Source of the DNA: Bacteroidota bacterium
Lineage (GTDB): Bacteria; Bacteroidota; Bacteroidia; B-17B0; Aurantibacillaceae
Direction of reading: 5' to 3'
NCBI GenBank assembly: GCA_018267655.1
Contig: JAFDYB010000086.1
Location: 1 to 64,000 of the forward strand
DNA: 64,000 nt
Shown here: one piece after another, positions 1 to 64,000 of the stretch
How positions within the stretch are numbered: position 1 is the stretch's first letter
Layout of the letters: each line of letters starts with the position of its first letter
Made by a program: the position numbers and the translations under genes
Notes under the pieces: model-generated
Database searches by the model: none
Told to the model about the DNA's origin: nothing
What the model saw: only the letters and a program-made list of their open reading frames with translations

Positions 1-192
1 ACAGTTTTATTTTCTTGGGTTTTGTTTTGTTCGTTGTTTGTTTTTGCTACAGTTTTATTTTCTTGGGTTTTGTTTTGTTCGTTGTTTGTTTTTGCTACAG
101 TTTTATTTTCTTGGGTTTTGTTTTGCTCGTTATTTGTTTTTGCAACAGTTTTATTTTCTTGAGTTTTATTTTGCTCCTTGTTTGTTTTTACA
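1..192 (-). repeat. 48-bp tandem repeat, about four units
   Basis: Units start at 1, 49, 97 and 145. The first two are identical, the third differs by a few bases and the fourth is more diverged. A fifth, broken unit starts at 193. Each 48-bp unit keeps the frame of the giant coding sequence and encodes 16 residues (AKTNNEQNKTQENKTV). The array touches the window edge, so its full copy number is not visible. Confidence 0.95.
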
Positions 193-3100
193 ACAGCTTT
201 GTTCGTGTTATTGCCGTTTACTTTATTGAGTAGATTAAGGGCTTCGTAACTTGATTTTAAGGATAATGCTAAGAACTTTGATTTTTCATTTTGATTGTTT
301 GTTTGGGACGATTTAATTAATAACTGTTTTGATTCGGCATTTAAGTCATCTGCATTTTGTTTTATTTTTAACTGACTTTCGTTTAAGTTACCCAAAATGG
401 TTTGTTTTTTGCTTTCAAATTCTAAATTATATGAGTTAATTAAATTTGTATATGCCACATTTCCTTTTTGATTTAATTGTTCATTTTTTTGCTGAATTTC
501 ACCACTGTTTAACGTATTTAAATTTTTAGAATTTGATTTCACTACATAATCAGGATATATTTGCATTAAATCAGCAATTAAACTTTTTTGTTTTGTGTTT
601 ATAAGCATTTCATTGTCTTCTGCATTACCTATTATTCCTAACTTAGATGAAATACTAGTTTGAGTATTTGCATCACTTCTTAATGCATTTGACTTATTTT
701 TTAGTGTTGAAATTTCAGCGGCGCGCTCTTCAAATGAAGTGGCTTTATCAGGATTAACTTCTTGCAACTTACCTAGCATTTCAGTTATTGCGTTTGAATT
801 GGCAGAAAAATTAGCATCGTTAATTTTTTTAGTAATTACAGAGGCCTCCATTTTTGTGTCGTTACTTTTATTTTCTAATTCTTTTACTTTAGTTAATAAG
901 CCCTCTTTTTCAACACCTTGTTTTGTATTTGCTTCTGACCTTAAATCAAATGCTTTAACATTTATTTCCTCGGCGTAACTGTTCAAGCTATCTACTTTTA
1001 TTTTTAAATCAACCGGATTATCAGTATAAGTAGGTTGGCTATTTATTTTCAATCTATCTTCTTCAATTTGCTTTATCTCACTCAAAGCTTTTACAACCCC
1101 TGCATTTGCATTTTTATTTGTTAGCGCAATATTGTTTTTTTCAACATATTTTAATACTTCGTTAGGCGTTGTATCATTTTTAGCAAGAGACTCTAAGGTT
1201 ACTGTATTTGTTTTTTGATTGCTGTTAATCTCTGAAACATTATTTGATTTTAAATTATTTGTGACAGTACTTGTGTTTACAGAAATGTTAGTTGGATTGA
1301 CCTGCGGTTCAGTTGTTTGATTGGTTGTGTTGTTGGCTTTAATATTATTTACAATAGGTGTGTTAATTTTAGTATTTATTTTATTAAGCTGCTTAATTGC
1401 CTCAACTTGTTTTGAAACAACTTCAATAAGTATATTTAATTTATCGGTGGCACTTTTTGATACCGTGTCATTTAGATCTTTAGTAAGCGATTCTAATTTA
1501 ACCTTTATGTTTGCAACTTCGTTTTTATTGGAAGTGTTTAGCAAGGATTCATTTTGAGCAATAGCTCCTTGCAAGTGCGTTATTTCTGCTTTATTTGCTT
1601 CAAGTAATGATTGGTATGCGCTTGTTTTTAAATCAACGAGTTTAGTTAAATTTTCATTAATCGATTTAACAGATTGATTTAAATTTATTTGTGCTGTTGT
1701 GTCAACACTAACATTTGTTGGGGCTTTATTGGCCGAAGTTTTAGCAACCTGTAATTCAATATTCGGGTTGTTCTTTTTGAGTAAATTTATTGCTTGATTT
1801 TGTTTTGTAATAGCTTCTGATTCTTTCTCTTCGGCGTTACTAATGCCGCCTAATTTTGCGCCGGTGCTTTGTTGAGAACTGGCTTCAGCTCTAATTGATT
1901 TTGCATTAGTATAATCAGTTTGCGCATCTGCTGTAAGTTTTTTAGCTTCAGTTTTATCAGCTTCTGAAATATTGCTTTGCGAAATTAATGTTTGGATATT
2001 TTTATTGTTTACATCAAAAACATTCAAGTTGTCTGACTTTGTTATTTCAGCAGCTTCTAAATTTTTTTGATTAGCTTGATTTTGTAGTTCTCTACTTTTA
2101 GCAAGCATTTTGTTTTTTTCTTCTCCCGATAGTTTATTGGCTTCTGATAAGGTTTTTAAAGACTCTTCTGAAAGTTTATCAGCTTCATCAGTTAATTGCT
2201 TTGGGGTTTTTCCAACAGCTTCACTAATATTGTTTTTGGGCATTTTTTTTGCCTCATCTTTTGCTTTAGCTACACTTTCGCGTAATTGTTTTTGCTTTAC
2301 ACCTGCGTCGTTTATTTTTCCGTCGGCAATTATTTTTAATTGCTGCGCATTTGTGTTTTGATAGGCATTAAAATCAAAGTTTTGATTATCATTTGAAGTT
2401 AACGACGAATTTAAAGTATTTAGTTGCTTTAGGGTTTCATCATTGTTAGTTGAGTTTAAATTTATTAGACTGTAATTTTCTTTTTGTTTACTGATATTAG
2501 AACTTGCAGTAGAATTATTTAAGTCAATTGCAAGTTTATTATTAGCAATTATTTGTTTTTGATTTTCTTTTTTCAGAGTTTCAAGTTTTTGAATTTCTTC
2601 TGAAATTATTTTTTTATCGCCTTGTGATTTTACTTTAAATAATTCTGATTTATTGCTAGCAATTGCTTCATCAATTTCTTTATTGTATTTTTTTAATTGG
2701 TTTATGCTTTTATTAATTGATTCTTTGGTTTCAACATTATCTATTCCCGTTGTGTTTTTATATTTACTCTCAATTGATTCTGCAGCAACAACATTTGCCG
2801 GTAACAACATGTTTTCTTTGATATTAGCTGCTTTTTCACTTTGCTCAATTGCTATATCTGAATCTTTTGAGGACACTTTTTCATTAACAATTTTATTAAA
2901 AGTTGATAATTGGTCGTTTGCTAAATCTGAATCTGTTTTAAGTTTGTTAAGCTTTTCATTATATGAGTTAACTTGTTTTTCTTTTTCTATTTGTTCGATT
3001 TTTAAATCTTCTATTTTTTTCTCTAATTCAATTTTTTGTTTTCGTTTTGCTTTATTTAATTCATTTTGAGTATCACTAATTTCTTGTTTAATGTCTTCTA

Positions 3101-5219
3101 AATCTTTTTTTGCAATATCAGCATCTGCTTTTAATTGATTGTATTGTTTTTCTTTTTCATCGGCATCGTCTTTTATTTCTTTAAAAATAGTTTCTGATGT
3201 GTTTTTATATTTTGACTTTTCAGCTATTTTACTTTGTAAATCATTTAACTTATTTAACGATTCTTTAGTCTCTGTTTTATTATTAGCAATCTTTTCAAGC
3301 TCGTTAGCGTAAGCAATGTTTAATTTTGCTTCTTCTGTTTTATTATCAGCATCTTGTTTTAATGCGGTCGAATATTCAGTGATTTTTTTTGAGTTTTCAG
3401 TAATTTTAGTTGCATTGTCTTTTAAAATTTGAGCGTTTTTAAGTGCATTTTTTTTCTCATCGTCTGATGTAATTTTTTGTGCTGCTTGCATGGCCTCATC
3501 TGCTTCCTTATTTTTTGCATCTGCTTCAATTTTTTTTGCATCTGCAAGTTCTTGAGCATCGTTAGCATCTTCACGCAATTTTACGGCTTCCTTTCTACTC
3601 TCTTCTGCATCTTGTTTTGCAATAGCCAGCAAGTGTTTATTGTCCTTTTTTGTATGAGTGCTATCCGTATTAGGGCTGTTGCTTGCAGTAGAGTTTCCGA
3701 TAGGTTGATCTTGCTTAGTATTGTTAGACGAAACTTGTTGCTCATTGGGTAATTGCAAGTGATTTTCCCCTTCATTTACATCGAGTTTAGCTTTGTTTTC
3801 GATGATTTTTAAATATTGTAAATAGCTATCGTCATTTGGAACCTCATCAAAATAATTAATAATTTTTAATATTCCTTTTTCGTAACCTATTGTTTGTTTA
3901 TATGGCTTACTTGTTTGCACCAAGGGCAAATTTATGCCCTGAGACTGCGTAGTTAAACCAGGGGTTTCAACCGTAAAAAGCAATTTTGCTCCATTGGGTA
4001 ATTCAAGCTGATAATCTCCATTATCTTGTGCTGTGTAACGTCCTACCAGTTTACCGGTACCAATGTCTTTTACTATTATTACAGATTTTAAACTTTGCTC
4101 GGCATTTTCTTTTACAACAGTGCCTTTAATAGCCATTACGTCAATAGGTTTACGATCGGTATTTATTTTCAATACGTCAATTTTACCCGGAGGGCTTTGC
4201 CTTGCTGTGCTAAAATAGGCTGTTTTTTCAGTAGAATCAGTTACATACAAAAAATCATCGTCTGGTGAGTTAATTGGAAACTCGAGGTTTTGAGGAGCGT
4301 CCCAAGAGTCTGTTTCTTTATTATAGGTAGATTTGAATATGTCGTACCCCCCCATACTATTGTGACCTTTGCTGGCAAAATAAAGCACTTGGCCATTGGG
4401 GTGAAGAAATGGATAATCGTCATCATAAGGTGTGTTTATGCCTTTAACTTTAACTGCTTGTCCAAAACTACCATTAGGCAATCGTTGTTTAAAATAAATA
4501 TCTCTTCCATTATCGTCATTATCGCCATAGCTGCTATAGTATATTCTGTCTCCTGCAGATGGATTATACAATACTGTTTTGTCTTTCCTTTTTTTATCAA
4601 GCGAGGTTTTAAAATCATCTGTTTTAGCTAGTAGCTTTCCTCCTATATTTTTTAGGTCATAGGCTCTAAAATAATCAGCATCGTTAAGTTGCTTTTTACT
4701 CTTAACTTCTAAATCTGCTAAATTACTAAGTAGGCGTTTTCCGTATACACAGGCAGCTATCTCTCTATCTACTTGGTGTTTTTTTAGTTGAGATGAAGGT
4801 GCTGATTTTTTAAATTCATTGTAATACTTAATTGCTTCATCAAATAAATAATTAACATGGTTTGCTCGTCCATAATAAAACAGAACTTCTTTAGAAACGT
4901 CTGCAAGCTTTGTGTAAGCATATTTTAAATAAGGCAAACATTTTTTTTTATCAACTTCGCAAAACAACATACAAACGCCAAGTTTATAATTGTATTCTGC
5001 TTCCTTTGGATAATTTGAAACGAGTTGTGTATATAAACTATTTGCTTCGCAATATTGCTCACTTTCAAAAAGTTTAGCTGCATTTTTTTTTAACTCCTCA
5101 GGGCTCTGTTGCGAATATGTTTTAGAGAAGTAAAATAAAAATATTACACAAAAAAGTATCTTAACAATTTTAGGTAAAGGAAATAAAAAAACCGCTAAGG
5201 TATTTGACCTTAAAATCAT
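1..5219 (-). CDS. Giant exported TPR/PD40 protein with repetitive coiled coil (C-terminus outside window)
   Basis: One open frame runs from an ATG at 5219 to the window edge, about 1,739 codons with no stop. An in-frame stop lies two codons upstream of the ATG, so the start is well fixed. Residues 1-37 form a signal peptide ending near TYSQ. Residues about 40-200 are TPR-like helices. About 210-335 carry PD40 propeller blades (for example YPFLHPNGQVLYFAS and GGYDIF). About 360-435 resemble a carboxypeptidase regulatory domain. From about 480 to the edge the chain is Lys/Asn/Glu/Ala-rich coiled coil with internal repeats and 16-residue tandem repeats at the end. TPR-PD40-regulatory architecture is typical of Bacteroidota OmpA/PorE-like envelope proteins. 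The OmpA domain, if present, would lie beyond the window. An envelope scaffold or surface fibre is inferred. The precise function is unknown. Confidence 0.85.
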   Translation of the reverse strand, partial: MILRSNTLAVFLFPLPKIVKILFCVIFLFYFSKTYSQQSPEELKKNAAKLFESEQYCEANSLYTQLVSNYPKEAEYNYKLGVCMLFCEVDKKKCLPYLKYAYTKLADVSKEVLFYYGRANHVNYLFDEAIKYYNEFKKSAPSSQLKKHQVDREIAACVYGKRLLSNLADLEVKSKKQLNDADYFRAYDLKNIGGKLLAKTDDFKTSLDKKRKDKTVLYNPSAGDRIYYSSYGDNDDNGRDIYFKQRLPNGSFGQAVKVKGINTPYDDDYPFLHPNGQVLYFASKGHNSMGGYDIFKSTYNKETDSWDAPQNLEFPINSPDDDFLYVTDSTEKTAYFSTARQSPPGKIDVLKINTDRKPIDVMAIKGTVVKENAEQSLKSVIIVKDIGTGKLVGRYTAQDNGDYQLELPNGAKLLFTVETPGLTTQSQGINLPLVQTSKPYKQTIGYEKGILKIINYFDEVPNDDSYLQYLKIIENKAKLDVNEGENHLQLPNEQQVSSNNTKQDQPIGNSTASNSPNTDSTHTKKDNKHLLAIAKQDAEESRKEAVKLREDANDAQELADAKKIEADAKNKEADEAMQAAQKITSDDEKKNALKNAQILKDNATKITENSKKITEYSTALKQDADNKTEEAKLNIAYANELEKIANNKTETKESLNKLNDLQSKIAEKSKYKNTSETIFKEIKDDADEKEKQYNQLKADADIAKKDLEDIKQEISDTQNELNKAKRKQKIELEKKIEDLKIEQIEKEKQVNSYNEKLNKLKTDSDLANDQLSTFNKIVNEKVSSKDSDIAIEQSEKAANIKENMLLPANVVAAESIESKYKNTTGIDNVETKESINKSINQLKKYNKEIDEAIASNKSELFKVKSQGDKKIISEEIQKLETLKKENQKQIIANNKLAIDLNNSTASSNISKQKENYSLINLNSTNNDETLKQLNTLNSSLTSNDNQNFDFNAYQNTNAQQLKIIADGKINDAGVKQKQLRESVAKAKDEAKKMPKNNISEAVGKTPKQLTDEADKLSEESLKTLSEANKLSGEEKNKMLAKSRELQNQANQKNLEAAEITKSDNLNVFDVNNKNIQTLISQSNISEADKTEAKKLTADAQTDYTNAKSIRAEASSQQSTGAKLGGISNAEEKESEAITKQNQAINLLKKNNPNIELQVAKTSANKAPTNVSVDTTAQINLNQSVKSINENLTKLVDLKTSAYQSLLEANKAEITHLQGAIAQNESLLNTSNKNEVANIKVKLESLTKDLNDTVSKSATDKLNILIEVVSKQVEAIKQLNKINTKINTPIVNNIKANNTTNQTTEPQVNPTNISVNTSTVTNNLKSNNVSEINSNQKTNTVTLESLAKNDTTPNEVLKYVEKNNIALTNKNANAGVVKALSEIKQIEEDRLKINSQPTYTDNPVDLKIKVDSLNSYAEEINVKAFDLRSEANTKQGVEKEGLLTKVKELENKSNDTKMEASVITKKINDANFSANSNAITEMLGKLQEVNPDKATSFEERAAEISTLKNKSNALRSDANTQTSISSKLGIIGNAEDNEMLINTKQKSLIADLMQIYPDYVVKSNSKNLNTLNSGEIQQKNEQLNQKGNVAYTNLINSYNLEFESKKQTILGNLNESQLKIKQNADDLNAESKQLLIKSSQTNNQNEKSKFLALSLKSSYEALNLLNKVNGNNTNKAVVKTNKEQNKTQENKTVAKTNNEQNKTQENKTVAKTNNEQNKTQENKTVAKTNNEQNKTQENKT

Positions 5220-5305
5220 ATTTTATGTGCTTTTAAATTTAAGTATTTTTTTTTAGTTAAACGTTTTAGTCGTAGTTAATTTTTATAAAACAGAAAAAAT
5301 TGTTA

Positions 5306-5313
5306 TATATTTG
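5306..5313 (+). promoter_or_regulatory. Bacteroidota -7 promoter element
   Basis: TATATTTG matches TAnnTTTG and lies 24 bp before the ATG at 5338. No clear TTTG is seen at -33. A TTG candidate start at 5311 falls inside this element, which favours the ATG at 5338 for the gene downstream. Confidence 0.5.
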
Positions 5314-5337
5314 TATTTACACAAAAATAAAATACAT

Positions 5338-6738
5338 ATGAAAATTAAATTTACATTAGCCGCTTTATTACTTCTATCATTGAAGCAACAAGCGCAAATT
5401 AACGGCATAAAGGTAGAGCCGGCCGGTGAGCTTGATATGAGTACAATGCATGGTGCTGTTAATTCAAATCAAAAAACAATGACTGGAAGTATTTCAGACA
5501 CACTGTATTACTTTTTCAACAAACACCATTTCCGCAATACACCTGCAATGCAAGGTTTTTACACGGTTAAGTCACCAGCTCCTACTTCTACCTTAAATTT
5601 AGCTGAGTTTGGGGCTTCATTTTTAAATGGAACCGTAGTAAACAACACACCCGTAACACTAAACGCAGTAAGGTTTGTAGCTTCGCGCCAAGCCAATTCT
5701 GTTAGCTCTTCCATTCCTGTAAGAGTGTATGTATATAACGCAAATCCTGCGGGCTTACCAGGCGCTAAAGTTGACTCAGCAATGGCGGTAGTTACAAATA
5801 CCGGTGGAGCATTTTACACAGCAACATTCATTACTCCTAAAACGTTTACAAACTCGTTTTTTGTTTCTTACAAACCTATGCCTTCTAATCCAGCCGATAC
5901 CTTAAAAGCATGGATAACAAATTCTTCTGTTGGAACTACAACTGCAAGTGTAAACAATGGCGAGGGCTTAGGATATACTCGGATAATTGCTGGAACATCA
6001 ACTAACAGTTTGTATGTTAACACTAATTTATATGGCGCATCTGGTAGTGTTCCAAGCGATCCGGAGCCAATTGTAGCACCAATTGTATCGTTTAATTTTG
6101 CTTCAAGCTTTTCAATGTCGCCTGCTACATCTACAGCTATACCAGGCGCATATTGCACAAATACATTAATTATGTATAATAACACTACTACCGGCACAAG
6201 TGTTTTAGAAAACCGTCAATTTAATTATAACAAGTTTGTGCCTTATTGGAAGCCATTTAGCTATTCAGTTCAACCGGTTGCTGCCGATTCAATTTATAGC
6301 TGGAATTTTACTATGCCTCAAGTAGGAACATATTATTCTAAAAACTTCTCACAAACATATACTGTTACAGGTAATACAAGCGGATCGCTTTTAGTTCGTT
6401 ATAAACACGGCTCTGGTAACACCTCTCAAAACACTAACGATTTAAGCAACCAAACATATTCTGTTGTTTCTTGTGGCTCTACAGGTTTAACTGAAAATTT
6501 AATGAATGCTCAGGCTTTTGTTTTCCCTAATCCAAACAATGGTAGCTTAAATATTAAAAATTTAGAAGGAAAAAACACATTAACTGTTTATAACTTAATT
6601 GGCCAAGAAGTATTTAAAACTACAACCGAAGATAGTTCTGTAAACATTGATGTAGCAAAAGAACCTTCAGGCAACTATTTATTAAAAATAACAAATGCTA
6701 ACGGCAGTAGTCGTGTAATGAAGCTAATTAAAAATTAA
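5338..6738 (+). CDS. Secreted protein with type A T9SS C-terminal sorting domain
   Basis: This is a 466-residue exported protein of unknown activity. The chosen ATG gives a clean signal peptide (MKIKFTLAALLLLSLKQQAQ). A TTG nine codons upstream would put extra charged residues in front of it and overlaps a promoter motif. The last ~75 residues form a type A sorting domain: a FVFPNPNNG start, then LTVYNLIGQEV, then GNYLLKI and a basic C-terminus. The body is Ser/Thr/Asn-rich and beta-like, with no recognised catalytic motif. By family knowledge such proteins cross the outer membrane through T9SS and are released or anchored after the domain is cleaved. The gene is monocistronic, with its own promoter and a strong terminator. 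Confidence 0.85.
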   Translation: MKIKFTLAALLLLSLKQQAQINGIKVEPAGELDMSTMHGAVNSNQKTMTGSISDTLYYFFNKHHFRNTPAMQGFYTVKSPAPTSTLNLAEFGASFLNGTVVNNTPVTLNAVRFVASRQANSVSSSIPVRVYVYNANPAGLPGAKVDSAMAVVTNTGGAFYTATFITPKTFTNSFFVSYKPMPSNPADTLKAWITNSSVGTTTASVNNGEGLGYTRIIAGTSTNSLYVNTNLYGASGSVPSDPEPIVAPIVSFNFASSFSMSPATSTAIPGAYCTNTLIMYNNTTTGTSVLENRQFNYNKFVPYWKPFSYSVQPVAADSIYSWNFTMPQVGTYYSKNFSQTYTVTGNTSGSLLVRYKHGSGNTSQNTNDLSNQTYSVVSCGSTGLTENLMNAQAFVFPNPNNGSLNIKNLEGKNTLTVYNLIGQEVFKTTTEDSSVNIDVAKEPSGNYLLKITNANGSSRVMKLIKN

Positions 6739-6765
6739 TACTAACCTATAATTAAGCTTTAATTT

Positions 6766-6798
6766 AAAAGACTGTCCTTAAAAAGACAGTCTTTTTTT
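6766..6798 (+). terminator. Rho-independent terminator
   Basis: The 11-bp stem AAAAGACTGTC / GACAGTCTTTT (6766-6776 with 6785-6795) has an 8-nt loop and is followed by a T run. It lies 28 bp after the stop of the T9SS substrate gene. Confidence 0.85.
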
Positions 6799-6863
6799 AT
6801 ACGCTTGAAAAACACATGAAGAGAAAATACTTGCGTTTTGTCTTTATTTTAATCTTACTAAAA

Positions 6864-6895
6864 TTTGAATCAAGGTTAATAAAACATTACATTTG
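6864..6895 (+). promoter_or_regulatory. Bacteroidota promoter (-33 TTTG, -7 TACATTTG)
   Basis: TTTG at 6864-6867 and TACATTTG at 6888-6895 are separated by 20 bp, close to the Bacteroidota sigma consensus. The ATG of the VOC protein follows at 6917. Confidence 0.7.
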
Positions 6896-6916
6896 AAACT
6901 CAAACAATAATACAAA

Positions 6917-7357
6917 ATGGCACATACATCAATTTATTTAAATTTTATGGGTAACGCAGAAGAAGCATTTAACCACTATAAAAAAGTTTTTAAAACTGAG
7001 TTTTCGGCACCTATTATGCGATTAGGAGACATTCCTCCTCATCCGCAAATGCCGCCTCTATCTGAAGCCGATAAAAAGAAAGTTATGCATGTTGCCCTAC
7101 CTATTCTCGGAGGTACTGAAATTATGGCTACTGATATGCTTGAAAGTATGGGGCAAAAATTAATAGAAGGAAACAATATTACAATTAGCCTAAACCCAGA
7201 TACAAGATCAGAAGCAGATCGTTTATTCAAAGAACTTTCTCAAGGGGGCAACGATGGAATTGCCCCTCATGATGAGTTTTGGGGATATTGGGGAACTTGC
7301 AAAGATAGATTTGGCATTCGTTGGATGTTTAACATTACAAATCAACCAGAAAAATAA
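6917..7357 (+). CDS. VOC-superfamily protein, PhnB/glyoxalase-like
   Basis: This is a 146-residue cytosolic protein of the PhnB-like branch of the vicinal oxygen chelate superfamily. It shows the typical opening (SIYLNFMGNAEEAFNHYKKVF), a middle strand with GTEIMATDM, and the closing WGYWGTCKDRFGIRWMFN segment seen in PhnB/3-demethylubiquinone-methyltransferase-like proteins. Length is normal for the family. Members are often called glyoxalase or bleomycin-resistance-like without a known substrate, and none can be assigned here. The gene stands alone with its own promoter just upstream. Confidence 0.85.
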   Translation: MAHTSIYLNFMGNAEEAFNHYKKVFKTEFSAPIMRLGDIPPHPQMPPLSEADKKKVMHVALPILGGTEIMATDMLESMGQKLIEGNNITISLNPDTRSEADRLFKELSQGGNDGIAPHDEFWGYWGTCKDRFGIRWMFNITNQPEK

Positions 7358-7365
7358 AGCGATTA

Positions 7366-7416
7366 TTGCCATTTACTTGTTCCGTTTCAAACCAAAGTGT
7401 ACTAATTTATTTAGGA
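7366..7416. repeat. Palindromic intergenic element, copy 1
   Basis: The segment TTTCAAACCAAA-GTGTACTAA-TTTATTTAGGA sits between the VOC and barrel genes. It resembles 15930-15986, including the left flank TTCCGTTTCAAAC, but its 9-bp centre is in the opposite orientation (see copy 2). Confidence 0.55.
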
Positions 7417-7455
7417 CGCTGGCTAAAAATCAATATTAAATATTATATTTAAAGT

Positions 7456-8619
7456 ATGAAAAAAAACTTCGCCCTATTTTTTGCACTTACCTTAATAATA
7501 ACTCATACATTTTCCCAAAAATCTGATTCTACAATACTAAAAAATGATTCTTTAAATCACACTATCAATAGAGAAGCATTTTGGATAGCTAATGCCGGTT
7601 ACGAATACAAAAACATTTCTGTGTCATTCATCAACTTAAGTATGAATATTGCAGGTCAATTATATTACAATCAACTCTCAGCCTCATTCCCTAAAAACAT
7701 TACCAACTGGCAATTTGCGCCCATCTTGAGTCAAAATTATGCCTTTGCCGGCCTTGCAACTAAATACGGAAATTTTTCACTCAGCAACTCAATAGGTTTT
7801 AATAATGCAAACCAAACAAAAATGCAGTCTTTTGCTATTGACCTGCCATACAAAAAATTTATTGTTGGATTTAATTATTTAAAAATGACCGGTTTTAATC
7901 GGGAAAACATAATCACAAATAATACCGAGTATTTAAAAGATTTTACTTACTCTCCTTTAAATATTTATTTAGGCTGGAATCAAAAATTTTACAATCCATT
8001 GTTTCACTTGCCAAAAAAACGAGGCGTTACAGAAAGTTCTATTTTAGCCGGATTTAATCAAACATCTGTTTACAATGCAACTGATTTTATTCCTATGCTG
8101 CAATACGATAGCAGAGGTTCAAATTTTCAAAACATAAGTCAAATTAATAATGTGTTTGTAGATAAATTTGTAAGCAAAGGCATTTACTTTTCTTACGGCG
8201 CAGCATACTTAATCCCAATATTAAAACCTACTATAAATCATAAATGCATTTATTTTCAATTAAAAGGCGATATTTCTTATGTGTTTCAAAGCTATAATTT
8301 TCACACTGTTTCCGACACGCTTAGCTTTTTGTCAACTAAAAATGTGCAATACCAAACTTTTAAAAGTGGCATTGGTGCAACAGTAAGCTATTTAATTAAA
8401 GGTGATTTAGTTTTTGATTTAAACAAATTTATTTTATCGTTTAAAGCCTCGTATCAAGAATTAAATTTTGGTTTGGGTAACACAAGCGTTCTTTCTACCA
8501 CTAATTTACACATATCAACTAAACGTATTAACGCTTATTTTACACTAAGTTACAGACTTAACGCCAAAAAGTTAAACAGAAAAATAGACGATGCAATAAC
8601 TAAATTTTCAAAAAAATAA
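7456..8619 (+). CDS. Putative outer-membrane beta-barrel protein
   Basis: This is a 387-residue protein of unrecognised family. It has a signal peptide (MKKNFALFFALTLIITHTFSQ). The rest alternates polar and aromatic residues in short amphipathic strands (for example FILSFKASYQELNFG and INAYFTLSYRLN near the C-terminus), as expected for an outer-membrane barrel. There is no plug domain or TonB box, so it is not an obvious TonB receptor. It stands alone between a VOC protein and the convergent STAS/Fur pair. A porin-like or structural role is inferred only from the strand pattern. Confidence 0.7.
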   Translation: MKKNFALFFALTLIITHTFSQKSDSTILKNDSLNHTINREAFWIANAGYEYKNISVSFINLSMNIAGQLYYNQLSASFPKNITNWQFAPILSQNYAFAGLATKYGNFSLSNSIGFNNANQTKMQSFAIDLPYKKFIVGFNYLKMTGFNRENIITNNTEYLKDFTYSPLNIYLGWNQKFYNPLFHLPKKRGVTESSILAGFNQTSVYNATDFIPMLQYDSRGSNFQNISQINNVFVDKFVSKGIYFSYGAAYLIPILKPTINHKCIYFQLKGDISYVFQSYNFHTVSDTLSFLSTKNVQYQTFKSGIGATVSYLIKGDLVFDLNKFILSFKASYQELNFGLGNTSVLSTTNLHISTKRINAYFTLSYRLNAKKLNRKIDDAITKFSKK

Positions 8620-8638
8620 TTGCTACTAAAATAATTAT

Positions 8639-8986
8639 TTATACTTCTATTATTTTAATAGCATCGTCAACATTTGGCGTAATTTTAAAAAGCGAATGTA
8701 GCTTTGTAACCACAATCAATTCTTCAATTTTTTTTGATAAAGAACACAATACCGCCTCTCCGCCCTTAGTGCGTGTTTTAGTTAATATTTGAATTAATGT
8801 ATTTAAGCCGCTACTATTCATGTACTTTAAATGCTCCATATCAATAATTACATTAAAAATGTTTTTAGAAAGTAATTGCTCTATTGCAACCAACAGGCTC
8901 GTTGATTGACTTTTTTCAATTAATTCACCCTCTAATTTTATGTGGGCATAATTTTCATGCTCTGTTACTATGTAATTAAAACTCAT
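8639..8986 (-). CDS. STAS-domain protein (anti-sigma-factor-antagonist-like)
   Basis: This is a 115-residue single STAS domain. It has the typical strand-helix pattern and the motif [20 protein letters not shown] around residues 47-66, where SpoIIAA-like antagonists carry the phosphorylatable serine. The ATG at 8986 overlaps the TGA of the upstream Fur gene (ATGA), which suggests translational coupling. A longer frame starting at 9010 would sit inside the Fur gene and is less likely. No anti-sigma kinase or PP2C phosphatase gene is in the window, so its partner is elsewhere. In Bacteroidota such stand-alone STAS proteins are usually of unknown target. Confidence 0.8.
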
Positions 8987-9459
8987 AAATCTTTTTGTAA
9001 ATGTTCGCATTTTTCACCTTTCAACACTTTTTCGCAATCTGCAAAAAAATGCAAGGCATGTTGTTTTACTTTAAAGCCTAATAACTGTTCGGTTGATTTT
9101 TGAATTTGAAAAATTCGCGGGTCGCAAAATTCAAACACTTTTTTGCAATTATTACAAATTAAATGATCGTGTTGGCGGTACTTATACGCACGCTCAAACT
9201 GTGCCAAGTTTTTTCCAAATTGGTGTTTTATAACCAAACCTGCGTCTTGAAGTATTTCAATATTATTATACAAAGTTGCTCTGCTAACTCGATATTTTTT
9301 GTTTTTCATGGCAACATAAAGCTGCTCTATATCAAAATGCCCGGTGTGCGAATAAATCTCGTTCAATATAGCAAAACGCTCAGCTGTTTTACGATGCCCT
9401 TGTTTTTCTAAGTATTCAACCAATATTTTAGCAACTGAAGCTTTTACTTCTTCATCCAT
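8983..9459 (-). CDS. Fur-family transcriptional regulator
   Basis: This is a 158-residue metal- or peroxide-responsive repressor of the Fur/PerR/Zur family. Residues about 10-80 form the winged helix, with the recognition region [16 protein letters not shown]41, D43 and E45 (HFDIEQL) and the HDH at 97-99 match regulatory metal ligands. C102-x2-C105 is the first half of the structural zinc site. The second half is altered: C142 is followed not by CxxC but by C151. Which metal it senses cannot be decided. It is the first gene of a two-gene unit with the STAS protein and is divergent from the NlpC/P60 gene across a 72-bp AT-rich gap that could hold its operator. Confidence 0.88.
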
Positions 9460-9531
9460 TTCAGTATAAATTTATATAAATATTAATGACCTTGCAAGAA
9501 TTTTATTTGTAGAAATTTGTAATTTAGCCAA

Positions 9532-10308
9532 ATGGCTTATGGTATTTGCTTAATGGCAGTTATTCCTTGTCGAAAAGACGCTTCAAATCTTTCGGAAATG
9601 GTTACTCAATTACTTTTTGGTGAAATATACAGAGTTGTTGAGCAAACAGATGATTGGTTAAAAATAATCACTAAAAGTGATAATTATGATTGTTGGATCA
9701 ATAAAAAACAACATTATAAAATCTCTGAGACAGAGTACACCTCTCTTGATAAAGCGCCAGAAGTGCTTGCTAATAATTTAGTTCAATCTATTACAGACGT
9801 TAATAATAACGTAACTTTTCACATTCCTATGTCTGCTCACTTGCCTACAATAAACGACTCTCACTTTACAGTTGCCGGCAAAACATTTAAATACAACGGC
9901 ATTAGCAATACCCCAAAAACATTTAATAAAAAAAATATTTTAGCTACTGCTCAACAATTTTTAAAAACCCCTTACTTATGGGGTGGAAAAACCTTTTTTG
10001 GCATTGATTGTAGCGGTTTTACCCAAGTTGTTTTTAAGATAAACGGCTTGCAGTTACCGCGCGATGCTTCTCAACAAGTAAATTTAGGCACCGCTCTAAA
10101 TTTTGTTGAAGAAAGTGAAGCCGGTGATTTAGCCTTTTTTGATAATGAAGCAGGCAACATTGTGCATGTGGGAATTTTAATAGACAATCAAACAATTATT
10201 CATGCCAGTGGCGAAGTTAAAATTGATAAATTTGATCACTACGGAATATTCAATTCTGAAACAAAAAAATACTCACATTATTTAAGGGTAATAAAAAGGA
10301 TAAACTAA
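9532..10308 (+). CDS. SH3b-NlpC/P60 cell-wall endopeptidase
   Basis: This is a 258-residue peptidoglycan peptidase. Residues about 1-60 resemble a bacterial SH3 domain (DDWLKI, DCWINKKQHY) and about 134-255 form the NlpC/P60 domain. The catalytic triad is visible: C160 in GIDCSGF, H212 in VHVG and H224 in IIHASG. The family cleaves the bond between D-Glu and the diamino acid in stem peptides. No signal peptide is seen, so it may act on imported muropeptides in the cytosol, as in dipeptidyl-peptidase VI-like enzymes. That location is inferred. It is divergent from fur and converges on the lipoprotein gene, with a 4-bp gap. Confidence 0.88.
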   Translation: MAYGICLMAVIPCRKDASNLSEMVTQLLFGEIYRVVEQTDDWLKIITKSDNYDCWINKKQHYKISETEYTSLDKAPEVLANNLVQSITDVNNNVTFHIPMSAHLPTINDSHFTVAGKTFKYNGISNTPKTFNKKNILATAQQFLKTPYLWGGKTFFGIDCSGFTQVVFKINGLQLPRDASQQVNLGTALNFVEESEAGDLAFFDNEAGNIVHVGILIDNQTIIHASGEVKIDKFDHYGIFNSETKKYSHYLRVIKRIN

Positions 10309-10312
10309 AATT

Positions 10313-11542
10313 TTATCTTTTATTTTTTTGTTTTACGGCAAGCATCAAATTACTGTTTTTATCCCTAAAATTATACCCTATCCCAAAACCTAACTTTTTA
10401 GTGCCTTTTACCTCCCAAACTGAATCTAAATCGCGCTGATAATATTTGGAAAACATTGGTATTGGCTTTTCATAATCACCATAAAACTCAGTACTCCAGC
10501 CGCTTTCAAAATGCTTATAAGGAATACCGCTGTCATCTTGCACAATGGCATTACTATTCTCAAGTATAATTGTACGTAAATTTGAGAAGTGCGAGTTATG
10601 CAGTAAATAGGAAGCTCCTTTTAAATAAGTTGAAAAATCGCCTAATTGCTTCATGTGATTTAAAAATCCCTTGTTCCTTTTTAGTGTTTCATTTTCTACG
10701 TTAAATGAAAAATAGGTTAACTGCTTCATTTTATTTTGAGCAGTTAAAAATTTAATTTCAATCGCACTTGCTTTGTCTTGATTTCTTTTTGTTTTTGAAT
10801 GATATACCTTATTTCCCAAGGTATCAAGTGAAACAGGCAATACATCTACAATTTTATTATTTAACCGATGTAAAAAAAGTAAAAGTAAATGAATAGTTCC
10901 GTTTATATCTTCATTTCTTAAATCTTCTTTCATGCTTTTAGTTCTAAAAAAACTATAATTTAAAATAGCACTTAATGACGTGTTTACTTTATTAAAATAT
11001 TTTCCAACTGAATCAATTTCTTTTTTTGTGAAGTTGGGTAAACTGCCTACGGGTTCTAAGCCAACCATTACATAATTTGAAGCATCAGGGAAAAATGTAG
11101 TAAAATAAAGTGCGTCCGGCCCTGAAAATGGATAAAATAATGTTTGTGATTTTGGAATTTTTAAACCTAATACACTGCCTTGAAATAAACGTAAAGCCTT
11201 TAATCGCGTAGAGTCAAACTTAAGCCAACGTTGAGTAAATGAGTGCGAAAAAATTTTAAAATCAGTATTATGATTTATAAATGAAAAGTGTTTATCCTCA
11301 ACCGGGTACGAGCCGGCTATTATTTGCGATATTGAATTTAAACTGTCATTTATTTTATATTGAGTACTGCTTTCTTTTTCAACGACTAATGTATCGTATT
11401 GTTTTTTTATTGTATCAACAATTATTTTTTTAGCAATGTTTTTTTTATTGCCATCTATTGCTACTTTGTTTTTTTGCTCGTTATTACAAGCGTATAAAGC
11501 AACGCACAACACGCAACAAATTATTTTATTTTTCACGTACAA
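10313..11542 (-). CDS. Conserved lipoprotein of unknown function
   Basis: This is a 409-residue protein with an SpII signal (VALYAC, Cys19) and a charged linker, hence membrane anchored. The core has a conserved-looking stretch around residues 118-165 (IPKSQTLFYPFSGPDALY, then FFPDASNYVMVGLEPVGSLP) and a C-terminal GFGIGYNFRDKNSNLMLAV. I recognise no catalytic family. It lies 20 bp after the DUF1275 gene and 1.2 kb after purH on the same strand, so it is probably the third gene of that transcript. Nothing in the sequence links it to purine synthesis. Confidence 0.75.
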   Translation of the reverse strand: MYVKNKIICCVLCVALYACNNEQKNKVAIDGNKKNIAKKIIVDTIKKQYDTLVVEKESSTQYKINDSLNSISQIIAGSYPVEDKHFSFINHNTDFKIFSHSFTQRWLKFDSTRLKALRLFQGSVLGLKIPKSQTLFYPFSGPDALYFTTFFPDASNYVMVGLEPVGSLPNFTKKEIDSVGKYFNKVNTSLSAILNYSFFRTKSMKEDLRNEDINGTIHLLLLFLHRLNNKIVDVLPVSLDTLGNKVYHSKTKRNQDKASAIEIKFLTAQNKMKQLTYFSFNVENETLKRNKGFLNHMKQLGDFSTYLKGASYLLHNSHFSNLRTIILENSNAIVQDDSGIPYKHFESGWSTEFYGDYEKPIPMFSKYYQRDLDSVWEVKGTKKLGFGIGYNFRDKNSNLMLAVKQKNKR

Positions 11543-11562
11543 ATATACTCAATAAGCAATTA

Positions 11563-12285
11563 TTACACATTGTTAGCTGATTTATTCCCTAAAATAAATA
11601 ATTTTAAACTGTCAAAAAATACGCCAATGATTAATAATACAGCTGCAACAATTAATAAATTTAATCCTATTTTACTGTAAAAAATTCCACCAAAAATTCC
11701 ACCAAAAAAGAAAAATGCAATAATTGTAAAACGTAACTTTATTGAAGATACAAGCTTGTATTTTTGCTTTTTAAATTTCGAAAAAAGTAGTTGTGCTATT
11801 TCTATTCCTAAATCAGTAAATAAGCCAGTTAAATGCGTAGTTCTAACCGTTGCATTAGATATACTTGTTACTAAAGAGTTTTGAAGTCCCATAGCAAACA
11901 ACAAGCTATATACAATCACATCTGGCGAAGTTGAAATATGAAACTCACCAAAAAAACCTATATAAATTAATATGAAAGCCTCTGCAAGTGCAGGAATGAT
12001 ATAAACGTATTTTTCGCTTTTTTTATAAACAATTTCAACTAATAAACTTGATATAAAAGCGCCTAAGAAAAAAAAGAAAATATATAAAAAGTAAACAACA
12101 CCATTAAGAAAATTCAATTTAAACACTTCGTCAACAAAATACGCAAAATGTCCTGTAACATTGGTTGTTAATTTTTGGACTGCTAAAAATCCAACAACAT
12201 TAACAACGCCCGCAACAAAGGACAATAAAGATGCAATACTTAAGTTATGCTTATATGTTCGATATTTTCCATGATGCCGGAACAT
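11563..12285 (-). CDS. DUF1275 (YoaK-like) membrane protein
   Basis: This is a 240-residue integral membrane protein with about six hydrophobic segments. The family hallmarks are present: an N-terminal SFVAGVVNVVGFLA, then TTNVTGHFA, and the conserved NATVRTTHLTGLFTDLGIEI around residues 144-163. Some relatives have been discussed as transporters, but no substrate is established, so none is assigned. It lies 27 bp after purH on the same strand and 20 bp before the lipoprotein gene, which supports a shared transcript. Confidence 0.88.
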   Translation of the reverse strand: MFRHHGKYRTYKHNLSIASLLSFVAGVVNVVGFLAVQKLTTNVTGHFAYFVDEVFKLNFLNGVVYFLYIFFFFLGAFISSLLVEIVYKKSEKYVYIIPALAEAFILIYIGFFGEFHISTSPDVIVYSLLFAMGLQNSLVTSISNATVRTTHLTGLFTDLGIEIAQLLFSKFKKQKYKLVSSIKLRFTIIAFFFFGGIFGGIFYSKIGLNLLIVAAVLLIIGVFFDSLKLFILGNKSANNV

Positions 12286-12312
12286 TGGTGTTTTTTATTT
12301 TTCAACAATTAA

Positions 12313-13845
12313 CTAATGTTTAAAATGCCTAATACCGGTAAACATCATTGCCATGTTATGGGCATTGCAATAGTTAATGCTTTCTTTATCTTTTATACTT
12401 CCTCCCGGTTGTATTACTGCTGTAATGCCTGCCTTATCAGCTATTTCAACGCAATCAGGAAAAGGGAAAAAAGCATCGCTCGCCATTACAGCTCCCTTTA
12501 AATCAAAATTAAAACTTGTAGCTTTAGCAATAGCTTGTTTTAAAGCATCTACCCTGCTCGTTTGCCCCGTTCCGCTTGCCAGCAATTGCCCGTTTTTTGC
12601 CAATACTATTGTGTTTGATTTTGTGTGTTTTACTATTTTATTGGCAAATAATAAATCAGAAATTTCTTGTGCTGTTGGTTGTACGTTTGTGACAAAAGTT
12701 AAATTTTTTTCTGTTTCAGTAAGTAAGTCTTTATCCTGCATTATTACACCGTTTAGCAATGTTCTAAATGATGTTTGTGATAATGCAACTTTATTTTGCT
12801 TTAGTAATATACGGTTTGGTTTTGATTTAAGCAGCTCCATTGATTTTTCAGAAAATGAAGGCGCTATTACAACTTCGCAAAATAATTTATTTATTTCTAT
12901 TGCAGCAGCTTCGTCTATCTCTCTATTTGTTATTAAAATTCCTCCAAACGCACTCACCGGGTCGGCGGCTAATGCTAAATTGTATGCCTGAACAATAGTG
13001 TTTGCCGAAGCTATACCACACGCATTATTATGCTTTAATATTGCAAAAGTAGGTAAATCAAAATCAGCTATTAGCGATACAGCGGCATCAACATCTAGTA
13101 AATTATTATAAGAAAGTTCTTTACCATTTAGTTTGGTAAACATTTCATCTAAGTTACCGCAAAAAAATCCTTTTTGGTGTGGGTTTTCACCATATCGCAG
13201 TGCATTTAATTGATTAATACTTTGTTTAAAATAAGGCAATTTATGCTGCTCGTTAAAGTAATTAAAAATAACTGTATCGTAATGGCTTGAATTAGCAAAT
13301 GCTTTAGCTGCCAACAAACGGCGGTCATTTAAATCACTAAATCCATTTTTTGTTTCAAGCAATTCTAATAAGAAAGTATAGTCGTTACGATTTGAAATAA
13401 TTAAAACATCATTAAAATTTTTTGCTGCTGCCCTTATCAATGAAATCCCTCCAATATCAATTTTTTCAATTATATCTTCCTCACTTGCTCCACTTGCTAC
13501 AGTTGATTCAAATGGATATAAATCAACAATCACCAAATCAATATCGGCTATATTGTGAGTTGACTTTTCAATCACATCGCTTTCATTGTTGCGACGGTTA
13601 AGGATTCCTCCAAAAATTGCCGGGTGTAAAGTTTTTACCCGACCTCCAAAAATTTCGGGATATGAGGTTAATGACTCTACCGCTGTTACCTCAATAGCAA
13701 GCGACTCTATAAATTTTAAAGTTCCTCCGGTGCTATATAACTTTACACCTAAGCTGTTTAATTTTTTTATAATTGGTTCAAGATTATCTTTGTGATATAC
13801 CGAAATTAATGCGCTGCTAATTTTTTTTGTTGTAGGTTGATTCAT
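12313..13845 (-). CDS. purH: Bifunctional AICAR formyltransferase/IMP cyclohydrolase
   Basis: PurH catalyses the last two steps of de novo IMP synthesis in the cytosol. The 510 residues match the full family length. Residues about 8-130 form the MGS-like cyclohydrolase domain (SALISVYHK, STGGT, GRVKTLHPAIFGGIL). The rest is the AICAR formyltransferase domain, with LRYGENPHQKG, the catalytic KHNNACG, and a C-terminal SDAFFPFPDCVE and QPGGSIKDKE. The upstream promoter (TATATTTG with TTG 18 bp before it) leaves a leader of about 100 nt. I could not fold that leader into a known purine riboswitch. It is divergent from the aldehyde dehydrogenase gene. Confidence 0.97.
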   Translation of the reverse strand: MNQPTTKKISSALISVYHKDNLEPIIKKLNSLGVKLYSTGGTLKFIESLAIEVTAVESLTSYPEIFGGRVKTLHPAIFGGILNRRNNESDVIEKSTHNIADIDLVIVDLYPFESTVASGASEEDIIEKIDIGGISLIRAAAKNFNDVLIISNRNDYTFLLELLETKNGFSDLNDRRLLAAKAFANSSHYDTVIFNYFNEQHKLPYFKQSINQLNALRYGENPHQKGFFCGNLDEMFTKLNGKELSYNNLLDVDAAVSLIADFDLPTFAILKHNNACGIASANTIVQAYNLALAADPVSAFGGILITNREIDEAAAIEINKLFCEVVIAPSFSEKSMELLKSKPNRILLKQNKVALSQTSFRTLLNGVIMQDKDLLTETEKNLTFVTNVQPTAQEISDLLFANKIVKHTKSNTIVLAKNGQLLASGTGQTSRVDALKQAIAKATSFNFDLKGAVMASDAFFPFPDCVEIADKAGITAVIQPGGSIKDKESINYCNAHNMAMMFTGIRHFKH

Positions 13846-13951
13846 ACTTAAATATTTTTGTTATTATGTTTCTTATTACCTGTATTCACAACACTTAGTT
13901 TAATTTGTATTAATACAGTTTAAGGCATAATTGTTTTCTGCTAAAAGAACG

Positions 13952-13980
13952 CAAATATAAGTTAAGTTTTACGAAAGCAA
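13952..13980 (-). promoter_or_regulatory. Bacteroidota promoter for purH
   Basis: On the minus strand TTG (13980-13978) is followed 18 bp later by TATATTTG (13959-13952), matching TTG-N17-23-TAnnTTTG. The purH ATG lies about 105 bp downstream. Confidence 0.65.
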
Positions 13981-14042
13981 TCAACTGTTTATAAAACACT
14001 CTTCTTTTAGTGCAAGTACAGTGTAAAAAGAATAAAAAATTG

Positions 14043-14050
14043 TAAATTTG
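14043..14050 (+). promoter_or_regulatory. Bacteroidota -7 element for aldehyde dehydrogenase
   Basis: TAAATTTG matches TAnnTTTG and lies 17 bp before the ATG at 14068. No TTG is clear at -33. Confidence 0.6.
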
Positions 14051-14067
14051 ACCTCTTTTTAAATTAT

Positions 14068-15591
14068 ATGGAACAAGTATTAAAAGCACTAGGCATTAAA
14101 GATATAAACGAGGGTTGCTCAACCGGAAAAAACTGGTTTTCTTCAGGCGAAACAATTGAGTCGTACAGTCCTGTAAACGGAAAACTTATTGCAAAAATAA
14201 AAACAGCTACAAAAGCCGACTATATTAAGGTTATAACCTCAGCAAAAGAAGCTTTTAAAACTTGGCGCTTAATGCCGGCACCAAAGCGCGGTGATGTAGT
14301 AAGGCAATTTGGCGAGAAACTTCGTGCCCGCAAAGCAGATTTAGGAAAATTAGTAAGCTACGAAATGGGAAAGTCATACCAAGAAGGATTGGGCGAAGTA
14401 CAAGAGATGATTGATATTTGTGATTTTGCCGTAGGCCTGTCAAGGCAGTTATACGGTTTAACCATACAAAGCGAACGCCCAAACCACCGTATGATGGAGC
14501 AATGGCACCCATTAGGCATTGTTGGCATAATTTCAGCATTTAACTTTCCTGTTGCTGTTTGGAGCTGGAATACAGCCTTAGCCTGGATTTGCGGAAATGT
14601 TTGCGTTTGGAAACCTTCTGAAAAAACACCTTTATGCTCAATTGCCTGCCAAAATATATGGAATGAAGTAGCTGCCGAAAATAAATTACCCGAAGGTATC
14701 TCATCGCTTATTAACGGTAAAGCAGATGTGGGCGACCTTTTAACTACTGATAACAACGTGCCTTTAATTAGCGCAACCGGCTCTACACGTATGGGAAAAA
14801 TTGTTGGTGCAAAAGTAGCCGAGCGCTTTGGCAAATCAATTTTAGAATTAGGCGGAAACAACGCCATCATAATTACCGAGTCGGCAGATATTGATAACAC
14901 GCTTATAGGCGCTGTATTCGGTGCAGTAGGTACTGCCGGACAAAGATGTACAACAACTCGCCGTTTAATAATTCACGAAAGTATTTACGATAAAGTAAAA
15001 GAAAAATTAATAAAAGCTTATGCTCAACTTAAAATAGGCAATCCTTTAGATGAAAAAAATCACGTTGGACCATTAATTGATAAAAATGCAGTTAATGCCT
15101 ATTTAGCTGCTATTGAGCAATTAATCAGCGAAGGCGGTAAAATAATTGTACCCGGCGGTGTTTTAGAAGGTTCTGGCTACGAAAGCGGCTGCTATGTAAA
15201 ACCTGCAATAGCCGAAGCTCGAAATGAAATGAATATTGTTCAACATGAAACTTTTGCACCAATACTTTATATCATGAAATATAAAACCATAGCAGAAGCA
15301 ATTGAATTACACAACAATGTTCCACAAGGGCTATCAAGTGCAATTATGACCTTAAACATTCGCGAAGCTGAATTATTTTTAAGTGCGTCGGGTAGCGATT
15401 GTGGTATTGCCAACGTTAATATTGGAACAAGTGGTGCCGAAATTGGCGGAGCTTTTGGCGGTGAAAAAGAAACCGGTGGAGGCCGCGAAAGTGGAAGCGA
15501 CTCTTGGAGAGCGTACATGCGCCGACAAACAAATACAGTTAACTACGGTAACGCTTTACCTTTAGCACAAGGCATAAAGTTTGACTTATAA
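14068..15591 (+). CDS. Aldehyde dehydrogenase, ALDH7/antiquitin type
   Basis: This is a 507-residue NAD(P)-dependent aldehyde dehydrogenase. It is close in pattern to alpha-aminoadipate semialdehyde dehydrogenase (piperideine-6-carboxylate dehydrogenase) of lysine breakdown. Visible features are the ALDH7-like region [20 protein letters not shown], the cofactor segment [10 protein letters not shown], the general base in ELGGNNA, and the nucleophile C294 in [26 protein letters not shown] motif near the C-terminus is also typical of antiquitins. No other lysine-catabolic gene is adjacent, so the substrate is inferred from family resemblance. A good promoter precedes it, and the gap after it is repeat-rich. 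Confidence 0.93.
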
Positions 15592-15625
15592 TAAATCCCC
15601 AGTAATTTTATATTGCTCCATTTTA

Positions 15626-15785
15626 ATACCAAATGCAGATATATTTTTTCTAAAGATGCGAAATTATTTTTTGCTTAGGCAATGAAAAAACCTTTGCTAC
15701 GCAAAGGTTCCAGAAATATTTTTAAAAGAGGAAAAAGCGAAAAAGAACTGGTAGATTGGGTTACAATATATTTGAACTTTTTATT
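15626..15785. repeat. Diverged MITE-like element with insertion
   Basis: The left end ATACCAAATGCAGATATATT and the following TCTAAAGATGCGAAA match one arm of the element at 46020-46100. GCGAAAAAGAACTGGTAGATT followed by ACAATATAT matches the other arm. About 70 extra bases separate the halves and contain the hairpin AACCTTTG-CTACG-CAAAGGTT (15689-15709). The right terminal repeat is decayed. Confidence 0.6.
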
Positions 15786-15929
15786 AGTACTCAATTTTTA
15801 TTAATGTAAAATTTTATGAGGCTGATTTTTTTTGCGTCATGCTGAAATATTTCAACACCTCACCCTAAGATTCCGAAACGTTACGTAATAACAATTGAAA
15901 CTTAATACTAAAAGCAAATATACTATAGC

Positions 15930-15986
15930 CCAATGCACTTACTTTGCTCCGTTTTCAAACTAAATTAGTACACTTTAGTTTGGAAA
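15930..15986. repeat. Palindromic intergenic element, copy 2
   Basis: The stem TTTCAAACTAAA / TTTAGTTTGGAAA (15953-15964 with 15974-15986) surrounds the 9-bp centre TTAGTACAC. The copy at 7366-7416 has similar flanks but the reverse complement of that centre. Confidence 0.65.
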
Positions 15987-16023
15987 TCGAACAACCTACA
16001 ATAAACTTTCACTTGATATAATA

Positions 16024-17436
16024 TTATGGCAACATTTTACCGGGGTTTAAAATTTCATTAGGATCAAATACTTTTTTTATTTGATAAAACAAATTCAAAT
16101 GATTTTTACTAAACATTATAGGCATATAATTTTTTTGTACTAAGCCAATGCCATGCTCCCCACTAATCGTACCACCAAGGCTTTTACAAAGTTCAAATAT
16201 TTCGGTTATTCCTTTTGGCAAGTCATTGTCCCATTTTTCATCGCTTAAATTCCCTTTAATAATGTTAACGTGTAAGTTACCGTCTCCGGCATGGCCATAA
16301 CACACCGATTGAAAGCCATACTTTTTTCCAATATTTTTTACCCCCTTTAATAATTGAGGTAAGTACGCCCTGGGCACAACGGTATCTTCTTCTTTGTAAA
16401 TGCTATTACTTTTTACAGCTTCACCAACTTTTCGCCTAATTTTCCAAAGGGCATTTTTTTGTTCAGCACTATCTGCAAATAAAATCTCATCGCATTTATG
16501 ATTTTGCATTATTTCCGAAATTTTTTCACACTCGTTCATAAGCATATTTAAATCATTTCCATCAACCTCAATTAATAACAAGGCTTCCCAATTTGGGTTT
16601 ATTGTAAAGGTAACTTCACCTGCATATTTTATACTCCAATTAATTGCATCTCGCTCCATAAACTCCATTGCAGATGGCATTATACCTGCTTTAAAAACTT
16701 CGCTAACAGCCTTGCAAGCCAACTCAGTATTAGTAAAAGGAACAAGCATTAATAAATTTTGTTGCGGCAAGGGTATTAATTTAAAAACAATTTTAGTTAC
16801 AATACCTAAAGTGCCTTCACTACCAATCATTAAATGGGTTAAATTGTAACCAGTACTGTATTTAAGCGTGTTTGCTCCGGTCCAAATCACTTCGCCATTA
16901 GCGAGCACTACTTCTAAATTTAAAACATAATCGCGCGTGGTGCCATATTTTACTGCTTTTGGTCCGCCACTGCTGTGAGCAATATTTCCGCCTAAGCTAC
17001 AACTACCCCAACTGGCCGGATCGGGAGGGTAAAATAAGCCTTGTTTTTTCACCTCTTCTTGAAAATTATAATTTATAACCCCCGGCTCAACTGTGGCTTG
17101 AAGATTATTTGTGTCAATTGAAAGTATTTTATTAAATCTATCCATGCTTAATAAAACACCGCCTTTAATTGGCAAAGCGCCTCCACTTAATCCTGTTCCT
17201 GCGCCTCTGGCAGTTACGGGAATTATATTGACGTTACAATATGCAAGTATCTTACTTAAACTTTCAACTGTGTTTGGCCTAACAACTACCTCCGGTAAAT
17301 ACATCAAATCTTCTGTTTCATCTTGGCCATATTTTTCGAGTTGTTCTTTATTGCACAAAACATTTTCGCTGCCTACTAATAGTTTTAAATCTTCAATATT
17401 TTTCGACGACAGTTTGTTATAATTATTCAAATTCAT
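16024..17436 (-). CDS. FAD-linked oxidase, GlcD/D-lactate dehydrogenase type
   Basis: This is a 470-residue flavoprotein that oxidises a 2-hydroxy acid such as glycolate or D-lactate. The N-terminal FAD-binding (PCMH) domain shows PEVVVRPNTVESLSKIL, the pyrophosphate loop RGAGTGLSGGA, and GGNIAHSSGGPKAVKYG. The C-terminal GlcD cap carries the conserved GHAGDGNLHVN and the closing GTISGEHGIG followed by K. Length is normal. No iron-sulfur GlcF partner is adjacent. The substrate cannot be told from sequence. It is divergent from the TatD gene, with a 27-bp gap. Confidence 0.92.
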   Translation of the reverse strand: MNLNNYNKLSSKNIEDLKLLVGSENVLCNKEQLEKYGQDETEDLMYLPEVVVRPNTVESLSKILAYCNVNIIPVTARGAGTGLSGGALPIKGGVLLSMDRFNKILSIDTNNLQATVEPGVINYNFQEEVKKQGLFYPPDPASWGSCSLGGNIAHSSGGPKAVKYGTTRDYVLNLEVVLANGEVIWTGANTLKYSTGYNLTHLMIGSEGTLGIVTKIVFKLIPLPQQNLLMLVPFTNTELACKAVSEVFKAGIMPSAMEFMERDAINWSIKYAGEVTFTINPNWEALLLIEVDGNDLNMLMNECEKISEIMQNHKCDEILFADSAEQKNALWKIRRKVGEAVKSNSIYKEEDTVVPRAYLPQLLKGVKNIGKKYGFQSVCYGHAGDGNLHVNIIKGNLSDEKWDNDLPKGITEIFELCKSLGGTISGEHGIGLVQKNYMPIMFSKNHLNLFYQIKKVFDPNEILNPGKMLP

Positions 17437-17463
17437 TTATCATTAATTAAGCTTAAAATTAAT

Positions 17464-18153
17464 ATGTTTGATGTGTTAAATTTTAATTCTAAAAAATTGT
17501 TTATCAACATTCATACCCACCAACAAATTCATGATGCTAAAATTGAAATTGTAAATGCATATTTAAATTCAAGTAACGATTTTAATTTATGTTCATACGG
17601 CATACACCCTTGGTATATAAATGAAAAAACAATTAGTGATGACTTACAAAAACTTGAATTAATTACTACTGAGAAGCGTTGCATTGCAATTGGCGAATGT
17701 GGATTAGATAAATTAAGTTCGGTTGATTTTAAGTTGCAAGAAAAAATTTTTATTGAGCACATTAATATTGCAAATAAAGTAAAAAAACCAATTATTGTAC
17801 ATTGTGTAAAATCATTTAACGAGTTACTTAATCATTTGCGATTAACTGAAAATAAAATGCCTGTAATTATACATGGTTTTAACAACAACCAAAACATCGC
17901 CGAACTGATTAGCAATTATGGCTTTTACTTTTCATTTGGTAAAGCATTGTTGGGTTACGAAAGTAATGCTTCAAAAGTTATTAAAACTATTAGCGGGAAA
18001 CGATTTTTTTTAGAATCAGATGATGCCGACATTTCGATTAAATATATCTATAAAAAAGCTGCAGAAATTCTTAATTTAGATGAAGATATAATAAAGGAGC
18101 AAATAAAATTAAATACTCAAACTATTTTTGGTAACAAACTTATTGCATTGTAA
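17464..18153 (+). CDS. TatD-family metal-dependent hydrolase
   Basis: This is a 229-residue TIM-barrel hydrolase of the TatD/YcfH DNase family, somewhat shorter than the usual ~255. Visible ligands are HTH in INIHTHQ, the E of AIGECGLD, H in PIIVHCVK, H in VIIHGF, and D in FLESDDAD. Bacteroidota often carry such short versions. A deoxyribonuclease role is known for the family, but the physiological role here is not certain. Its last 14 bp overlap the 3' end of the convergent lipoprotein gene. Confidence 0.88.
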   Translation: MFDVLNFNSKKLFINIHTHQQIHDAKIEIVNAYLNSSNDFNLCSYGIHPWYINEKTISDDLQKLELITTEKRCIAIGECGLDKLSSVDFKLQEKIFIEHINIANKVKKPIIVHCVKSFNELLNHLRLTENKMPVIIHGFNNNQNIAELISNYGFYFSFGKALLGYESNASKVIKTISGKRFFLESDDADISIKYIYKKAAEILNLDEDIIKEQIKLNTQTIFGNKLIAL

Positions 18154-18514
18154 TTGTAACCGAGCTACCTTGACCTTCATCAAGCTTAATTATTCCGGTG
18201 CCTTGTATTGTGCCAGTGCCTGAAGTTGCAATTGCTTTTACATCATAAATTGCCGGTAATTTAAATACAAAACCAACAGTGCCCGATGAATTGGTTGAGC
18301 CTTGAGCTTTAACATCTGCAATAACAGTTTGTGTATTACCTGCGCCATAACGTACCGTTGCAAATAAAGAAACGCTAGCAGCAGATACAGGGGCACCACC
18401 AGCATTAACACATGTGATATTAGCGTTACAATCTGTCTTTTTTTCGCATGATGATATTGCAAACGAAAGTGCAAAAAAACTAAGTAAACAAACAAAATGG
18501 TAATATTTTTTCAT
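18140..18514 (-). CDS. Small lipoprotein with Ig-like/carboxypeptidase-regulatory fold
   Basis: This is a 124-residue lipoprotein. The SpII signal ends in AISSC (Cys23) and is followed by EKKTDC, so it is anchored to a membrane. The mature part, CVNAGGAPVSAASVSLFA then STNSSGTVGFVFKLPAIYDVKA, follows the pattern of a carboxypeptidase regulatory-like beta sandwich. No enzymatic motif is seen. It converges on tatD with a 14-bp 3' overlap and is divergent from the cyclophilin gene, with a 57-bp gap. Confidence 0.75.
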   Translation of the reverse strand: MKKYYHFVCLLSFFALSFAISSCEKKTDCNANITCVNAGGAPVSAASVSLFATVRYGAGNTQTVIADVKAQGSTNSSGTVGFVFKLPAIYDVKAIATSGTGTIQGTGIIKLDEGQGSSVTITMQ

Positions 18515-18571
18515 ACTGTTTAAAGTGTAAATTTAAATGTTAATTTTACTAACTTTAACAAATTTACTAAA

Positions 18572-19408
18572 TTGTATCAAAACAAACAAATAATTATTGT
18601 AAAAATTCTTCTGCTTTACACTTTATCTTTTACAAAGGCGCAAACTTTAAGCAAGGAAAGCGTTGTGTTTACAACAAATAAAGGCGAAATTATCGTGAAA
18701 TTATATGAGGAAACGCCATTACATAAGGCTAATTTTATTAAACTAGTGCAGCAGCATTTTTATGACTCTACTCTTTTTCATAGAGTTATTAGTGCCTTTA
18801 TGATACAAGCCGGCGACCCTTTAAGCAAAAAAGCTAAACCGGGCGATAGTTTAGGGCATGGTAATTTGGGCTACACGGTTCCTGCCGAGTTTAATAGTAG
18901 TTTATATCATACCAAAGGGAAGATTTGTGCAGCACGTGAAAACGATAATATAAACCCCGAAAAAGCATCAGATGCCTCGCAGTTTTACATTGTTATAGGT
19001 AAAAAGCGTAGTTTAGAAGAACTTAAAAAAATTGAAGATCGCATCAACACCACTAGTTTTAATGCAAGCGCTAAGCTGTTTATGAAAAGCCAAGAGGGCA
19101 AAGAACTTAAAAGCTTATACGACGCTTTAAAAGCCCGTAATAATAATGACAGTGCCGCAACTATAAATAATGAAATAAATAAACAAATTGAGCTTTTAGC
19201 ATTTAAAAACGGTAAATTTAAATTTAATCCAAAACAAATTAACGACTACGCAAGTGTTGGCGGAACACCTCATTTAGATGGAGCTTATACTGTTTTTGGA
19301 GAAGTTGTCTCCGGATTAGAAATTGCTGAAAGCATTTCGAAGCTTGAAAAAGATAAGCGCGACAGACCTATTACCGATATAAGAATTTTAAAATGTTTTG
19401 TGAAGTGA
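18572..19408 (+). CDS. Exported cyclophilin-type peptidyl-prolyl isomerase
   Basis: This is a 278-residue isomerase that acts on proline bonds, probably in the periplasm, since residues 1-24 form a signal peptide (ILLLYTLSFTKAQ). The cyclophilin core is split. Residues about 27-138 carry TNKGEIIVKLYEETPLHKANF, LFHRVISAFMIQAGDP and SQFYIVIG. Residues about 228-278 carry GTPHLDGAYTVFGEVVSGLE. About 85 Lys/Asn/Glu-rich helical residues are inserted between them. No ATG exists in frame, and TTG at 18572 is the best start. Confidence 0.88.
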   Translation: MYQNKQIIIVKILLLYTLSFTKAQTLSKESVVFTTNKGEIIVKLYEETPLHKANFIKLVQQHFYDSTLFHRVISAFMIQAGDPLSKKAKPGDSLGHGNLGYTVPAEFNSSLYHTKGKICAARENDNINPEKASDASQFYIVIGKKRSLEELKKIEDRINTTSFNASAKLFMKSQEGKELKSLYDALKARNNNDSAATINNEINKQIELLAFKNGKFKFNPKQINDYASVGGTPHLDGAYTVFGEVVSGLEIAESISKLEKDKRDRPITDIRILKCFVK

Positions 19409-19421
19409 TGCTAAGTGCAAA

Positions 19422-20039
19422 TTAATTTCGTTTAAAAATTAATTTAACTACCGGAATAGCAGTAAAAATAATTAGCGCAACAAAAATATAATGCATGTGC
19501 TTTGTAATTTGAGGGAATAACTGCACTAAAAAATAACCTATACCGCTTAAACTAATTATCCATAATAAAGCTCCAATAATGTTAAACAGCATAAAGGGTA
19601 AAAACTTTACTTTAATTGCTCCTGCAATAATGGGGGCAAAGGTTCTAACAATAGGTAAAAATCTTGCCAAAATTAAAGTAGAATTGCCTCCAAATTTATT
19701 ATAGTAAACTTGCGTGGCATCAAGGTATTTCTTTTTAAAAATTAACGAATCGTTACGCATAAAAAGTTTTTCGCCCGTTTTGTATCCAAATACATAACCC
19801 GTTAAATTACCTAAAACGGCTGCCATAGTCATCAGAAATACCAATTGAAAAAAATTTACACCTAACAAATTTTGATTTGACTTACATAATATTCCGGCAA
19901 GCAAAATTAAATTATCACCCGGCAAAAAGAAACCAATTAAAAGTCCGGTTTCTGCAAATATCACCATTAAAAGCAGCCACAAGCCCCCATAAGTAATAAT
20001 ACTGTTAGGGTTTGTTAATTGCTTCAAAAACTCCCACAT
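19422..20039 (-). CDS. DedA-family membrane protein
   Basis: This is a 205-residue inner-membrane protein of the DedA/SNARE-associated (VTT) family, implicated in phospholipid flipping and envelope homeostasis. Hallmarks are FAETGLLIGFFLPGD near residue 28, GNLTGYVFGYKTGEKLF, and FGGNSTLILARFLPIVRTFAP with the conserved arginines, followed by the IIAG turn. There are about five hydrophobic segments. Its ATG directly follows the stop of gapA (no intervening base), so the two are very likely co-transcribed. Confidence 0.92.
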   Translation of the reverse strand: MWEFLKQLTNPNSIITYGGLWLLLMVIFAETGLLIGFFLPGDNLILLAGILCKSNQNLLGVNFFQLVFLMTMAAVLGNLTGYVFGYKTGEKLFMRNDSLIFKKKYLDATQVYYNKFGGNSTLILARFLPIVRTFAPIIAGAIKVKFLPFMLFNIIGALLWIISLSGIGYFLVQLFPQITKHMHYIFVALIIFTAIPVVKLIFKRN

Positions 20040-21035
20040 TTAGTTTGCCATTTTCAAAGTTAAATCAACAAGTCTGCAACTGTAGCCCCACTCGTTATCG
20101 TACCAACCAATTACTTTTACTAAATTATTTACAACGCTCGTAAACTCAGCATCAAAAAGTACACTGTGCGAGTTTCCAATTACATCAACGCCTACAATTT
20201 GATCTTCGGTGTATTGCAAAATTCCTTTCAAATTAGTTTCAGCAGCTTTTTTGTATGCATTGTTTAATTCTTTAACAGTGGGTATTTTAGTAAGCACGCA
20301 TGTTATATCTGTTAAAGAGCCATCTGGCACTGGCACGCGCATACCGCAGCCTCCAATTTTTCCTTCGAGTTGAGGAAAAATTTTTGTTATTGCTTTAGCC
20401 GCACCGGTAGATGTTGGAATTATACTCATTGCCGCTGCCCTTGCTCTTCTTAAATCTTTATGAGGCGCATCGTGAATACGTTGGTCATTCGTGTATGAAT
20501 GAACGGTTGTAATGTACGCCTCTTCGATTCCAAATGGTTCTAATACTTTTAACATAGGTGCCGCACAATTAGTAGTACAACTGGCATTTGAAACAATTAC
20601 ATCATTGCTTAGCAGTTTATCATCATTTACACCAAGTACTATTGTTTTAATAGCATCGTCTTTTGCCGGAGCTGAAAGTATAACTTTTTTTGCGCCTGCT
20701 TTTATATGTTTTTGGGCGCTCTCAGTATCTAAAAAGTGTCCTGTGCTTTCAATTACAACATCTATGTTTAATTCTTTCCATGGAAGTTCTTCGGGGTTTT
20801 TTGACGAAACAATTTTAATGACTTTATCATTTACTATAATATTAGAATTATTAGCACTCACCGTTCCATTAAATGCACGGTGAACAGAATCATATTTAAG
20901 CAAATGCGCTAAGGTTTGCGCATCGGTTATATCGTTTATAGCAACTATTTCAATGTTTTTATTAAAAAAAGCATTTCTAAAAAACACGCGGCCAATGCGC
21001 CCAAATCCGTTAATGGCAACTTTAATTTTTTTCAT
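20040..21035 (-). CDS. gapA: Glyceraldehyde-3-phosphate dehydrogenase, type I
   Basis: This glycolytic enzyme converts glyceraldehyde 3-phosphate, NAD and phosphate to 1,3-bisphosphoglycerate in the cytosol. The 331 residues are full length. The nucleotide-binding INGFGRIGR is at 8-16, the active-site NASCTTNC puts the nucleophile at C153, and the catalytic His lies in TTVHSYTNDQ. NGFGR and WYDNEWGYSCR are typical of type I enzymes. It lies between an exported hypothetical (14-bp overlap upstream) and dedA (abutting downstream), on one strand. Confidence 0.97.
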   Translation of the reverse strand: MKKIKVAINGFGRIGRVFFRNAFFNKNIEIVAINDITDAQTLAHLLKYDSVHRAFNGTVSANNSNIIVNDKVIKIVSSKNPEELPWKELNIDVVIESTGHFLDTESAQKHIKAGAKKVILSAPAKDDAIKTIVLGVNDDKLLSNDVIVSNASCTTNCAAPMLKVLEPFGIEEAYITTVHSYTNDQRIHDAPHKDLRRARAAAMSIIPTSTGAAKAITKIFPQLEGKIGGCGMRVPVPDGSLTDITCVLTKIPTVKELNNAYKKAAETNLKGILQYTEDQIVGVDVIGNSHSVLFDAEFTSVVNNLVKVIGWYDNEWGYSCRLVDLTLKMAN

Positions 21036-21915
21036 AATTTAATTTATATTTTGTTTGAGTATTTGTGTTTAAGTTGTATTCAAAAAGTTGATTGTTTTGT
21101 TTTATTAAAATTATATCGCCTAAATAGTTTGAGATATTTTCTGCATTTAATTCTTTTTCTGTTTTGCTTGAAATATTGTAAATTACATACTTTTCAACGG
21201 GTTCAAATATTTTAAAAACAATAAAATTTTTGGTACATAGTTCAATGTGTTTTCTTATCGAAAATACTTTTTCAAATTTAAAATTTAAAAGATCATCTTC
21301 AGAATTTGGTCCTTTTTGGCTATTACAAATAATTATTAGCGAATCTTTTGCATTTATTTTAATGTTTGAATATTGAGGCTGAAGCAAAATATCGTTGTTT
21401 AATTTAACCAATCCATAAATAACATTTCCGGCTTCGGTCTTTACTCCTACTTTTAAAACACCTTGCCAAGTAGTAAAACTAATATCGTGATAGGGAAAAA
21501 AAGTTAATTGCTCAAAATTATTTTTTACTGTAAACTTTTCATTTTTCACAGTTGCTACAAACATTGAGTCAGAAGCATTTATGTCTGCCTGAGGCTTATT
21601 ACCTAGTGAAAAAATAGAGCAGGTATCACCATTTGCATTTTTTATTGTTAGTATTTCGCTTTTATCATTAATATAATTACACTTATACACTGAGGTAAAA
21701 ACTTTCATAAACTTATTATTAGTTTGTGTTTTTACTAAAACACATGCCATGCAAACGTTAGCGTTTTTATTTACCACAACTGAATCGTAATGTTTTTTAT
21801 TTACGCTCATTTTATTGATGTTAATTTGGTAACCATTTGCTTGTTGTATAAATGTAATTTGAGCAAAAGCCGAGTAGCTGAAAAATAAAAAAAATATTAA
21901 GTTTATTAGCTTCAA
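21022..21915 (-). CDS. Exported protein of unknown function, WG-repeat-like segment
   Basis: This is a 297-residue protein with a clear signal peptide (LIFFLFFSYSAFAQ). It matches no family I know. Around residues 150-185 the stretch GVLKVGVKTEAGNVIYGLVK followed by LQPQYSNI resembles one WG-type beta-hairpin repeat. Cysteines are few and there is no lipobox. Its 3' end overlaps the start of gapA by 14 bp, so the two are probably translated from one message. This links an exported protein to a glycolytic gene without an evident functional reason. Confidence 0.7.
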   Translation of the reverse strand: MKLINLIFFLFFSYSAFAQITFIQQANGYQININKMSVNKKHYDSVVVNKNANVCMACVLVKTQTNNKFMKVFTSVYKCNYINDKSEILTIKNANGDTCSIFSLGNKPQADINASDSMFVATVKNEKFTVKNNFEQLTFFPYHDISFTTWQGVLKVGVKTEAGNVIYGLVKLNNDILLQPQYSNIKINAKDSLIIICNSQKGPNSEDDLLNFKFEKVFSIRKHIELCTKNFIVFKIFEPVEKYVIYNISSKTEKELNAENISNYLGDIILIKQNNQLFEYNLNTNTQTKYKLNYEKN

Positions 21916-22022
21916 TCTTAATAACTAAGATAAAATTAATAATCTTTTATTAATTAGAAAACGTAATTGAGATATAAAAAATATAATTTTAGAGAAAATA
22001 CGTTAAAAAACGACAGTAAAGT

Positions 22023-22373
22023 TTAAACGTGTAATGAGGCTTTTTTAGAAAGTAATTGCTCGTTTGTTTCTACATTATCTTCATCTTTAATGCAACAATC
22101 TACCGGGCAAACTGCGGCGCATTGGGGTTCATCATGAAATCCAACACACTCCGTGCACTTGTCGGTTACTATGAAATAAACATCCATGCTTTTAGGAACC
22201 TGCGGGTCATTCGAATCAACCTCAATTCCACTGTTATGCCCTTTGTAAGTACCTTTTACACCGGTTCCATCAGCAAAGCGCCATTCAGCACCGCCCTCAT
22301 AAATAGCGTTATTTGGACATTCAGGTTCGCAAGCCCCACAATTTATACACTCGTCGGTTATTTTGATTGCCAT
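22023..22373 (-). CDS. 2[4Fe-4S] ferredoxin, Allochromatium type
   Basis: This is a 116-residue electron carrier with two 4Fe-4S sites. The first is C9-x2-C12-x2-C15-x3-C19-P. The second is C73-x2-C76-x8-C85-x3-C89-P, with the eight-residue insertion typical of Allochromatium vinosum-like ferredoxins. An acidic region of about 50 residues separates the two motifs. It is divergent from the LuxC-like reductase gene across 43 bp with overlapping promoters. It could supply electrons to that enzyme, but this is inference. Confidence 0.93.
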
Positions 22374-22380
22374 TTTTTAG

Positions 22381-22388
22381 TAGTTTTG
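22381..22388 (+). promoter_or_regulatory. -7 element for LuxC-like reductase
   Basis: TAGTTTTG matches TAnnTTTG and lies 28 bp before the ATG at 22417. It partly faces the minus-strand promoter at 22399-22406. Confidence 0.5.
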
Positions 22389-22398
22389 AAAATCGGTG

Positions 22399-22406
22399 CA
22401 AATATA
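22399..22406 (-). promoter_or_regulatory. -7 element for ferredoxin
   Basis: On the minus strand TATATTTG (22406 to 22399) matches TAnnTTTG, 25 bp before the ferredoxin ATG at 22373. Confidence 0.55.
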
Positions 22407-22416
22407 CAGGCATTTT

Positions 22417-23445
22417 ATGATTTTATCACAACGAATAGAAGCTTTTATTAAAGTAGGCAACTTTTTAAAACGACATTTTAACAATAGTATTGTTTCTTCT
22501 GAGCAATTTTTACACGAAGGTTTAAATAAAGTAATTGAAATTGCTTACCAGCAAAACAACTGGTTTATACCTGATTTTATAAATTTCACACTACAACAAT
22601 GGGCAAATAATTTAAATGAAAAAGAGTTAAATTATTTTTGTAAATCAATTACAAACAATAGTCCTCAAAATGTAGCTATTATTTGTGCAGGTAATATTCC
22701 AATGGTTGGATTTCATGATATTTTATGCGTACTTCTTACAAGTCACAATGCTGTTATTAAACTTTCATCAGATGATAATGTAATTATTCCATTTTTATTA
22801 AAACTATTATGCCACTACGATGCCAATTTTGAAAAAAAAATATTTTTTGCAGATGGAAAGCTTAGTAATTTTAATGCTGTAATAGCAACCGGTAGCAATA
22901 ATACCGCAAGCCACTTTGAATTTTATTTTTCAAAATATAAACACATTATTCGAAAAAACAGAACCTCACTGGCTGTAATTACCGGTAAAGAAGACGAAAC
23001 AACACTTAAACTATTGGGCAGCGATATTTTTACTTACTTTGGTTTAGGTTGCAGAAATGTGAGTAAACTTTTAGTTCCAAAAAATTATAATTTTAAACTG
23101 TTTTTTGAGGCAATTGTTGACTTTGGTTTTGTGATAAATAATAAAAAATATGGTAATAATTACGACTACAACAGAGCCATTTTTTTATTAGAAAAAATAG
23201 CTTTTTTAGATAATAATTTTGTAATGCTATCGCAAAGCACAAAACTCCACTCGCCACTTTCTGTAATTTATTATGATGAATATGAGAGCGTAAATGATAT
23301 TGCCAATTATATTAATGAAAACAAGAGTTACTTGCAATGTGCCGTTGGCAAAGGCTTAGAAGTGCCTTTTGGACAAACACAGCACCCAAAATTAAATGAT
23401 TTTGCAGATAATGTTGACACAATAAAATTTTTATTATCTTTATAG
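22417..23445 (+). CDS. LuxC-like acyl-CoA/acyl reductase
   Basis: This is a 342-residue protein of the LuxC acyl-CoA reductase family, which reduces acyl-CoA or acyl-enzyme to aldehyde with NADPH. It has an ALDH-like fold with ICAGNIPMVGFHDIL, a glycine-rich VIATGSNNTA segment, the conserved IIRKNRTSLAVITGKE, and FGLGCRNVSKL, whose Cys is the likely nucleophile. The ATG at 22417 is preferred because it gives the usual LSQRIEAFIKVGNFL start. A GTG seven codons upstream lies just after the promoter. A T9SS substrate gene follows after 4 bp. The acyl substrate is unknown. Confidence 0.85.
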   Translation: MILSQRIEAFIKVGNFLKRHFNNSIVSSEQFLHEGLNKVIEIAYQQNNWFIPDFINFTLQQWANNLNEKELNYFCKSITNNSPQNVAIICAGNIPMVGFHDILCVLLTSHNAVIKLSSDDNVIIPFLLKLLCHYDANFEKKIFFADGKLSNFNAVIATGSNNTASHFEFYFSKYKHIIRKNRTSLAVITGKEDETTLKLLGSDIFTYFGLGCRNVSKLLVPKNYNFKLFFEAIVDFGFVINNKKYGNNYDYNRAIFLLEKIAFLDNNFVMLSQSTKLHSPLSVIYYDEYESVNDIANYINENKSYLQCAVGKGLEVPFGQTQHPKLNDFADNVDTIKFLLSL

Positions 23446-23449
23446 TGTT

Positions 23450-24283
23450 ATGTTTAGGCTTATAAAGTTAGCTTTATTTTTACTTTTGGTTACCAAAATT
23501 AATGCCCAGTCGCCTACTGCAACTATAAGCGCTCCTGCAATTATTTGCTCAGGTTCATCTGCTAATTTTTTTGCAACAACAACAAATTCGCCAACTCAAT
23601 TAACTTGGTTCGTAACTCCATTAAATGGCGTAGCACTATCTACAAACGGAGGAACTAACACAAGTATCACTTTTTCTACGTCAGGGGTTTATGTTGTTTC
23701 ATTGTATGCTAGTAATTCCTTTTCAAACACAAGTACTTCTGTTACAGTTAATGTAATTCCAAGTGCTAAAGCCTCTTTTAATGCAAGCTTAACTTCATAC
23801 GGTTTTCCAAATCAATTAATTTTAACTAATTACAGTACAAACATTATTAAAAATTATTGGCTGCAGAACAATAGCCCAATAAAAGACTCATCATTAAATA
23901 GTATAAAAAATTATTCTTTAAGCGGAGCATATTCGGTTAGTTTAGTAGCACTCGGTTTAAGTGGTTGCAACGATACCGCCTCTTATAATTTTTACATTAA
24001 CGATTCAAGCGGTGTTATTTTGCCTAATATCTTTAGCCCTAATGATGATGGTGTAAATGATGTTTTTAAGCCTATAGCAAACGGTATAAAAAACATGAGT
24101 GTTTATGTTTATGATCGTTGGGGAATTTTAATTACAAATTGGGAAACTGTAAATGGTTTTTGGGATGGATATACTACGAGCGGACTTCCGTGTTCAAATG
24201 GAGTATATACTTGCATATTGCAAGCCACCGGGTTTAATGGAAAAAACTACTCCATGCAAGGATTTATAACTCTAGTTCGTTAA
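23450..24283 (+). CDS. PKD-like secreted protein with type B (CHU_C) T9SS sorting domain
   Basis: This is a 277-residue exported protein. It has a signal peptide (LALFLLLVTKINAQ), one or two Ig/PKD-like beta domains at about 22-180 (TSGVYVVSLYASNSFSN, then SGAYSVSLVALGLSGC), and a type B gliding-motility-associated C-terminal domain at about 195-277. That domain shows LPNIFSPNDDGVNDVF, VYDRWG, WDGYTTSGLPCSNGVYT and a terminal GFITLVR. By family knowledge it is exported by T9SS with a PorP/SprF-type helper. It follows the LuxC-like gene by 4 bp and is probably co-transcribed. Confidence 0.87.
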   Translation: MFRLIKLALFLLLVTKINAQSPTATISAPAIICSGSSANFFATTTNSPTQLTWFVTPLNGVALSTNGGTNTSITFSTSGVYVVSLYASNSFSNTSTSVTVNVIPSAKASFNASLTSYGFPNQLILTNYSTNIIKNYWLQNNSPIKDSSLNSIKNYSLSGAYSVSLVALGLSGCNDTASYNFYINDSSGVILPNIFSPNDDGVNDVFKPIANGIKNMSVYVYDRWGILITNWETVNGFWDGYTTSGLPCSNGVYTCILQATGFNGKNYSMQGFITLVR

Positions 24284-24298
24284 CTTTTAAAAACTAAT

Positions 24299-25687
24299 TT
24301 ATTTTCTTTCTAAGTCAATCAACTCATCACCATTTTTATACGGAACGTAAGTAAAAATAAATTGAAACATCTCTTCAGAAGTTTTCATACTTTCAACACC
24401 GTTACCATTTGTAATTGTTTTTGGCGGAAAGTTAGGATTGTTTGGATTATTTTTTGTGTTATCAAAAGAAGCAATTGCCATTAACTTAGTCCCTTGCTCA
24501 ATTTTTACAGGGTGCTTAAATGTGTAGTAATATTGCCAACGGAAGTCCCATTTTTTTATTTTAATTAGCGGTATAGTATCTCCATTTGGTTTTAACGCAA
24601 AAGCCCAAAATGTTTTACCTATTAAGTGCATGTGTGGGTTAATTGAAAGCATAGAAATATTTTTATTTATTACTGTTTGAGTTGTGAATGTTTTTATTAC
24701 ATCTGGTTCAATAACAAAATTAGGTTCAACCGGTGCAATGCCAAAGGTGCCTAATTGAGTTTCAGTAATCGGACGTTCAATTTTGGTTTTTCTAAAAAAT
24801 AAATTAATATGACTGCTATCGAGTAAATCAACATTGCTTGGCCCGTAATGAATGTTGTTGATCAAAAATACTCCATGTTTACTAAGTCTGTACCCTCCTA
24901 TTTCTTTAGGATAAGCGAGAGGAATGTAACCCGGTAAATAGTAAACAACATTTGGCGTAAGTACCGGAAATTGCGGGTTAAGATTATCAGCATAAGGAAT
25001 ATTCATTGATTTGTAAACATCAATTAAGTTCATTTTTGTATCGCTATGAATATTTTCGCCACTCATATAATTTGTGGTTCTATTGCTGTTATATTCGATT
25101 AAGTGACCATTTACATGATGCACAAGTTTACGCCTATGCGGCACAAATTCAGCAAACTCCAATAAAGTATCAAACTTTAATTGGTATGGGTATTTCATTA
25201 TTAAAAACACATCTGTTCCATTTCCTTTTATTTGCACAGGTTTTTGAGGGTAAATAACAAGATCGGGTTTTCCAAAATAAGACCCTTCATAATATGTTGG
25301 AATTGGCGGGGTTTTAAGCGTATCGCCCTTTTTTAACCCTGTTTCAACCCATATTTTAATTAGCTTTTTTTCGGTTTCAGTTAATACTTTTTCCCCTACA
25401 AAATGTGTGTAAGAATTATCTGCCGGCCAAGGAGGCATATAGGCTGTTTGAGTTACATTTTTTATTAAAGCAGCTTTTTTAACTGCGTCATTATACGTTA
25501 GTAAGTTAAAAGGGCCGCTCTCTCCAGGTCGGTGGCAGGGGGTGCAATTGCTGTATATAATTGAAGCTATTTCGCCTGACCATGTTACATTTTCAGAAAT
25601 TGAAGTAATGCTATCGTTTTGTTGACAAAAACAGAAAAATAAAACAAGAAATAAAATCACAAATATTTTCTGTGCAGCACTATGCAT
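24299..25687 (-). CDS. Lipoprotein with c-type heme motif and copper monooxygenase-like fold
   Basis: This is a 462-residue exported protein. The signal ends in a lipobox-like FCFC (near residue 21). Residues about 34-120 form a cytochrome-like domain with the heme motif CTPCH and a likely distal Met in TAYMPPWPAD. The rest resembles the copper type II ascorbate-dependent monooxygenase (PHM-like) fold, with RRKLVHHVNGH, HYGP and SINPHMHLIGK as candidate copper histidines. Such fusions are common in Bacteroidota and other environmental bacteria. The substrate is unknown. Its ATG overlaps the stop of the DUF420 gene by one base (TAATG), so the pair is coupled. Confidence 0.8.
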   Translation of the reverse strand: MHSAAQKIFVILFLVLFFCFCQQNDSITSISENVTWSGEIASIIYSNCTPCHRPGESGPFNLLTYNDAVKKAALIKNVTQTAYMPPWPADNSYTHFVGEKVLTETEKKLIKIWVETGLKKGDTLKTPPIPTYYEGSYFGKPDLVIYPQKPVQIKGNGTDVFLIMKYPYQLKFDTLLEFAEFVPHRRKLVHHVNGHLIEYNSNRTTNYMSGENIHSDTKMNLIDVYKSMNIPYADNLNPQFPVLTPNVVYYLPGYIPLAYPKEIGGYRLSKHGVFLINNIHYGPSNVDLLDSSHINLFFRKTKIERPITETQLGTFGIAPVEPNFVIEPDVIKTFTTQTVINKNISMLSINPHMHLIGKTFWAFALKPNGDTIPLIKIKKWDFRWQYYYTFKHPVKIEQGTKLMAIASFDNTKNNPNNPNFPPKTITNGNGVESMKTSEEMFQFIFTYVPYKNGDELIDLERK

Positions 25688-26277
25688 CAGTAATTGTAAT
25701 AAGGGCTAATCATAAAATAAACTATAACTCCTGAAATGGTTACATACAGCCAAACCGGGTAGCTGTAACGCGTTAGTTTTCGATGTTTATTTACTTGGTT
25801 TGTAAGTCCGTAATAAAAAGAAAGCATAACTAAAGGCAGCACTATTATTGCTAAAAAAATATGGCTTAATAAAATTAATAAATAAATAGGCTTTATAGCT
25901 GAAACAGCTGCTTTTTCATCTAGGCTTATTAAACCGTCGTGATTAAAGTCGCCATACTTTGTATCGGGAATAAAATAATGTGCTGTTACATAGCTTATAA
26001 AAAATAAAAGACTTAAACCCAAAGCCATAGTATTTAACTTTTTATGAAGCGCTATTTTTTTTTGTTTAATTGCAAACAACGATAAAATTAAAATTACACT
26101 GCAGGTTGCATTAATTATTGCATTTAATGCAGGTAACTTATATATAAAAGTGGGTATGGCACCTGTGTGCGGTATTATTTTTTGATTTAGTAATGCCACA
26201 AGCAAACAAATTAAAAATGTAATAACTGCAATTAAAACTTTTATTTTTTTTTCGTTTTGCTGTATTAAAAAAGGCAT
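25687..26277 (-). CDS. DUF420 membrane protein with EF-hand-like loop
   Basis: This is a 196-residue integral membrane protein of the DUF420 (YozB) family, with about five hydrophobic segments. Relatives often lie near cytochrome oxidase or c-type cytochrome genes. Conserved-looking elements are QKIIPHTGAIP, LPALNAIINATCS, LISHIFLAI and the C-terminal HRKLTRYSYPVWLYV. Between two membrane segments (about residues 112-130) it carries DFNHDGLISLDE, which fits a canonical calcium-binding EF-hand loop. It lies 21 bp after fabI and overlaps the cytochrome/monooxygenase gene by one base, forming a likely three-gene unit. Confidence 0.85.
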   Translation of the reverse strand: MPFLIQQNEKKIKVLIAVITFLICLLVALLNQKIIPHTGAIPTFIYKLPALNAIINATCSVILILSLFAIKQKKIALHKKLNTMALGLSLLFFISYVTAHYFIPDTKYGDFNHDGLISLDEKAAVSAIKPIYLLILLSHIFLAIIVLPLVMLSFYYGLTNQVNKHRKLTRYSYPVWLYVTISGVIVYFMISPYYNY

Positions 26278-26298
26278 TAATTTTTAAGTAAAGTTAAA

Positions 26299-27099
26299 CT
26301 ACAACAATTGTTCGCTGCTAACGCCTGTACTTGAATAGCCACCATCGTGATATAAGTTTTGCATTGTTACCATTCGTGTTAAATCACTAAAAAGCGAAAT
26401 ACAATAATTAGCGCAATCATCAGCGCTTGCATTGCCAAGTGGAGATTGCTTGTCTGCAAAATCAAAAAACTCACCAAACCCTTTAATACCGCCACCGGCA
26501 GTAGTTTTAGTAGGCGATTGAGAAACAGTGTTAATGCGTACTTTTTTTTCTTTACCATAGTGATACCCAAAAGTACGGGCAATGCTCTCTAACATTGCTT
26601 TAATATCGGCCATATCTGTATAAAAAGGATAAGTTCGTTGAGCTGCAATATAACTTAAAGCTACTACACTGCCCCATTCATTTATGGCATCGAGTTTATG
26701 AGCTACTGCAAGCAACTTATGAAATGAGAGCGCCGATACATCAATCCCTTTATTAAAAAAATCATAATTAAGTTGCGTGTATGGAATGTTTTTGCGAATA
26801 TTTACACTCATACCAATTGAGTGAAGTACAAAATCAATTTTACCGCCAAGATGCTGTATGCTTTCAGTATATAATTTTTCAATATCTTCAATTACAGTTG
26901 CGTCTGCCGGTATAATTTTCGAATTAGTTTGATCGGCAAGTTTGTTAATTTCGCCCATACGCATAGCAATAGGCGCATTTGTTAGTGTAAATACTGCTCC
27001 TTGCTCGTGTGCCTTTTGAGCAACCTTCCATGCAATTGAGTTTTCGTCTAATGCGCCAGTGATTATTCCGCGCTTCCCTTTTAATAATTGATATGACAT
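26299..27099 (-). CDS. fabI: Enoyl-[acyl-carrier-protein] reductase
   Basis: FabI reduces trans-2-enoyl-ACP in the last step of each fatty-acid elongation cycle. The 266 residues match the family length. The SDR fold shows the N-terminal GKRGIITGALDENSIAW, the VLHSIG strand, and the catalytic Y150 plus YxxMxxxK (Y160, M163, K167). The C-terminal segment reads MVTMQNLYHDGGYSSTG. The first gene of a minus-strand unit with DUF420 and the cytochrome/monooxygenase protein, it is divergent from lnt. Confidence 0.95.
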   Translation of the reverse strand: MSYQLLKGKRGIITGALDENSIAWKVAQKAHEQGAVFTLTNAPIAMRMGEINKLADQTNSKIIPADATVIEDIEKLYTESIQHLGGKIDFVLHSIGMSVNIRKNIPYTQLNYDFFNKGIDVSALSFHKLLAVAHKLDAINEWGSVVALSYIAAQRTYPFYTDMADIKAMLESIARTFGYHYGKEKKVRINTVSQSPTKTTAGGGIKGFGEFFDFADKQSPLGNASADDCANYCISLFSDLTRMVTMQNLYHDGGYSSTGVSSEQLL

Positions 27100-27247
27100 A
27101 CTTTATTTTTCGTAAAATTATAAAAAATATATACCTCAGCAAATATTTACAATAATATAAATGCTAAAAAACTACCTCTTAATTTTTAAAAGATTATTCA
27201 AAAAAAAATTAAAAAATTATTTTTTACAGCTTTACAAGTAAATACTA

Positions 27248-27255
27248 TACATTTG
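27248..27255 (+). promoter_or_regulatory. Possible -7 element overlapping the lnt start
   Basis: TACATTTG matches TAnnTTTG and contains the TTG (27253) proposed as the lnt start. If it is the real promoter, translation must begin downstream, for example at GTG 27268. Confidence 0.35.
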
Positions 27256-28872
27256 AAATTATTTTTTGTGAATCAAATTAAGTTTAATAATTTTTTTTTA
27301 AGCGTTTTAAGTGGACTGATATTAAGTTTAAGTTGGTATTTTAAACTAAGTATCTTAGCTTTTATTGGCTTTGTGCCATTACTCATAATTGAACATCAAT
27401 TATCATTATCCAACAAAAAAATTTCGGCAAAACTTTTTTTATATAGTTACATTACATTTTTAATATGGAATTTAGGTGTAACGTGGTGGGTTTACAACGC
27501 TAGTGCAGGTGGAGCGCTAATGGCCTTTTTAGCAAATAGTTTATTAATGAGTTTTGTTTTTACTATTTACGCATGGATAAAAAACAAAGTAAACTCTAAC
27601 TACTCATTTTTTTTACTTATCCCTATATGGATTGCTTGGGAGCATTTACACACGCTTTGGGACTTATCATGGACGTGGCTTAGTTTAGGAAATGTATTTG
27701 CATTTAATCATAATTGGGTTCAATGGTATGAATACACAGGTGCATCTGGAGGCACTTTATGGATTTTACTTGTTAATTGTTTTATTTTTAATTCTTTAAA
27801 AAACTCTCGTTTAAAGCATATTAAAGCCATTTTTGTTGTATTGCTTTTAATTACAATACCAATCATTTGCTCTTATTTAATTTTAAACTTTAAAACAAAA
27901 AATACCCAAAAGCGAGAGTCAATCAATTGTGTTGTTGTGCAACCTAACATTGACCCATACAATGTTAAATTTAATGTTGGATTTGATGAAATGTTTAAAA
28001 ACCTACTGCTTCAAATCAAAAACAAAATTAACTCAAATACACAATTTTTAATTTTACCAGAAACCTATATTACAAATAATATAAACGAAAATGCAATTGC
28101 AAATAACGAAGCATTAAAACTTTTTTCTGATTCCATTGAAAAAAAATTTCCAAATTTGATAATTATTACCGGAGCAAGTTCGTATCTCTTTTATCCTAAC
28201 GCTAACGATATTACAGCTACTGCAAGTAAAGATTTTCAAAGCAATTTATTTTACGATAGTTTTAATACTGCTTTACAATTGTATAACAATAAAATCGAAA
28301 AATATCATAAATCAAAACTTGTTCCGGGGGTTGAGCGCATGCCTTTTCCTGCTTTACTTAAACCACTAGAGGGATTAGCAATAAAAATGGGTGGCACATT
28401 TGGAAGCTTAGGTACACAAAAAAACAGAAGTGTTTTTACTAACACATTAAACAAAGCAATTGTTGCACCTATAATTTGCTATGAGAGTATTTATGGTGAT
28501 TATGTAAGTGAATATGTTAGGTTAGGTGCTAATTGCCTATTTATTATAACTAACGATGGTTGGTGGGGTAATACTCCCGGCTATATACAACATTTAAATT
28601 ATGCTCGCTTAAGGGCTATTGAATCACGCAGAGCCATTGCAAGAAGCGCTAACACCGGTGTAAGCTGTTTTATTGATGAATACGGTAACATTTCTGATGC
28701 ACAGCCTTGGTGGAAGGAAAGTGTTATTCAAAAAAATATTTTTCTAAATAATAGTTTAACTTTTTTCTGCCGTTTTGGCGATGTAATTTCATATACATCT
28801 GTATTAGTTACATTATTGTTGGTATTATTCAGAGCATATTTATTTGCATCACGTAATCATAAAAAAAATTAA
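27253..28872 (+). CDS. lnt: Apolipoprotein N-acyltransferase
   Basis: Lnt transfers the third acyl chain to the N-terminal Cys of lipoproteins at the inner membrane. The 539 residues hold an N-terminal block of about six membrane segments, then a CN-hydrolase domain (about 225-500), then a last membrane segment. The catalytic triad is visible: E near 272 (LPETYI), K near 353 (HKSKLVPGVE) and C near 409 (IICYES). NDGWWG and HLNYARLRAIESRR are typical of Lnt. The start is TTG at 27253 or possibly GTG at 27268, because the TTG overlaps a promoter-like TACATTTG. mqnA follows without a gap. Confidence 0.93.
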   Translation: MKLFFVNQIKFNNFFLSVLSGLILSLSWYFKLSILAFIGFVPLLIIEHQLSLSNKKISAKLFLYSYITFLIWNLGVTWWVYNASAGGALMAFLANSLLMSFVFTIYAWIKNKVNSNYSFFLLIPIWIAWEHLHTLWDLSWTWLSLGNVFAFNHNWVQWYEYTGASGGTLWILLVNCFIFNSLKNSRLKHIKAIFVVLLLITIPIICSYLILNFKTKNTQKRESINCVVVQPNIDPYNVKFNVGFDEMFKNLLLQIKNKINSNTQFLILPETYITNNINENAIANNEALKLFSDSIEKKFPNLIIITGASSYLFYPNANDITATASKDFQSNLFYDSFNTALQLYNNKIEKYHKSKLVPGVERMPFPALLKPLEGLAIKMGGTFGSLGTQKNRSVFTNTLNKAIVAPIICYESIYGDYVSEYVRLGANCLFIITNDGWWGNTPGYIQHLNYARLRAIESRRAIARSANTGVSCFIDEYGNISDAQPWWKESVIQKNIFLNNSLTFFCRFGDVISYTSVLVTLLLVLFRAYLFASRNHKKN

Positions 28873-29619
28873 ATGTATAAAGTTTCAATTGTAAATTATA
28901 CAAACACTCTTCCATTTAAGTGGGCCTTAAAAAAAAGTAGTTTTATTAACTCATTTGATTTACAGGAAGATATACCTAGTATTTGTGCACAAAAATTAAA
29001 GTATAACCAAGTTGATTTAGCTTTAGTTCCGGTGGCCTTAATTAATGAGCTTTCTGAATATTATATTTATACAGACTATTGCATAGGCGCCAATGCTAAG
29101 GTTGATAGTGTAAAATTATACAGTACCATTGAGTTAAACAAAATTAAAACTATCACGCTTGATTATCAATCAAAAACATCTGTGGCTTTAGCAAAAATAT
29201 TATGCAAGTTCCATTGGAATATTTCTCCCACTTTTTTAGATGCTTTACCGGGTTTCGAAAAAAACATTACTGTGCCTAATGCCGCAGTTGTTATAGGAGA
29301 CAGAACATTTGCAATGAACGGGAATTTTAAGTATGAATTTGATTTAGCTGAGGCATGGTATGAAATGACAAAAATGCCTTTTACTTTTGCTGCATGGGTT
29401 AGTACCAAACCTTTAAATCTTGATTTTATTTCTCAATTTAATTCTATACTTGAAGAGGGGGTAAAAAACATTGAAACTGCTGTTAATGATTCTGAAAAAG
29501 AATTAATAATTTCAAAAGTAGTTGCCCTAAATTATTTACAAAATCGAATTGATTTACGCTTAACCAAGGATAAAAAAGAAGCCATAAATCTGTTTTTAAG
29601 TTATTTAAAACAAATTTAA
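28873..29619 (+). CDS. mqnA: Chorismate dehydratase, futalosine menaquinone pathway
   Basis: MqnA dehydrates chorismate to 3-enolpyruvylbenzoate, the first committed step of the futalosine route to menaquinone. The 248 residues match the usual length. Family signs are the opening VSIVNYTNTLPFKWAL, the substrate region DLALVPVALINEL, LDYQSKTSVALAKIL and AVVIGDRTF, in a periplasmic-binding-protein-like fold. It abuts the lnt stop and is probably co-transcribed with it. It converges on the sortase-like gene with a 1-bp gap. Other mqn genes are not in the window. Confidence 0.9.
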   Translation: MYKVSIVNYTNTLPFKWALKKSSFINSFDLQEDIPSICAQKLKYNQVDLALVPVALINELSEYYIYTDYCIGANAKVDSVKLYSTIELNKIKTITLDYQSKTSVALAKILCKFHWNISPTFLDALPGFEKNITVPNAAVVIGDRTFAMNGNFKYEFDLAEAWYEMTKMPFTFAAWVSTKPLNLDFISQFNSILEEGVKNIETAVNDSEKELIISKVVALNYLQNRIDLRLTKDKKEAINLFLSYLKQI

Positions 29620-29620
29620 G

Positions 29621-32600
29621 CTATCTCATCAACACCATTTTTCCAAAATCTTTTACAAAATATTTATCTGCGCTTGTTGAGGCGTGGTCTATATTTTGGC
29701 CATTTAGTTTAGTTGTTATTTTATACAAATAAACGCCGTTTGCTAACCTGTCACCATACATATCCCGCCCGTCCCAAGCATAATCAGTTATATTTCTTCC
29801 AATGTGTAAATGTCCCAATTCTTCGCGCATAATTTCTTTTACAACTTTACCGGTTATTGTCATAATTTGAATACTAAAAACCTCGGGCACATCGCTCCCG
29901 GTAATAGTAAACACAAAATGAGTACTCGTAGTAAAAGGGTTCGGGTAATTTAAAATATTAGTTATTGTAGGTTTATTAACTATTTCAAATTGCACTTGAT
30001 AAGTGTTAATTGTGCCTCTGTTATTGCTTCTATCTCTTGATTGTACGTTAAATGTGTATCTACCATCTTGTAATAAGCTTGGGTTGTATAAAATTGAACA
30101 GCTGTTTTTTGGTAAACTGGCCGGTGTAAAAATTAGCCCATTTGCAAAATAAACTCTTTGAGGAATGCTTTGATTAGGATATAAGAGTGTAACTGTAAAT
30201 GCCGATGTGTCATTTAATGCTAAAAATTGATTTTCATCTTTTAGAGTTACTAAAATATTGGGCTTTGCAGAAACAATGTCGCCGTTTAATATACGCACGC
30301 CATCAAATGTTACGTCAATTAATGGATTAGTTACATCTTTATTAACTTGAAATGGATATCGCCCAATGTTATTAAACTGATATTGCTCGTTTTGATATTT
30401 TGAATTTGAAATAGGGTTCACATAAATCCATAAGGCATTATTCCCTGCGAGTTGGTACGAGTTTAATTTAAGCGTATCCACAATTACTTGCCCGGGGGCA
30501 AATGGCGGAACCTTCATTTTTTGAGGAAGATATCTAGTGTTTTTACTTGCATCTTCAATCCAATAAGTAATAACCAAACTATCATTAAATGGCACGTATC
30601 CTATGTTTTGAATAGGAAAACGAAATGAAACATTATCACCCTCTTGCAATGTATCATTAATAGTTGAAAATCCTTTTAAAGGGTTAATGGCACACTCCGG
30701 GGCTTCGCTATAAAGCACTTGCCAACGTTTTAGCTGCGGTGAAGTATGATACACGTTATCTTTCATAAAGGCAATTAATTTTATATATGGATAAACTGTT
30801 GCGTTTACATAATTACTCAAGTCTTGAACATCAAGACTGTCCTTACTAAATGTTGCCACAGTATCTGTTTGTCCATTCATTTTAATGCCTAATACTTTTA
30901 ATACCGTTGTATCTCCGGCACCCACATCTATGCTTTGAACTCGCCAATGCAAACTTCCCCAATTAAAGGCGGGGCCAATTTGAGAACTTGCTATGTAACC
31001 CGAATTCCAACGGGTTGTAATACTGTCTTTCAATTGTATTACAGAGTTTTGATATTTTCCATACACTTCGTTGCCATTTCCAAAACCCATTCCCTTTTTT
31101 CCGAATAAGATATACGGCACTGTATCAGATAAGTATCTAATTTGTTTTGCACCAATTGATTCAAAATTTGAATACAATGAATTAGAATAAGTATTCATTT
31201 GAGCGTAATGAGGGGTAAGTTTACCAACAGTGTAAGCAAGCACGTATGTGTTAGGTGGTATAGATGTTAAAAAATTATCGAGCGAATTTTGCCAATTACT
31301 AAGCCCACAATAATTTGAATTACCAAACGAATAGGCATATATGTTTTGATTTATATCTCCGCATATACAATTATTATAAGGCCCCGGTGTTACGCCGGCA
31401 ATTGGTGAAATAACATTGCTTACAGCACCACTAATCGAATCAAATAGCGCAATACTCCAACCATCTGGGGCACAACCCCAATTGGTTAAATTCATGCTAT
31501 TGTATGAAAAGCCAATTGAAACAGGTGCAATAAATGGTGAAATTCCATTTTTACAAGCAATACCAATTTTATTATTTTTAAAATTAAAATTTCGCGCAGT
31601 GTAATTATAGTTTACAAATTGATACCCATCGTTTTTAAATTGATGAAAATGCGCTTGCCCCCAGCCTCTTTGCGTATTTATGGTTTGAAATGAGCTTTGC
31701 CGCCAATTAAAATTAATTAATGGCGAAAGACTGTCGCGGCTTGCTCGCCAAAAATAAACAGTACTGTCTTTAAATGGTAAATTAACTGACCACTCTATAA
31801 CACCTCCTTTGCTGGTAATAACAGTAGTTTGAATTGGTGCTAAAAATTTGTCGCATGTATCAAGTTGCAAACGATAAATTGTTTGTGGCGCAAATGGGTT
31901 GCTTGTACTCGCTTTTAATGTTAGTGTATTTGTTTTTTGTACTACAGCAAATTGATAGGGGTAAACAGGAATTATATCTCCACCGTTTATAAATACATCA
32001 AGTGGCCCCACCGTGTTATTTGATTTTGTTACTTCAGTTACAGCACTATAATAATCAACTTTAATCTTAAACTTATTTAAACCAATACCTCTGGAAAAAT
32101 CAGTAGGCATATAAAATTTTAAACTGTCATAGTAATATGGACCATGAAATTTTTTTAAAATGAGTGTTGAATCTCCATTCGCATAAGTTCGCTCAATACC
32201 AACGTAAAAAGTATCGTTACGGGCTCTCCCTAAATTTGATATATAAATAAAAACACCTATCGAATCTGTATATTTTTTAGTATCAAATCCAACAGAATTA
32301 TTACTAATTGCATAATCGGGCAACATCCCTAAACTTACTTTTACCGCAGGATCAGCATTTAGCGCCATATCTAAGGCTGTAAATTTTGTAATAGAATCTT
32401 GTACTAAAGTTGAACGGTAACAAGCTTCTTTAGTCATGTCACCTAGACCTTGGTTGTATTTTGTTTTACCAAGAGCAGTGTAAAAATTAGTGGTATAATA
32501 ATTAAGTGCGTATGGAAACCCTAAATCAGACGCTGCTAAAAAACCTAAGCTACCTTTTTGATTTGTTAGTACAAAGTTTTCAGAAACAGAACGATTATTA

Positions 32601-34645
32601 AAAATATACATATTGCCTGAATAGCAAGAGTTAGCAATAACCATAGGATATTTCCCTGTATTATTGTACAATGTTGGATCATCAACTGAAATGTCAAACC
32701 CTTGGTCAGAGCCATGTCCAAAAAATGTCATTAATGAACAACCATTATTTATTAAAGTATAAATGCTATCACTTACTACTGTTTGAACAGGAGCTGTTGA
32801 ATTTTTACTAAAAGTGGTAACATTAGCGCCAAAAAGAGTGTCTTTTATAATAGTTGCATAACCGCTCATTAAAAGTTCAAGGTAGTTTGATAGCTGCGGG
32901 GTATCGCCGCCCGGAAAATGCAGTACATTTTTTTTCCAAATAGCCTCCGGGGCACTTTCGTGTTGTTGAATTTTATTAAGGTAAACCATTACATCGTTAT
33001 CGTTTAGTGCAGGCAGTCTTCCAATGGGAATATCAGGGTATAACATGGTTGCAGATGTTGGGGTTAACCCTGCTGTTAATAACACATCGCTGGTTGGCCT
33101 TCCCATAGCAGGGATTAAATTGTCTGCTTGCTTTCCTGCCTCAATGTCTTCCATCTTAATTCCTTTTCCAATTAAGAAAACATATTTTGGAGAAAGAGGC
33201 AAGCTGTCTTTTAGATATTTCACAAAATTTCGAATAGCGGCCGCGTGTTTTCTGTTACCATAAGCAAATTGATGATAAAGCTCTTCTATATTTGCCATCA
33301 CAACGTTGAATGAGCCACCGGCAGAACTTTGGCGATAATTTTTATAAGCCACAGCCCCATTTTTAGTAGCATCGTTATAAATTATAATGTATGGGTTAGT
33401 AATACTACTCGAATTGAAAAATGTAAAGGGTAAAGAATTATTTACTGTTGATAAAGTTGTAACTGAAATAGTTGAAGTTGCGTTATCTTCTGTTGCAATA
33501 ATTAATAACTTTCGGCCACCGGTATTGGGTAAAATAAACTTTAAATTTCCACCTTGTATAATGTTTAGCATTTTATTGCCATTTGTTGGATCGAGTACTG
33601 TTACTTTGCTAAATGCAGTAGGTGGGGCTGAAAATACATAAACACCTTTGCTTGAACTTGTGTTATCATCTGCATAAAATCGGTAAAAATAATGCGCATT
33701 GGCTTTTAAATACGATGGATAAAAATAAGACATGTAATTTATTAATGTAGTATTTGAAAAACTAAATGTTGGATTTGAAACAGATGTTACTTGAATGTTA
33801 GTATTGTTTGCATTTGTAGAGTTTATTGTAAATGTTTTTTTAACAGGAATAAATCCATAAAATAATGTATCGTGTAAGCTAACCCAAGATGATGAACTGT
33901 TGAGATAAGATATAGAAACTTCGTGATCATAAACAGGGCCTGTATTTTCAACGCTCATACCCGAGTAGCTAACGTTTATGTAACAAGGCAAGGGGGAGCT
34001 TGTGTAAGTGTTTAAATTTGAAAAAGGGGTAGTCAATGAGCTGCCTTTATATATTGCATATCCATATCCTTCATTTTGGATATAACGCGGGTCGCGCGCC
34101 CAACTTGCATAAAAGTCACCTTGATTATATGTATTATAAGGCGAGTAAACTTGCTGGTTATACACATATTGTGCCGCACTGTAATTGCTCCAAGTTGTAT
34201 CGGTTTGAAGGGTGTATCTTTTATTTGAAAAAGAGTTATTTAACGTAACATAAGCCCAAACTGTATCATTAAAAATAGGTAAGTAGGGATTTGGTAAATA
34301 TTTTATGCCTGTATAAATCGTTGAGTCGATATTGCAATTTAAGGGGTTTAAATAAACTTCTAAATAATCGCCTGTATTTACTGCACCATCAGCCTCTCCT
34401 TTAATATAAAGGAACTGCTCTTTGCCTGCAAAAAAAACTTGAAAGTTTTTAGGGTTAATTCCACTCAAATTTAACTTTGAAGAGAGTGCTAGTGAATCTA
34501 TGTGATACACTCCTTCTGACGTTACAGGAAACTTATAATATACTTGATTGTAATTTATCCACTGATTGTAATAGTATTGCGCTTTTAGGTTGGTAGCACT
34601 AAATAATATAATTAAAAAAAATATTACTCTTGCTGCATGTCTCAT
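29621..34645 (-). CDS. C25-family T9SS sortase-like protein (PorU2-type)
   Basis: This is a 1,674-residue exported protein, longer than classical PorU sortases (about 1,100-1,300). It has a signal peptide (FFLIILFSATNLKAQ), a gingipain-type C25 domain around residues 440-760 and beta-rich domains after it. It ends in a T9SS-like sorting domain (NYPNPF near 1567, ending KDFGKMVLMR). The catalytic His is in TFFGHGSDQG (near 639) and the Cys in ANSCYSG (near 673). PYVFLIGKG-like and DIPIGRLPA motifs also fit C25. PorU removes sorting domains from T9SS cargo and attaches A-LPS. Length and partner suggest the second, PorU2-like class. Its ATG overlaps the TGA of the PorV-family gene. Confidence 0.85.
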   Translation of the reverse strand: MRHAARVIFFLIILFSATNLKAQYYYNQWINYNQVYYKFPVTSEGVYHIDSLALSSKLNLSGINPKNFQVFFAGKEQFLYIKGEADGAVNTGDYLEVYLNPLNCNIDSTIYTGIKYLPNPYLPIFNDTVWAYVTLNNSFSNKRYTLQTDTTWSNYSAAQYVYNQQVYSPYNTYNQGDFYASWARDPRYIQNEGYGYAIYKGSSLTTPFSNLNTYTSSPLPCYINVSYSGMSVENTGPVYDHEVSISYLNSSSSWVSLHDTLFYGFIPVKKTFTINSTNANNTNIQVTSVSNPTFSFSNTTLINYMSYFYPSYLKANAHYFYRFYADDNTSSSKGVYVFSAPPTAFSKVTVLDPTNGNKMLNIIQGGNLKFILPNTGGRKLLIIATEDNATSTISVTTLSTVNNSLPFTFFNSSSITNPYIIIYNDATKNGAVAYKNYRQSSAGGSFNVVMANIEELYHQFAYGNRKHAAAIRNFVKYLKDSLPLSPKYVFLIGKGIKMEDIEAGKQADNLIPAMGRPTSDVLLTAGLTPTSATMLYPDIPIGRLPALNDNDVMVYLNKIQQHESAPEAIWKKNVLHFPGGDTPQLSNYLELLMSGYATIIKDTLFGANVTTFSKNSTAPVQTVVSDSIYTLINNGCSLMTFFGHGSDQGFDISVDDPTLYNNTGKYPMVIANSCYSGNMYIFNNRSVSENFVLTNQKGSLGFLAASDLGFPYALNYYTTNFYTALGKTKYNQGLGDMTKEACYRSTLVQDSITKFTALDMALNADPAVKVSLGMLPDYAISNNSVGFDTKKYTDSIGVFIYISNLGRARNDTFYVGIERTYANGDSTLILKKFHGPYYYDSLKFYMPTDFSRGIGLNKFKIKVDYYSAVTEVTKSNNTVGPLDVFINGGDIIPVYPYQFAVVQKTNTLTLKASTSNPFAPQTIYRLQLDTCDKFLAPIQTTVITSKGGVIEWSVNLPFKDSTVYFWRASRDSLSPLINFNWRQSSFQTINTQRGWGQAHFHQFKNDGYQFVNYNYTARNFNFKNNKIGIACKNGISPFIAPVSIGFSYNSMNLTNWGCAPDGWSIALFDSISGAVSNVISPIAGVTPGPYNNCICGDINQNIYAYSFGNSNYCGLSNWQNSLDNFLTSIPPNTYVLAYTVGKLTPHYAQMNTYSNSLYSNFESIGAKQIRYLSDTVPYILFGKKGMGFGNGNEVYGKYQNSVIQLKDSITTRWNSGYIASSQIGPAFNWGSLHWRVQSIDVGAGDTTVLKVLGIKMNGQTDTVATFSKDSLDVQDLSNYVNATVYPYIKLIAFMKDNVYHTSPQLKRWQVLYSEAPECAINPLKGFSTINDTLQEGDNVSFRFPIQNIGYVPFNDSLVITYWIEDASKNTRYLPQKMKVPPFAPGQVIVDTLKLNSYQLAGNNALWIYVNPISNSKYQNEQYQFNNIGRYPFQVNKDVTNPLIDVTFDGVRILNGDIVSAKPNILVTLKDENQFLALNDTSAFTVTLLYPNQSIPQRVYFANGLIFTPASLPKNSCSILYNPSLLQDGRYTFNVQSRDRSNNRGTINTYQVQFEIVNKPTITNILNYPNPFTTSTHFVFTITGSDVPEVFSIQIMTITGKVVKEIMREELGHLHIGRNITDYAWDGRDMYGDRLANGVYLYKITTKLNGQNIDHASTSADKYFVKDFGKMVLMR

Positions 34646-35736
34646 TTATTAAACATATTTTTATTCAGGTTAATTTTTAATGAAAATATATTTGAGTACA
34701 AAGCTACTGAGCGATCGCCAATATCAGTAAATGCATAATCTAATCTAAAAATTCTATACTTAACCCCTACGCCAAAATTAGGCTGAAAAGTTGTTATTTG
34801 TTTAACCCCCATGTCATCAAGCTGGCGTTGAATGTTGCCAATACCTCCCCTTAAAAAAACTGTATTTTTATAACCAATTTCGGTGCCAAACGCGGGTTCT
34901 AAACTCCAAATTTTTGATTTAACAACCGTATTTCGCATACCATCAAAAGTGTTAATTAAATTTACTTCTCCTAAAATTGAAATTCTATCACTCCAAAAGT
35001 ACCAAGCTCTGCTTGCACCAATTATTAATTTAGGTGCAGTTACTTCTATACTTGATGTTGGAATTTCATTTCCTGTTTGTTGAAGCACAGCAATATTTCT
35101 TTGACTAAGGCTGTACGACCATGCATTAAACGTTCCAGTAATATCTCTTGCCATTGCTGCAAACTGCCATTTTTTATATTTATACTTTGCACCTACGTCC
35201 ATACCAAAGCCCCATGCGCCACCAAAATCACCTAACTTTCTTCTAATAATTTTAAAATTTGCCCCCATTTCAACACCTTTTAATTGAGGAATAATTCGAG
35301 CATAGCTTAATATTGCAGCAAAATCAACAGCATTAAATGATGAGATATTATTGTAATTTACATTGCCACTGGCATCAACCAAATCAAGCGTGTTGGGAAT
35401 ATTATCAACGCCAAATCTAAGCACAGAAATTGCAGCAACGCTAAGACTATCAATACGTTTACTAATGCCCATGTAATCATATTTTGCAATTCCTGCAAAA
35501 TATTCGGCATGCATTAAACCAACCTCTAAATCATTTTTTTGCTTTAAAAGGCCGGCCGGGTTCCAATACCCCGATTCAACACCTTCAACAGAGGCTATGT
35601 TTGCATTGCTCATGCTTAATGCCCTGGCACCAACTCCTATGTTTAAAAATTCATTGCTATATTTTCTTCCAACTTGCGAAAAAGTATTTGTAACAATTAA
35701 TATAAATAGTGCGCAATATAGTTGTATAAATTTCAT
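34642..35736 (-). CDS. PorV-family T9SS outer-membrane protein (PorV2-like)
   Basis: This is a 364-residue protein of the PorV/PorQ/FadL-like barrel family. It has a signal peptide (ALFILIVTNTFSQ), then the family N-terminus YSNEFLNIGVGARALSMSNA and the conserved YWNPAGLL. A strand-rich barrel ends in GVGVKYRIFRLDYAFTD. PorV shuttles T9SS cargo from the translocon to the PorU sortase. A PorV-type protein overlapping a C25 sortase gene (ATGA) suggests a dedicated pair. The match to the PorV2 subclass is from recalled sequence pattern and not from a search. Confidence 0.88.
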   Translation of the reverse strand: MKFIQLYCALFILIVTNTFSQVGRKYSNEFLNIGVGARALSMSNANIASVEGVESGYWNPAGLLKQKNDLEVGLMHAEYFAGIAKYDYMGISKRIDSLSVAAISVLRFGVDNIPNTLDLVDASGNVNYNNISSFNAVDFAAILSYARIIPQLKGVEMGANFKIIRRKLGDFGGAWGFGMDVGAKYKYKKWQFAAMARDITGTFNAWSYSLSQRNIAVLQQTGNEIPTSSIEVTAPKLIIGASRAWYFWSDRISILGEVNLINTFDGMRNTVVKSKIWSLEPAFGTEIGYKNTVFLRGGIGNIQRQLDDMGVKQITTFQPNFGVGVKYRIFRLDYAFTDIGDRSVALYSNIFSLKINLNKNMFNK

Positions 35737-35860
35737 AGCAAGATGTTAAATTTAGTAAAATCAAATGAATTTTAAGTGTTTAACGTTTAAAAATTTAAAA
35801 TATTGTTAACCCTAATAGTGCAGAATTTATTTAAATACAAGCGTGTTTTTTAATCAACTT

Positions 35861-36592
35861 TTAGCTTTTTAACATACTGCTAAAAACATCACTTTCAAAA
35901 GCTTCTTTAACGGGCAAGCAGTATAATTGATTGTTAAAAAATAAAATGACAAAATCGCTGTATTTTTTTGCAAGTTCAATATCGTGCGTGCTAACAATAA
36001 TGCTTGTATTTTTTTCAATAACCAATTTTTTTAATAACTCAAATAAATTTTCTTTTGCTAAAAAATCAAGGTGGGCACTTGGCTCATCAAGCAAAATAAT
36101 TTCAGTTTGTTGCGCTAAACACTTTGCAATCATTGTTTTTTGAAATATGCCGTCACTTAACTCACTTAAATTTTTATTTTTAAATTTTTCTAAACCACAC
36201 TCAATTATGGCATTATTTATTATTTCTAAATGTTGCGTTGTTAGTTTGTTAAACACATTAGAGTTTGGGAGACAGCCAAGTGCAATGGTTTCAAAGCAAT
36301 TTAAGTTAAATCCAAAAAACCGTTCAGTAAATACAGTGCTAATTTTTTGAGCTAACTTATTTTTGCTAATCATGCTTAAGCATTCATTTTCAATATAAAT
36401 ATTGCCGCTAATTAATGGGATTAATCCTGCTAAAGTTTTTAAAAAAGTTGACTTTCCACTTCCATTAAGCCCAATTAAACTAATTATTTTATTTTTTTGC
36501 AGTGCTATATTAGGCACTTGAAGAATTATGTTTTGAAGTTTTGCTTGGTAACCAAACACAGCATTTTCAATTTTAATAATGTGCTTTACCAT
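35861..36592 (-). CDS. ABC transporter ATP-binding protein, FecE/BtuD type
   Basis: This 243-residue ATPase would power uptake of a siderophore, heme or cobalamin with the adjacent FecCD permease. Walker A is GLNGSGKST (41-49), the signature is LSDGIFQK (a variant of LSGGQ) and Walker B plus the switch is IILLDEPSAHLD, with the H-loop in STHD. The ATG at 36592 overlaps the permease stop by 7 bp and gives a normal N-terminus. A start at 36640 would overlap by 55 bp and is less likely. No substrate-binding protein or TonB receptor is adjacent. Confidence 0.9.
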   Translation of the reverse strand: MVKHIIKIENAVFGYQAKLQNIILQVPNIALQKNKIISLIGLNGSGKSTFLKTLAGLIPLISGNIYIENECLSMISKNKLAQKISTVFTERFFGFNLNCFETIALGCLPNSNVFNKLTTQHLEIINNAIIECGLEKFKNKNLSELSDGIFQKTMIAKCLAQQTEIILLDEPSAHLDFLAKENLFELLKKLVIEKNTSIIVSTHDIELAKKYSDFVILFFNNQLYCLPVKEAFESDVFSSMLKS

Positions 36593-37572
36593 TGCTTTTG
36601 CTTTAAGAGTAAAAATAACACTAATGGCGCCCCCATGCATGTTGTAATAGCGTTGATAGGTAAATTGCCTGTGCCTGAAATATTATAACATAACGTATCG
36701 GCTACTACTAACACAACGGCACCTAAAATTAAACAAGCAAATAGTTGAAATTGTATGCGCGATGTTTTTAGTATTAAACGGGCTAATATTGGAACTGAAA
36801 TGCCAACAAAGGCAATAGGACCGCAATAGGCAGTAATTAAACCGGTAAAAGCCGACGAAATTACAATTAAATAAAATCTAACTTTTTTATAATTAATGCC
36901 TAAGCCTTCAGCATAACTTTCTCCTAAAAGAAAGGCATTTAAAGGTTTTATCATTAGCAGTGAAAGTATTACAAGCATAAAAAAAACAGGCAATATAATT
37001 TTTAAATCAGTTATGGTTGTGTTGCTTAGCGAGCCCATACCCCAAGTAGAAAAGGTTTTAAGGTTTGCTGCGCTTGCATAAAATTCAAAAACACCCTGAA
37101 TTGCTGAACATAATTGCCCAATTATTAAGCCGGCTAATAGTAGCACAACATTACTATTTATTTTTTTTGCAAAAGTTAAAATAAAAAATGTTACAACTAG
37201 TGCGCCACTAATGCTCGAAATAACTGTAATACTTTCGCTTATAAAAAAATACTGTGGGGCAATGGTAAAATTTGTTATCAACATTGTAAATGCAACACCA
37301 AGTGAGGCTCCAGATGAAATGCCTAAAACATAAGGGCCGGCAAGTGGGTTTCGAAAAATAATTTGCAAAAACAAACCCGAAACAGAAAGCGCAGCCCCCG
37401 CGATTATTGCAATTATTAGCTTTGGGAGGCGTATTTGATAAAAAACAAAGTTTTCGCTTTTAAAGTCGAATAACTGCAAAGGCTTACTTCCTGCAAATAC
37501 TAAATTGAAAATCGAAAATGCAAAGAGTGCAAGTAAAAAAATAAAAAGTATTACCTTATAGTGCTTATTCAA
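36586..37572 (-). CDS. FecCD-type ABC permease (iron-siderophore/heme/B12)
   Basis: This is a 328-residue inner-membrane permease of the FecCD/BtuC family with about nine to ten membrane segments. Family motifs are QIRLPKLIIAIIAGAALSVSG, the coupling region FRNPLAGPYVLGISSGASLG, and CGPIAFVGISVPILAR followed by R near 280. It pairs with the overlapping ATPase gene. The start is a TTG at 37572, with no ATG nearby in frame. The substrate is unknown. With the ExbBD-TonB operon 3 kb away, the cell can also energise outer-membrane uptake. Confidence 0.92.
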   Translation of the reverse strand: MNKHYKVILFIFLLALFAFSIFNLVFAGSKPLQLFDFKSENFVFYQIRLPKLIIAIIAGAALSVSGLFLQIIFRNPLAGPYVLGISSGASLGVAFTMLITNFTIAPQYFFISESITVISSISGALVVTFFILTFAKKINSNVVLLLAGLIIGQLCSAIQGVFEFYASAANLKTFSTWGMGSLSNTTITDLKIILPVFFMLVILSLLMIKPLNAFLLGESYAEGLGINYKKVRFYLIVISSAFTGLITAYCGPIAFVGISVPILARLILKTSRIQFQLFACLILGAVVLVVADTLCYNISGTGNLPINAITTCMGAPLVLFLLLKQKQW

Positions 37573-37618
37573 ATCAAAAATATAAAATAGAATTTACTCA
37601 AAAGTAATTTAATTTCTA

Positions 37619-38626
37619 TTATTTTACAATTTGCTTTAAACTTAGCCAGTCCATAGCTGCGGTGCTTAAAATTTCATGTTTATATTCGCTGCTAATTGGC
37701 GCAGTTTTTACAAGCTCGCCGGGGATAGCCTCCCCTAAAGGGAAAGGATAATCACTGCCCTGTACAATTTTATTAGCGCCAATCATATCAATAACATATT
37801 GCAGTTGTTTATGATCGCATACGTGGCTATCAACCCAAAATTTTCCTAAATAGCTCTTTGGATTATTTTTATTATCAATAGCAACAAGGTCAGGGCGGCA
37901 TTCCCACCCGTGTATAATTCGCCCAAGCGTAGGCAATAACGAGCCGCCGCCATGCGCAAAACAAACTTTTAATTTAGGAAATTTATCGAAAATGCCACCA
38001 AATATCATACTGCAAGCAGCCCTGCTAATTTCTGCCGGCATACCTACCAACCAAGGCAACCAATATTTAGTCATGTGCTCTTGCCCCATCATTTGCCATG
38101 GGTGAATTAATACCGCTGCACTCAGAGCCTCAGCGGCTTCCCAAATTGGGTAAAACTGTTCTTCGTTTAAGTTTAAATTATTTACATTACTTCCTATTTG
38201 AATGCCTTTGAATCCTAGTTTCATACAGCGTTCAAGTTCTTTTACCGCCATACTGGCATTTTGCATTGGCAAAGTAGCAAGACCTATAAAGTACTCTGAA
38301 TATTTATTACATGTTTGAGCAATATCGTTGTTCAAAAATTGGCTGAGTTCAAGGCAATCAGTATCTTTTGCCCAATAGCTGAACATTACCGGTATGGTAC
38401 AAATGACTTGTGTATCAATACCATGCTGTTTCATTTCTGTAATTCGAATGTTGGCATCCCAGCAGTTAGCATCTATTTCTCTAAATTTTTTTTCTCCTTG
38501 CATCATCCAGGCTTTTCCTTTTTGATGATGCTGAAGAGTTATAAAATTTCCGTAGCCAAATTTTTTTGTAAAATCAGGTAAATGTTCAGGAATAATATGA
38601 GTATGAGTATCTATAATCTTTTGCAT
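37619..38626 (-). CDS. ACMSD-like amidohydrolase (aminocarboxymuconate-semialdehyde decarboxylase)
   Basis: This is a 335-residue metal-dependent decarboxylase of the amidohydrolase-2 family. Its pattern is that of 2-amino-3-carboxymuconate-6-semialdehyde decarboxylase of kynurenine or nitrobenzoate breakdown. The signs are DTHTHIIPEHLP, the ACMSD-like GKAWMMQGEKKFREIDANCW, ICTIPVMFSYWAKD, VLIHPWQMMG, CFAHGGGSLL and GSDYPFPLGE. Length is normal. No other kynurenine-pathway gene is near, so this call rests on sequence pattern only. Confidence 0.85.
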   Translation of the reverse strand: MQKIIDTHTHIIPEHLPDFTKKFGYGNFITLQHHQKGKAWMMQGEKKFREIDANCWDANIRITEMKQHGIDTQVICTIPVMFSYWAKDTDCLELSQFLNNDIAQTCNKYSEYFIGLATLPMQNASMAVKELERCMKLGFKGIQIGSNVNNLNLNEEQFYPIWEAAEALSAAVLIHPWQMMGQEHMTKYWLPWLVGMPAEISRAACSMIFGGIFDKFPKLKVCFAHGGGSLLPTLGRIIHGWECRPDLVAIDNKNNPKSYLGKFWVDSHVCDHKQLQYVIDMIGANKIVQGSDYPFPLGEAIPGELVKTAPISSEYKHEILSTAAMDWLSLKQIVK

Positions 38627-38669
38627 AATAGCATAAATATAGCGTATAAATGCTTAATAAACGAATGAA

Positions 38670-39986
38670 TTATGCAAATAAATTAAGAGCATCGGCTACA
38701 ACAAAGGTACTTCCGCAAATTAAAATTAAGTCGCCGGGTTTATACTTTTTTTTAGCTGCGCTAATTCCGGTTTCAACATTTGTAAAAGACTCTCCGTTTA
38801 GCTTTAATTTTTTTGCTTGTACTTTTAATTCGTGTTCATCTAAAGCTCTTGGTATATTTGCTTTAACAAAATAATATTGTGCATTTTTAGGGAGAAGCGT
38901 AAGTATTTTGTCAATTGTTTTATCGTTAACAACTCCAAAAACAATATGCAAGTTTTTATACTCGGTAAGTTCAATGTTTTTTAATAGATGCCTAATACCA
39001 TCTTCGTTATGGGCTGTGTCAACAATTATTTTAGGTTTTTCATTAATAATTTGCCACCTACCCGAAAACCCCGTGTTTTTGCAAACTTTGTTTAATCCTT
39101 TTAAAATGTGCTCAACATCTATTATAAAACCAAGTTTTACCATTTGGTTCAATACTTCTAAAACGCCTAATACATTTTTTTGTTGATACTGTCCAAGCAA
39201 ATCAAGCTTTAACTGAAGTTCATTATTATTTGCTTTATCTAATACATTTACTTGCTGCGATACCGAATCTATTTTTGAAAAAAGTATTTTGAAATTTTTA
39301 TCGGCAAATTCAATTTCAGATTTATTTTCTCTTGCTACAGTTGCAAATAATGACATTGTTTCTACTTGCGTTTGGCTAATTACAACCGGCGTTTTATGTT
39401 TAATAATCCCGGCCTTTTCAATTGCTATTTTTTGTAAAGTATCGCCCAGTAGTTGCGTATGATCAAAACTAATATTTGTAATTAGTGATACTAAAGGGTT
39501 TATAACATTGGTTGAGTCCAATCTTCCGCCTAGTCCAACTTCAATAACGGCAATATCTACTTCTTCTTTTGCAAAATAATCAAAGGCTAGTCCTACAGTC
39601 CATTCAAAAAAACTTGGTTCAATTATTTCAAACGCGCTTTTATATTTTTCAACAAATTCAACTATATAATTTTTAGGAATTAGTTTTCCGTTGATTTTTA
39701 TTCTTTCCCTAAAATCAGTTAAATGCGGAGAAGTGTATAAACCTGTTTTATAGCCTGCTTCTTGCAATACAGAAGCAATCATGTGGCTACTACTGCCTTT
39801 ACCATTTGTACCGGCAATGTGGATTGATTTAAATTTGCGTTGCGGTTGCGACAAAACATCTGCAATTTTAAGTGTATTTTTTAAATCAGATTTATATGCG
39901 GCTTGACCAACGCGTTGATACATTGGTAAACAACTATACAAGTAGTTGAGTATTTTGGTATAACTTAATTTTTCTGTTTCGCTCAC
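38670..39986 (-). CDS. folC: Folylpolyglutamate synthase/dihydrofolate synthase
   Basis: FolC adds glutamate to dihydropteroate and to folates in the cytosol. The 438 residues match the family. It shows an N-terminal LPMYQRVGQAAYKSDL, the P-loop HIAGTNGKGSSSHMIASVL, DFRERIKING, the AVIEVGLGGRLDSTNV metal and substrate loop, SFDHTQLLGDT and VDTAHNEDG. It is the fourth gene of exbB-exbD-tonB-folC, 11 bp after tonB. A housekeeping gene riding with a Ton system is also seen in other Bacteroidota. Confidence 0.95.
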   Translation of the reverse strand: MSETEKLSYTKILNYLYSCLPMYQRVGQAAYKSDLKNTLKIADVLSQPQRKFKSIHIAGTNGKGSSSHMIASVLQEAGYKTGLYTSPHLTDFRERIKINGKLIPKNYIVEFVEKYKSAFEIIEPSFFEWTVGLAFDYFAKEEVDIAVIEVGLGGRLDSTNVINPLVSLITNISFDHTQLLGDTLQKIAIEKAGIIKHKTPVVISQTQVETMSLFATVARENKSEIEFADKNFKILFSKIDSVSQQVNVLDKANNNELQLKLDLLGQYQQKNVLGVLEVLNQMVKLGFIIDVEHILKGLNKVCKNTGFSGRWQIINEKPKIIVDTAHNEDGIRHLLKNIELTEYKNLHIVFGVVNDKTIDKILTLLPKNAQYYFVKANIPRALDEHELKVQAKKLKLNGESFTNVETGISAAKKKYKPGDLILICGSTFVVADALNLFA

Positions 39987-39997
39987 TCTATTTTTTT

Positions 39998-40840
39998 TTA
40001 ATCGAACGAAAACACTATTGTAATGGTGCCTTGTTGTTCTTCAAAACGGCCATCTACATTAAACTTAGTTGCTAAGGCTGCTTGCTTTGCTTTGGCTTTA
40101 AGTAAAGCACTTGTTGTAGTTGTTCCTCTGCCATTTGGGTTTGCTTCAATAACATTTCCTTGCGAATCAACAGTAATTTCTACAACAACTTTTCCTTCTT
40201 CTTTAGTATCACTTGGAAGTTTTGGAGGCTGTAAAACAGATCTACCTTTTAAATCAACGCCATATCTTCCGCCATTACCTTTGCCGCCATTACCAGGGCC
40301 TTTATCATTTCCATTTCCTCCCCCATCTCCATTACCATTCCCTCCATTTCCTTTCGCTCCGGGCGTTCCATCTGGCGAACCATTTTGGCCTGCTTGATCA
40401 TTGTCACCAATTCCTCCTCCATTTTTACCCGAATTTTTTTTAAATTTTTCAATTGCTTTTTCAGCTTCGGTTAATTCCTTTACTTTTTGAGTTTCATTTT
40501 TAACAGGTTTTATTAATGTTGTATTTTTCTTCTCTTCAATTTTCTTTTCTTCAACCGGTACATCTCCTTTCTCAGTAACTGGCACGTCATTAATTTGAGG
40601 CTGCTCGGCAACAACATTTGTAATTTTACCAACAGAACCAAATTCAATATTATCATTTCCTAAATCCATGCCTAATGCCATTTCCATACCTCCACCCTCT
40701 GTTCCGCCCTCAGGAAACGGTGGATTAGGTGTTATTAAATTATAATATATTAAAAATAAAAACAAAAGACCTATTATACCAAGGCTAATTCCACCCGATA
40801 CAATTCTATTTTTATTTTCTTCCTCTTTTGATAAATACAT
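39998..40840 (-). CDS. tonB: TonB-family energy transducer with Gly/Asn-rich linker
   Basis: This is a 280-residue periplasm-spanning protein that carries ExbBD-generated force to outer-membrane receptors. It has one N-terminal membrane segment (about 17-35), an acidic and basic linker, a Gly/Asn/Lys-rich low-complexity stretch (about 135-190), and a TonB C-terminal domain (about 200-280: KVVVEITVDSQGNVIEA, then KAKAKQAALATKFN). The linker is Gly/Asn-rich instead of the usual Pro-rich type, as in some Bacteroidota TonB proteins. It starts 1 bp after exbD and is 11 bp before folC. Confidence 0.88.
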   Translation of the reverse strand: MYLSKEEENKNRIVSGGISLGIIGLLFLFLIYYNLITPNPPFPEGGTEGGGMEMALGMDLGNDNIEFGSVGKITNVVAEQPQINDVPVTEKGDVPVEEKKIEEKKNTTLIKPVKNETQKVKELTEAEKAIEKFKKNSGKNGGGIGDNDQAGQNGSPDGTPGAKGNGGNGNGDGGGNGNDKGPGNGGKGNGGRYGVDLKGRSVLQPPKLPSDTKEEGKVVVEITVDSQGNVIEANPNGRGTTTTSALLKAKAKQAALATKFNVDGRFEEQQGTITIVFSFD

Positions 40841-40841
40841 A

Positions 40842-41240
40842 TTAATTATTGGGTGCTGTAGCTAAAACAGGCTTGCATTTTAACTTTGCGCTTATGGTCA
40901 TAATATCAGCTATTATTTGAATGGGTAAATCCCTGTCAAGATGCATAAATATTATAGGTTCAACCATTTTACTACTTATTGCAGCAATTTCATTTTCAAG
41001 ATTAGCTTCTTGAATTTCTTTGTTATTAATAAAAAACTTTTTATCTTTTGTTACGGCTAGTTGAATTGGTTTTTCTTGTTTATCTAATGTTGTTTTTGTA
41101 GCACTTTTTGCTAGATTAACTTTAATGGCATTTGGACTTACCATTGTTGAAAGTATAAGAAAAAACAGTAATAAAAAAAACATAATGTCATTCAACGAGT
41201 CGGTGCTTACCTCAGCATCTCTGTGTTTTTTTCTCAACAT
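40842..41240 (-). CDS. exbD: ExbD/TolR-family biopolymer transporter
   Basis: This 132-residue protein has one membrane segment (about 17-37) with the proton-relevant aspartate in TDSLNDIMFFLLLFF, and a periplasmic ExbD domain with KKFFINNKEI and IFMHLDRDLPIQ. It forms the proton channel with ExbB that drives TonB. It lies 15 bp after exbB and 1 bp before tonB. TolR-type function is possible, but the adjacent TonB protein favours ExbD. Confidence 0.92.
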   Translation of the reverse strand: MLRKKHRDAEVSTDSLNDIMFFLLLFFLILSTMVSPNAIKVNLAKSATKTTLDKQEKPIQLAVTKDKKFFINNKEIQEANLENEIAAISSKMVEPIIFMHLDRDLPIQIIADIMTISAKLKCKPVLATAPNN

Positions 41241-41255
41241 ACAATTTATTTTATA

Positions 41256-41990
41256 TTATTTACTTGGTTCGTTTAACATATCCAAAAACTCAATTTGAGT
41301 ATCCTCCATACGATGAGCAAGTTTATCTAATCTGCTATTAAGCCAATGGTAACAAACAAAAGCAAATACACCAACTACCAATCCGCCGGCACTGCTTATC
41401 ATTTTTTGGTACAATCCCTCTGATATTACACCAATTTCAACGGTTTTAGCTAATGAAATATCATAAAATATTTTTACTACCCCAAAAATAGTTCCTATGA
41501 AGCCAAACATTGGCGCAATTCGACCAATAATGTTTAAAACGTTTAGGTGTTTTTCCAGTTTTGCAATTTCATTAGCACCACCTTTATTTAATGCCTCGCG
41601 AATTTCTTGTATTGGTTGCCCAATACGCGATACTCCTTGCTCAAGCATCAAACTTTCGGGCGTATTTGTAGTTTTACATAAATTGCGTGCATTATTAATG
41701 TTACCTTGATTTATAAAATCTTGTAAGCTTTTAGTTAAACCCGGAGTTTTGCGAGCTGCTTTTGAAGTAACAATTAAACGTTCAACTAAAACATAAATGC
41801 TAACTATGAGTAATATCACCAAGGGATACATAATTGGTCCGCCTTTTAATACCATACTTATTAATGATATTTTAGTTTCAGTAGCAGCTTCTGCCATTTG
41901 AATACCTGATACTGCAGGTACTTGGTGTATTGAATCAGCTATAGCCGTTGTTGCAATTGTAGCTGATGATTGTAAAATAAAATTTAACAT
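41256..41990 (-). CDS. exbB: ExbB/TolQ/MotA-family proton channel protein
   Basis: This 244-residue inner-membrane protein has about three membrane segments: an N-terminal segment at about 50-68 (YPLVILLIVSIYVLVERLIV) and a C-terminal pair. The latter shows LNIIGRIAPMFGFIGTIFGVVKIF and GLVVGVFAFVCYHWLNSRLD, typical of the family. It is the first gene of exbB-exbD-tonB-folC and is divergent from hemL across a 200-bp AT-rich gap. Confidence 0.92.
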   Translation of the reverse strand: MLNFILQSSATIATTAIADSIHQVPAVSGIQMAEAATETKISLISMVLKGGPIMYPLVILLIVSIYVLVERLIVTSKAARKTPGLTKSLQDFINQGNINNARNLCKTTNTPESLMLEQGVSRIGQPIQEIREALNKGGANEIAKLEKHLNVLNIIGRIAPMFGFIGTIFGVVKIFYDISLAKTVEIGVISEGLYQKMISSAGGLVVGVFAFVCYHWLNSRLDKLAHRMEDTQIEFLDMLNEPSK

Positions 41991-42159
41991 AATGATTTAT
42001 TAACGAAAATATTTAAAATAACAGTTGTAATTTTTGAATCATTCAGCCTATTTTACACAATGCTTTGTTTATATAATGTATTTTACAATAAAAGTTACGG
42101 TTTAAGTAAATTTTAATGATTAGTTATCGCTTGCTCCAATTCAACTCAATCTCTATTCG

Positions 42160-42167
42160 TATATTTG
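42160..42167 (+). promoter_or_regulatory. -7 element for hemL
   Basis: TATATTTG matches TAnnTTTG and lies 23 bp before the ATG at 42191. It rules against the longer frame starting at 42116, whose start would precede transcription. Confidence 0.6.
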
Positions 42168-42190
42168 CCGCAAAATTAAATTACGCAATA

Positions 42191-43471
42191 ATGAATTTTC
42201 AAAACTCTATTTCTTTATTTGAATCAGCAAAAAAATATTTTCCGGGTGGGGTTAATTCACCCGTAAGAGCTTTTAAAAGTGTTGGAGGCACACCTATTTT
42301 TATTGAACATGGAAAAGGGTCTCATATATGGGACGAAGATAAAAACGAATACATTGACTATTGCTGCAGTTGGGGGCCACTAATTTTAGGTCACGCTAAC
42401 GATACCGTATTAACTGCAGTTGAAAAAACAATGCGAAAAGGCACCTCGTTTGGAGCGCCAAGTCGTGCCGAAAATGAATTAGCAGAATTAATTTTAAAAA
42501 ACAACTCCTACATTGAAAAATTAAGATTTGTTAGCAGCGGTACAGAGGCCGTAATGAGTGCAATTCGATTGGCGCGCGGATACACTAAGCGAAATAAAAT
42601 TTTAAAATTTGAGGGTTGTTATCACGGCCATGCCGACTCTCTACTTGTAAAAGCAGGCAGTGGTTTAGTAACCTTTGGCAACAGCAGTAGTGCGGGTGTG
42701 CCTCAAAGTTTTGTTAACGAAACTATTTCGGTTGAATTAAATGACAAAACTGCTGTTGAAAAAGCTTTTGAGCAATTTAAAAACGAAATTGCCTGTATAA
42801 TTATTGAACCCATTCCTGCAAATAATGGCTTGCTGCTTCAGGACAAAAGTTTTTTAACTTTTTTACGAGAAATATGTAGCGTAAATAAATCACTACTAAT
42901 ATTTGACGAGGTAATAAGTGGTTTTAGAATTGGCTTTGAAGGGGCTGCCGGTTACTTTAATATTAAGCCGGATATTATTACATACGGTAAAATTATTGGA
43001 GGAGGTTTTCCCGTGGGTGCTTATGGCGCTTCGCACCAAATAATGTCGTGCATTAGTCCGGAGGGTAGTGTTTACCAAGCGGGTACTTTAAGTGGCAACC
43101 CCGTAGCAATGAGTGCCGGTAAAGCACAATTAACGGAATGTTTAAAAGAAAATTTTTACACTGGTTTAAGTACAAAAACAAATTATCTGGTAAATGGTAT
43201 TTTAAAAAATAACACATTTAAATTATTTAAACTATTCAGTATTGGAAGTGTTTTTTGGATTTCATTTACTGATAAAGAGAAAATAAACTCATCTTCGCAA
43301 ATCAATGCCAATAATTTAAATCATTTCAATAAGCTGTATCACTTACTTCTTGAAGAGGGTGTTTACTTAGGGCCTAGTGGTTACGAAGTAGGATTTGTGA
43401 GTGAAGCTCATTCTTACGATGATTTAGATAAGACCATTAAAGCATTTTCAAATGCTTTAAGTAAATTATAA
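42191..43471 (+). CDS. hemL: Glutamate-1-semialdehyde 2,1-aminomutase
   Basis: HemL converts glutamate-1-semialdehyde to 5-aminolevulinate for tetrapyrrole synthesis using pyridoxal phosphate. The 427 residues match the family. Visible motifs are FPGGVNSPVRAF, GTSFGAPSRAENELAE, VSSGTEAVMSAIRLARGYT, FEGCYHGHADSLL, IFDEVISGFR, and the Schiff-base K267 in ITYGKIIGGGFPVGAYG. The start at 42191 fits homologues and the promoter. A candidate ATG at 42116 adds 25 unlike residues and lies upstream of that promoter. hrpB follows closely on the same strand. Confidence 0.96.
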   Translation: MNFQNSISLFESAKKYFPGGVNSPVRAFKSVGGTPIFIEHGKGSHIWDEDKNEYIDYCCSWGPLILGHANDTVLTAVEKTMRKGTSFGAPSRAENELAELILKNNSYIEKLRFVSSGTEAVMSAIRLARGYTKRNKILKFEGCYHGHADSLLVKAGSGLVTFGNSSSAGVPQSFVNETISVELNDKTAVEKAFEQFKNEIACIIIEPIPANNGLLLQDKSFLTFLREICSVNKSLLIFDEVISGFRIGFEGAAGYFNIKPDIITYGKIIGGGFPVGAYGASHQIMSCISPEGSVYQAGTLSGNPVAMSAGKAQLTECLKENFYTGLSTKTNYLVNGILKNNTFKLFKLFSIGSVFWISFTDKEKINSSSQINANNLNHFNKLYHLLLEEGVYLGPSGYEVGFVSEAHSYDDLDKTIKAFSNALSKL

Positions 43472-43520
43472 TTGTTTTTTAATTTTAAACCATCAAGCTA
43501 TATTACCAATTGAAAATATT

Positions 43521-45962
43521 TTGGCTGATGTTATTTCAGAGCTTAATATTGAAAATACATTAATCATTAACGCCCCGCCTGGTGCAGGAAAAAGCACTTT
43601 ATTGCCCATTGCTTTACTTAAAACATTATGGCTTCAAAATAAAAAAATCATTTTGCTCGAACCTCGTAGATTAGCTGCAAGAACAGTGGCTGAGCGCATG
43701 GCTTTTCTATTAAATGAAGATGTAGGTAAAACAATTGGCTACAAAATACGGTTTGAATCAAAAACCAGTAACGAAACTAAAATTGAAGTTGTTACTGAAG
43801 GTGTGCTTACCCGCATGATGCAAACAGATACTTTTTTGGAAAGCTATGCTTGTGTAATTTTTGATGAATTTCACGAACGGAGTATAAATACTGATTTAGC
43901 ATTAGCTCTTTGTCGAGATTTACAAAAAGAGTTTAGACCCGATTTAAAATTAATAATAATGTCGGCAACTATTAATTCAACTCTACTAAAAGATTTACTA
44001 AATGCAAAAGAAATAACAAGTTTAGGAAAAAATTATGCTGTTGATATAAATTATAGCCCTATTGATGCCGATGCTTTTTTCTTACCGGAGTCCGTTTTAT
44101 CTTGCGTAAACACCGCTATTAAAAAACATCAAGGCGATATTTTAATTTTTTTACCTGGTGAGGGTGAAATAAAAAAATGTTTTGAATTGCTAAAGAAACA
44201 TTTACAAGATACTTTAATTTACCCCTTATACTCTAAACTTAGCCGTTATGAGCAACAACAAGCAATTATTCCAAATAAAAACGGCATAAGAAAAATTGTT
44301 TTAGCAACCTCAATTGCTGAAACCAGTTTAACCATTGAAGGAATAAAAATAGTAATTGATACAGGCTTTGCAAAAAGTCAAAAGTTTGATGTTTCATCTG
44401 GCTTATCAAAACTAACAACACACCGTATTTCTAAAGATAGGGCAACGCAGAGAAGCGGTAGAGCCGGAAGATTAAGCGACGGTTATTGTTATAGACTTTG
44501 GACAAAAGCAACACACGAGCGCCTATCTGAGTTTCAAACTCCTGAAATTTTAGAAGCCGATTTAAGCACTTTAGTTTTAGAGTTAAAAAATTGGGGCGAA
44601 GCAAATATTTCAAACTTAACATGGCTCAATCAACCACCAAAAGCAGCAGTTAATCAAGCAACAGATTTATTAATGCAATTAGGTGCAATTGAAAACAATA
44701 AAATTACTCCGCACGGTAAGCTTATGCTAAAGTTTCCGGCACATCCACGAATTTCACACATGCTTTTAAGCGCAAAAAGTGAGAATCAAAAAGCTTTAGC
44801 TTGCGATGTTGCCGCTTTAATTGAAGAGCGCGATATTTTACAAAACGAACAAAATACAGATATTAATCTGCGAGTTGAATACTTAAGACGCCAACGAAAG
44901 AATCAAAATTTAAGCAAGTCGCTTTTAAATATTGAAAAAATTTCGGCGCAATATAGAAGCTTAATAAATACACATTGTAACAATAATAGCTATGATGTTA
45001 ATGACGTTGGTTTTTTAATTGCAATGGCATATCCGGAAAGAGTAGCCTCTGCAAGGCCAGGAAATAATGCACAATTTCAACTTGTGAATGGGAAAATAGC
45101 AATGTTGAAACATAACGATTCGCTGGCTCATGAACCATGGATAGCAATTTCTAATCTCGATATGCGAGAAGGATTAGGAAAAATATTCTCTGCTTCGCCA
45201 CTAAACCCAATTGATTTAAAAGATCAATTGCAGGAAGAAGATATTGTTGAATGGGATATTAGAAAAGGTAAATTAATCTCTCAAACAAACTTTAAGCTTG
45301 GCAGTATAATTTTAGGAGAACGCCAAAATACAAAACCATCACCCGAAAAAATAGAACTCGCAATTAAGTCAGTAATAAAAAACAACTACACAAAACTACT
45401 TAATTTAAATGATGATTTTGAACAATTAAGAAATCGCATTAAAAGTATAATTGCGTGGAACAATGATTCTCACTGGCCAAAAATAAGAAACGAAGATTTA
45501 TTTACAGACAATATTGATTGGCTGTACCTATACCTCAATAATTGCAAAACAAACGAAGATTTTAAAAAAATTAATATTGCGGAATGTTTATACAATTCGC
45601 TAAGCTATGAGCAACAGCGATTATTAAATGAATTAGTTCCCGGCAAAATTAAAGTGCCAAGTGGTTCGTTTATTAAAATTGAATATTACCCTAACGGGGA
45701 ACAAGCAACACTAAAAGTTCGCTTACAAGAAATTTTTGGCTGGAAAGAAACCCCCACAATAAACAATAATAAAAATAAAATACTCATTCACTTGCTTTCA
45801 CCGGGTTATAAACCGGTTCAAATAACGAGCGATTTAAAAAGCTTTTGGAATAATCTATACTTCGAAACGCGCAACGAATTAAAACGAAGATACCCTAAAC
45901 ACTCATGGCCAGAAGATCCACTATATGCAGTTCCTGTAAAAAAGGGAAAAAGTGAAAAATAG
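43521..45962 (+). CDS. hrpB: ATP-dependent helicase HrpB
   Basis: This is a DEAH-box helicase of about 813-826 residues. Motifs are APPGAGKST (I), LEPRRLAARTVAERM (Ia), TEGVLTRMMQ (Ib), DEFHER (II), MSATIN (III), the VLATSIAETSLTIEG region (V) and QRSGRAGRLSDGYCYRLW (VI). An HA2-like region and the HrpB C-terminal domain follow. The cellular role of HrpB is poorly known. The coordinates begin at TTG 43521, but in-frame codons upstream to about 43482 read ILNHQAILPIENI, which matches HrpB N-termini. No ATG, GTG or TTG is available there, so the true start may be an ATT at 43482. Confidence 0.93.
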   Translation: MADVISELNIENTLIINAPPGAGKSTLLPIALLKTLWLQNKKIILLEPRRLAARTVAERMAFLLNEDVGKTIGYKIRFESKTSNETKIEVVTEGVLTRMMQTDTFLESYACVIFDEFHERSINTDLALALCRDLQKEFRPDLKLIIMSATINSTLLKDLLNAKEITSLGKNYAVDINYSPIDADAFFLPESVLSCVNTAIKKHQGDILIFLPGEGEIKKCFELLKKHLQDTLIYPLYSKLSRYEQQQAIIPNKNGIRKIVLATSIAETSLTIEGIKIVIDTGFAKSQKFDVSSGLSKLTTHRISKDRATQRSGRAGRLSDGYCYRLWTKATHERLSEFQTPEILEADLSTLVLELKNWGEANISNLTWLNQPPKAAVNQATDLLMQLGAIENNKITPHGKLMLKFPAHPRISHMLLSAKSENQKALACDVAALIEERDILQNEQNTDINLRVEYLRRQRKNQNLSKSLLNIEKISAQYRSLINTHCNNNSYDVNDVGFLIAMAYPERVASARPGNNAQFQLVNGKIAMLKHNDSLAHEPWIAISNLDMREGLGKIFSASPLNPIDLKDQLQEEDIVEWDIRKGKLISQTNFKLGSIILGERQNTKPSPEKIELAIKSVIKNNYTKLLNLNDDFEQLRNRIKSIIAWNNDSHWPKIRNEDLFTDNIDWLYLYLNNCKTNEDFKKINIAECLYNSLSYEQQRLLNELVPGKIKVPSGSFIKIEYYPNGEQATLKVRLQEIFGWKETPTINNNKNKILIHLLSPGYKPVQITSDLKSFWNNLYFETRNELKRRYPKHSWPEDPLYAVPVKKGKSEK

Positions 45963-46019
45963 TAATCGCTTGCTTTTCTTTACAGAAAAGAGATATATTG
46001 TTTTAAATTTTATTGCTTT

Positions 46020-46100
46020 ATACCAAGCGCGGATATATTGTAGCTCAATCTACTCGTTCTTTTTCGCATCTTTAGGCTAAAATATATCTGCACTTGGTAT
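46020..46100. repeat. 81-bp MITE-like element with 20-bp inverted ends
   Basis: The left end ATACCAAGCGCGGATATATT (46020-46039) and the right end AATATATCTGCACTTGGTAT (46081-46100) are inverted repeats with two mismatches in 20. The interior holds TTTTTCGCATCTTTAGGC. It lies between the convergent hrpB and SCO genes and shares both arms with a decayed copy at 15626-15785. Confidence 0.75.
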
Positions 46101-46110
46101 TATTTAATAC

Positions 46111-46707
46111 TTAGAAATCTTTCAATATAGTATTCGAAACTTTCTCAACTATATTATCAACGTTAATATCGCCTTCTTCTTGCGTTACTAACTGCCCTTT
46201 TGAATTAAACACAGTAATAATATTAGAATGAGAAAAATCAAGTGGCGATATTTTCTTATACTTCATAGCTAAAATATTTGCAAACTCTTGAGTAGCATTT
46301 TCGTTTGATCTTAAAAATATCCATGGATTTTTATCCATAGCATTATTGATAGAAAATTCTTTTAAATGCTCCGGTGTATCCGTTTCGGGGTCAATTGAAA
46401 CTAACACTAATGAAACATTATTAATGTCATCTTTGTTTAATTTTGACGCAATATTTTTCATTTTAGAAATTAAAATAGGACATGCCGTTTTACAACTTGT
46501 GTAAATCATTACAACAACTAAAACCTTTCCTTGAAGATTCCTTAAATAAATCTCTTTTCCATCTTGATTTTGCCATTTTGAATTTAAATTAAATATGGAG
46601 TTTGATGGAAGTTCAACGAGTTCATCCTTTTCATCATGCTTATCATGTTGATTGCATGAGTAGCTAAAGAGAAAAAAAAATAAAGCAGTATAAATTATTA
46701 ATTTCAT
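46111..46707 (-). CDS. SCO1/SenC-family copper chaperone lipoprotein
   Basis: This 198-residue exported thioredoxin-fold protein is of the SCO type and delivers copper to cuproenzymes. The signal ends in FSYSC (Cys18, lipobox-like). Copper ligands are C72 and C76 in YTSCKTACPIL and a His in LDFSHSN (near 161). The DPETDTPEHLKEF segment is typical. As the last gene after nirK and the FGE-fold gene on the same strand (50-bp gap), it probably supplies copper to the nitrite reductase. That is inferred from position. Confidence 0.92.
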   Translation of the reverse strand: MKLIIYTALFFFLFSYSCNQHDKHDEKDELVELPSNSIFNLNSKWQNQDGKEIYLRNLQGKVLVVVMIYTSCKTACPILISKMKNIASKLNKDDINNVSLVLVSIDPETDTPEHLKEFSINNAMDKNPWIFLRSNENATQEFANILAMKYKKISPLDFSHSNIITVFNSKGQLVTQEEGDINVDNIVEKVSNTILKDF

Positions 46708-46757
46708 ATCACATTAAATTTCAAATAACATTTCAAAATTACAAATCGTTTTAATAA

Positions 46758-47624
46758 CTATAGTGTATCTTTTGCACATCTAAATCCTAAATTAGAAATG
46801 GTATAATTTGCTTTAATAGATGAGCGCATTCCAAATCGCATAAAAGCAGCGTAGTTCATAACATCTGTTGCGCTGGTTGCACTACCTGCACAAAACAAAT
46901 TTTTATCATCGTATTTACCGGTACGAGAGTCGCCGGTTGTAAGCACTGAATTAAAATCATCTGTCCATTCCCAAATTAAATCAAACATATTATATACTCC
47001 CCAGTAATTGGGAGCCGTTTGTTTTACCGAGTTATATTGTCTTTCTTTTTGTAAGTACAAATCAACAATCTTATTTGAGTACGAAGGTTTGTTTCGTGCA
47101 TTAAATGTATCAGCATCAGCCATTGCAACAAATTCCCATTCATCTAATGTTACTAATCTTTTACCGGCGCATTTAGCAAATGTATTTGCTGCGTACCATG
47201 ATACAAAACATATAGGAGCGTCGGGTTTAGCATTTTTAGGCAATTCTAAATCTGATGGCCAATCACGCAAATAAGTATTGTCAGTAAAAATTTTTTTAAT
47301 TTTTGATTTTCTCCATTGAGGATTAATTTTCACAAATTCTAAAAACTCTTTATTTGTTACCGGGCGTTCGTCAATTAAAAAAGGTTTAACGTTAACTGTT
47401 GCTGTGTTTGATCCAAAAAAGGGTTTATAATTTCCTCCTTTTATGTAAACCATCTTAACATTTGCTTTAATTAAATATAAAGAATCGGGGACATTTAAAA
47501 ATTGTGTTTTTTCACTTTTATGCTCCGTATTTTCTTCTTTGATACACGATTCTATAAAAAATAAAAGGAAACAGATGGGCACAATAATCACAAAGCGCCT
47601 GCATTTATATTTTTCTACTACCAA
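46758..47624 (-). CDS. FGE/SUMF1-fold lipoprotein linked to nirK
   Basis: This is a protein of about 288 residues with the formylglycine-generating-enzyme (SUMF1/EgtB/PvdO) fold: MVYIKGGNYKPFFG, DERPVTNKEFLEFVK, PICFVSWYAANTFAKCAGKRL, LDEWEFVAMAD and WEWTDDF, ending SNLGFRCAKD. An SpII signal ends in FIESC. In place of the RGGSW catalytic region with its Cys pair it has FCAGSATSATDVMNYAAFM, so formylglycine synthesis is doubtful. TTG 47624, just after the nirK stop, gives a proper lipoprotein signal. An ATG at 47678 would overlap nirK by 50 bp. Its role is unknown. The placement nirK-FGE-SCO suggests maturation or assembly of nitrite reductase. Confidence 0.82.
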   Translation of the reverse strand: MVVEKYKCRRFVIIVPICFLLFFIESCIKEENTEHKSEKTQFLNVPDSLYLIKANVKMVYIKGGNYKPFFGSNTATVNVKPFLIDERPVTNKEFLEFVKINPQWRKSKIKKIFTDNTYLRDWPSDLELPKNAKPDAPICFVSWYAANTFAKCAGKRLVTLDEWEFVAMADADTFNARNKPSYSNKIVDLYLQKERQYNSVKQTAPNYWGVYNMFDLIWEWTDDFNSVLTTGDSRTGKYDDKNLFCAGSATSATDVMNYAAFMRFGMRSSIKANYTISNLGFRCAKDTL

Positions 47625-47628
47625 TAAA

Positions 47629-48699
47629 CTATTCTGCAGCAGCAGTTTTATTTGAAGAGTAAATTTTTGGGTTGGCATTTCCGCTTACTTTTAATTTTCC
47701 GATACACCCTTTATTAAACGCTCTTGATAAAGAATGATCAACCAAAACATACTCACCCGGAACATCAACTTTAAATTCAACAATTGTTGCACCGCCGGCA
47801 GGTATCATTGTTGTTTGAATATTATGCGAAACAGTAGAACCACCCTCTATATATACATTATCGAAAATTTCGCCAATCACGTGAAAAGACGAAGTTAGGT
47901 TTGGTCCACCGTTTCCAACAAATAAACGAATGGTTTCGCCAACTTTTGCTTCAAGTTTATTAGCTCCTAACAACGATCCTTTTTTACCATTAAATAAAAC
48001 ATAATCCGGTTCTTCTGCTACTGCTTTATCGTTATTAAATTCCATTAAACCTTTCTTAATTGTAGATGCTTTTGTATAAAAATCACCTTGCATTATATAA
48101 AATTCTTTATCAACTGGCTTCAACCCTCCCGCAGGTTCAACTAAAATTAGGCCATACATGCCATTACCAATATGCATTGGCACAGGAGGTGCAGCACAAT
48201 GGTAAACATAAAGACCGGGATTAATTGCTTTAAATGTAAACGACGATTCTTTGCCGGGAGCCGAGGTTGTAACGGCAGCTCCACCTCCCGGACCTGTTAC
48301 AGCATGTAAATCAATGTTGTGAGGCATTACACTATTTGCTGCATTTTTAAGATTCAAAGTGATTTCATCACCTTCTCTAACTCTAATAAAACTTCCGGGA
48401 ACGGTTCCATTAAATGTCCAAAATGTGTAATGGATACTATCTGCTATTATTCCTTCTATTTCAGAAGTTTCTAAATTAACTATTAATTTTTTTGCGCCTC
48501 TATTACCAATAGGTGCAGGTACATTAGGGGCACCTGTTACTTGCAGCGCTTCGGGGTTTCCTTCTGCAACTATATCTGCAGCCGATGTAATATTTGCGGT
48601 AGAATTAGACGCATCTGCTTTAGTGCTATTCGTTGAGCAACTTAACATTACGGTTGCTATTGTAATCGTTGCTAAAAAATTTATACGTGTTGTTGTCAT
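47629..48699 (-). CDS. nirK: Copper-containing nitrite reductase, lipoprotein form
   Basis: NirK reduces nitrite to nitric oxide, here probably on a membrane facing the periplasm, since the signal ends in MLSCS (lipid-anchored C21). The 356 residues form two cupredoxin domains. Type 1 copper ligands are H127, C168, H176 and M181. Type 2 ligands are H132, H167 and H322. Catalytic D130 and H273 are present ([17 protein letters not shown]). The loop CAAPPVPMH is one residue shorter than in classical Alcaligenes-type enzymes. It leads a unit with the FGE-fold protein and SCO, behind a porin gene. No norB or nosZ is in the window. Confidence 0.93.
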
Positions 48700-48856
48700 A
48701 TGGTATGATATTTAATTATTTCTTGATAGATACAGTATATACTTAACTTATTGCAATAGTCAAACTTAACCAATATCAATTTTAACTGATTATTTTTTAC
48801 ATTTAATTATAAAGTTGTTTCTAGTTAAGGACATTGTAGATATTCTTTTCATTCTG

Positions 48857-48883
48857 CAAAGTTATTTCGTTTCTATTTAACAA
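48857..48883 (-). promoter_or_regulatory. Possible promoter for nirK
   Basis: On the minus strand TTG (48883-48881) and TAACTTTG (48864-48857, matching TAnnTTTG) are separated by 16 bp. This would leave a leader of about 150 nt before the nirK ATG. I could not find a convincing FNR/CRP-type dyad in that leader. Confidence 0.4.
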
Positions 48884-48941
48884 TAAAATTTAAGGACTGA
48901 TTTTTATCATTTTTTTTAAAAATATTTTTATTTTAAACGCA

Positions 48942-50294
48942 TTAAAATTTAGATTTAAATAATTGTGGTGTTATATTTACGCTTGTCCACACCCATTGTT
49001 GAAAATATTTTCCATTAGGGATATTTTTCAAAAAATTTACGGTAGGTGTGGTTAAATAAAATGAATAGCCTACCTCAAATGTAGCAAATTTGTTAAGCTT
49101 ATATAATGCATATAAGTCTGCTTCTTGACCCAAGTTCGAGTCATATACTTTTGAAATATCTTTAATATTATTGGGCGTTACAAATTGGTGAAGAGCAAGG
49201 TTGATAGATGAATTACCTTTGTTTTTACAGGTGATTTTAAAATAAGAATCTGATATACCTGCATTTTTATGAGAATTACCAACATAGTAATAGTCCATAT
49301 TTCCATAAAATTTATGACCGGTATGAAAGTATGGATTAAACGCCGTGTTAATATTTTGAGAACTACCTACATTATTACCGCTTACTAAATCACTACCCAT
49401 TCCAATAAAAAAAGCATCATTGATTTTATAACTAATACTTGCCGATGCTAAATAAGCTTGTGTTGTTACACCAAAACTGTTTTGCCCACATTGAAAATAA
49501 CCTATTAGCATAGCTGATATTTTTTGGCAATTGTAATAAAAATTAATTCCAAATGTTTGATTATAATATACGACTGTATCTCTTGCAGAAATTGTAGATT
49601 GTTGAAACCCAAGGTTTGTAGCAAGCAAAGTTATTTTAGATTTTTTTCCAATAGGGAGCAATCCCCAAACAGTTTGCATCCATTTATAAGGAAAAGCATC
49701 TGTTGTATTGTAAGAATTACCAGAAACGTTAGAATAATTATTACCATAAAGTGTTTTATAGTTTTGATTGTAGGCAAAAAAACTTTTTATCTCAAAATTA
49801 TTTTTATTAAAATTTAAAGATACAGCATCATGCACCCTACCTCCTTGCAACCAATCAGTTTCACCAAAAAAACGCTCATCATCTAGCGAAATTACTTGAC
49901 GACCTATTTTAACGTTAACAAAATCTGAAATTCGTAATTTTGACCAAGCTTCAAATATAGCTATTTTATTTCCTCCATTTTCAATGCCTTGCACCATATT
50001 AGCTTGCCCCCATATACCTAGTGTTTGCGGAGAAATTTTCACAATTAAACTGCTTTTATATTTATAATCAAACGAAAGTCGAATGCGATCGCTTATAAGT
50101 GCTGCAGGCAGTTCATTTGGCGCTAAAGGCCTATAAGTACCATCTCTAAACTCAAACCTTGTACGAAGCTGAGCATAAATAGCCAACTGATTTTCGGAGG
50201 TGTCTATCTCTTGAGCTTTAATACTTTGGAATAGAAAAAAAGAATTAAAAAAAACAAATAAAACAGTAATCCTTGATAAAATAAGTTGCTTCAT
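48942..50294 (-). CDS. Outer-membrane porin, alginate-export-like
   Basis: This 450-residue protein has a signal peptide (FFNSFFLFQSIKAQ) and a beta-barrel resembling the alginate_exp family. It shows AQLRTRFEFRDGTYRPL near the start, SDRIRLSFDYKYKSSL, FEAWSKLRIS, VKIGRQVISLDDERFFGE with WLQGGR, and a C-terminal aromatic strand. Such barrels often accompany denitrification genes in Bacteroidota and may pass nitrite or nitrate, but this is unproven. It sits upstream of nirK on the same strand, with a 242-bp gap that may hold a separate nirK promoter. Confidence 0.8.
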   Translation of the reverse strand: MKQLILSRITVLFVFFNSFFLFQSIKAQEIDTSENQLAIYAQLRTRFEFRDGTYRPLAPNELPAALISDRIRLSFDYKYKSSLIVKISPQTLGIWGQANMVQGIENGGNKIAIFEAWSKLRISDFVNVKIGRQVISLDDERFFGETDWLQGGRVHDAVSLNFNKNNFEIKSFFAYNQNYKTLYGNNYSNVSGNSYNTTDAFPYKWMQTVWGLLPIGKKSKITLLATNLGFQQSTISARDTVVYYNQTFGINFYYNCQKISAMLIGYFQCGQNSFGVTTQAYLASASISYKINDAFFIGMGSDLVSGNNVGSSQNINTAFNPYFHTGHKFYGNMDYYYVGNSHKNAGISDSYFKITCKNKGNSSINLALHQFVTPNNIKDISKVYDSNLGQEADLYALYKLNKFATFEVGYSFYLTTPTVNFLKNIPNGKYFQQWVWTSVNITPQLFKSKF

Positions 50295-50313
50295 GTTTTT
50301 TATTTTATTAGCA

Positions 50314-50321
50314 CAAAACTA
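50314..50321 (-). promoter_or_regulatory. -7 element for the porin gene
   Basis: On the minus strand TAGTTTTG (50321 to 50314) matches TAnnTTTG, 19 bp before the ATG at 50294. CAAA runs upstream could provide a -33 TTTG. Confidence 0.5.
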
Positions 50322-50682
50322 ATTTCAAATCAAATCAAACGCTATGATGAAAATTCTTTAACATCAATGATTTTAATCACGGTAAATATTCCCAGTAAAG
50401 AATAAGCTGGTAAATTACATTGTAAATTTTTTATTAAAACAATCGATATAAATTCAAATATATTTTAACCCAAAAAACATAAAATTATTTTTTGAAAAAG
50501 CAATTTAAAAAAGGATAGCAAATTAAACTATAATACGTTTTCCTTTGCATAACAAAAAAAACAATCAATATCTTTACGTACAAAATAACTGCACTTAAAA
50601 AATAATTGCAATTTTGAAATAAATAATAACGAAGAACGAAGAAGAAACAAATGGTTGATACCTTATTACAAAAAACTCACCT
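50322..50682. other. AT-rich gap between divergent porin and endonuclease genes
   Basis: No gene or convincing repeat family is seen. Apart from the porin promoter the segment holds only short AT-rich runs and a small direct repeat (AACGAAGAACGAAGAAG near 50629-50645). An operator for nitrogen-oxide control could lie here, but I see no clear dyad. Confidence 0.5.
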
Positions 50683-51279
50683 ATGATAAAAAAAATATTC
50701 CTTTTACCTATTTATGTTGCATTTGTAGTTTCCTTTAAACAAGAAAATAATTTAAAATTTATTGATAAAGGAATTTATAAAGTATGGTATTCTGAAGAGT
50801 ACCGAAATCCTGTAAAGGTAGTTTATTCTGTATATCATTTTACCGAAAATAAAGATGTAAATAGAAAGGGTCTAAATTTTTACAGCGAAAAAGGCATAAA
50901 AACAGCTTCTTCAAAAGATTTTGCCGGAAATGACTATGATAAAGGTCATTTATGCCCTGCCGAAACTTTTTCATCAACAAAAGAAGAAATGAAAATTACC
51001 TTCTCTTACGTTAATTGCTCAGTTCAATATTATGAATTAAATAGAGGTTTGTGGGCAAAATTAGAACATTTGGAACGAAAATGGAGTGCGCAAGACTCAT
51101 TAATTGTTACCGTTGAATTAGTTTTTGACACTCCTGTAAAAAAACTACCTACCGGCACTGCAATTCCAAAAACATTTAAAAAAAACATTCATTTTTATCA
51201 CGCAAATAAAACAGAGTCTTATTCGTTTCCTAACGCCGAGTGTAAAATGCCTTTAGAGAGTTACAGAATTAATTTTTGA
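50683..51279 (+). CDS. DNA/RNA non-specific endonuclease (NUC1-like)
   Basis: This is a 198-residue beta-beta-alpha-metal nuclease, probably exported, since the N-terminus is hydrophobic (FLLPIYVAFVVSF). The active-site motif is YDKGHLCPAETF with catalytic H89, where most members have DRGH. The metal Asn is N120 in ELNRGLWAKLE. Length is near the minimal family size. It could serve in nutrient scavenging from DNA, or in competition. No immunity protein or secretion tag is seen beside it. Confidence 0.85.
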   Translation: MIKKIFLLPIYVAFVVSFKQENNLKFIDKGIYKVWYSEEYRNPVKVVYSVYHFTENKDVNRKGLNFYSEKGIKTASSKDFAGNDYDKGHLCPAETFSSTKEEMKITFSYVNCSVQYYELNRGLWAKLEHLERKWSAQDSLIVTVELVFDTPVKKLPTGTAIPKTFKKNIHFYHANKTESYSFPNAECKMPLESYRINF

Positions 51280-51327
51280 AAAAGGAATCTCTTCTTAATC
51301 AATAAATTTAGACTTTAATGAGTAAAT

Positions 51328-51488
51328 AAAGGGTCATTCATAAAAGTTGAGAGAAACAGTTAAGTAAATAATTTTTGTAGTCTAAAGAGAAAAAATTTAA
51401 TATCAGTAACTCCTCTTAAATTGGCTCTAAAGTTTTTGAGTTTTGAGTAAAACGATTCGGCATTTGCACTTGGTATTACTATCAAAAT
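51328..51488 (-). pseudogene. 3' remnant of a transposase (ISAon1/ISL3-like) with IS end
   Basis: On the minus strand, 51488-51360 reads ILIVIPSANAESFYSKLKNF then RANLRGVTDIKFFLFRLQ and a stop. This is the conserved C-terminus of Bacteroidota ISAon1/ISL3-like transposases. Just after the stop, CTCAACTTTTATGAATGACCC (51349-51329) looks like the terminal inverted repeat. The rest of the element is missing, and the remnant abuts the stop of the deacetylase gene. Confidence 0.8.
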
Positions 51489-52259
51489 TTAAGAATTTAA
51501 TAAGAAACTTAGAGGGCAAAATTGAGCTTCTGATTTAAAAGCTAAAATAAAATTTTCTAAGCGATTGCATAGATTGCTGCCATTATTTTTTTTAACATAA
51601 AAAGGAATATTTGCATGCTCCCACGGGGTAAACTCCCACGGGTGCAGATATATATTTAAAAAATTTCTTTTTTTAAGTTCAATTTTGCATAAAAACAAAT
51701 ACAATTTAAAAGGTAAATTTTTAAAACTTAGCCAAAATAAAGGGATTCTTAAAAAAGTTGAAACAGAAGCCGGTATTTCGGTAATTTGCCCCTTTAAAAA
51801 GATATGTCTTTTTGAATTAAAATGATTGTATTTACCAGGCAAATAAGTTGGGTTGATTGACGAATCGTATAAATAGCCGGCAGCATGCAAATACTTAACA
51901 CTTACATTATTCATCCTAGGCATTCTAAAACCATAAACAGGCTTTTTAATAATGTCCTCCAGTTCTTTTTTTGATAATGCATAATCGCTCTCTGAAAAAG
52001 AGGAGTGAAAATAGCTGTGCGAAGCTATTTCGTGAGTAACAGCTATTTTTTTAATTAGTTCTACGTTGTGCTTTGCATAATTTGCCGTACAAAAAAAAGT
52101 ACATTCAACATTGTGTTTATCTAAAATATTTAAAACCTTTAAAACACCATTAGTTGAAATGCTTAATTGTTTTTCAAAATCTAAATTATTTCCAAATTCA
52201 TTTGGCAAATCAAACTCTTCTAAATCAAAAGTTAAGCAAATTTTTTTATTTTGTTGCAT
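51489..52259 (-). CDS. Polysaccharide deacetylase-family protein
   Basis: This 256-residue protein has the NodB homology fold that removes acetyl groups from glycans. Motif 1 is CLTFDLEEFDLP with the catalytic Asp, motif 2 is HEIASHSYFHSSF with the metal histidines, and GFRMPRMN fits motif 3. YLHPWEFTPWEH resembles the DUF3473-type C-terminus seen in exopolysaccharide clusters. It is the last gene of the unit with a glycosyltransferase and a DUF2029 protein (40-bp gap). Its 3' end meets the transposase remnant directly. Confidence 0.88.
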   Translation of the reverse strand: MQQNKKICLTFDLEEFDLPNEFGNNLDFEKQLSISTNGVLKVLNILDKHNVECTFFCTANYAKHNVELIKKIAVTHEIASHSYFHSSFSESDYALSKKELEDIIKKPVYGFRMPRMNNVSVKYLHAAGYLYDSSINPTYLPGKYNHFNSKRHIFLKGQITEIPASVSTFLRIPLFWLSFKNLPFKLYLFLCKIELKKRNFLNIYLHPWEFTPWEHANIPFYVKKNNGSNLCNRLENFILAFKSEAQFCPLSFLLNS

Positions 52260-52299
52260 TTTGATTTTTATGTATTAAAAATGTAACTGTTTTCATAAA

Positions 52300-53016
52300 T
52301 TAAAATTTAATTCTCATTAAAAAAATTCTTGCAAAATTAACCGCTTCAACAAGCATTGTTTTATACGACATTTTGCTAAATATTATATTTGATTTTAAAG
52401 TTAAATCAATGCTTGTTAATTTAATATCTTTGTTTTTAGTCGCTTTTAAAATAAACTCGGTATCAAATAAAAAGCGGTTTATTTTAGTGGTTAGCATTAT
52501 TTTTTTCCCTTTTTCATTAAAAGCCTTTAGACCTGATTGGGTATCTGCATGTGGTAATTGCAAAATTTTTTCATTTAAAAAAATACATGTTTTATTTATA
52601 AAATTTCTTTTAAATGATAGGTGATTGTTATACTCTTTTGTTCTTGTACCAAAAACAACATCAAATCTATTTTGAGATAATAACTCTGCAATAGATTTTA
52701 TGTTTTGAAAAATATATGGGAAATCATAATCGGTATAAACGTAGTAATTTGAATTAGCATTCATCAACCCATGCCTAACAGCAGCACCTTTTCCTTTATT
52801 TGTACTTAAATGTAAAAAATCAACTTTGCTAATTTGGGAGATGTAATTGATTTGCGTTTGATATATATTTTTTTTAGAGCCATCATTTACTAAAACAAAA
52901 TTAATGTCAAACTCTCCTAACAACTCTATTATTAAATTATAATTTTTTAAAAAAACATGCTCCCACCCAACAGGTGGATTATAAATGGGTAATATAATAC
53001 TTATGCTATTTTTCAA
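52300..53016 (-). CDS. Family 2 glycosyltransferase (dolichyl-phosphate-sugar-synthase-like)
   Basis: This is a GT2 enzyme of about 238 residues that probably moves a sugar from a nucleotide donor to a lipid carrier. It shows SIISIILPIYNP-type start residues, FVLVNDGSK, NKGKGAAVRHGLMNA, the metal-binding YTDYDFPY and DTQSGLKAFN. There is no C-terminal membrane domain. The start is uncertain. TTG at 53016 overlaps the upstream stop by 11 bp and gives a typical N-terminus. ATG at 53064 would overlap by 59 bp. The context with a GT87-like membrane protein suggests a lipid-linked glycan pathway. Confidence 0.85.
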   Translation of the reverse strand: MKNSISIILPIYNPPVGWEHVFLKNYNLIIELLGEFDINFVLVNDGSKKNIYQTQINYISQISKVDFLHLSTNKGKGAAVRHGLMNANSNYYVYTDYDFPYIFQNIKSIAELLSQNRFDVVFGTRTKEYNNHLSFKRNFINKTCIFLNEKILQLPHADTQSGLKAFNEKGKKIMLTTKINRFLFDTEFILKATKNKDIKLTSIDLTLKSNIIFSKMSYKTMLVEAVNFARIFLMRIKF

Positions 53017-54184
53017 CTGCAAATTCTGTTTTTTGAATAATATTTTTATTTTGAAATAATTCAATTAAAATTTTAAGCCATATTAATGTGCAGGGCCAAA
53101 CTTTACTCTTGTACTCATATAAAAATTGACGTACTCCGCTTGGATACAAATCAGTACGAGATAATACACAAAAAATTAAAAATAAAATAAATAAGAATGT
53201 ATTTACACTATTTTTTTGCGCAGTTATATACCAAATACTTACGCCGGTTGCGGCAATTACATAAGTGGGAGATTCAGCTGCGTGATTAAAAATAATTATA
53301 AAAACTAACAAAAGCGAAAGCAACAACAACTGATAATTTAAGGTTAATTGTTGCTTTATATGTACAAAAGGAAATAAGGTTAGCATAAGGGCTAAAAGTT
53401 GAAGTATAAAAAAATGCGATGACATTATAGAAAGTTTCATTAATAAAGCCATTACTGAAAATGATTTTGATATTTCGTTTGAAGATGTATCCGTGGCAAG
53501 GCTTTTAAACCAAAGTTGATTTACCTCTACTAATCTATCCCAGTTTATTTTAAACAAGGGAACAAGTGATATAATTATTACTATACACAAAGTATAAACG
53601 ATAATATGTAATTTTTTTTTTGTTGATAATGCAAAAATGCCTACTAAAGCAGGATAAACTTTAATTATAAAACTAAAACTTATTGAAAAAGCAGCCATAA
53701 TGGGTTTGTTTTCTTTTATATAACCAAAAGCAAACAATATGCCGGCAACAACCAATAAGTTTGTTTGTAAGTTTTGCATGCACGTAATTATTTCCGGCAG
53801 GCATATAATAAAAATAAGGTTTTTATTTTGCTTTGATAATTGTAGTTTTGAAAGTGATAAATAATAGAGTAATATAGATAGATATAAATAAACAAATGCT
53901 CCAATAAAACCGGGTAAAGTAAAAATTGGGTATAGGATAAATACAAATTGAGGAGGGTAAAGATACCTATCCCAAATATAATTTTTATAAAGGAAAAAAT
54001 CATAAGGGTTAGCTCCGACAATTATTTTATTGTATGCATTTTTAAAAATTTCAAAAATTCCAAAATCATTTAAAATATATGTTTGAGCGCTTATGACTGC
54101 GCTAATAATTAAAAGTGCAGTATGAAAAAATAAATCATTGTTAAGCAATAATTTTATAAAAGTATTTATTTTTTCTTTTTTCAT
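53006..54184 (-). CDS. DUF2029/GT87-like polytopic glycosyltransferase
   Basis: This 392-residue integral membrane protein has about ten to twelve hydrophobic segments. Its pattern is that of polyprenol-phosphate-mannose-dependent transferases: an early periplasmic acidic loop (NDFGIFEIF), ANPYDFF, YPPQF and the IKVYPAL segment. The sugar and acceptor are unknown. The ATG at 54184 lies 26 bp after a good promoter. The longer frame beginning at 54235 starts inside the rpsA terminator and is rejected. It leads the three-gene glycan unit. Confidence 0.82.
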   Translation of the reverse strand: MKKEKINTFIKLLLNNDLFFHTALLIISAVISAQTYILNDFGIFEIFKNAYNKIIVGANPYDFFLYKNYIWDRYLYPPQFVFILYPIFTLPGFIGAFVYLYLSILLYYLSLSKLQLSKQNKNLIFIICLPEIITCMQNLQTNLLVVAGILFAFGYIKENKPIMAAFSISFSFIIKVYPALVGIFALSTKKKLHIIVYTLCIVIIISLVPLFKINWDRLVEVNQLWFKSLATDTSSNEISKSFSVMALLMKLSIMSSHFFILQLLALMLTLFPFVHIKQQLTLNYQLLLLSLLLVFIIIFNHAAESPTYVIAATGVSIWYITAQKNSVNTFLFILFLIFCVLSRTDLYPSGVRQFLYEYKSKVWPCTLIWLKILIELFQNKNIIQKTEFAVEK

Positions 54185-54209
54185 TAATTTGAAACTGTTA
54201 TAGCAAAAG

Positions 54210-54217
54210 CAAATATA
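54210..54217 (-). promoter_or_regulatory. -7 element for the glycan operon
   Basis: On the minus strand TATATTTG (54217 to 54210) matches TAnnTTTG, 25 bp before the ATG at 54184 and just after the rpsA terminator. Confidence 0.6.
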
Positions 54218-54227
54218 CAATTTGTAT

Positions 54228-54265
54228 AAAACCAAAAACCCTACACGTTATGTGTAGGGTTTTGG
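54228..54265 (-). terminator. Rho-independent terminator of rpsA
   Basis: The stem CCAAAACCCTACAC / GTGTAGGGTTTTTGG (one bulge, loop of about 5 nt, 54232-54265) is followed on the minus strand by TTTTAT. It lies about 75 bp after the rpsA stop. Confidence 0.85.
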
Positions 54266-54339
54266 CTCTCAAAAACTAAAAAACCTGGCATGGTTTCTTA
54301 GTACCTTTACCAGCTCGTGGCAAGGAATTTTATGTAGGC

Positions 54340-56127
54340 TTATTTATTGCCTAATTTATTTTTTAAATCAGAAAGTGCTGAAATATCGCCAAGCGTTGAA
54401 CGCTCAACGCTCTCTTTTACTTTCTTAACGGCTTTTTTAGTTTCTTCAGCTTCAACTTTTCTATTTGTTTTTTCTGCTTTTTTAGCATCTTCTTTTACAT
54501 CTTCATGTAAGCGAGCATGTGAAACTACAATGCGTTTAGCATCTTTGTTAAACTCAATTACTTTAAAGTCAAGCACCTCTTCGTTTTTAGCGCTTGTGCC
54601 ATCTGCCTTTGCTAAATGGCGTGCAGGGCAAAAGCCTTCTACACCATATGGCAATCCAATAGTTGCACCTTTATCATTAAGTGAGGTAATTGTTCCGCGG
54701 TGGATAGAATCAACTGTAAAAATAGTTTCAAAAACGTCCCATGGATTATCTTCTAATTGCTTATGGCCTAATGATAAACGGCGGTTTTCGCTGTCAATTT
54801 CTAAAACAACTACATCCATTTTATCACCTACTTTGCAAAATTCAGAAGGATGTTTGATTTTTTTACTCCAGCTTAAATCTGAAATATGAACTAATCCATC
54901 TACGCCTTCTTCTAACTCAACAAAAACACCAAAATTAGTAAAGTTGCGTACCGAACCTGTATGCTTGCTTCCTTTTGAATACTTTTCAATAATCATGTTC
55001 CAAGGATCAGGCGTAAGTTGTTTCATTCCCAAACTCATTTTGCGCTCTTCGCGATCTAATGTTAAAACAAGCGCTTCAACCTCTTCTCCCACTTTTACAA
55101 ATTCTTGTGCACTGCGCAAGTGTTGGCTCCAGCTCATCTCACTAACGTGTACTAAGCCCTCAACACCTTGTGCTATTTCAACAAAAGCGCCGTAATCATT
55201 AATTACTACTACTTTTCCTTTTACTTTATCGCCAACTTTTAATTCAGTGCTAAGGCTTTCCCAAGGGTGTGTTGTAAGTTGCTTTAATCCAAGTGCAATA
55301 CGCTTTTTATCGTCATCAAACTCAAGTATAACAACATTTATTTTTTCATCTAATTTTACTATTTCTTCCGGATGAGTAATTCTGCCCCATGATAAATCAG
55401 TAATGTGAATTAATCCATCAACACCACCTAAATCAACGAACACACCATAAGAAGTAATATTTTTTACAGTACCTTCTAATACCTGACCTTTTTCAAGTTT
55501 AGAAATAATATCGCGTTTTTGTGTTTCAAGCTCAGCTTCTATAAGCGCTTTGTGCGATACCACAACGTTTTTAAACTCGTTGTTAATTTTCACAACTTTA
55601 AACTCCATATTTTTTCCAACATATAAGTCGTAATCGCGTATAGGTTTAACATCGATTTGCGAGCCCGGTAAAAATGCTTCTATTCCAAAAACATCAACAA
55701 TTAAACCGCCTTTTGTACGGCATTTAACGTATCCTTTTACAATTTCTTCAGAAGTTAATGCTTGATTAACTCTGTCCCAACTCTTGTTAGCACGTGCTTT
55801 TTTGTGCGATAGTAATAATTGACCGCCTTGATCTTCTGCTTTTTCAACAAAAACTTCAACCATGTCGCCAATTTTAATATCTGGGTTATAGCGAAATTCA
55901 GAAAGTGCAACTACACCATCTGATTTGTAACCAATATTTACAACCACTTCGCGGTTGTTTTTTGCTACAATTTTTCCTTCAACTATTTGAAGGTCGCTAA
56001 TTGTATTTAACGATTTTCCATACAATTCATCTAACTTTGTTTTTTCTTCGCTAGTGTAATTGTCTTGTTTTTTTCCGATTGAATCCCAATCAAAATCTGT
56101 AGTTCCCACTAAGGCTTTATCTGCCAT
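54340..56127 (-). CDS. rpsA: 30S ribosomal protein S1
   Basis: S1 binds mRNA at the ribosome and helps initiation, which matters in Bacteroidota because Shine-Dalgarno signals are weak. The 595 residues hold six S1 motifs. The first two are diverged (VVALSEFRYNPD; IEAFLPGSQID). Three classical ones follow (GLIHITDLSWGRITHP, GLVHVSEMSWSQHL, GLVHISDLSWSKKIKHP), and the sixth ends VVSHARLHED. A charged tail follows. A TACATTTG element about 95 bp upstream and a strong terminator frame it as a single-gene unit. Confidence 0.97.
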   Translation of the reverse strand: MADKALVGTTDFDWDSIGKKQDNYTSEEKTKLDELYGKSLNTISDLQIVEGKIVAKNNREVVVNIGYKSDGVVALSEFRYNPDIKIGDMVEVFVEKAEDQGGQLLLSHKKARANKSWDRVNQALTSEEIVKGYVKCRTKGGLIVDVFGIEAFLPGSQIDVKPIRDYDLYVGKNMEFKVVKINNEFKNVVVSHKALIEAELETQKRDIISKLEKGQVLEGTVKNITSYGVFVDLGGVDGLIHITDLSWGRITHPEEIVKLDEKINVVILEFDDDKKRIALGLKQLTTHPWESLSTELKVGDKVKGKVVVINDYGAFVEIAQGVEGLVHVSEMSWSQHLRSAQEFVKVGEEVEALVLTLDREERKMSLGMKQLTPDPWNMIIEKYSKGSKHTGSVRNFTNFGVFVELEEGVDGLVHISDLSWSKKIKHPSEFCKVGDKMDVVVLEIDSENRRLSLGHKQLEDNPWDVFETIFTVDSIHRGTITSLNDKGATIGLPYGVEGFCPARHLAKADGTSAKNEEVLDFKVIEFNKDAKRIVVSHARLHEDVKEDAKKAEKTNRKVEAEETKKAVKKVKESVERSTLGDISALSDLKNKLGNK

Positions 56128-56222
56128 TTTTTTAATTAAATTGTATCAAAGGTTACAAGGTGTGCTTTGAGTTGTTAATTTTTATAATTTTTCTTTATTT
56201 TACCTTGCTAAATAAAGAGCTA

Positions 56223-56230
56223 CAAATGTA
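56223..56230 (-). promoter_or_regulatory. -7 element for rpsA
   Basis: On the minus strand TACATTTG (56230 to 56223) matches TAnnTTTG. It would give a leader of about 90 nt before rpsA. Confidence 0.5.
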
Positions 56231-56322
56231 CGAAATTTATAGGGTATTTTTTATTACTTTTATTTTTTTAATTAAATGAAAATCAAATATTTATGTATTT
56301 TAACAATTAAAATAAGGGCAAT

Positions 56323-56348
56323 AAAAAAACCGCCAAAATGGCGGTTTT
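56323..56348 (-). terminator. Rho-independent terminator of the lipoprotein gene
   Basis: The stem AAAACCGCC / GGCGGTTTT (56326-56334 with 56340-56348, loop AAAAT) is followed by a T run on the minus strand. It lies just after the stop of the gene at 56371. Confidence 0.85.
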
Positions 56349-56370
56349 ATTTTAAATATTTGATATTAAA

Positions 56371-57429
56371 TTATTTACGTAATGTAACAGGGTAAGTATT
56401 GCCTAATATTCTAATTGTTGCCGAATTATCGCATGCCGGGGCGGCTGCTCCTGAAGCAAAATCAACATATCTTGGTTGGCTGTCGCCTGTAATAGTTGAC
56501 ATTAACATTCCGCCGGTTACGGGGTGCCATTCTGAAACATTTGGTGTAACGTATGGTACAACCGAATAACTTGATATTGAAGAGAAACTTTCAGGTGAGC
56601 ATAAGAAACTACGATATAATGGGGTACCTGTTGCGTTTGAAATACTATAAGTTGTATTAGCCGATTTTAAATAACCATTTGCATTTACGGTATAGTTTAA
56701 GGTAGCACCCAATGATAAAGTGCTTGTAGTATTAGGACTCCAATTAATATTACCCGTAGATGTTTGACTTGCCATTACTGCAGAGGTTGAGTTTACAAGC
56801 GATTTTGTAAATGAACCATGCCAAGTCATTGAATCAGTTGAAGCAGATCCTGATGGGTTAGGCAACCACAAACTTAAGTTTCCGGCAATTGTCCAATTTA
56901 ATGGTGTGGTGCTTTGGTTAAAGCTAATAGGCATATTGTTTGAGATCGTTAGTGTACTGCCAGGCATATTGTCTATATGATAACCGTCAACATAATAATT
57001 ATTAAATGTAATTATTGACTTGTACCCCGGATTGCGGTAAAACTGTGCCGTCCATACAGTGTTTGAAGGGCTGCTGTTAATCAATATAGAGCCGCTTCTT
57101 TTTTTACCATCAATGCAAGTAACGGTTGAGTTATACGTAATTGTTATTAATGAACCAGATGGTGCTGCAGGTGCAACTGAAATAGAAATACTTCCGCCGG
57201 TAGTTGCAGGTGCAGGGTTAAAAAATTTGCTGTTTAAATTATTCCAATTTTCAGAGGCATAACCAACAATATCATCAATTTCGTACACCAATGTATTTGC
57301 ATATACTGCATTTATTGAGGTTTGAAATTCTTGATCTAACTTAGGCGAAACTGCAGCTTTTTTACTGCACGACATGATAATTGCTGCTGTTATACACATC
57401 GCAGAAAAACTTAAAGTAATTTTTTTCAT
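56371..57429 (-). CDS. Lipoprotein of unknown function, beta-rich
   Basis: This 352-residue protein has an SpII signal ending in IIMSC (Cys21). The mature part is Ser/Thr/Asn-rich and beta-like, with paired stretches such as CIDGKKRSGSILINSS, TWHGSFTKSLVNST and TGNINWSPN, and a C-terminal half with several cysteines (FLCSPESF, PACDNSATIRI). I recognise no family with certainty. It is a single gene with its own terminator, divergent from ispE across 68 bp. A surface or periplasmic binding role is possible but unsupported. Confidence 0.75.
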   Translation of the reverse strand: MKKITLSFSAMCITAAIIMSCSKKAAVSPKLDQEFQTSINAVYANTLVYEIDDIVGYASENWNNLNSKFFNPAPATTGGSISISVAPAAPSGSLITITYNSTVTCIDGKKRSGSILINSSPSNTVWTAQFYRNPGYKSIITFNNYYVDGYHIDNMPGSTLTISNNMPISFNQSTTPLNWTIAGNLSLWLPNPSGSASTDSMTWHGSFTKSLVNSTSAVMASQTSTGNINWSPNTTSTLSLGATLNYTVNANGYLKSANTTYSISNATGTPLYRSFLCSPESFSSISSYSVVPYVTPNVSEWHPVTGGMLMSTITGDSQPRYVDFASGAAAPACDNSATIRILGNTYPVTLRK

Positions 57430-57497
57430 ATACCTTTTAATTGTAATAATTTGCGCAATTTAGCAATTATTTTGAATATTGCAAAATATGTTAAAGC

Positions 57498-58334
57498 ATG
57501 ATTTTTTATTCTAACGCAAAAATAAATATAGGTTTAAATGTAATTGAACGTTTACACAATGGTTACCACACTATAGAAACTGTTTTTTATCCCATAAATT
57601 GGGCAGATGCCATTGAAATACTTGACAAAGATGATGACAAGAATACAGATTTTAATTTAACAATTGAGGGACTGGCAATAGAAGGAAATGTAAACGATAA
57701 TTTAATTTATAAAGCTTATAGGCTCATAAAGGAGCAATATCCTCAATTACCGCCGCTTAATGTTATTCTTTATAAAACAATTCCCATGGGTGCAGGCTTG
57801 GGGGGAGGAAGTTCAAATGCCGCTTTTTTTATAAATGCCGTAAATAGCATTTTTGATTTAAACATACCCTTATCCAATCGTTTAATTATCGCATCGCAAT
57901 TAGGGGCAGATTGCGCTTTTTTTATTGAAAATAAGCCTGTTTTTGCAAGCGGTATTGGGAATATTTTCAGTAACATAAACCTTAATTTAAGCGCATACTA
58001 CATAGCGGTAGTTTATCCAAAGGTGCATAGCAATACTAAAGAGGCTTATCAATTAGTAAAACCTCAAAAAGCCAAATACAATTTAAAAGATGTGATTGAA
58101 AATTGCCCCGTAAGTGAATGGAAAAACTTTTTAAAAAACGATTTTGAAGAAGGTATTTTTAAAAAACATGCTGCCATAGCAGAATTAAAAGAAAAAATAT
58201 ATCAAAACAATGCTATTTACGCATCTATGAGTGGTAGTGGCAGTGCTGTGTATGGGATCTTTATCAAAAAACCAGAGTTGTCGTTTGTAAAAGAATATAA
58301 TTATAAACTAATTGAGCCAAAAATTGTGTGCTAA
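57498..58334 (+). CDS. ispE: 4-diphosphocytidyl-2-C-methyl-D-erythritol kinase
   Basis: IspE phosphorylates CDP-methylerythritol in the MEP route to isoprenoids. The 278 residues match the GHMP kinase family. Visible motifs are NAKINIGLNVIERLHNGYHTIE at the start (motif 1), PMGAGLGGGSSNAAF near residue 94 (ATP loop) and ASMSGSGSAVYGIF near 244. The 3' end overlaps the start of the histidine kinase gene by 7 bp, so the two are likely translated from one message. Confidence 0.96.
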   Translation: MIFYSNAKINIGLNVIERLHNGYHTIETVFYPINWADAIEILDKDDDKNTDFNLTIEGLAIEGNVNDNLIYKAYRLIKEQYPQLPPLNVILYKTIPMGAGLGGGSSNAAFFINAVNSIFDLNIPLSNRLIIASQLGADCAFFIENKPVFASGIGNIFSNINLNLSAYYIAVVYPKVHSNTKEAYQLVKPQKAKYNLKDVIENCPVSEWKNFLKNDFEEGIFKKHAAIAELKEKIYQNNAIYASMSGSGSAVYGIFIKKPELSFVKEYNYKLIEPKIVC

Positions 58335-59368
58335 AAAGTTTTTTTAAAAATAATATTTACTGGATTTGTCAGTTTACCGGCTGGTCATTTTATGTGCTTG
58401 CAAATTTCTTTTTTCAAAGCATTGACAATGCAAAATACAGTATAAAGCATTTCGAGCTTTATTTATTACTAATCCCTACGGGTGTTGTAATTACTCATAT
58501 TTATCGCATAATGGTAAAACGGTTAAATATTTTACGATTTAACCTGGCCGTTCAAATAGCATTTATTGTGTTTTTTGCCATACAAAAAGCAAATGTTTTT
58601 TTTCTATTAACAATAGTGTACAGTCGGTTTTTTAATATACCTAATCCAACAATTAGTGTTATCTACATTCTTTCTTCAATTATTAATTTTTCGGTACCGT
58701 TTCTGCTATGGAATGTTATTTATTTTGGTTTTAAATATTTTCAAAATTACAAACAAGCCGAAATTAAATCTTTAAAATATTTGGCAAGCAGCCGCGAGTT
58801 TGAATTAAATAATTTAAAATCTCAATTAAATCCCCACTTTATGTTTAATAGCATGAACAGCATTAGAGCGTTGATTGATGAAGATCCATTTAAAGCAAAA
58901 GAGGCTGTTACCAAGCTTTCAGGTATTTTGCGAAATGCTTTAATAATGAATAAAAACAGAGAGATTTTTTTAAAAGAAGAAATTCAATTAGTTGAAGATT
59001 ATTTATCACTTGAAAAAATAAGGTATGAAGACCGCTTAAATTACGAATTAATTATTTCTGAAGATGTAAAAAACATAAAAATTCCACCATTTATTATTCA
59101 ATCGCAAGTAGAAAATGCCATTAAGCACGGCATAGCTAAACTACCCGGTAAAGGGCTAATTAAAATTGAAGCATTTAAACTATCGCAGGTGCTTAAACTA
59201 AAAATTTCTAATTCGGGTAAATTAATAAATGCTACTCCCGAAACAGGCGTAGGGTTTAAAAATTCAATGCAACGTTTAGAAATACTTTATGGCTCAGCAG
59301 GTAAAATTTTTATTAGCGAATTAAATAATTTGGTAGTTGTTGATATTAATATACCTTTGAGTTATTAA
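58328..59368 (+). CDS. LytS/YehU-type sensor histidine kinase
   Basis: This is a 346-residue inner-membrane kinase. Residues about 10-140 form four hydrophobic segments with no large outside domain. The His_kinase domain follows, with LNNLKSQLNPHFMFNSMNSI (phospho-acceptor H near 171) and the ATPase part IPPFIIQSQVENAIKHGIAK. It most likely phosphorylates the LytTR regulator encoded next. The start is GTG at 58328 inside the end of ispE. The 135-bp gap before the regulator gene may hold its own promoter. Confidence 0.92.
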   Translation: MLKSFFKNNIYWICQFTGWSFYVLANFFFQSIDNAKYSIKHFELYLLLIPTGVVITHIYRIMVKRLNILRFNLAVQIAFIVFFAIQKANVFFLLTIVYSRFFNIPNPTISVIYILSSIINFSVPFLLWNVIYFGFKYFQNYKQAEIKSLKYLASSREFELNNLKSQLNPHFMFNSMNSIRALIDEDPFKAKEAVTKLSGILRNALIMNKNREIFLKEEIQLVEDYLSLEKIRYEDRLNYELIISEDVKNIKIPPFIIQSQVENAIKHGIAKLPGKGLIKIEAFKLSQVLKLKISNSGKLINATPETGVGFKNSMQRLEILYGSAGKIFISELNNLVVVDINIPLSY

Positions 59369-59503
59369 AAGTAGTTGTTACCATTTGCTAAAACATGAAA
59401 TAATATAACACTTTAAAAAGCTTGCTTAAATAGAGAGATTGAACTAATAAACATAAATAAAATACAACATACTTAATAACAACAAACAATTAAACATCTA
59501 TAT

Positions 59504-60217
59504 ATGAAAGCTGTAATAGTTGATGACGAGCGCTTAGCAAGGCAAGAGTTAAAAAACATGCTTGCGCAATTTAAAGAAGTTGAAATAATTGCCGAATGCG
59601 CAGATGCAACTGATGCTAAAGAAAAAATTAATGCTTTAAAACCCGATGTTGTTTTTTGTGATATTCAAATGCCTGGAAAAACAGGTTTAGAGCTTGCCGA
59701 AGAAGTATCAGGTATGGTTGATTTTGTTTTTGTAACTGCCTACGATGAGCATGCTATGCGCGCCTTTGAACTCAACGTAATTGATTATCTGTTAAAACCG
59801 GTTAATCCCGAGCGCTTAACAGAAACCATTAAAAAGTTAAACGTAAAAGAAAGTGGCGTAAAAAACGAAAACAATTCGCCGCTAAGCATTAATGATTTTG
59901 TTTATATTAAAGATGGCGAAAAAAGTTGGCTAATTAAATTAAAAGAGGTAAGATTATTTGAAAGTGAAGGAAACTACGTTAGGGTTTATTTTGACACTAA
60001 AAAGCCGCTTATTTTACGCAGCTTAAATAGCCTGGAAACCCGTCTCGACGAAAAAGAATTTTTTAGAGCAAGCCGTAAGCATATTGTAAATTTAAACTAT
60101 GTATCGTCTGTTGAAAATTGGTATAACGGTGGCATGAATTTAAAATTAAACGACAATAAAGAAATAGAGGTTAGTCGCAGACAAGCCGTTAAGCTTAAAG
60201 ATTTATTCGGTTTATAA
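59504..60217 (+). CDS. LytTR-family response regulator
   Basis: This 237-residue DNA-binding regulator has a receiver domain at 1-120 (VDDER at the start, phospho-acceptor D53 in FCDIQMPG, Thr in FVTAYDE and K in YLLKPV). A LytTR domain follows at about 135-235, with FVYIKDGEKSWLI, YVRVYFDT, FFRASRKHIVNLNYV and VSRRQAVKLKDLF. It pairs with the kinase just upstream. Its targets are unknown. porQ lies 43 bp downstream on the same strand. Confidence 0.94.
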   Translation: MKAVIVDDERLARQELKNMLAQFKEVEIIAECADATDAKEKINALKPDVVFCDIQMPGKTGLELAEEVSGMVDFVFVTAYDEHAMRAFELNVIDYLLKPVNPERLTETIKKLNVKESGVKNENNSPLSINDFVYIKDGEKSWLIKLKEVRLFESEGNYVRVYFDTKKPLILRSLNSLETRLDEKEFFRASRKHIVNLNYVSSVENWYNGGMNLKLNDNKEIEVSRRQAVKLKDLFGL

Positions 60218-60260
60218 CAACCTAAACAATAATTTAAAAGTTAAACCGTTAACTATAAAA

Positions 60261-61313
60261 TTGAAAAAATCAATATTAATAATCGTTATTTTAGTTGTAA
60301 CTAAATTTTATGCTCAAATTGGGGGGAATGCAACATATCGGTTTTTAGATATACCTTCAACTGCAAGAGCTGCCTCGCTTGGCGGAAGCGCTATGCCAAT
60401 TTGGGGCGATGATATTAACTTAATTTATGGCAACCCGGCAGCTTTAAATAAATTTATGCATAATCAAGTTACCCTTAACTATTGTAATTTTATTGGCGAT
60501 TTAAATTATGGATATATAGCCTATGCTTACGATTTAAAAAAATATGGAACAGTAGCCAGCGGTATTCAATTTTTCGACTATGGGAAATTTAAAGGCTACG
60601 ACGAAAACGGAAATTATACTTCAAATTTTAGGGCAGGCGATTATAGTTTAAACATGACCTATGCCAAACGTTTTGATGACACTAGTTTTAACATAGGCAT
60701 TTCTGTTAAAACAATTTTATCTCAGTTCGAAACATACAGAAGTGTTGCCAGTGCAGTTGATTTTGGCGTAAATTACCATCGCAATCGTTTTAGCGCATCT
60801 ATTTTAGCAAAAAACTTTGGTTACGTTTGGAAATCATACACCTCAACATCTACCGATAAACTACCTTTAAATTGGCAACTAGGCTTGGCCTATAAAGTTT
60901 CAAAAGCTCCATTTAGATTAACCTTAGTTTACGATTACTTGAACCAGTGGAATTTAAAATACATTAGCCCGGTTGACACAACAGGGCAAACCAATCCCTT
61001 TAATAGCAGCCCAAGTAAAATACAAGACACAAGTAGTTTTAAAAAATTTACTAAACGCTTTGGCAGCAAAGCAGATAACTTTGCAAGGCACATTACAATA
61101 GGAGCGGAAATTATACTTACAAAAAATTTTACTTTAAGAATAGCTTATAATTACCGCCGACAATTAGAAATGATTTTGCCCGACAGAAGAGGAATTAACG
61201 GCTTTAGCTTTGGATTTGGATTTAAAACGAAGCGCTTTGGCTTTAATTATGCTTTTACTAAAATGGCTTTTCCGGGTAATTCAAGTATTTTTAATTTAAA
61301 TATTTTTATTTAA
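60261..61313 (+). CDS. porQ: T9SS protein PorQ
   Basis: PorQ is an outer-membrane barrel of the PorV/PorQ family and part of the T9SS attachment complex. The 350 residues start with a signal peptide (IIVILVVTKFYAQ), then the PorQ-type opening GGNATYRFLDIPSTARAASLGG and YGNPAALN, followed by strands such as NMTYAKRFDDTSFNIG and GFSFGFGFKTKRFGFNYAF. The start is TTG at 60261. It follows the LytTR regulator and is 4 bp ahead of a small secreted protein. Distinguishing PorQ from other family members relies on the N-terminal pattern. Confidence 0.88.
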   Translation: MKKSILIIVILVVTKFYAQIGGNATYRFLDIPSTARAASLGGSAMPIWGDDINLIYGNPAALNKFMHNQVTLNYCNFIGDLNYGYIAYAYDLKKYGTVASGIQFFDYGKFKGYDENGNYTSNFRAGDYSLNMTYAKRFDDTSFNIGISVKTILSQFETYRSVASAVDFGVNYHRNRFSASILAKNFGYVWKSYTSTSTDKLPLNWQLGLAYKVSKAPFRLTLVYDYLNQWNLKYISPVDTTGQTNPFNSSPSKIQDTSSFKKFTKRFGSKADNFARHITIGAEIILTKNFTLRIAYNYRRQLEMILPDRRGINGFSFGFGFKTKRFGFNYAFTKMAFPGNSSIFNLNIFI

Positions 61314-61317
61314 TCAT

Positions 61318-61695
61318 TTGATAAAAAAATCTCTTATTCTTTTTTTTATAATTGCAGCAAGCAATTTAAAAGCACAACAAAAATGCAATTACAAATTAGA
61401 TACAACTAAATTAGTGCAGCAATGCATTAAAGCTAAATTAATTATTAAACCTAAAAGTTTAAAATGGAACGAAGTAACACCAACATCAATTTATTACCCA
61501 AAAATAAATTTTAACAGTGAATTATGCGAAATAGCAATTGAATCAATTTCTTACGGCAAAAAAACCACAAAAGGAAATTGCAAAAACACAAATGGCTGTA
61601 CGCCCGAAATAAAGTTACTTGTAACACTTGATGCAATTACTCAAAAAATAAAGTACAAAAGAAAATTAATTACGCTAATCTCAAACTATGAGTAA
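61318..61695 (+). CDS. Small exported protein of unknown function
   Basis: This 125-residue protein has a signal peptide (LILFFIIAASNLKAQ). The mature part is basic (pI clearly high from Lys content) and has five cysteines (QKCNY, QQCIKA, ELCEIA, GNCKN and NGCTPE), which could form disulfides in the periplasm. No family is recognised. The start is TTG at 61318, 4 bp after porQ, so it is probably co-transcribed and may serve the T9SS. That is inferred from position only. Confidence 0.65.
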   Translation: MIKKSLILFFIIAASNLKAQQKCNYKLDTTKLVQQCIKAKLIIKPKSLKWNEVTPTSIYYPKINFNSELCEIAIESISYGKKTTKGNCKNTNGCTPEIKLLVTLDAITQKIKYKRKLITLISNYE

Positions 61696-62113
61696 TGCAA
61701 CGTTAAAGCCGCTATGATCCTTAATATTTATACTTAGCATTAAGTAAAATTTAAAAATCGTTTACCTTTACACACTTTTTTGTACACTACCAATTTGTTA
61801 GTAAGCGCTATTTACATAGCGCAAAAACACGAAAATATAAACAATGCCGGTAAAGTGTTTTGCACTAAAATATACCTGCACTTAGCATGAGATATTTTGA
61901 CACTTATGAGATCGAAAAGCTAAAAAGAGTTTTTTAAAAAACAGTCTGTTTTGACGTTTTTTTTATGTGAAAATCGTATTTAATAATCTAAAATCGTTTT
62001 AGATTCTGTGGAACGGCATTTTAACTTATTAAAAAATTTGCTTAATCTATTGTTCTTGAGCTATCTTGCAATAGTAAAATATAAATAAAATAACCCTTAA
62101 TACTTTACCCATT
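61696..62113. other. 418-bp gap with inverted repeats and a MITE-arm remnant
   Basis: No gene is seen. The gap holds the hairpin GCGCTAT-TTAC-ATAGCGC (61805-61822), a remnant AAAATATACCTGCACTTAGCAT (61867-61888) that resembles the right arm of the element at 46020-46100, and a perfect 9-bp dyad AATCTAAAA-TCG-TTTTAGATT (61985-62005). The dyad lies about 110 bp before the PKD-repeat gene and could be an operator. It has no T run, so it is not a typical terminator. Confidence 0.5.
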
Positions 62114-64000
62114 ATGAGAACATTTATATACATAATATTAATTTTGATAACATACTCATTAAGAGCACAAATAAATAAAATATCTGTTTTGAGTGATTCA
62201 TTAAGTGGCTTTAATGAACTGCAGGCAAGAAGCGATGCCTATGCTAACAAATGTTATGGAGCTGAGTATAAGTTTTACATAAATCGCGCTCAGCGCAATT
62301 ACATTAATTCAAAGTATAATCTTTCAACGGGTAGTAATAATACATTTAAAACCTTAGCGCCTGGTTCGTATCAAACAATGGCCGCTTGTACAAATATGGA
62401 TTTTACAGCAGGTATGAGTGGATGGACAGAAACAAATGGATTAAATTCAAACTCTACCACTATGGCTGGCTGCTGTGGTAGTGCTGGAGGTAACTCAAGC
62501 ATTGTGAGCGGTGGTACTGATTCAAACACAGGCATCTCCTTAGCTTCACCTTTTGGAGGGCCAAACGTTTGTATGGTAAACAATATGACAACAGGCCAAT
62601 ACACTGATAGAATTTCTCAAACGTTTGCCGTAACGCCCTCTAATTCTTTATTAAGAATTGCTTTTTTAGCGGTGCTTCAGTCTGCTGGTCACGGTTGTTC
62701 TGACCAGCCTTATATGAATATTAGTATTATAAATTGTTCAGGCGTTCAATTACCATGTCCTAGCTTTAATATAGTTGCCGGCAGTGGATGCGGTGGAATA
62801 GCTGCATTTACTGATAACGGCAGTGTATCATACACTCCGTCATGGCAAATTAGTGCTTTAGATTTAACCCCTTATTTAGGCTCATGCATTACGATACAGG
62901 TAACTGCAGGGGCTTGTACTATGGGTGGACATTGGGGGTATGGCTATTTTGTAGCACAATGCCAACCAATGACTATTACCCTAAACAATGTACAATACCC
63001 TGTTGGTACAAGTGCAACTACAATTACAACATGCGGAGCTATGAATAATACGGTAACAGCCCCTCCAGGCTTAAACCCATATACTTGGAATGGCCCTCCG
63101 GGCAGTGGCGTTACAAATGTTACAAACCAAACCTTTACAACTTCAACATCAGGTACTTATTATTTAACTATGAATCCCTTAGGCTCATGCTCGCCAATTA
63201 CTCGTACCGTAGTGCTTCAAAACTCAATGCCACCAATAGCCAGTTTTAATTTTAGTAGTACGGCCTGTTCACCTACTTTAAATGTGAATAGTACAAGTAG
63301 TTTAAATGGAGGATCCGCTATATCAAGTACAAATTGGACATGGGGAGATGGGAACACGGGTAGTGGCAATCCTGCTAATTACACATACACAACTGCGGGA
63401 ACGTATCCCGTTAAATTAGTGGTTACAAACTTAACAGGCTGTAGAGATAGTATCACGCAAAACGTTACAATCTCACTAAAGCCTACTGCTAATTTTATAG
63501 TGCCTTCTCTTTGTTATGGTAATAGTTTTAACTTTAATAATTCTTCTACAACACCTTCAGGAACTATGTCTTATACATGGAATTTTGGTAACAGTTCTTC
63601 GCCTTCTAATGCTACATCGCCTTCATACACATACCCAAGTGCCGGAAATTATACCGCTAGTTTAATTGTGCAAAATTCAGGCGGCTGCATCGACTCTATC
63701 AGCAAACCCTTATCTGTTTACGCACTACCTATTGCAGCGTTTAACATAGGGGCAACCGGCTGTAGCGGGCCAACAGTAGCAGTAGTTAGTACATCTTCCT
63801 TAAATGGTGGCTCGTCAATTACAAACTACACCTATAATTGGGGAGATGCAACAGCTAATGCCACCACGGCTAATGCCAATCATACTTATGCTAGCTCTGG
63901 TCCTAAAACAATTAGTTTAACTATTGTTAATGCAAATGGTTGTAAAGACAGTACGAGTAAAAACGTAACTATTTCTCAAAAACCTACAGCCAATTTTAGC
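62114..64000 (+). CDS. PKD-repeat surface protein (C-terminus outside window)
   Basis: The frame is open from ATG 62114 to the window edge (629 codons). Residues 1-19 form a signal peptide (ILILITYSLRAQ). About 90-300 form a Cys- and Gly-rich jelly-roll-like region (MAGCCGSAGG, YTDRISQTFAV and QSAGHGCSDQPY). From about 375 on there are PKD domains with NWTWGDGNTGSG, YTWNFGNSSSPS and YNWGDATAN, each with a terminal V.N..GC.DS pattern, spaced about 80 residues. Such proteins in Bacteroidota usually end in a type B T9SS sorting domain. This is not visible here. An adhesin or fibre role is inferred. Confidence 0.85.
   Translation, partial: MRTFIYIILILITYSLRAQINKISVLSDSLSGFNELQARSDAYANKCYGAEYKFYINRAQRNYINSKYNLSTGSNNTFKTLAPGSYQTMAACTNMDFTAGMSGWTETNGLNSNSTTMAGCCGSAGGNSSIVSGGTDSNTGISLASPFGGPNVCMVNNMTTGQYTDRISQTFAVTPSNSLLRIAFLAVLQSAGHGCSDQPYMNISIINCSGVQLPCPSFNIVAGSGCGGIAAFTDNGSVSYTPSWQISALDLTPYLGSCITIQVTAGACTMGGHWGYGYFVAQCQPMTITLNNVQYPVGTSATTITTCGAMNNTVTAPPGLNPYTWNGPPGSGVTNVTNQTFTTSTSGTYYLTMNPLGSCSPITRTVVLQNSMPPIASFNFSSTACSPTLNVNSTSSLNGGSAISSTNWTWGDGNTGSGNPANYTYTTAGTYPVKLVVTNLTGCRDSITQNVTISLKPTANFIVPSLCYGNSFNFNNSSTTPSGTMSYTWNFGNSSSPSNATSPSYTYPSAGNYTASLIVQNSGGCIDSISKPLSVYALPIAAFNIGATGCSGPTVAVVSTSSLNGGSSITNYTYNWGDATANATTANANHTYASSGPKTISLTIVNANGCKDSTSKNVTISQKPTANFS

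Follow-up and report, generated by a model that had tools for sequence, protein, structure and literature searches.

A giant TPR-PD40 protein of Bacteroidia with a PorE-type head, a modular helical spacer and C-terminal SPOR domains

Introduction

What does a bacterium do with an exported protein of some 2,200 residues that begins like a secretion-system scaffold and ends in domains of another kind? The question arose from the window analysed here, a stretch of 64,000 nucleotides from a Bacteroidota genome, whose minus strand carries at 3-5219 a single open reading frame of 1,739 residues with its 3' end open at the window edge. The first-pass annotation had read it as a giant TPR-PD40 protein of the PorE/OmpA type followed by a Lys/Asn/Glu-rich coiled coil of more than 1,200 residues, and had offered three roles: an envelope-spanning fibre, a cell-cell tether or a scaffold linked to peptidoglycan.

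Results

The reading frame resumes on a second contig

Window and contig C86 begin at the same base, so that the frame is interrupted by an assembly end and not merely by the window cut. At this end (positions 1-200, minus strand) lies a 48-bp (16-residue) tandem repeat with a unit of about NKTVAKTNNEQNKTQE, and TRF and BLAST placed the repeat at only one other site in the genome, bases 1-122 of contig C20 (L003:1-122), with 96% identity. Extension to the gene end, as proposed in the first-pass annotation, was successful: the 5' part (3-5219) continues on contig C20, where the frame resumes (L003:2-1378) and runs for 458 residues to a stop at 1378. The joined protein would have about 2,200 residues, the exact length hinging on the repeat copies lost in the gap. 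From the sequences we infer that C86 and C20 are adjacent in this strain, and the join is supported because in many related genomes the two halves form a single unbroken frame of about 1,900-2,430 residues. Such one-frame homologues are found in G028 (2,245 residues, with ends 60-69% identical), G020 (2,233 residues), G003 (2,208 residues) and G034, and several of these single frames lie on chromosome-scale contigs (G003:C1, G004:C1). An assembly artefact, frameshifted gene or pseudogene, in which the two contigs do not belong together and the long frame arose by chance, might be suspected from a window that begins exactly at a contig end within a repeat, but this reading, to which we assign next to no probability, is already contradicted by the single frame shared by the N- and C-terminal blocks in many independent genomes, several of them chromosome-scale, and by the presence of the repeat on C86 and C20 only within this genome.

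The N-terminal block has the domain order of PorE

The protein begins with a type I signal peptide, identified from sequence (residues 1-36; 5112-5219, minus strand, as for all features of this gene within the window), with Gln37 at the expected +1 position. Gln37 is identical in 24 of the 25 aligned members, with no lipobox at the cleavage site; lipobox-like strings do occur in 4 of 40 members, all away from the expected cleavage site. A TPR-like domain follows (residues about 37-165; 4725-5111), in which TPR_16 scored below threshold in the window protein; as many as 10 of 25 family members matched TPR families of Pfam. Two cysteines of the TPR part, Cys83 (4971-4973, minus strand; kept in 23/25 aligned members) and Cys157 (4749-4751, minus strand; 25/25), possibly form a disulfide. 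The PD40 beta-propeller region (residues about 166-360; 4140-4724) contains a Pfam PD40 match above cut-off at residues 261-295, and PF07676 (PD40) was matched in 23/25 members. It leads into a carboxypeptidase-regulatory-like (CRD) region (residues about 361-470; 3810-4139), assigned by PF13620, which Pfam matched in 4/25 members, and by a conserved alignment block. The order TPR, propeller, CRD is present, with TPR and CRD weak in the window protein itself. Thus the giant TPR-PD40 protein first described stands as one frame with PD40 over the cut-off and a CRD-like region, with the qualifications that its TPR is sub-threshold and that the edge it runs off is the end of contig C86.

The PorE/OmpA label did not survive. 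The NCBIfam PorE model (NF052230) gave 82.5 bits against a cut-off of 600, and the CHU_0125 model (NF053607) 73.5 bits against 620; both align to residues 222-440 of the window protein, below cut-off. By this score, by the missing lipobox at the cleavage site and by the missing OmpA_C domain, the predicted protein is outside the PorE family.

The middle is predicted to be a string of short helices with a duplicated module

Residues about 525-1675 (195-3647) form a helical middle of about 1,150 residues, rich in Lys (13.6%), Asn (13.5%) and Glu (9.3%). AF2 predicted 27 separate helices of 4-60 residues in this region, separated by turns and by disordered N/T/S/Q-rich linkers, with about 73% helix (mean pLDDT 76.5, pTM 0.36); because the pTM is low, the placement of the modules relative to each other is not given by the model. 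A module of about 215 residues was detected twice, as copy A (residues about 948-1166; 1722-2378; hmmsearch domain 7e-69) and copy A' (residues about 1360-1569; 513-1142; hhalign to copy A, E 1e-31), while the module search in reversed and shuffled control sequences returned zero matches. The module occurs twice in most family members and three times in a 2,987-residue homologue (L061). A fold search with the middle region found no significant match.

A single long coiled coil is rejected on the AF2 model (27 helices, none longer than 60 residues) and on the internal module repeat. No heptad helix was seen to run unbroken for hundreds of residues, and the hydrophobic periodicity is broad (3.4-3.7); a 3.7-residue, hendecad-like periodicity of the window protein did not hold in the family, where the peak is near 3.45-3.5. 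Of the coiled coil of more than 1,200 residues, then, the K/N/E-rich helical character is retained, at a length of about 1,150 residues and in the form of 27 helices and a duplicated module. The envelope-spanning fibre is not supported, since the middle is segmented and its longest predicted helix has 60 residues (about 9 nm). A straight helix of 1,200 residues would measure about 180 nm, several periplasm widths, so that a jointed, folded spacer is geometrically more plausible.

The C-terminus carries three SPOR-like units

An OmpA domain at the C-terminus had been named as the feature that would support anchoring to peptidoglycan. Pfam detected none, either in the C-terminus of the window gene or in those of the family; three SPOR domains stand there. 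In the window gene's own C-terminus, on contig C20, SPOR (PF05036) scored 36.4 bits with a cut-off of 21, and it was matched in 24 of 27 C-termini of members, being the only Pfam family common to them. The AlphaFold model of the C-terminus has three SPOR-like units (RNP-like fold; mean pLDDT 82, mostly >90 within domains). The top Foldseek match was the CwlC SPOR domain 1x60 (probability 1.00, E 3e-3), with the DamX and DedD SPOR domains among weaker matches; because this best E value is modest, SPOR membership rests mainly on Pfam. A PDB sequence search gave no match.

In SPOR-1, Gln79 and Arg109 are invariant (in VQ[VI]GAF and IRYTAG); these positions presumably match the residues needed for FtsN septal localisation, which we take as a lead only. 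In SPOR-3, Tyr replaces the Arg found in SPOR-1 and SPOR-2, which makes glycan binding by SPOR-3 uncertain. The cell-cell tether was not borne out, the C-terminus being apparently wall-binding and Pfam detecting no surface-sorting C-terminal domain. By its domain make-up, the giant is supported as having a putative wall-binding end and protein-binding head, and the peptidoglycan-linked scaffold of the first-pass annotation gains support in modified form, with SPOR in place of OmpA as the likely link.

Both ends are conserved and, among sampled genomes, the architecture occurs in part of the class

Identity and length were computed on 40 full-length members. The N-terminal block is 60-76% identical within the family and 31-56% within the class, and the SPOR cores behave similarly, whereas the fast-evolving middle is mostly 29-49% identical within the family and 12-28% within the class. 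Conserved ends around a divergent middle point to strong constraint at both ends and weaker constraint on the spacer. Total length is 2,217 +/- 196 residues, the outlier of 2,987 residues having three modules in place of two.

A search of related genomes for the same architecture, another proposal of the first-pass annotation, found it in about 118 of the 295 Bacteroidia genomes sampled, which fall under 26 of 72 family labels (about a third), as counted with the C-terminal profile at a cut of 1e-50; the hits are mostly frames of 1,600-2,600 residues, with some fragments on short contigs. Within the window's own family each end was matched in 87/87 sampled genomes, in a few only weakly (paralogues or fragments). 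The relatives that bear a name are uncultured Bacteroidia and Flavobacteriales, among them MAGs of Crocinitomicaceae and Vicingaceae. Of 247 genomes sampled across the phylum, just two passed 1e-40, both Bacteroidia, and none outside the class. The giant is not a core division protein, because most families of the class lack it.

Neighbouring and related genes

In several distant members the gene order is a protein of about 1,500 residues, PlsY, the giant, ClpS and an M48 lipoprotein (PlsY, ClpS and M48 were named by eye from sequence); little of this order remains in the window's own family. The ~1,500-residue protein (L075:41-4057, plus strand; in this genome G000:C54:133702-137592, minus strand) has no Pfam match. 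It was considered as a specific partner and set aside, as it is present in 244/295 sampled Bacteroidia genomes and is unlinked in this genome. Neighbour clusters from 40 loci, with a family-model scan of part of the neighbours, revealed no recurrent division, T9SS, por/gld or PorP-like gene, and no Tol-Pal genes were seen linked to the giant.

Six bases past the giant's stop begins a gene for a 207-residue TPR lipoprotein-like product (L003:1384-2007, plus strand) with weak YfiO/BamD similarity. It is a possible operon partner in this genome; in relatives it did not recur next to the giant. On the other side, divergent to the giant, the window encodes at 5311-6738 (plus strand) a 475-residue secreted protein whose C-terminus resembles, by eye, a type IX sorting domain.

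Elsewhere in the genome, a 990-residue protein (L165:1659-4631, minus strand; G000:C86) with two PD40 matches, TPR-like stretches and no OmpA or SPOR match is apparently a duplicated TPR-PD40 unit. A 798-residue protein (L164:2646-5042, minus strand; G000:C79) combines what looks like an outer-membrane barrel with thrombospondin-3-like and SPOR repeats, and is a second case of SPOR in the usual place of OmpA. SPOR genes are few in this genome; across the family, many genomes have similar SPOR matches in frames of about 720-960 residues. This genome has 17 matches to the OmpA domain above the cut-off, many of them in frames of PorE-like size.

Discussion

The computed features, namely a gene that is continuous in relatives, its domain make-up, a segmented modular middle and the pattern of conservation, led us to propose that the giant is a soluble periplasmic scaffold tying envelope machinery to peptidoglycan that is septal or has been remodelled (denuded), a proposal that we consider to have about an even chance of being right. 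For this scaffold we infer a periplasmic location, glycan binding, septal targeting, a partner and a tether function. The type I signal peptide would export the ~2,200-residue protein. The three C-terminal SPOR domains, by analogy with known SPOR domains, whose target at division sites is denuded glycan (PMC12440217), would bind peptidoglycan, in the form of stem-peptide-free glycan at the division site or other remodelling zones. The head of TPR, propeller and CRD would dock a partner, most likely a complex of the outer membrane or envelope; for PorE, the TPR-WD40-CRD block has been put forward as such an interaction scaffold (PMC7192894). The ~1,150-residue string of modules between them may be a long jointed spacer, its length shifting by module gain or loss. 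The outcome would be a tether between the wall and the outer membrane (or a machine), concentrated at sites of wall cutting.

We advance more tentatively a specific form of this scaffold, a Bacteroidia-specific division-site tether in which one protein merges the TPR, TolB-like propeller and wall-binding roles of Tol-Pal, with spacer length set by module copy number. Against the scaffold proposal, the giant has no linked partner gene: its neighbours in distant members (PlsY, ClpS, the M48 lipoprotein and the ~1,500-residue protein) are not division or T9SS genes.

A rival reading is a PorE-like accessory role in T9SS or gliding. In it, the N-terminal block would hold PorP-like or trans-envelope T9SS parts, and SPOR would take the place of OmpA in the wall, so that secreted surface proteins or the motor are fixed there. 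Such a role is possible but unsupported, and we judge it unlikely. The PorE domain order of the N-block, its weak matches to the models for PorE (82.5 bits) and CHU_0125 (73.5 bits) and the presence of GldM in nearly all genomes with the giant would fit it, and a PorP-PorE-like anchoring to the wall has been proposed (PMC9143113). However, the co-occurrence is uninformative because GldM is near-universal (280/295 genomes, with or without the giant), and the giant is missing from most families with GldM. Among the neighbour clusters at the 40 loci, with part of the neighbours scanned against family models, we recognised no recurrent PorP-like or por/gld gene, and this genome already has its 17 OmpA-domain matches, many in PorE-sized frames.

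Improbable too, in our estimate, is a passive structural spacer or a general staple between outer membrane and wall, comparable to Pal or OmpA, with no tie to division or secretion. A middle that is repetitive, helical, fast-evolving and fairly constant in length agrees with such a staple, as does the 798-residue barrel and SPOR protein, which suggests that SPOR is a general anchor here. SPOR domains, however, favour denuded glycan over the bulk wall (PMC12440217). Moreover, the giant itself has neither a lipid anchor nor a barrel and would therefore need a membrane partner. As for a surface fibre or cell-cell tether, only size and helical content speak for it, and it is highly improbable given a C-terminus made of SPOR with no surface-sorting domain by Pfam, a middle that AF2 models as jointed and not as one rod, and the periplasmic action of known SPOR proteins.

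A gene of ~2,200 residues, present in about 40% of sampled Bacteroidia species and in most sampled genomes of its own family and seemingly without name or function, is a concrete candidate, open to test, for what fastens the outer membrane or secretion machines of these bacteria to the wall during division. In it, a PorE-type scaffold head, hitherto known with OmpA anchors, is joined to anchors of the SPOR type, which mark the places where the wall is cut.

The first-pass annotation knew of no described system with this exact architecture, and we found none in the open-access literature; as most subscription papers, including the main SPOR review, lie outside that scope, the novelty is provisional. 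The nearest likeness is to PorE of the Porphyromonas gingivalis T9SS, which has the same order of N-terminal TPR, PD40/WD40 propeller (five-bladed in PorE) and CRD, followed in PorE by a peptidoglycan-binding C-terminus (PMC7192894). PorE, in contrast, is a lipoprotein of about 670 residues with an OmpA_C end, whereas the giant has no lipobox at the cleavage site, a modular spacer of ~1,150 residues and three SPOR domains; it is a variant of the PorE-type TPR-PD40 scaffold with another wall anchor and a long spacer. The OmpA-PD40 proteins of the CHU_0125 type (Cytophaga hutchinsonii) resemble it in the PD40-CRD block over residues 222-426, but the giant lacks their OmpA domain, has no lipobox at the cleavage site and is far larger.

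At the other end, the likeness is to E. coli FtsN, DamX, DedD and RlpA, in which a C-terminal SPOR domain binds denuded septal glycan. These are much shorter proteins, membrane-anchored or lipoproteins, with one SPOR domain each, whereas the giant carries two to three in tandem on a secreted scaffold. For three of the four the membrane or lipid anchor is documented (PMC12440217).

The comparison with Tol-Pal is drawn at the level of repeat type. There, a PD40-type propeller (TolB) and a TPR part (CpoB) are functionally joined to the wall binder Pal at division sites, and the roles are split among separate proteins.
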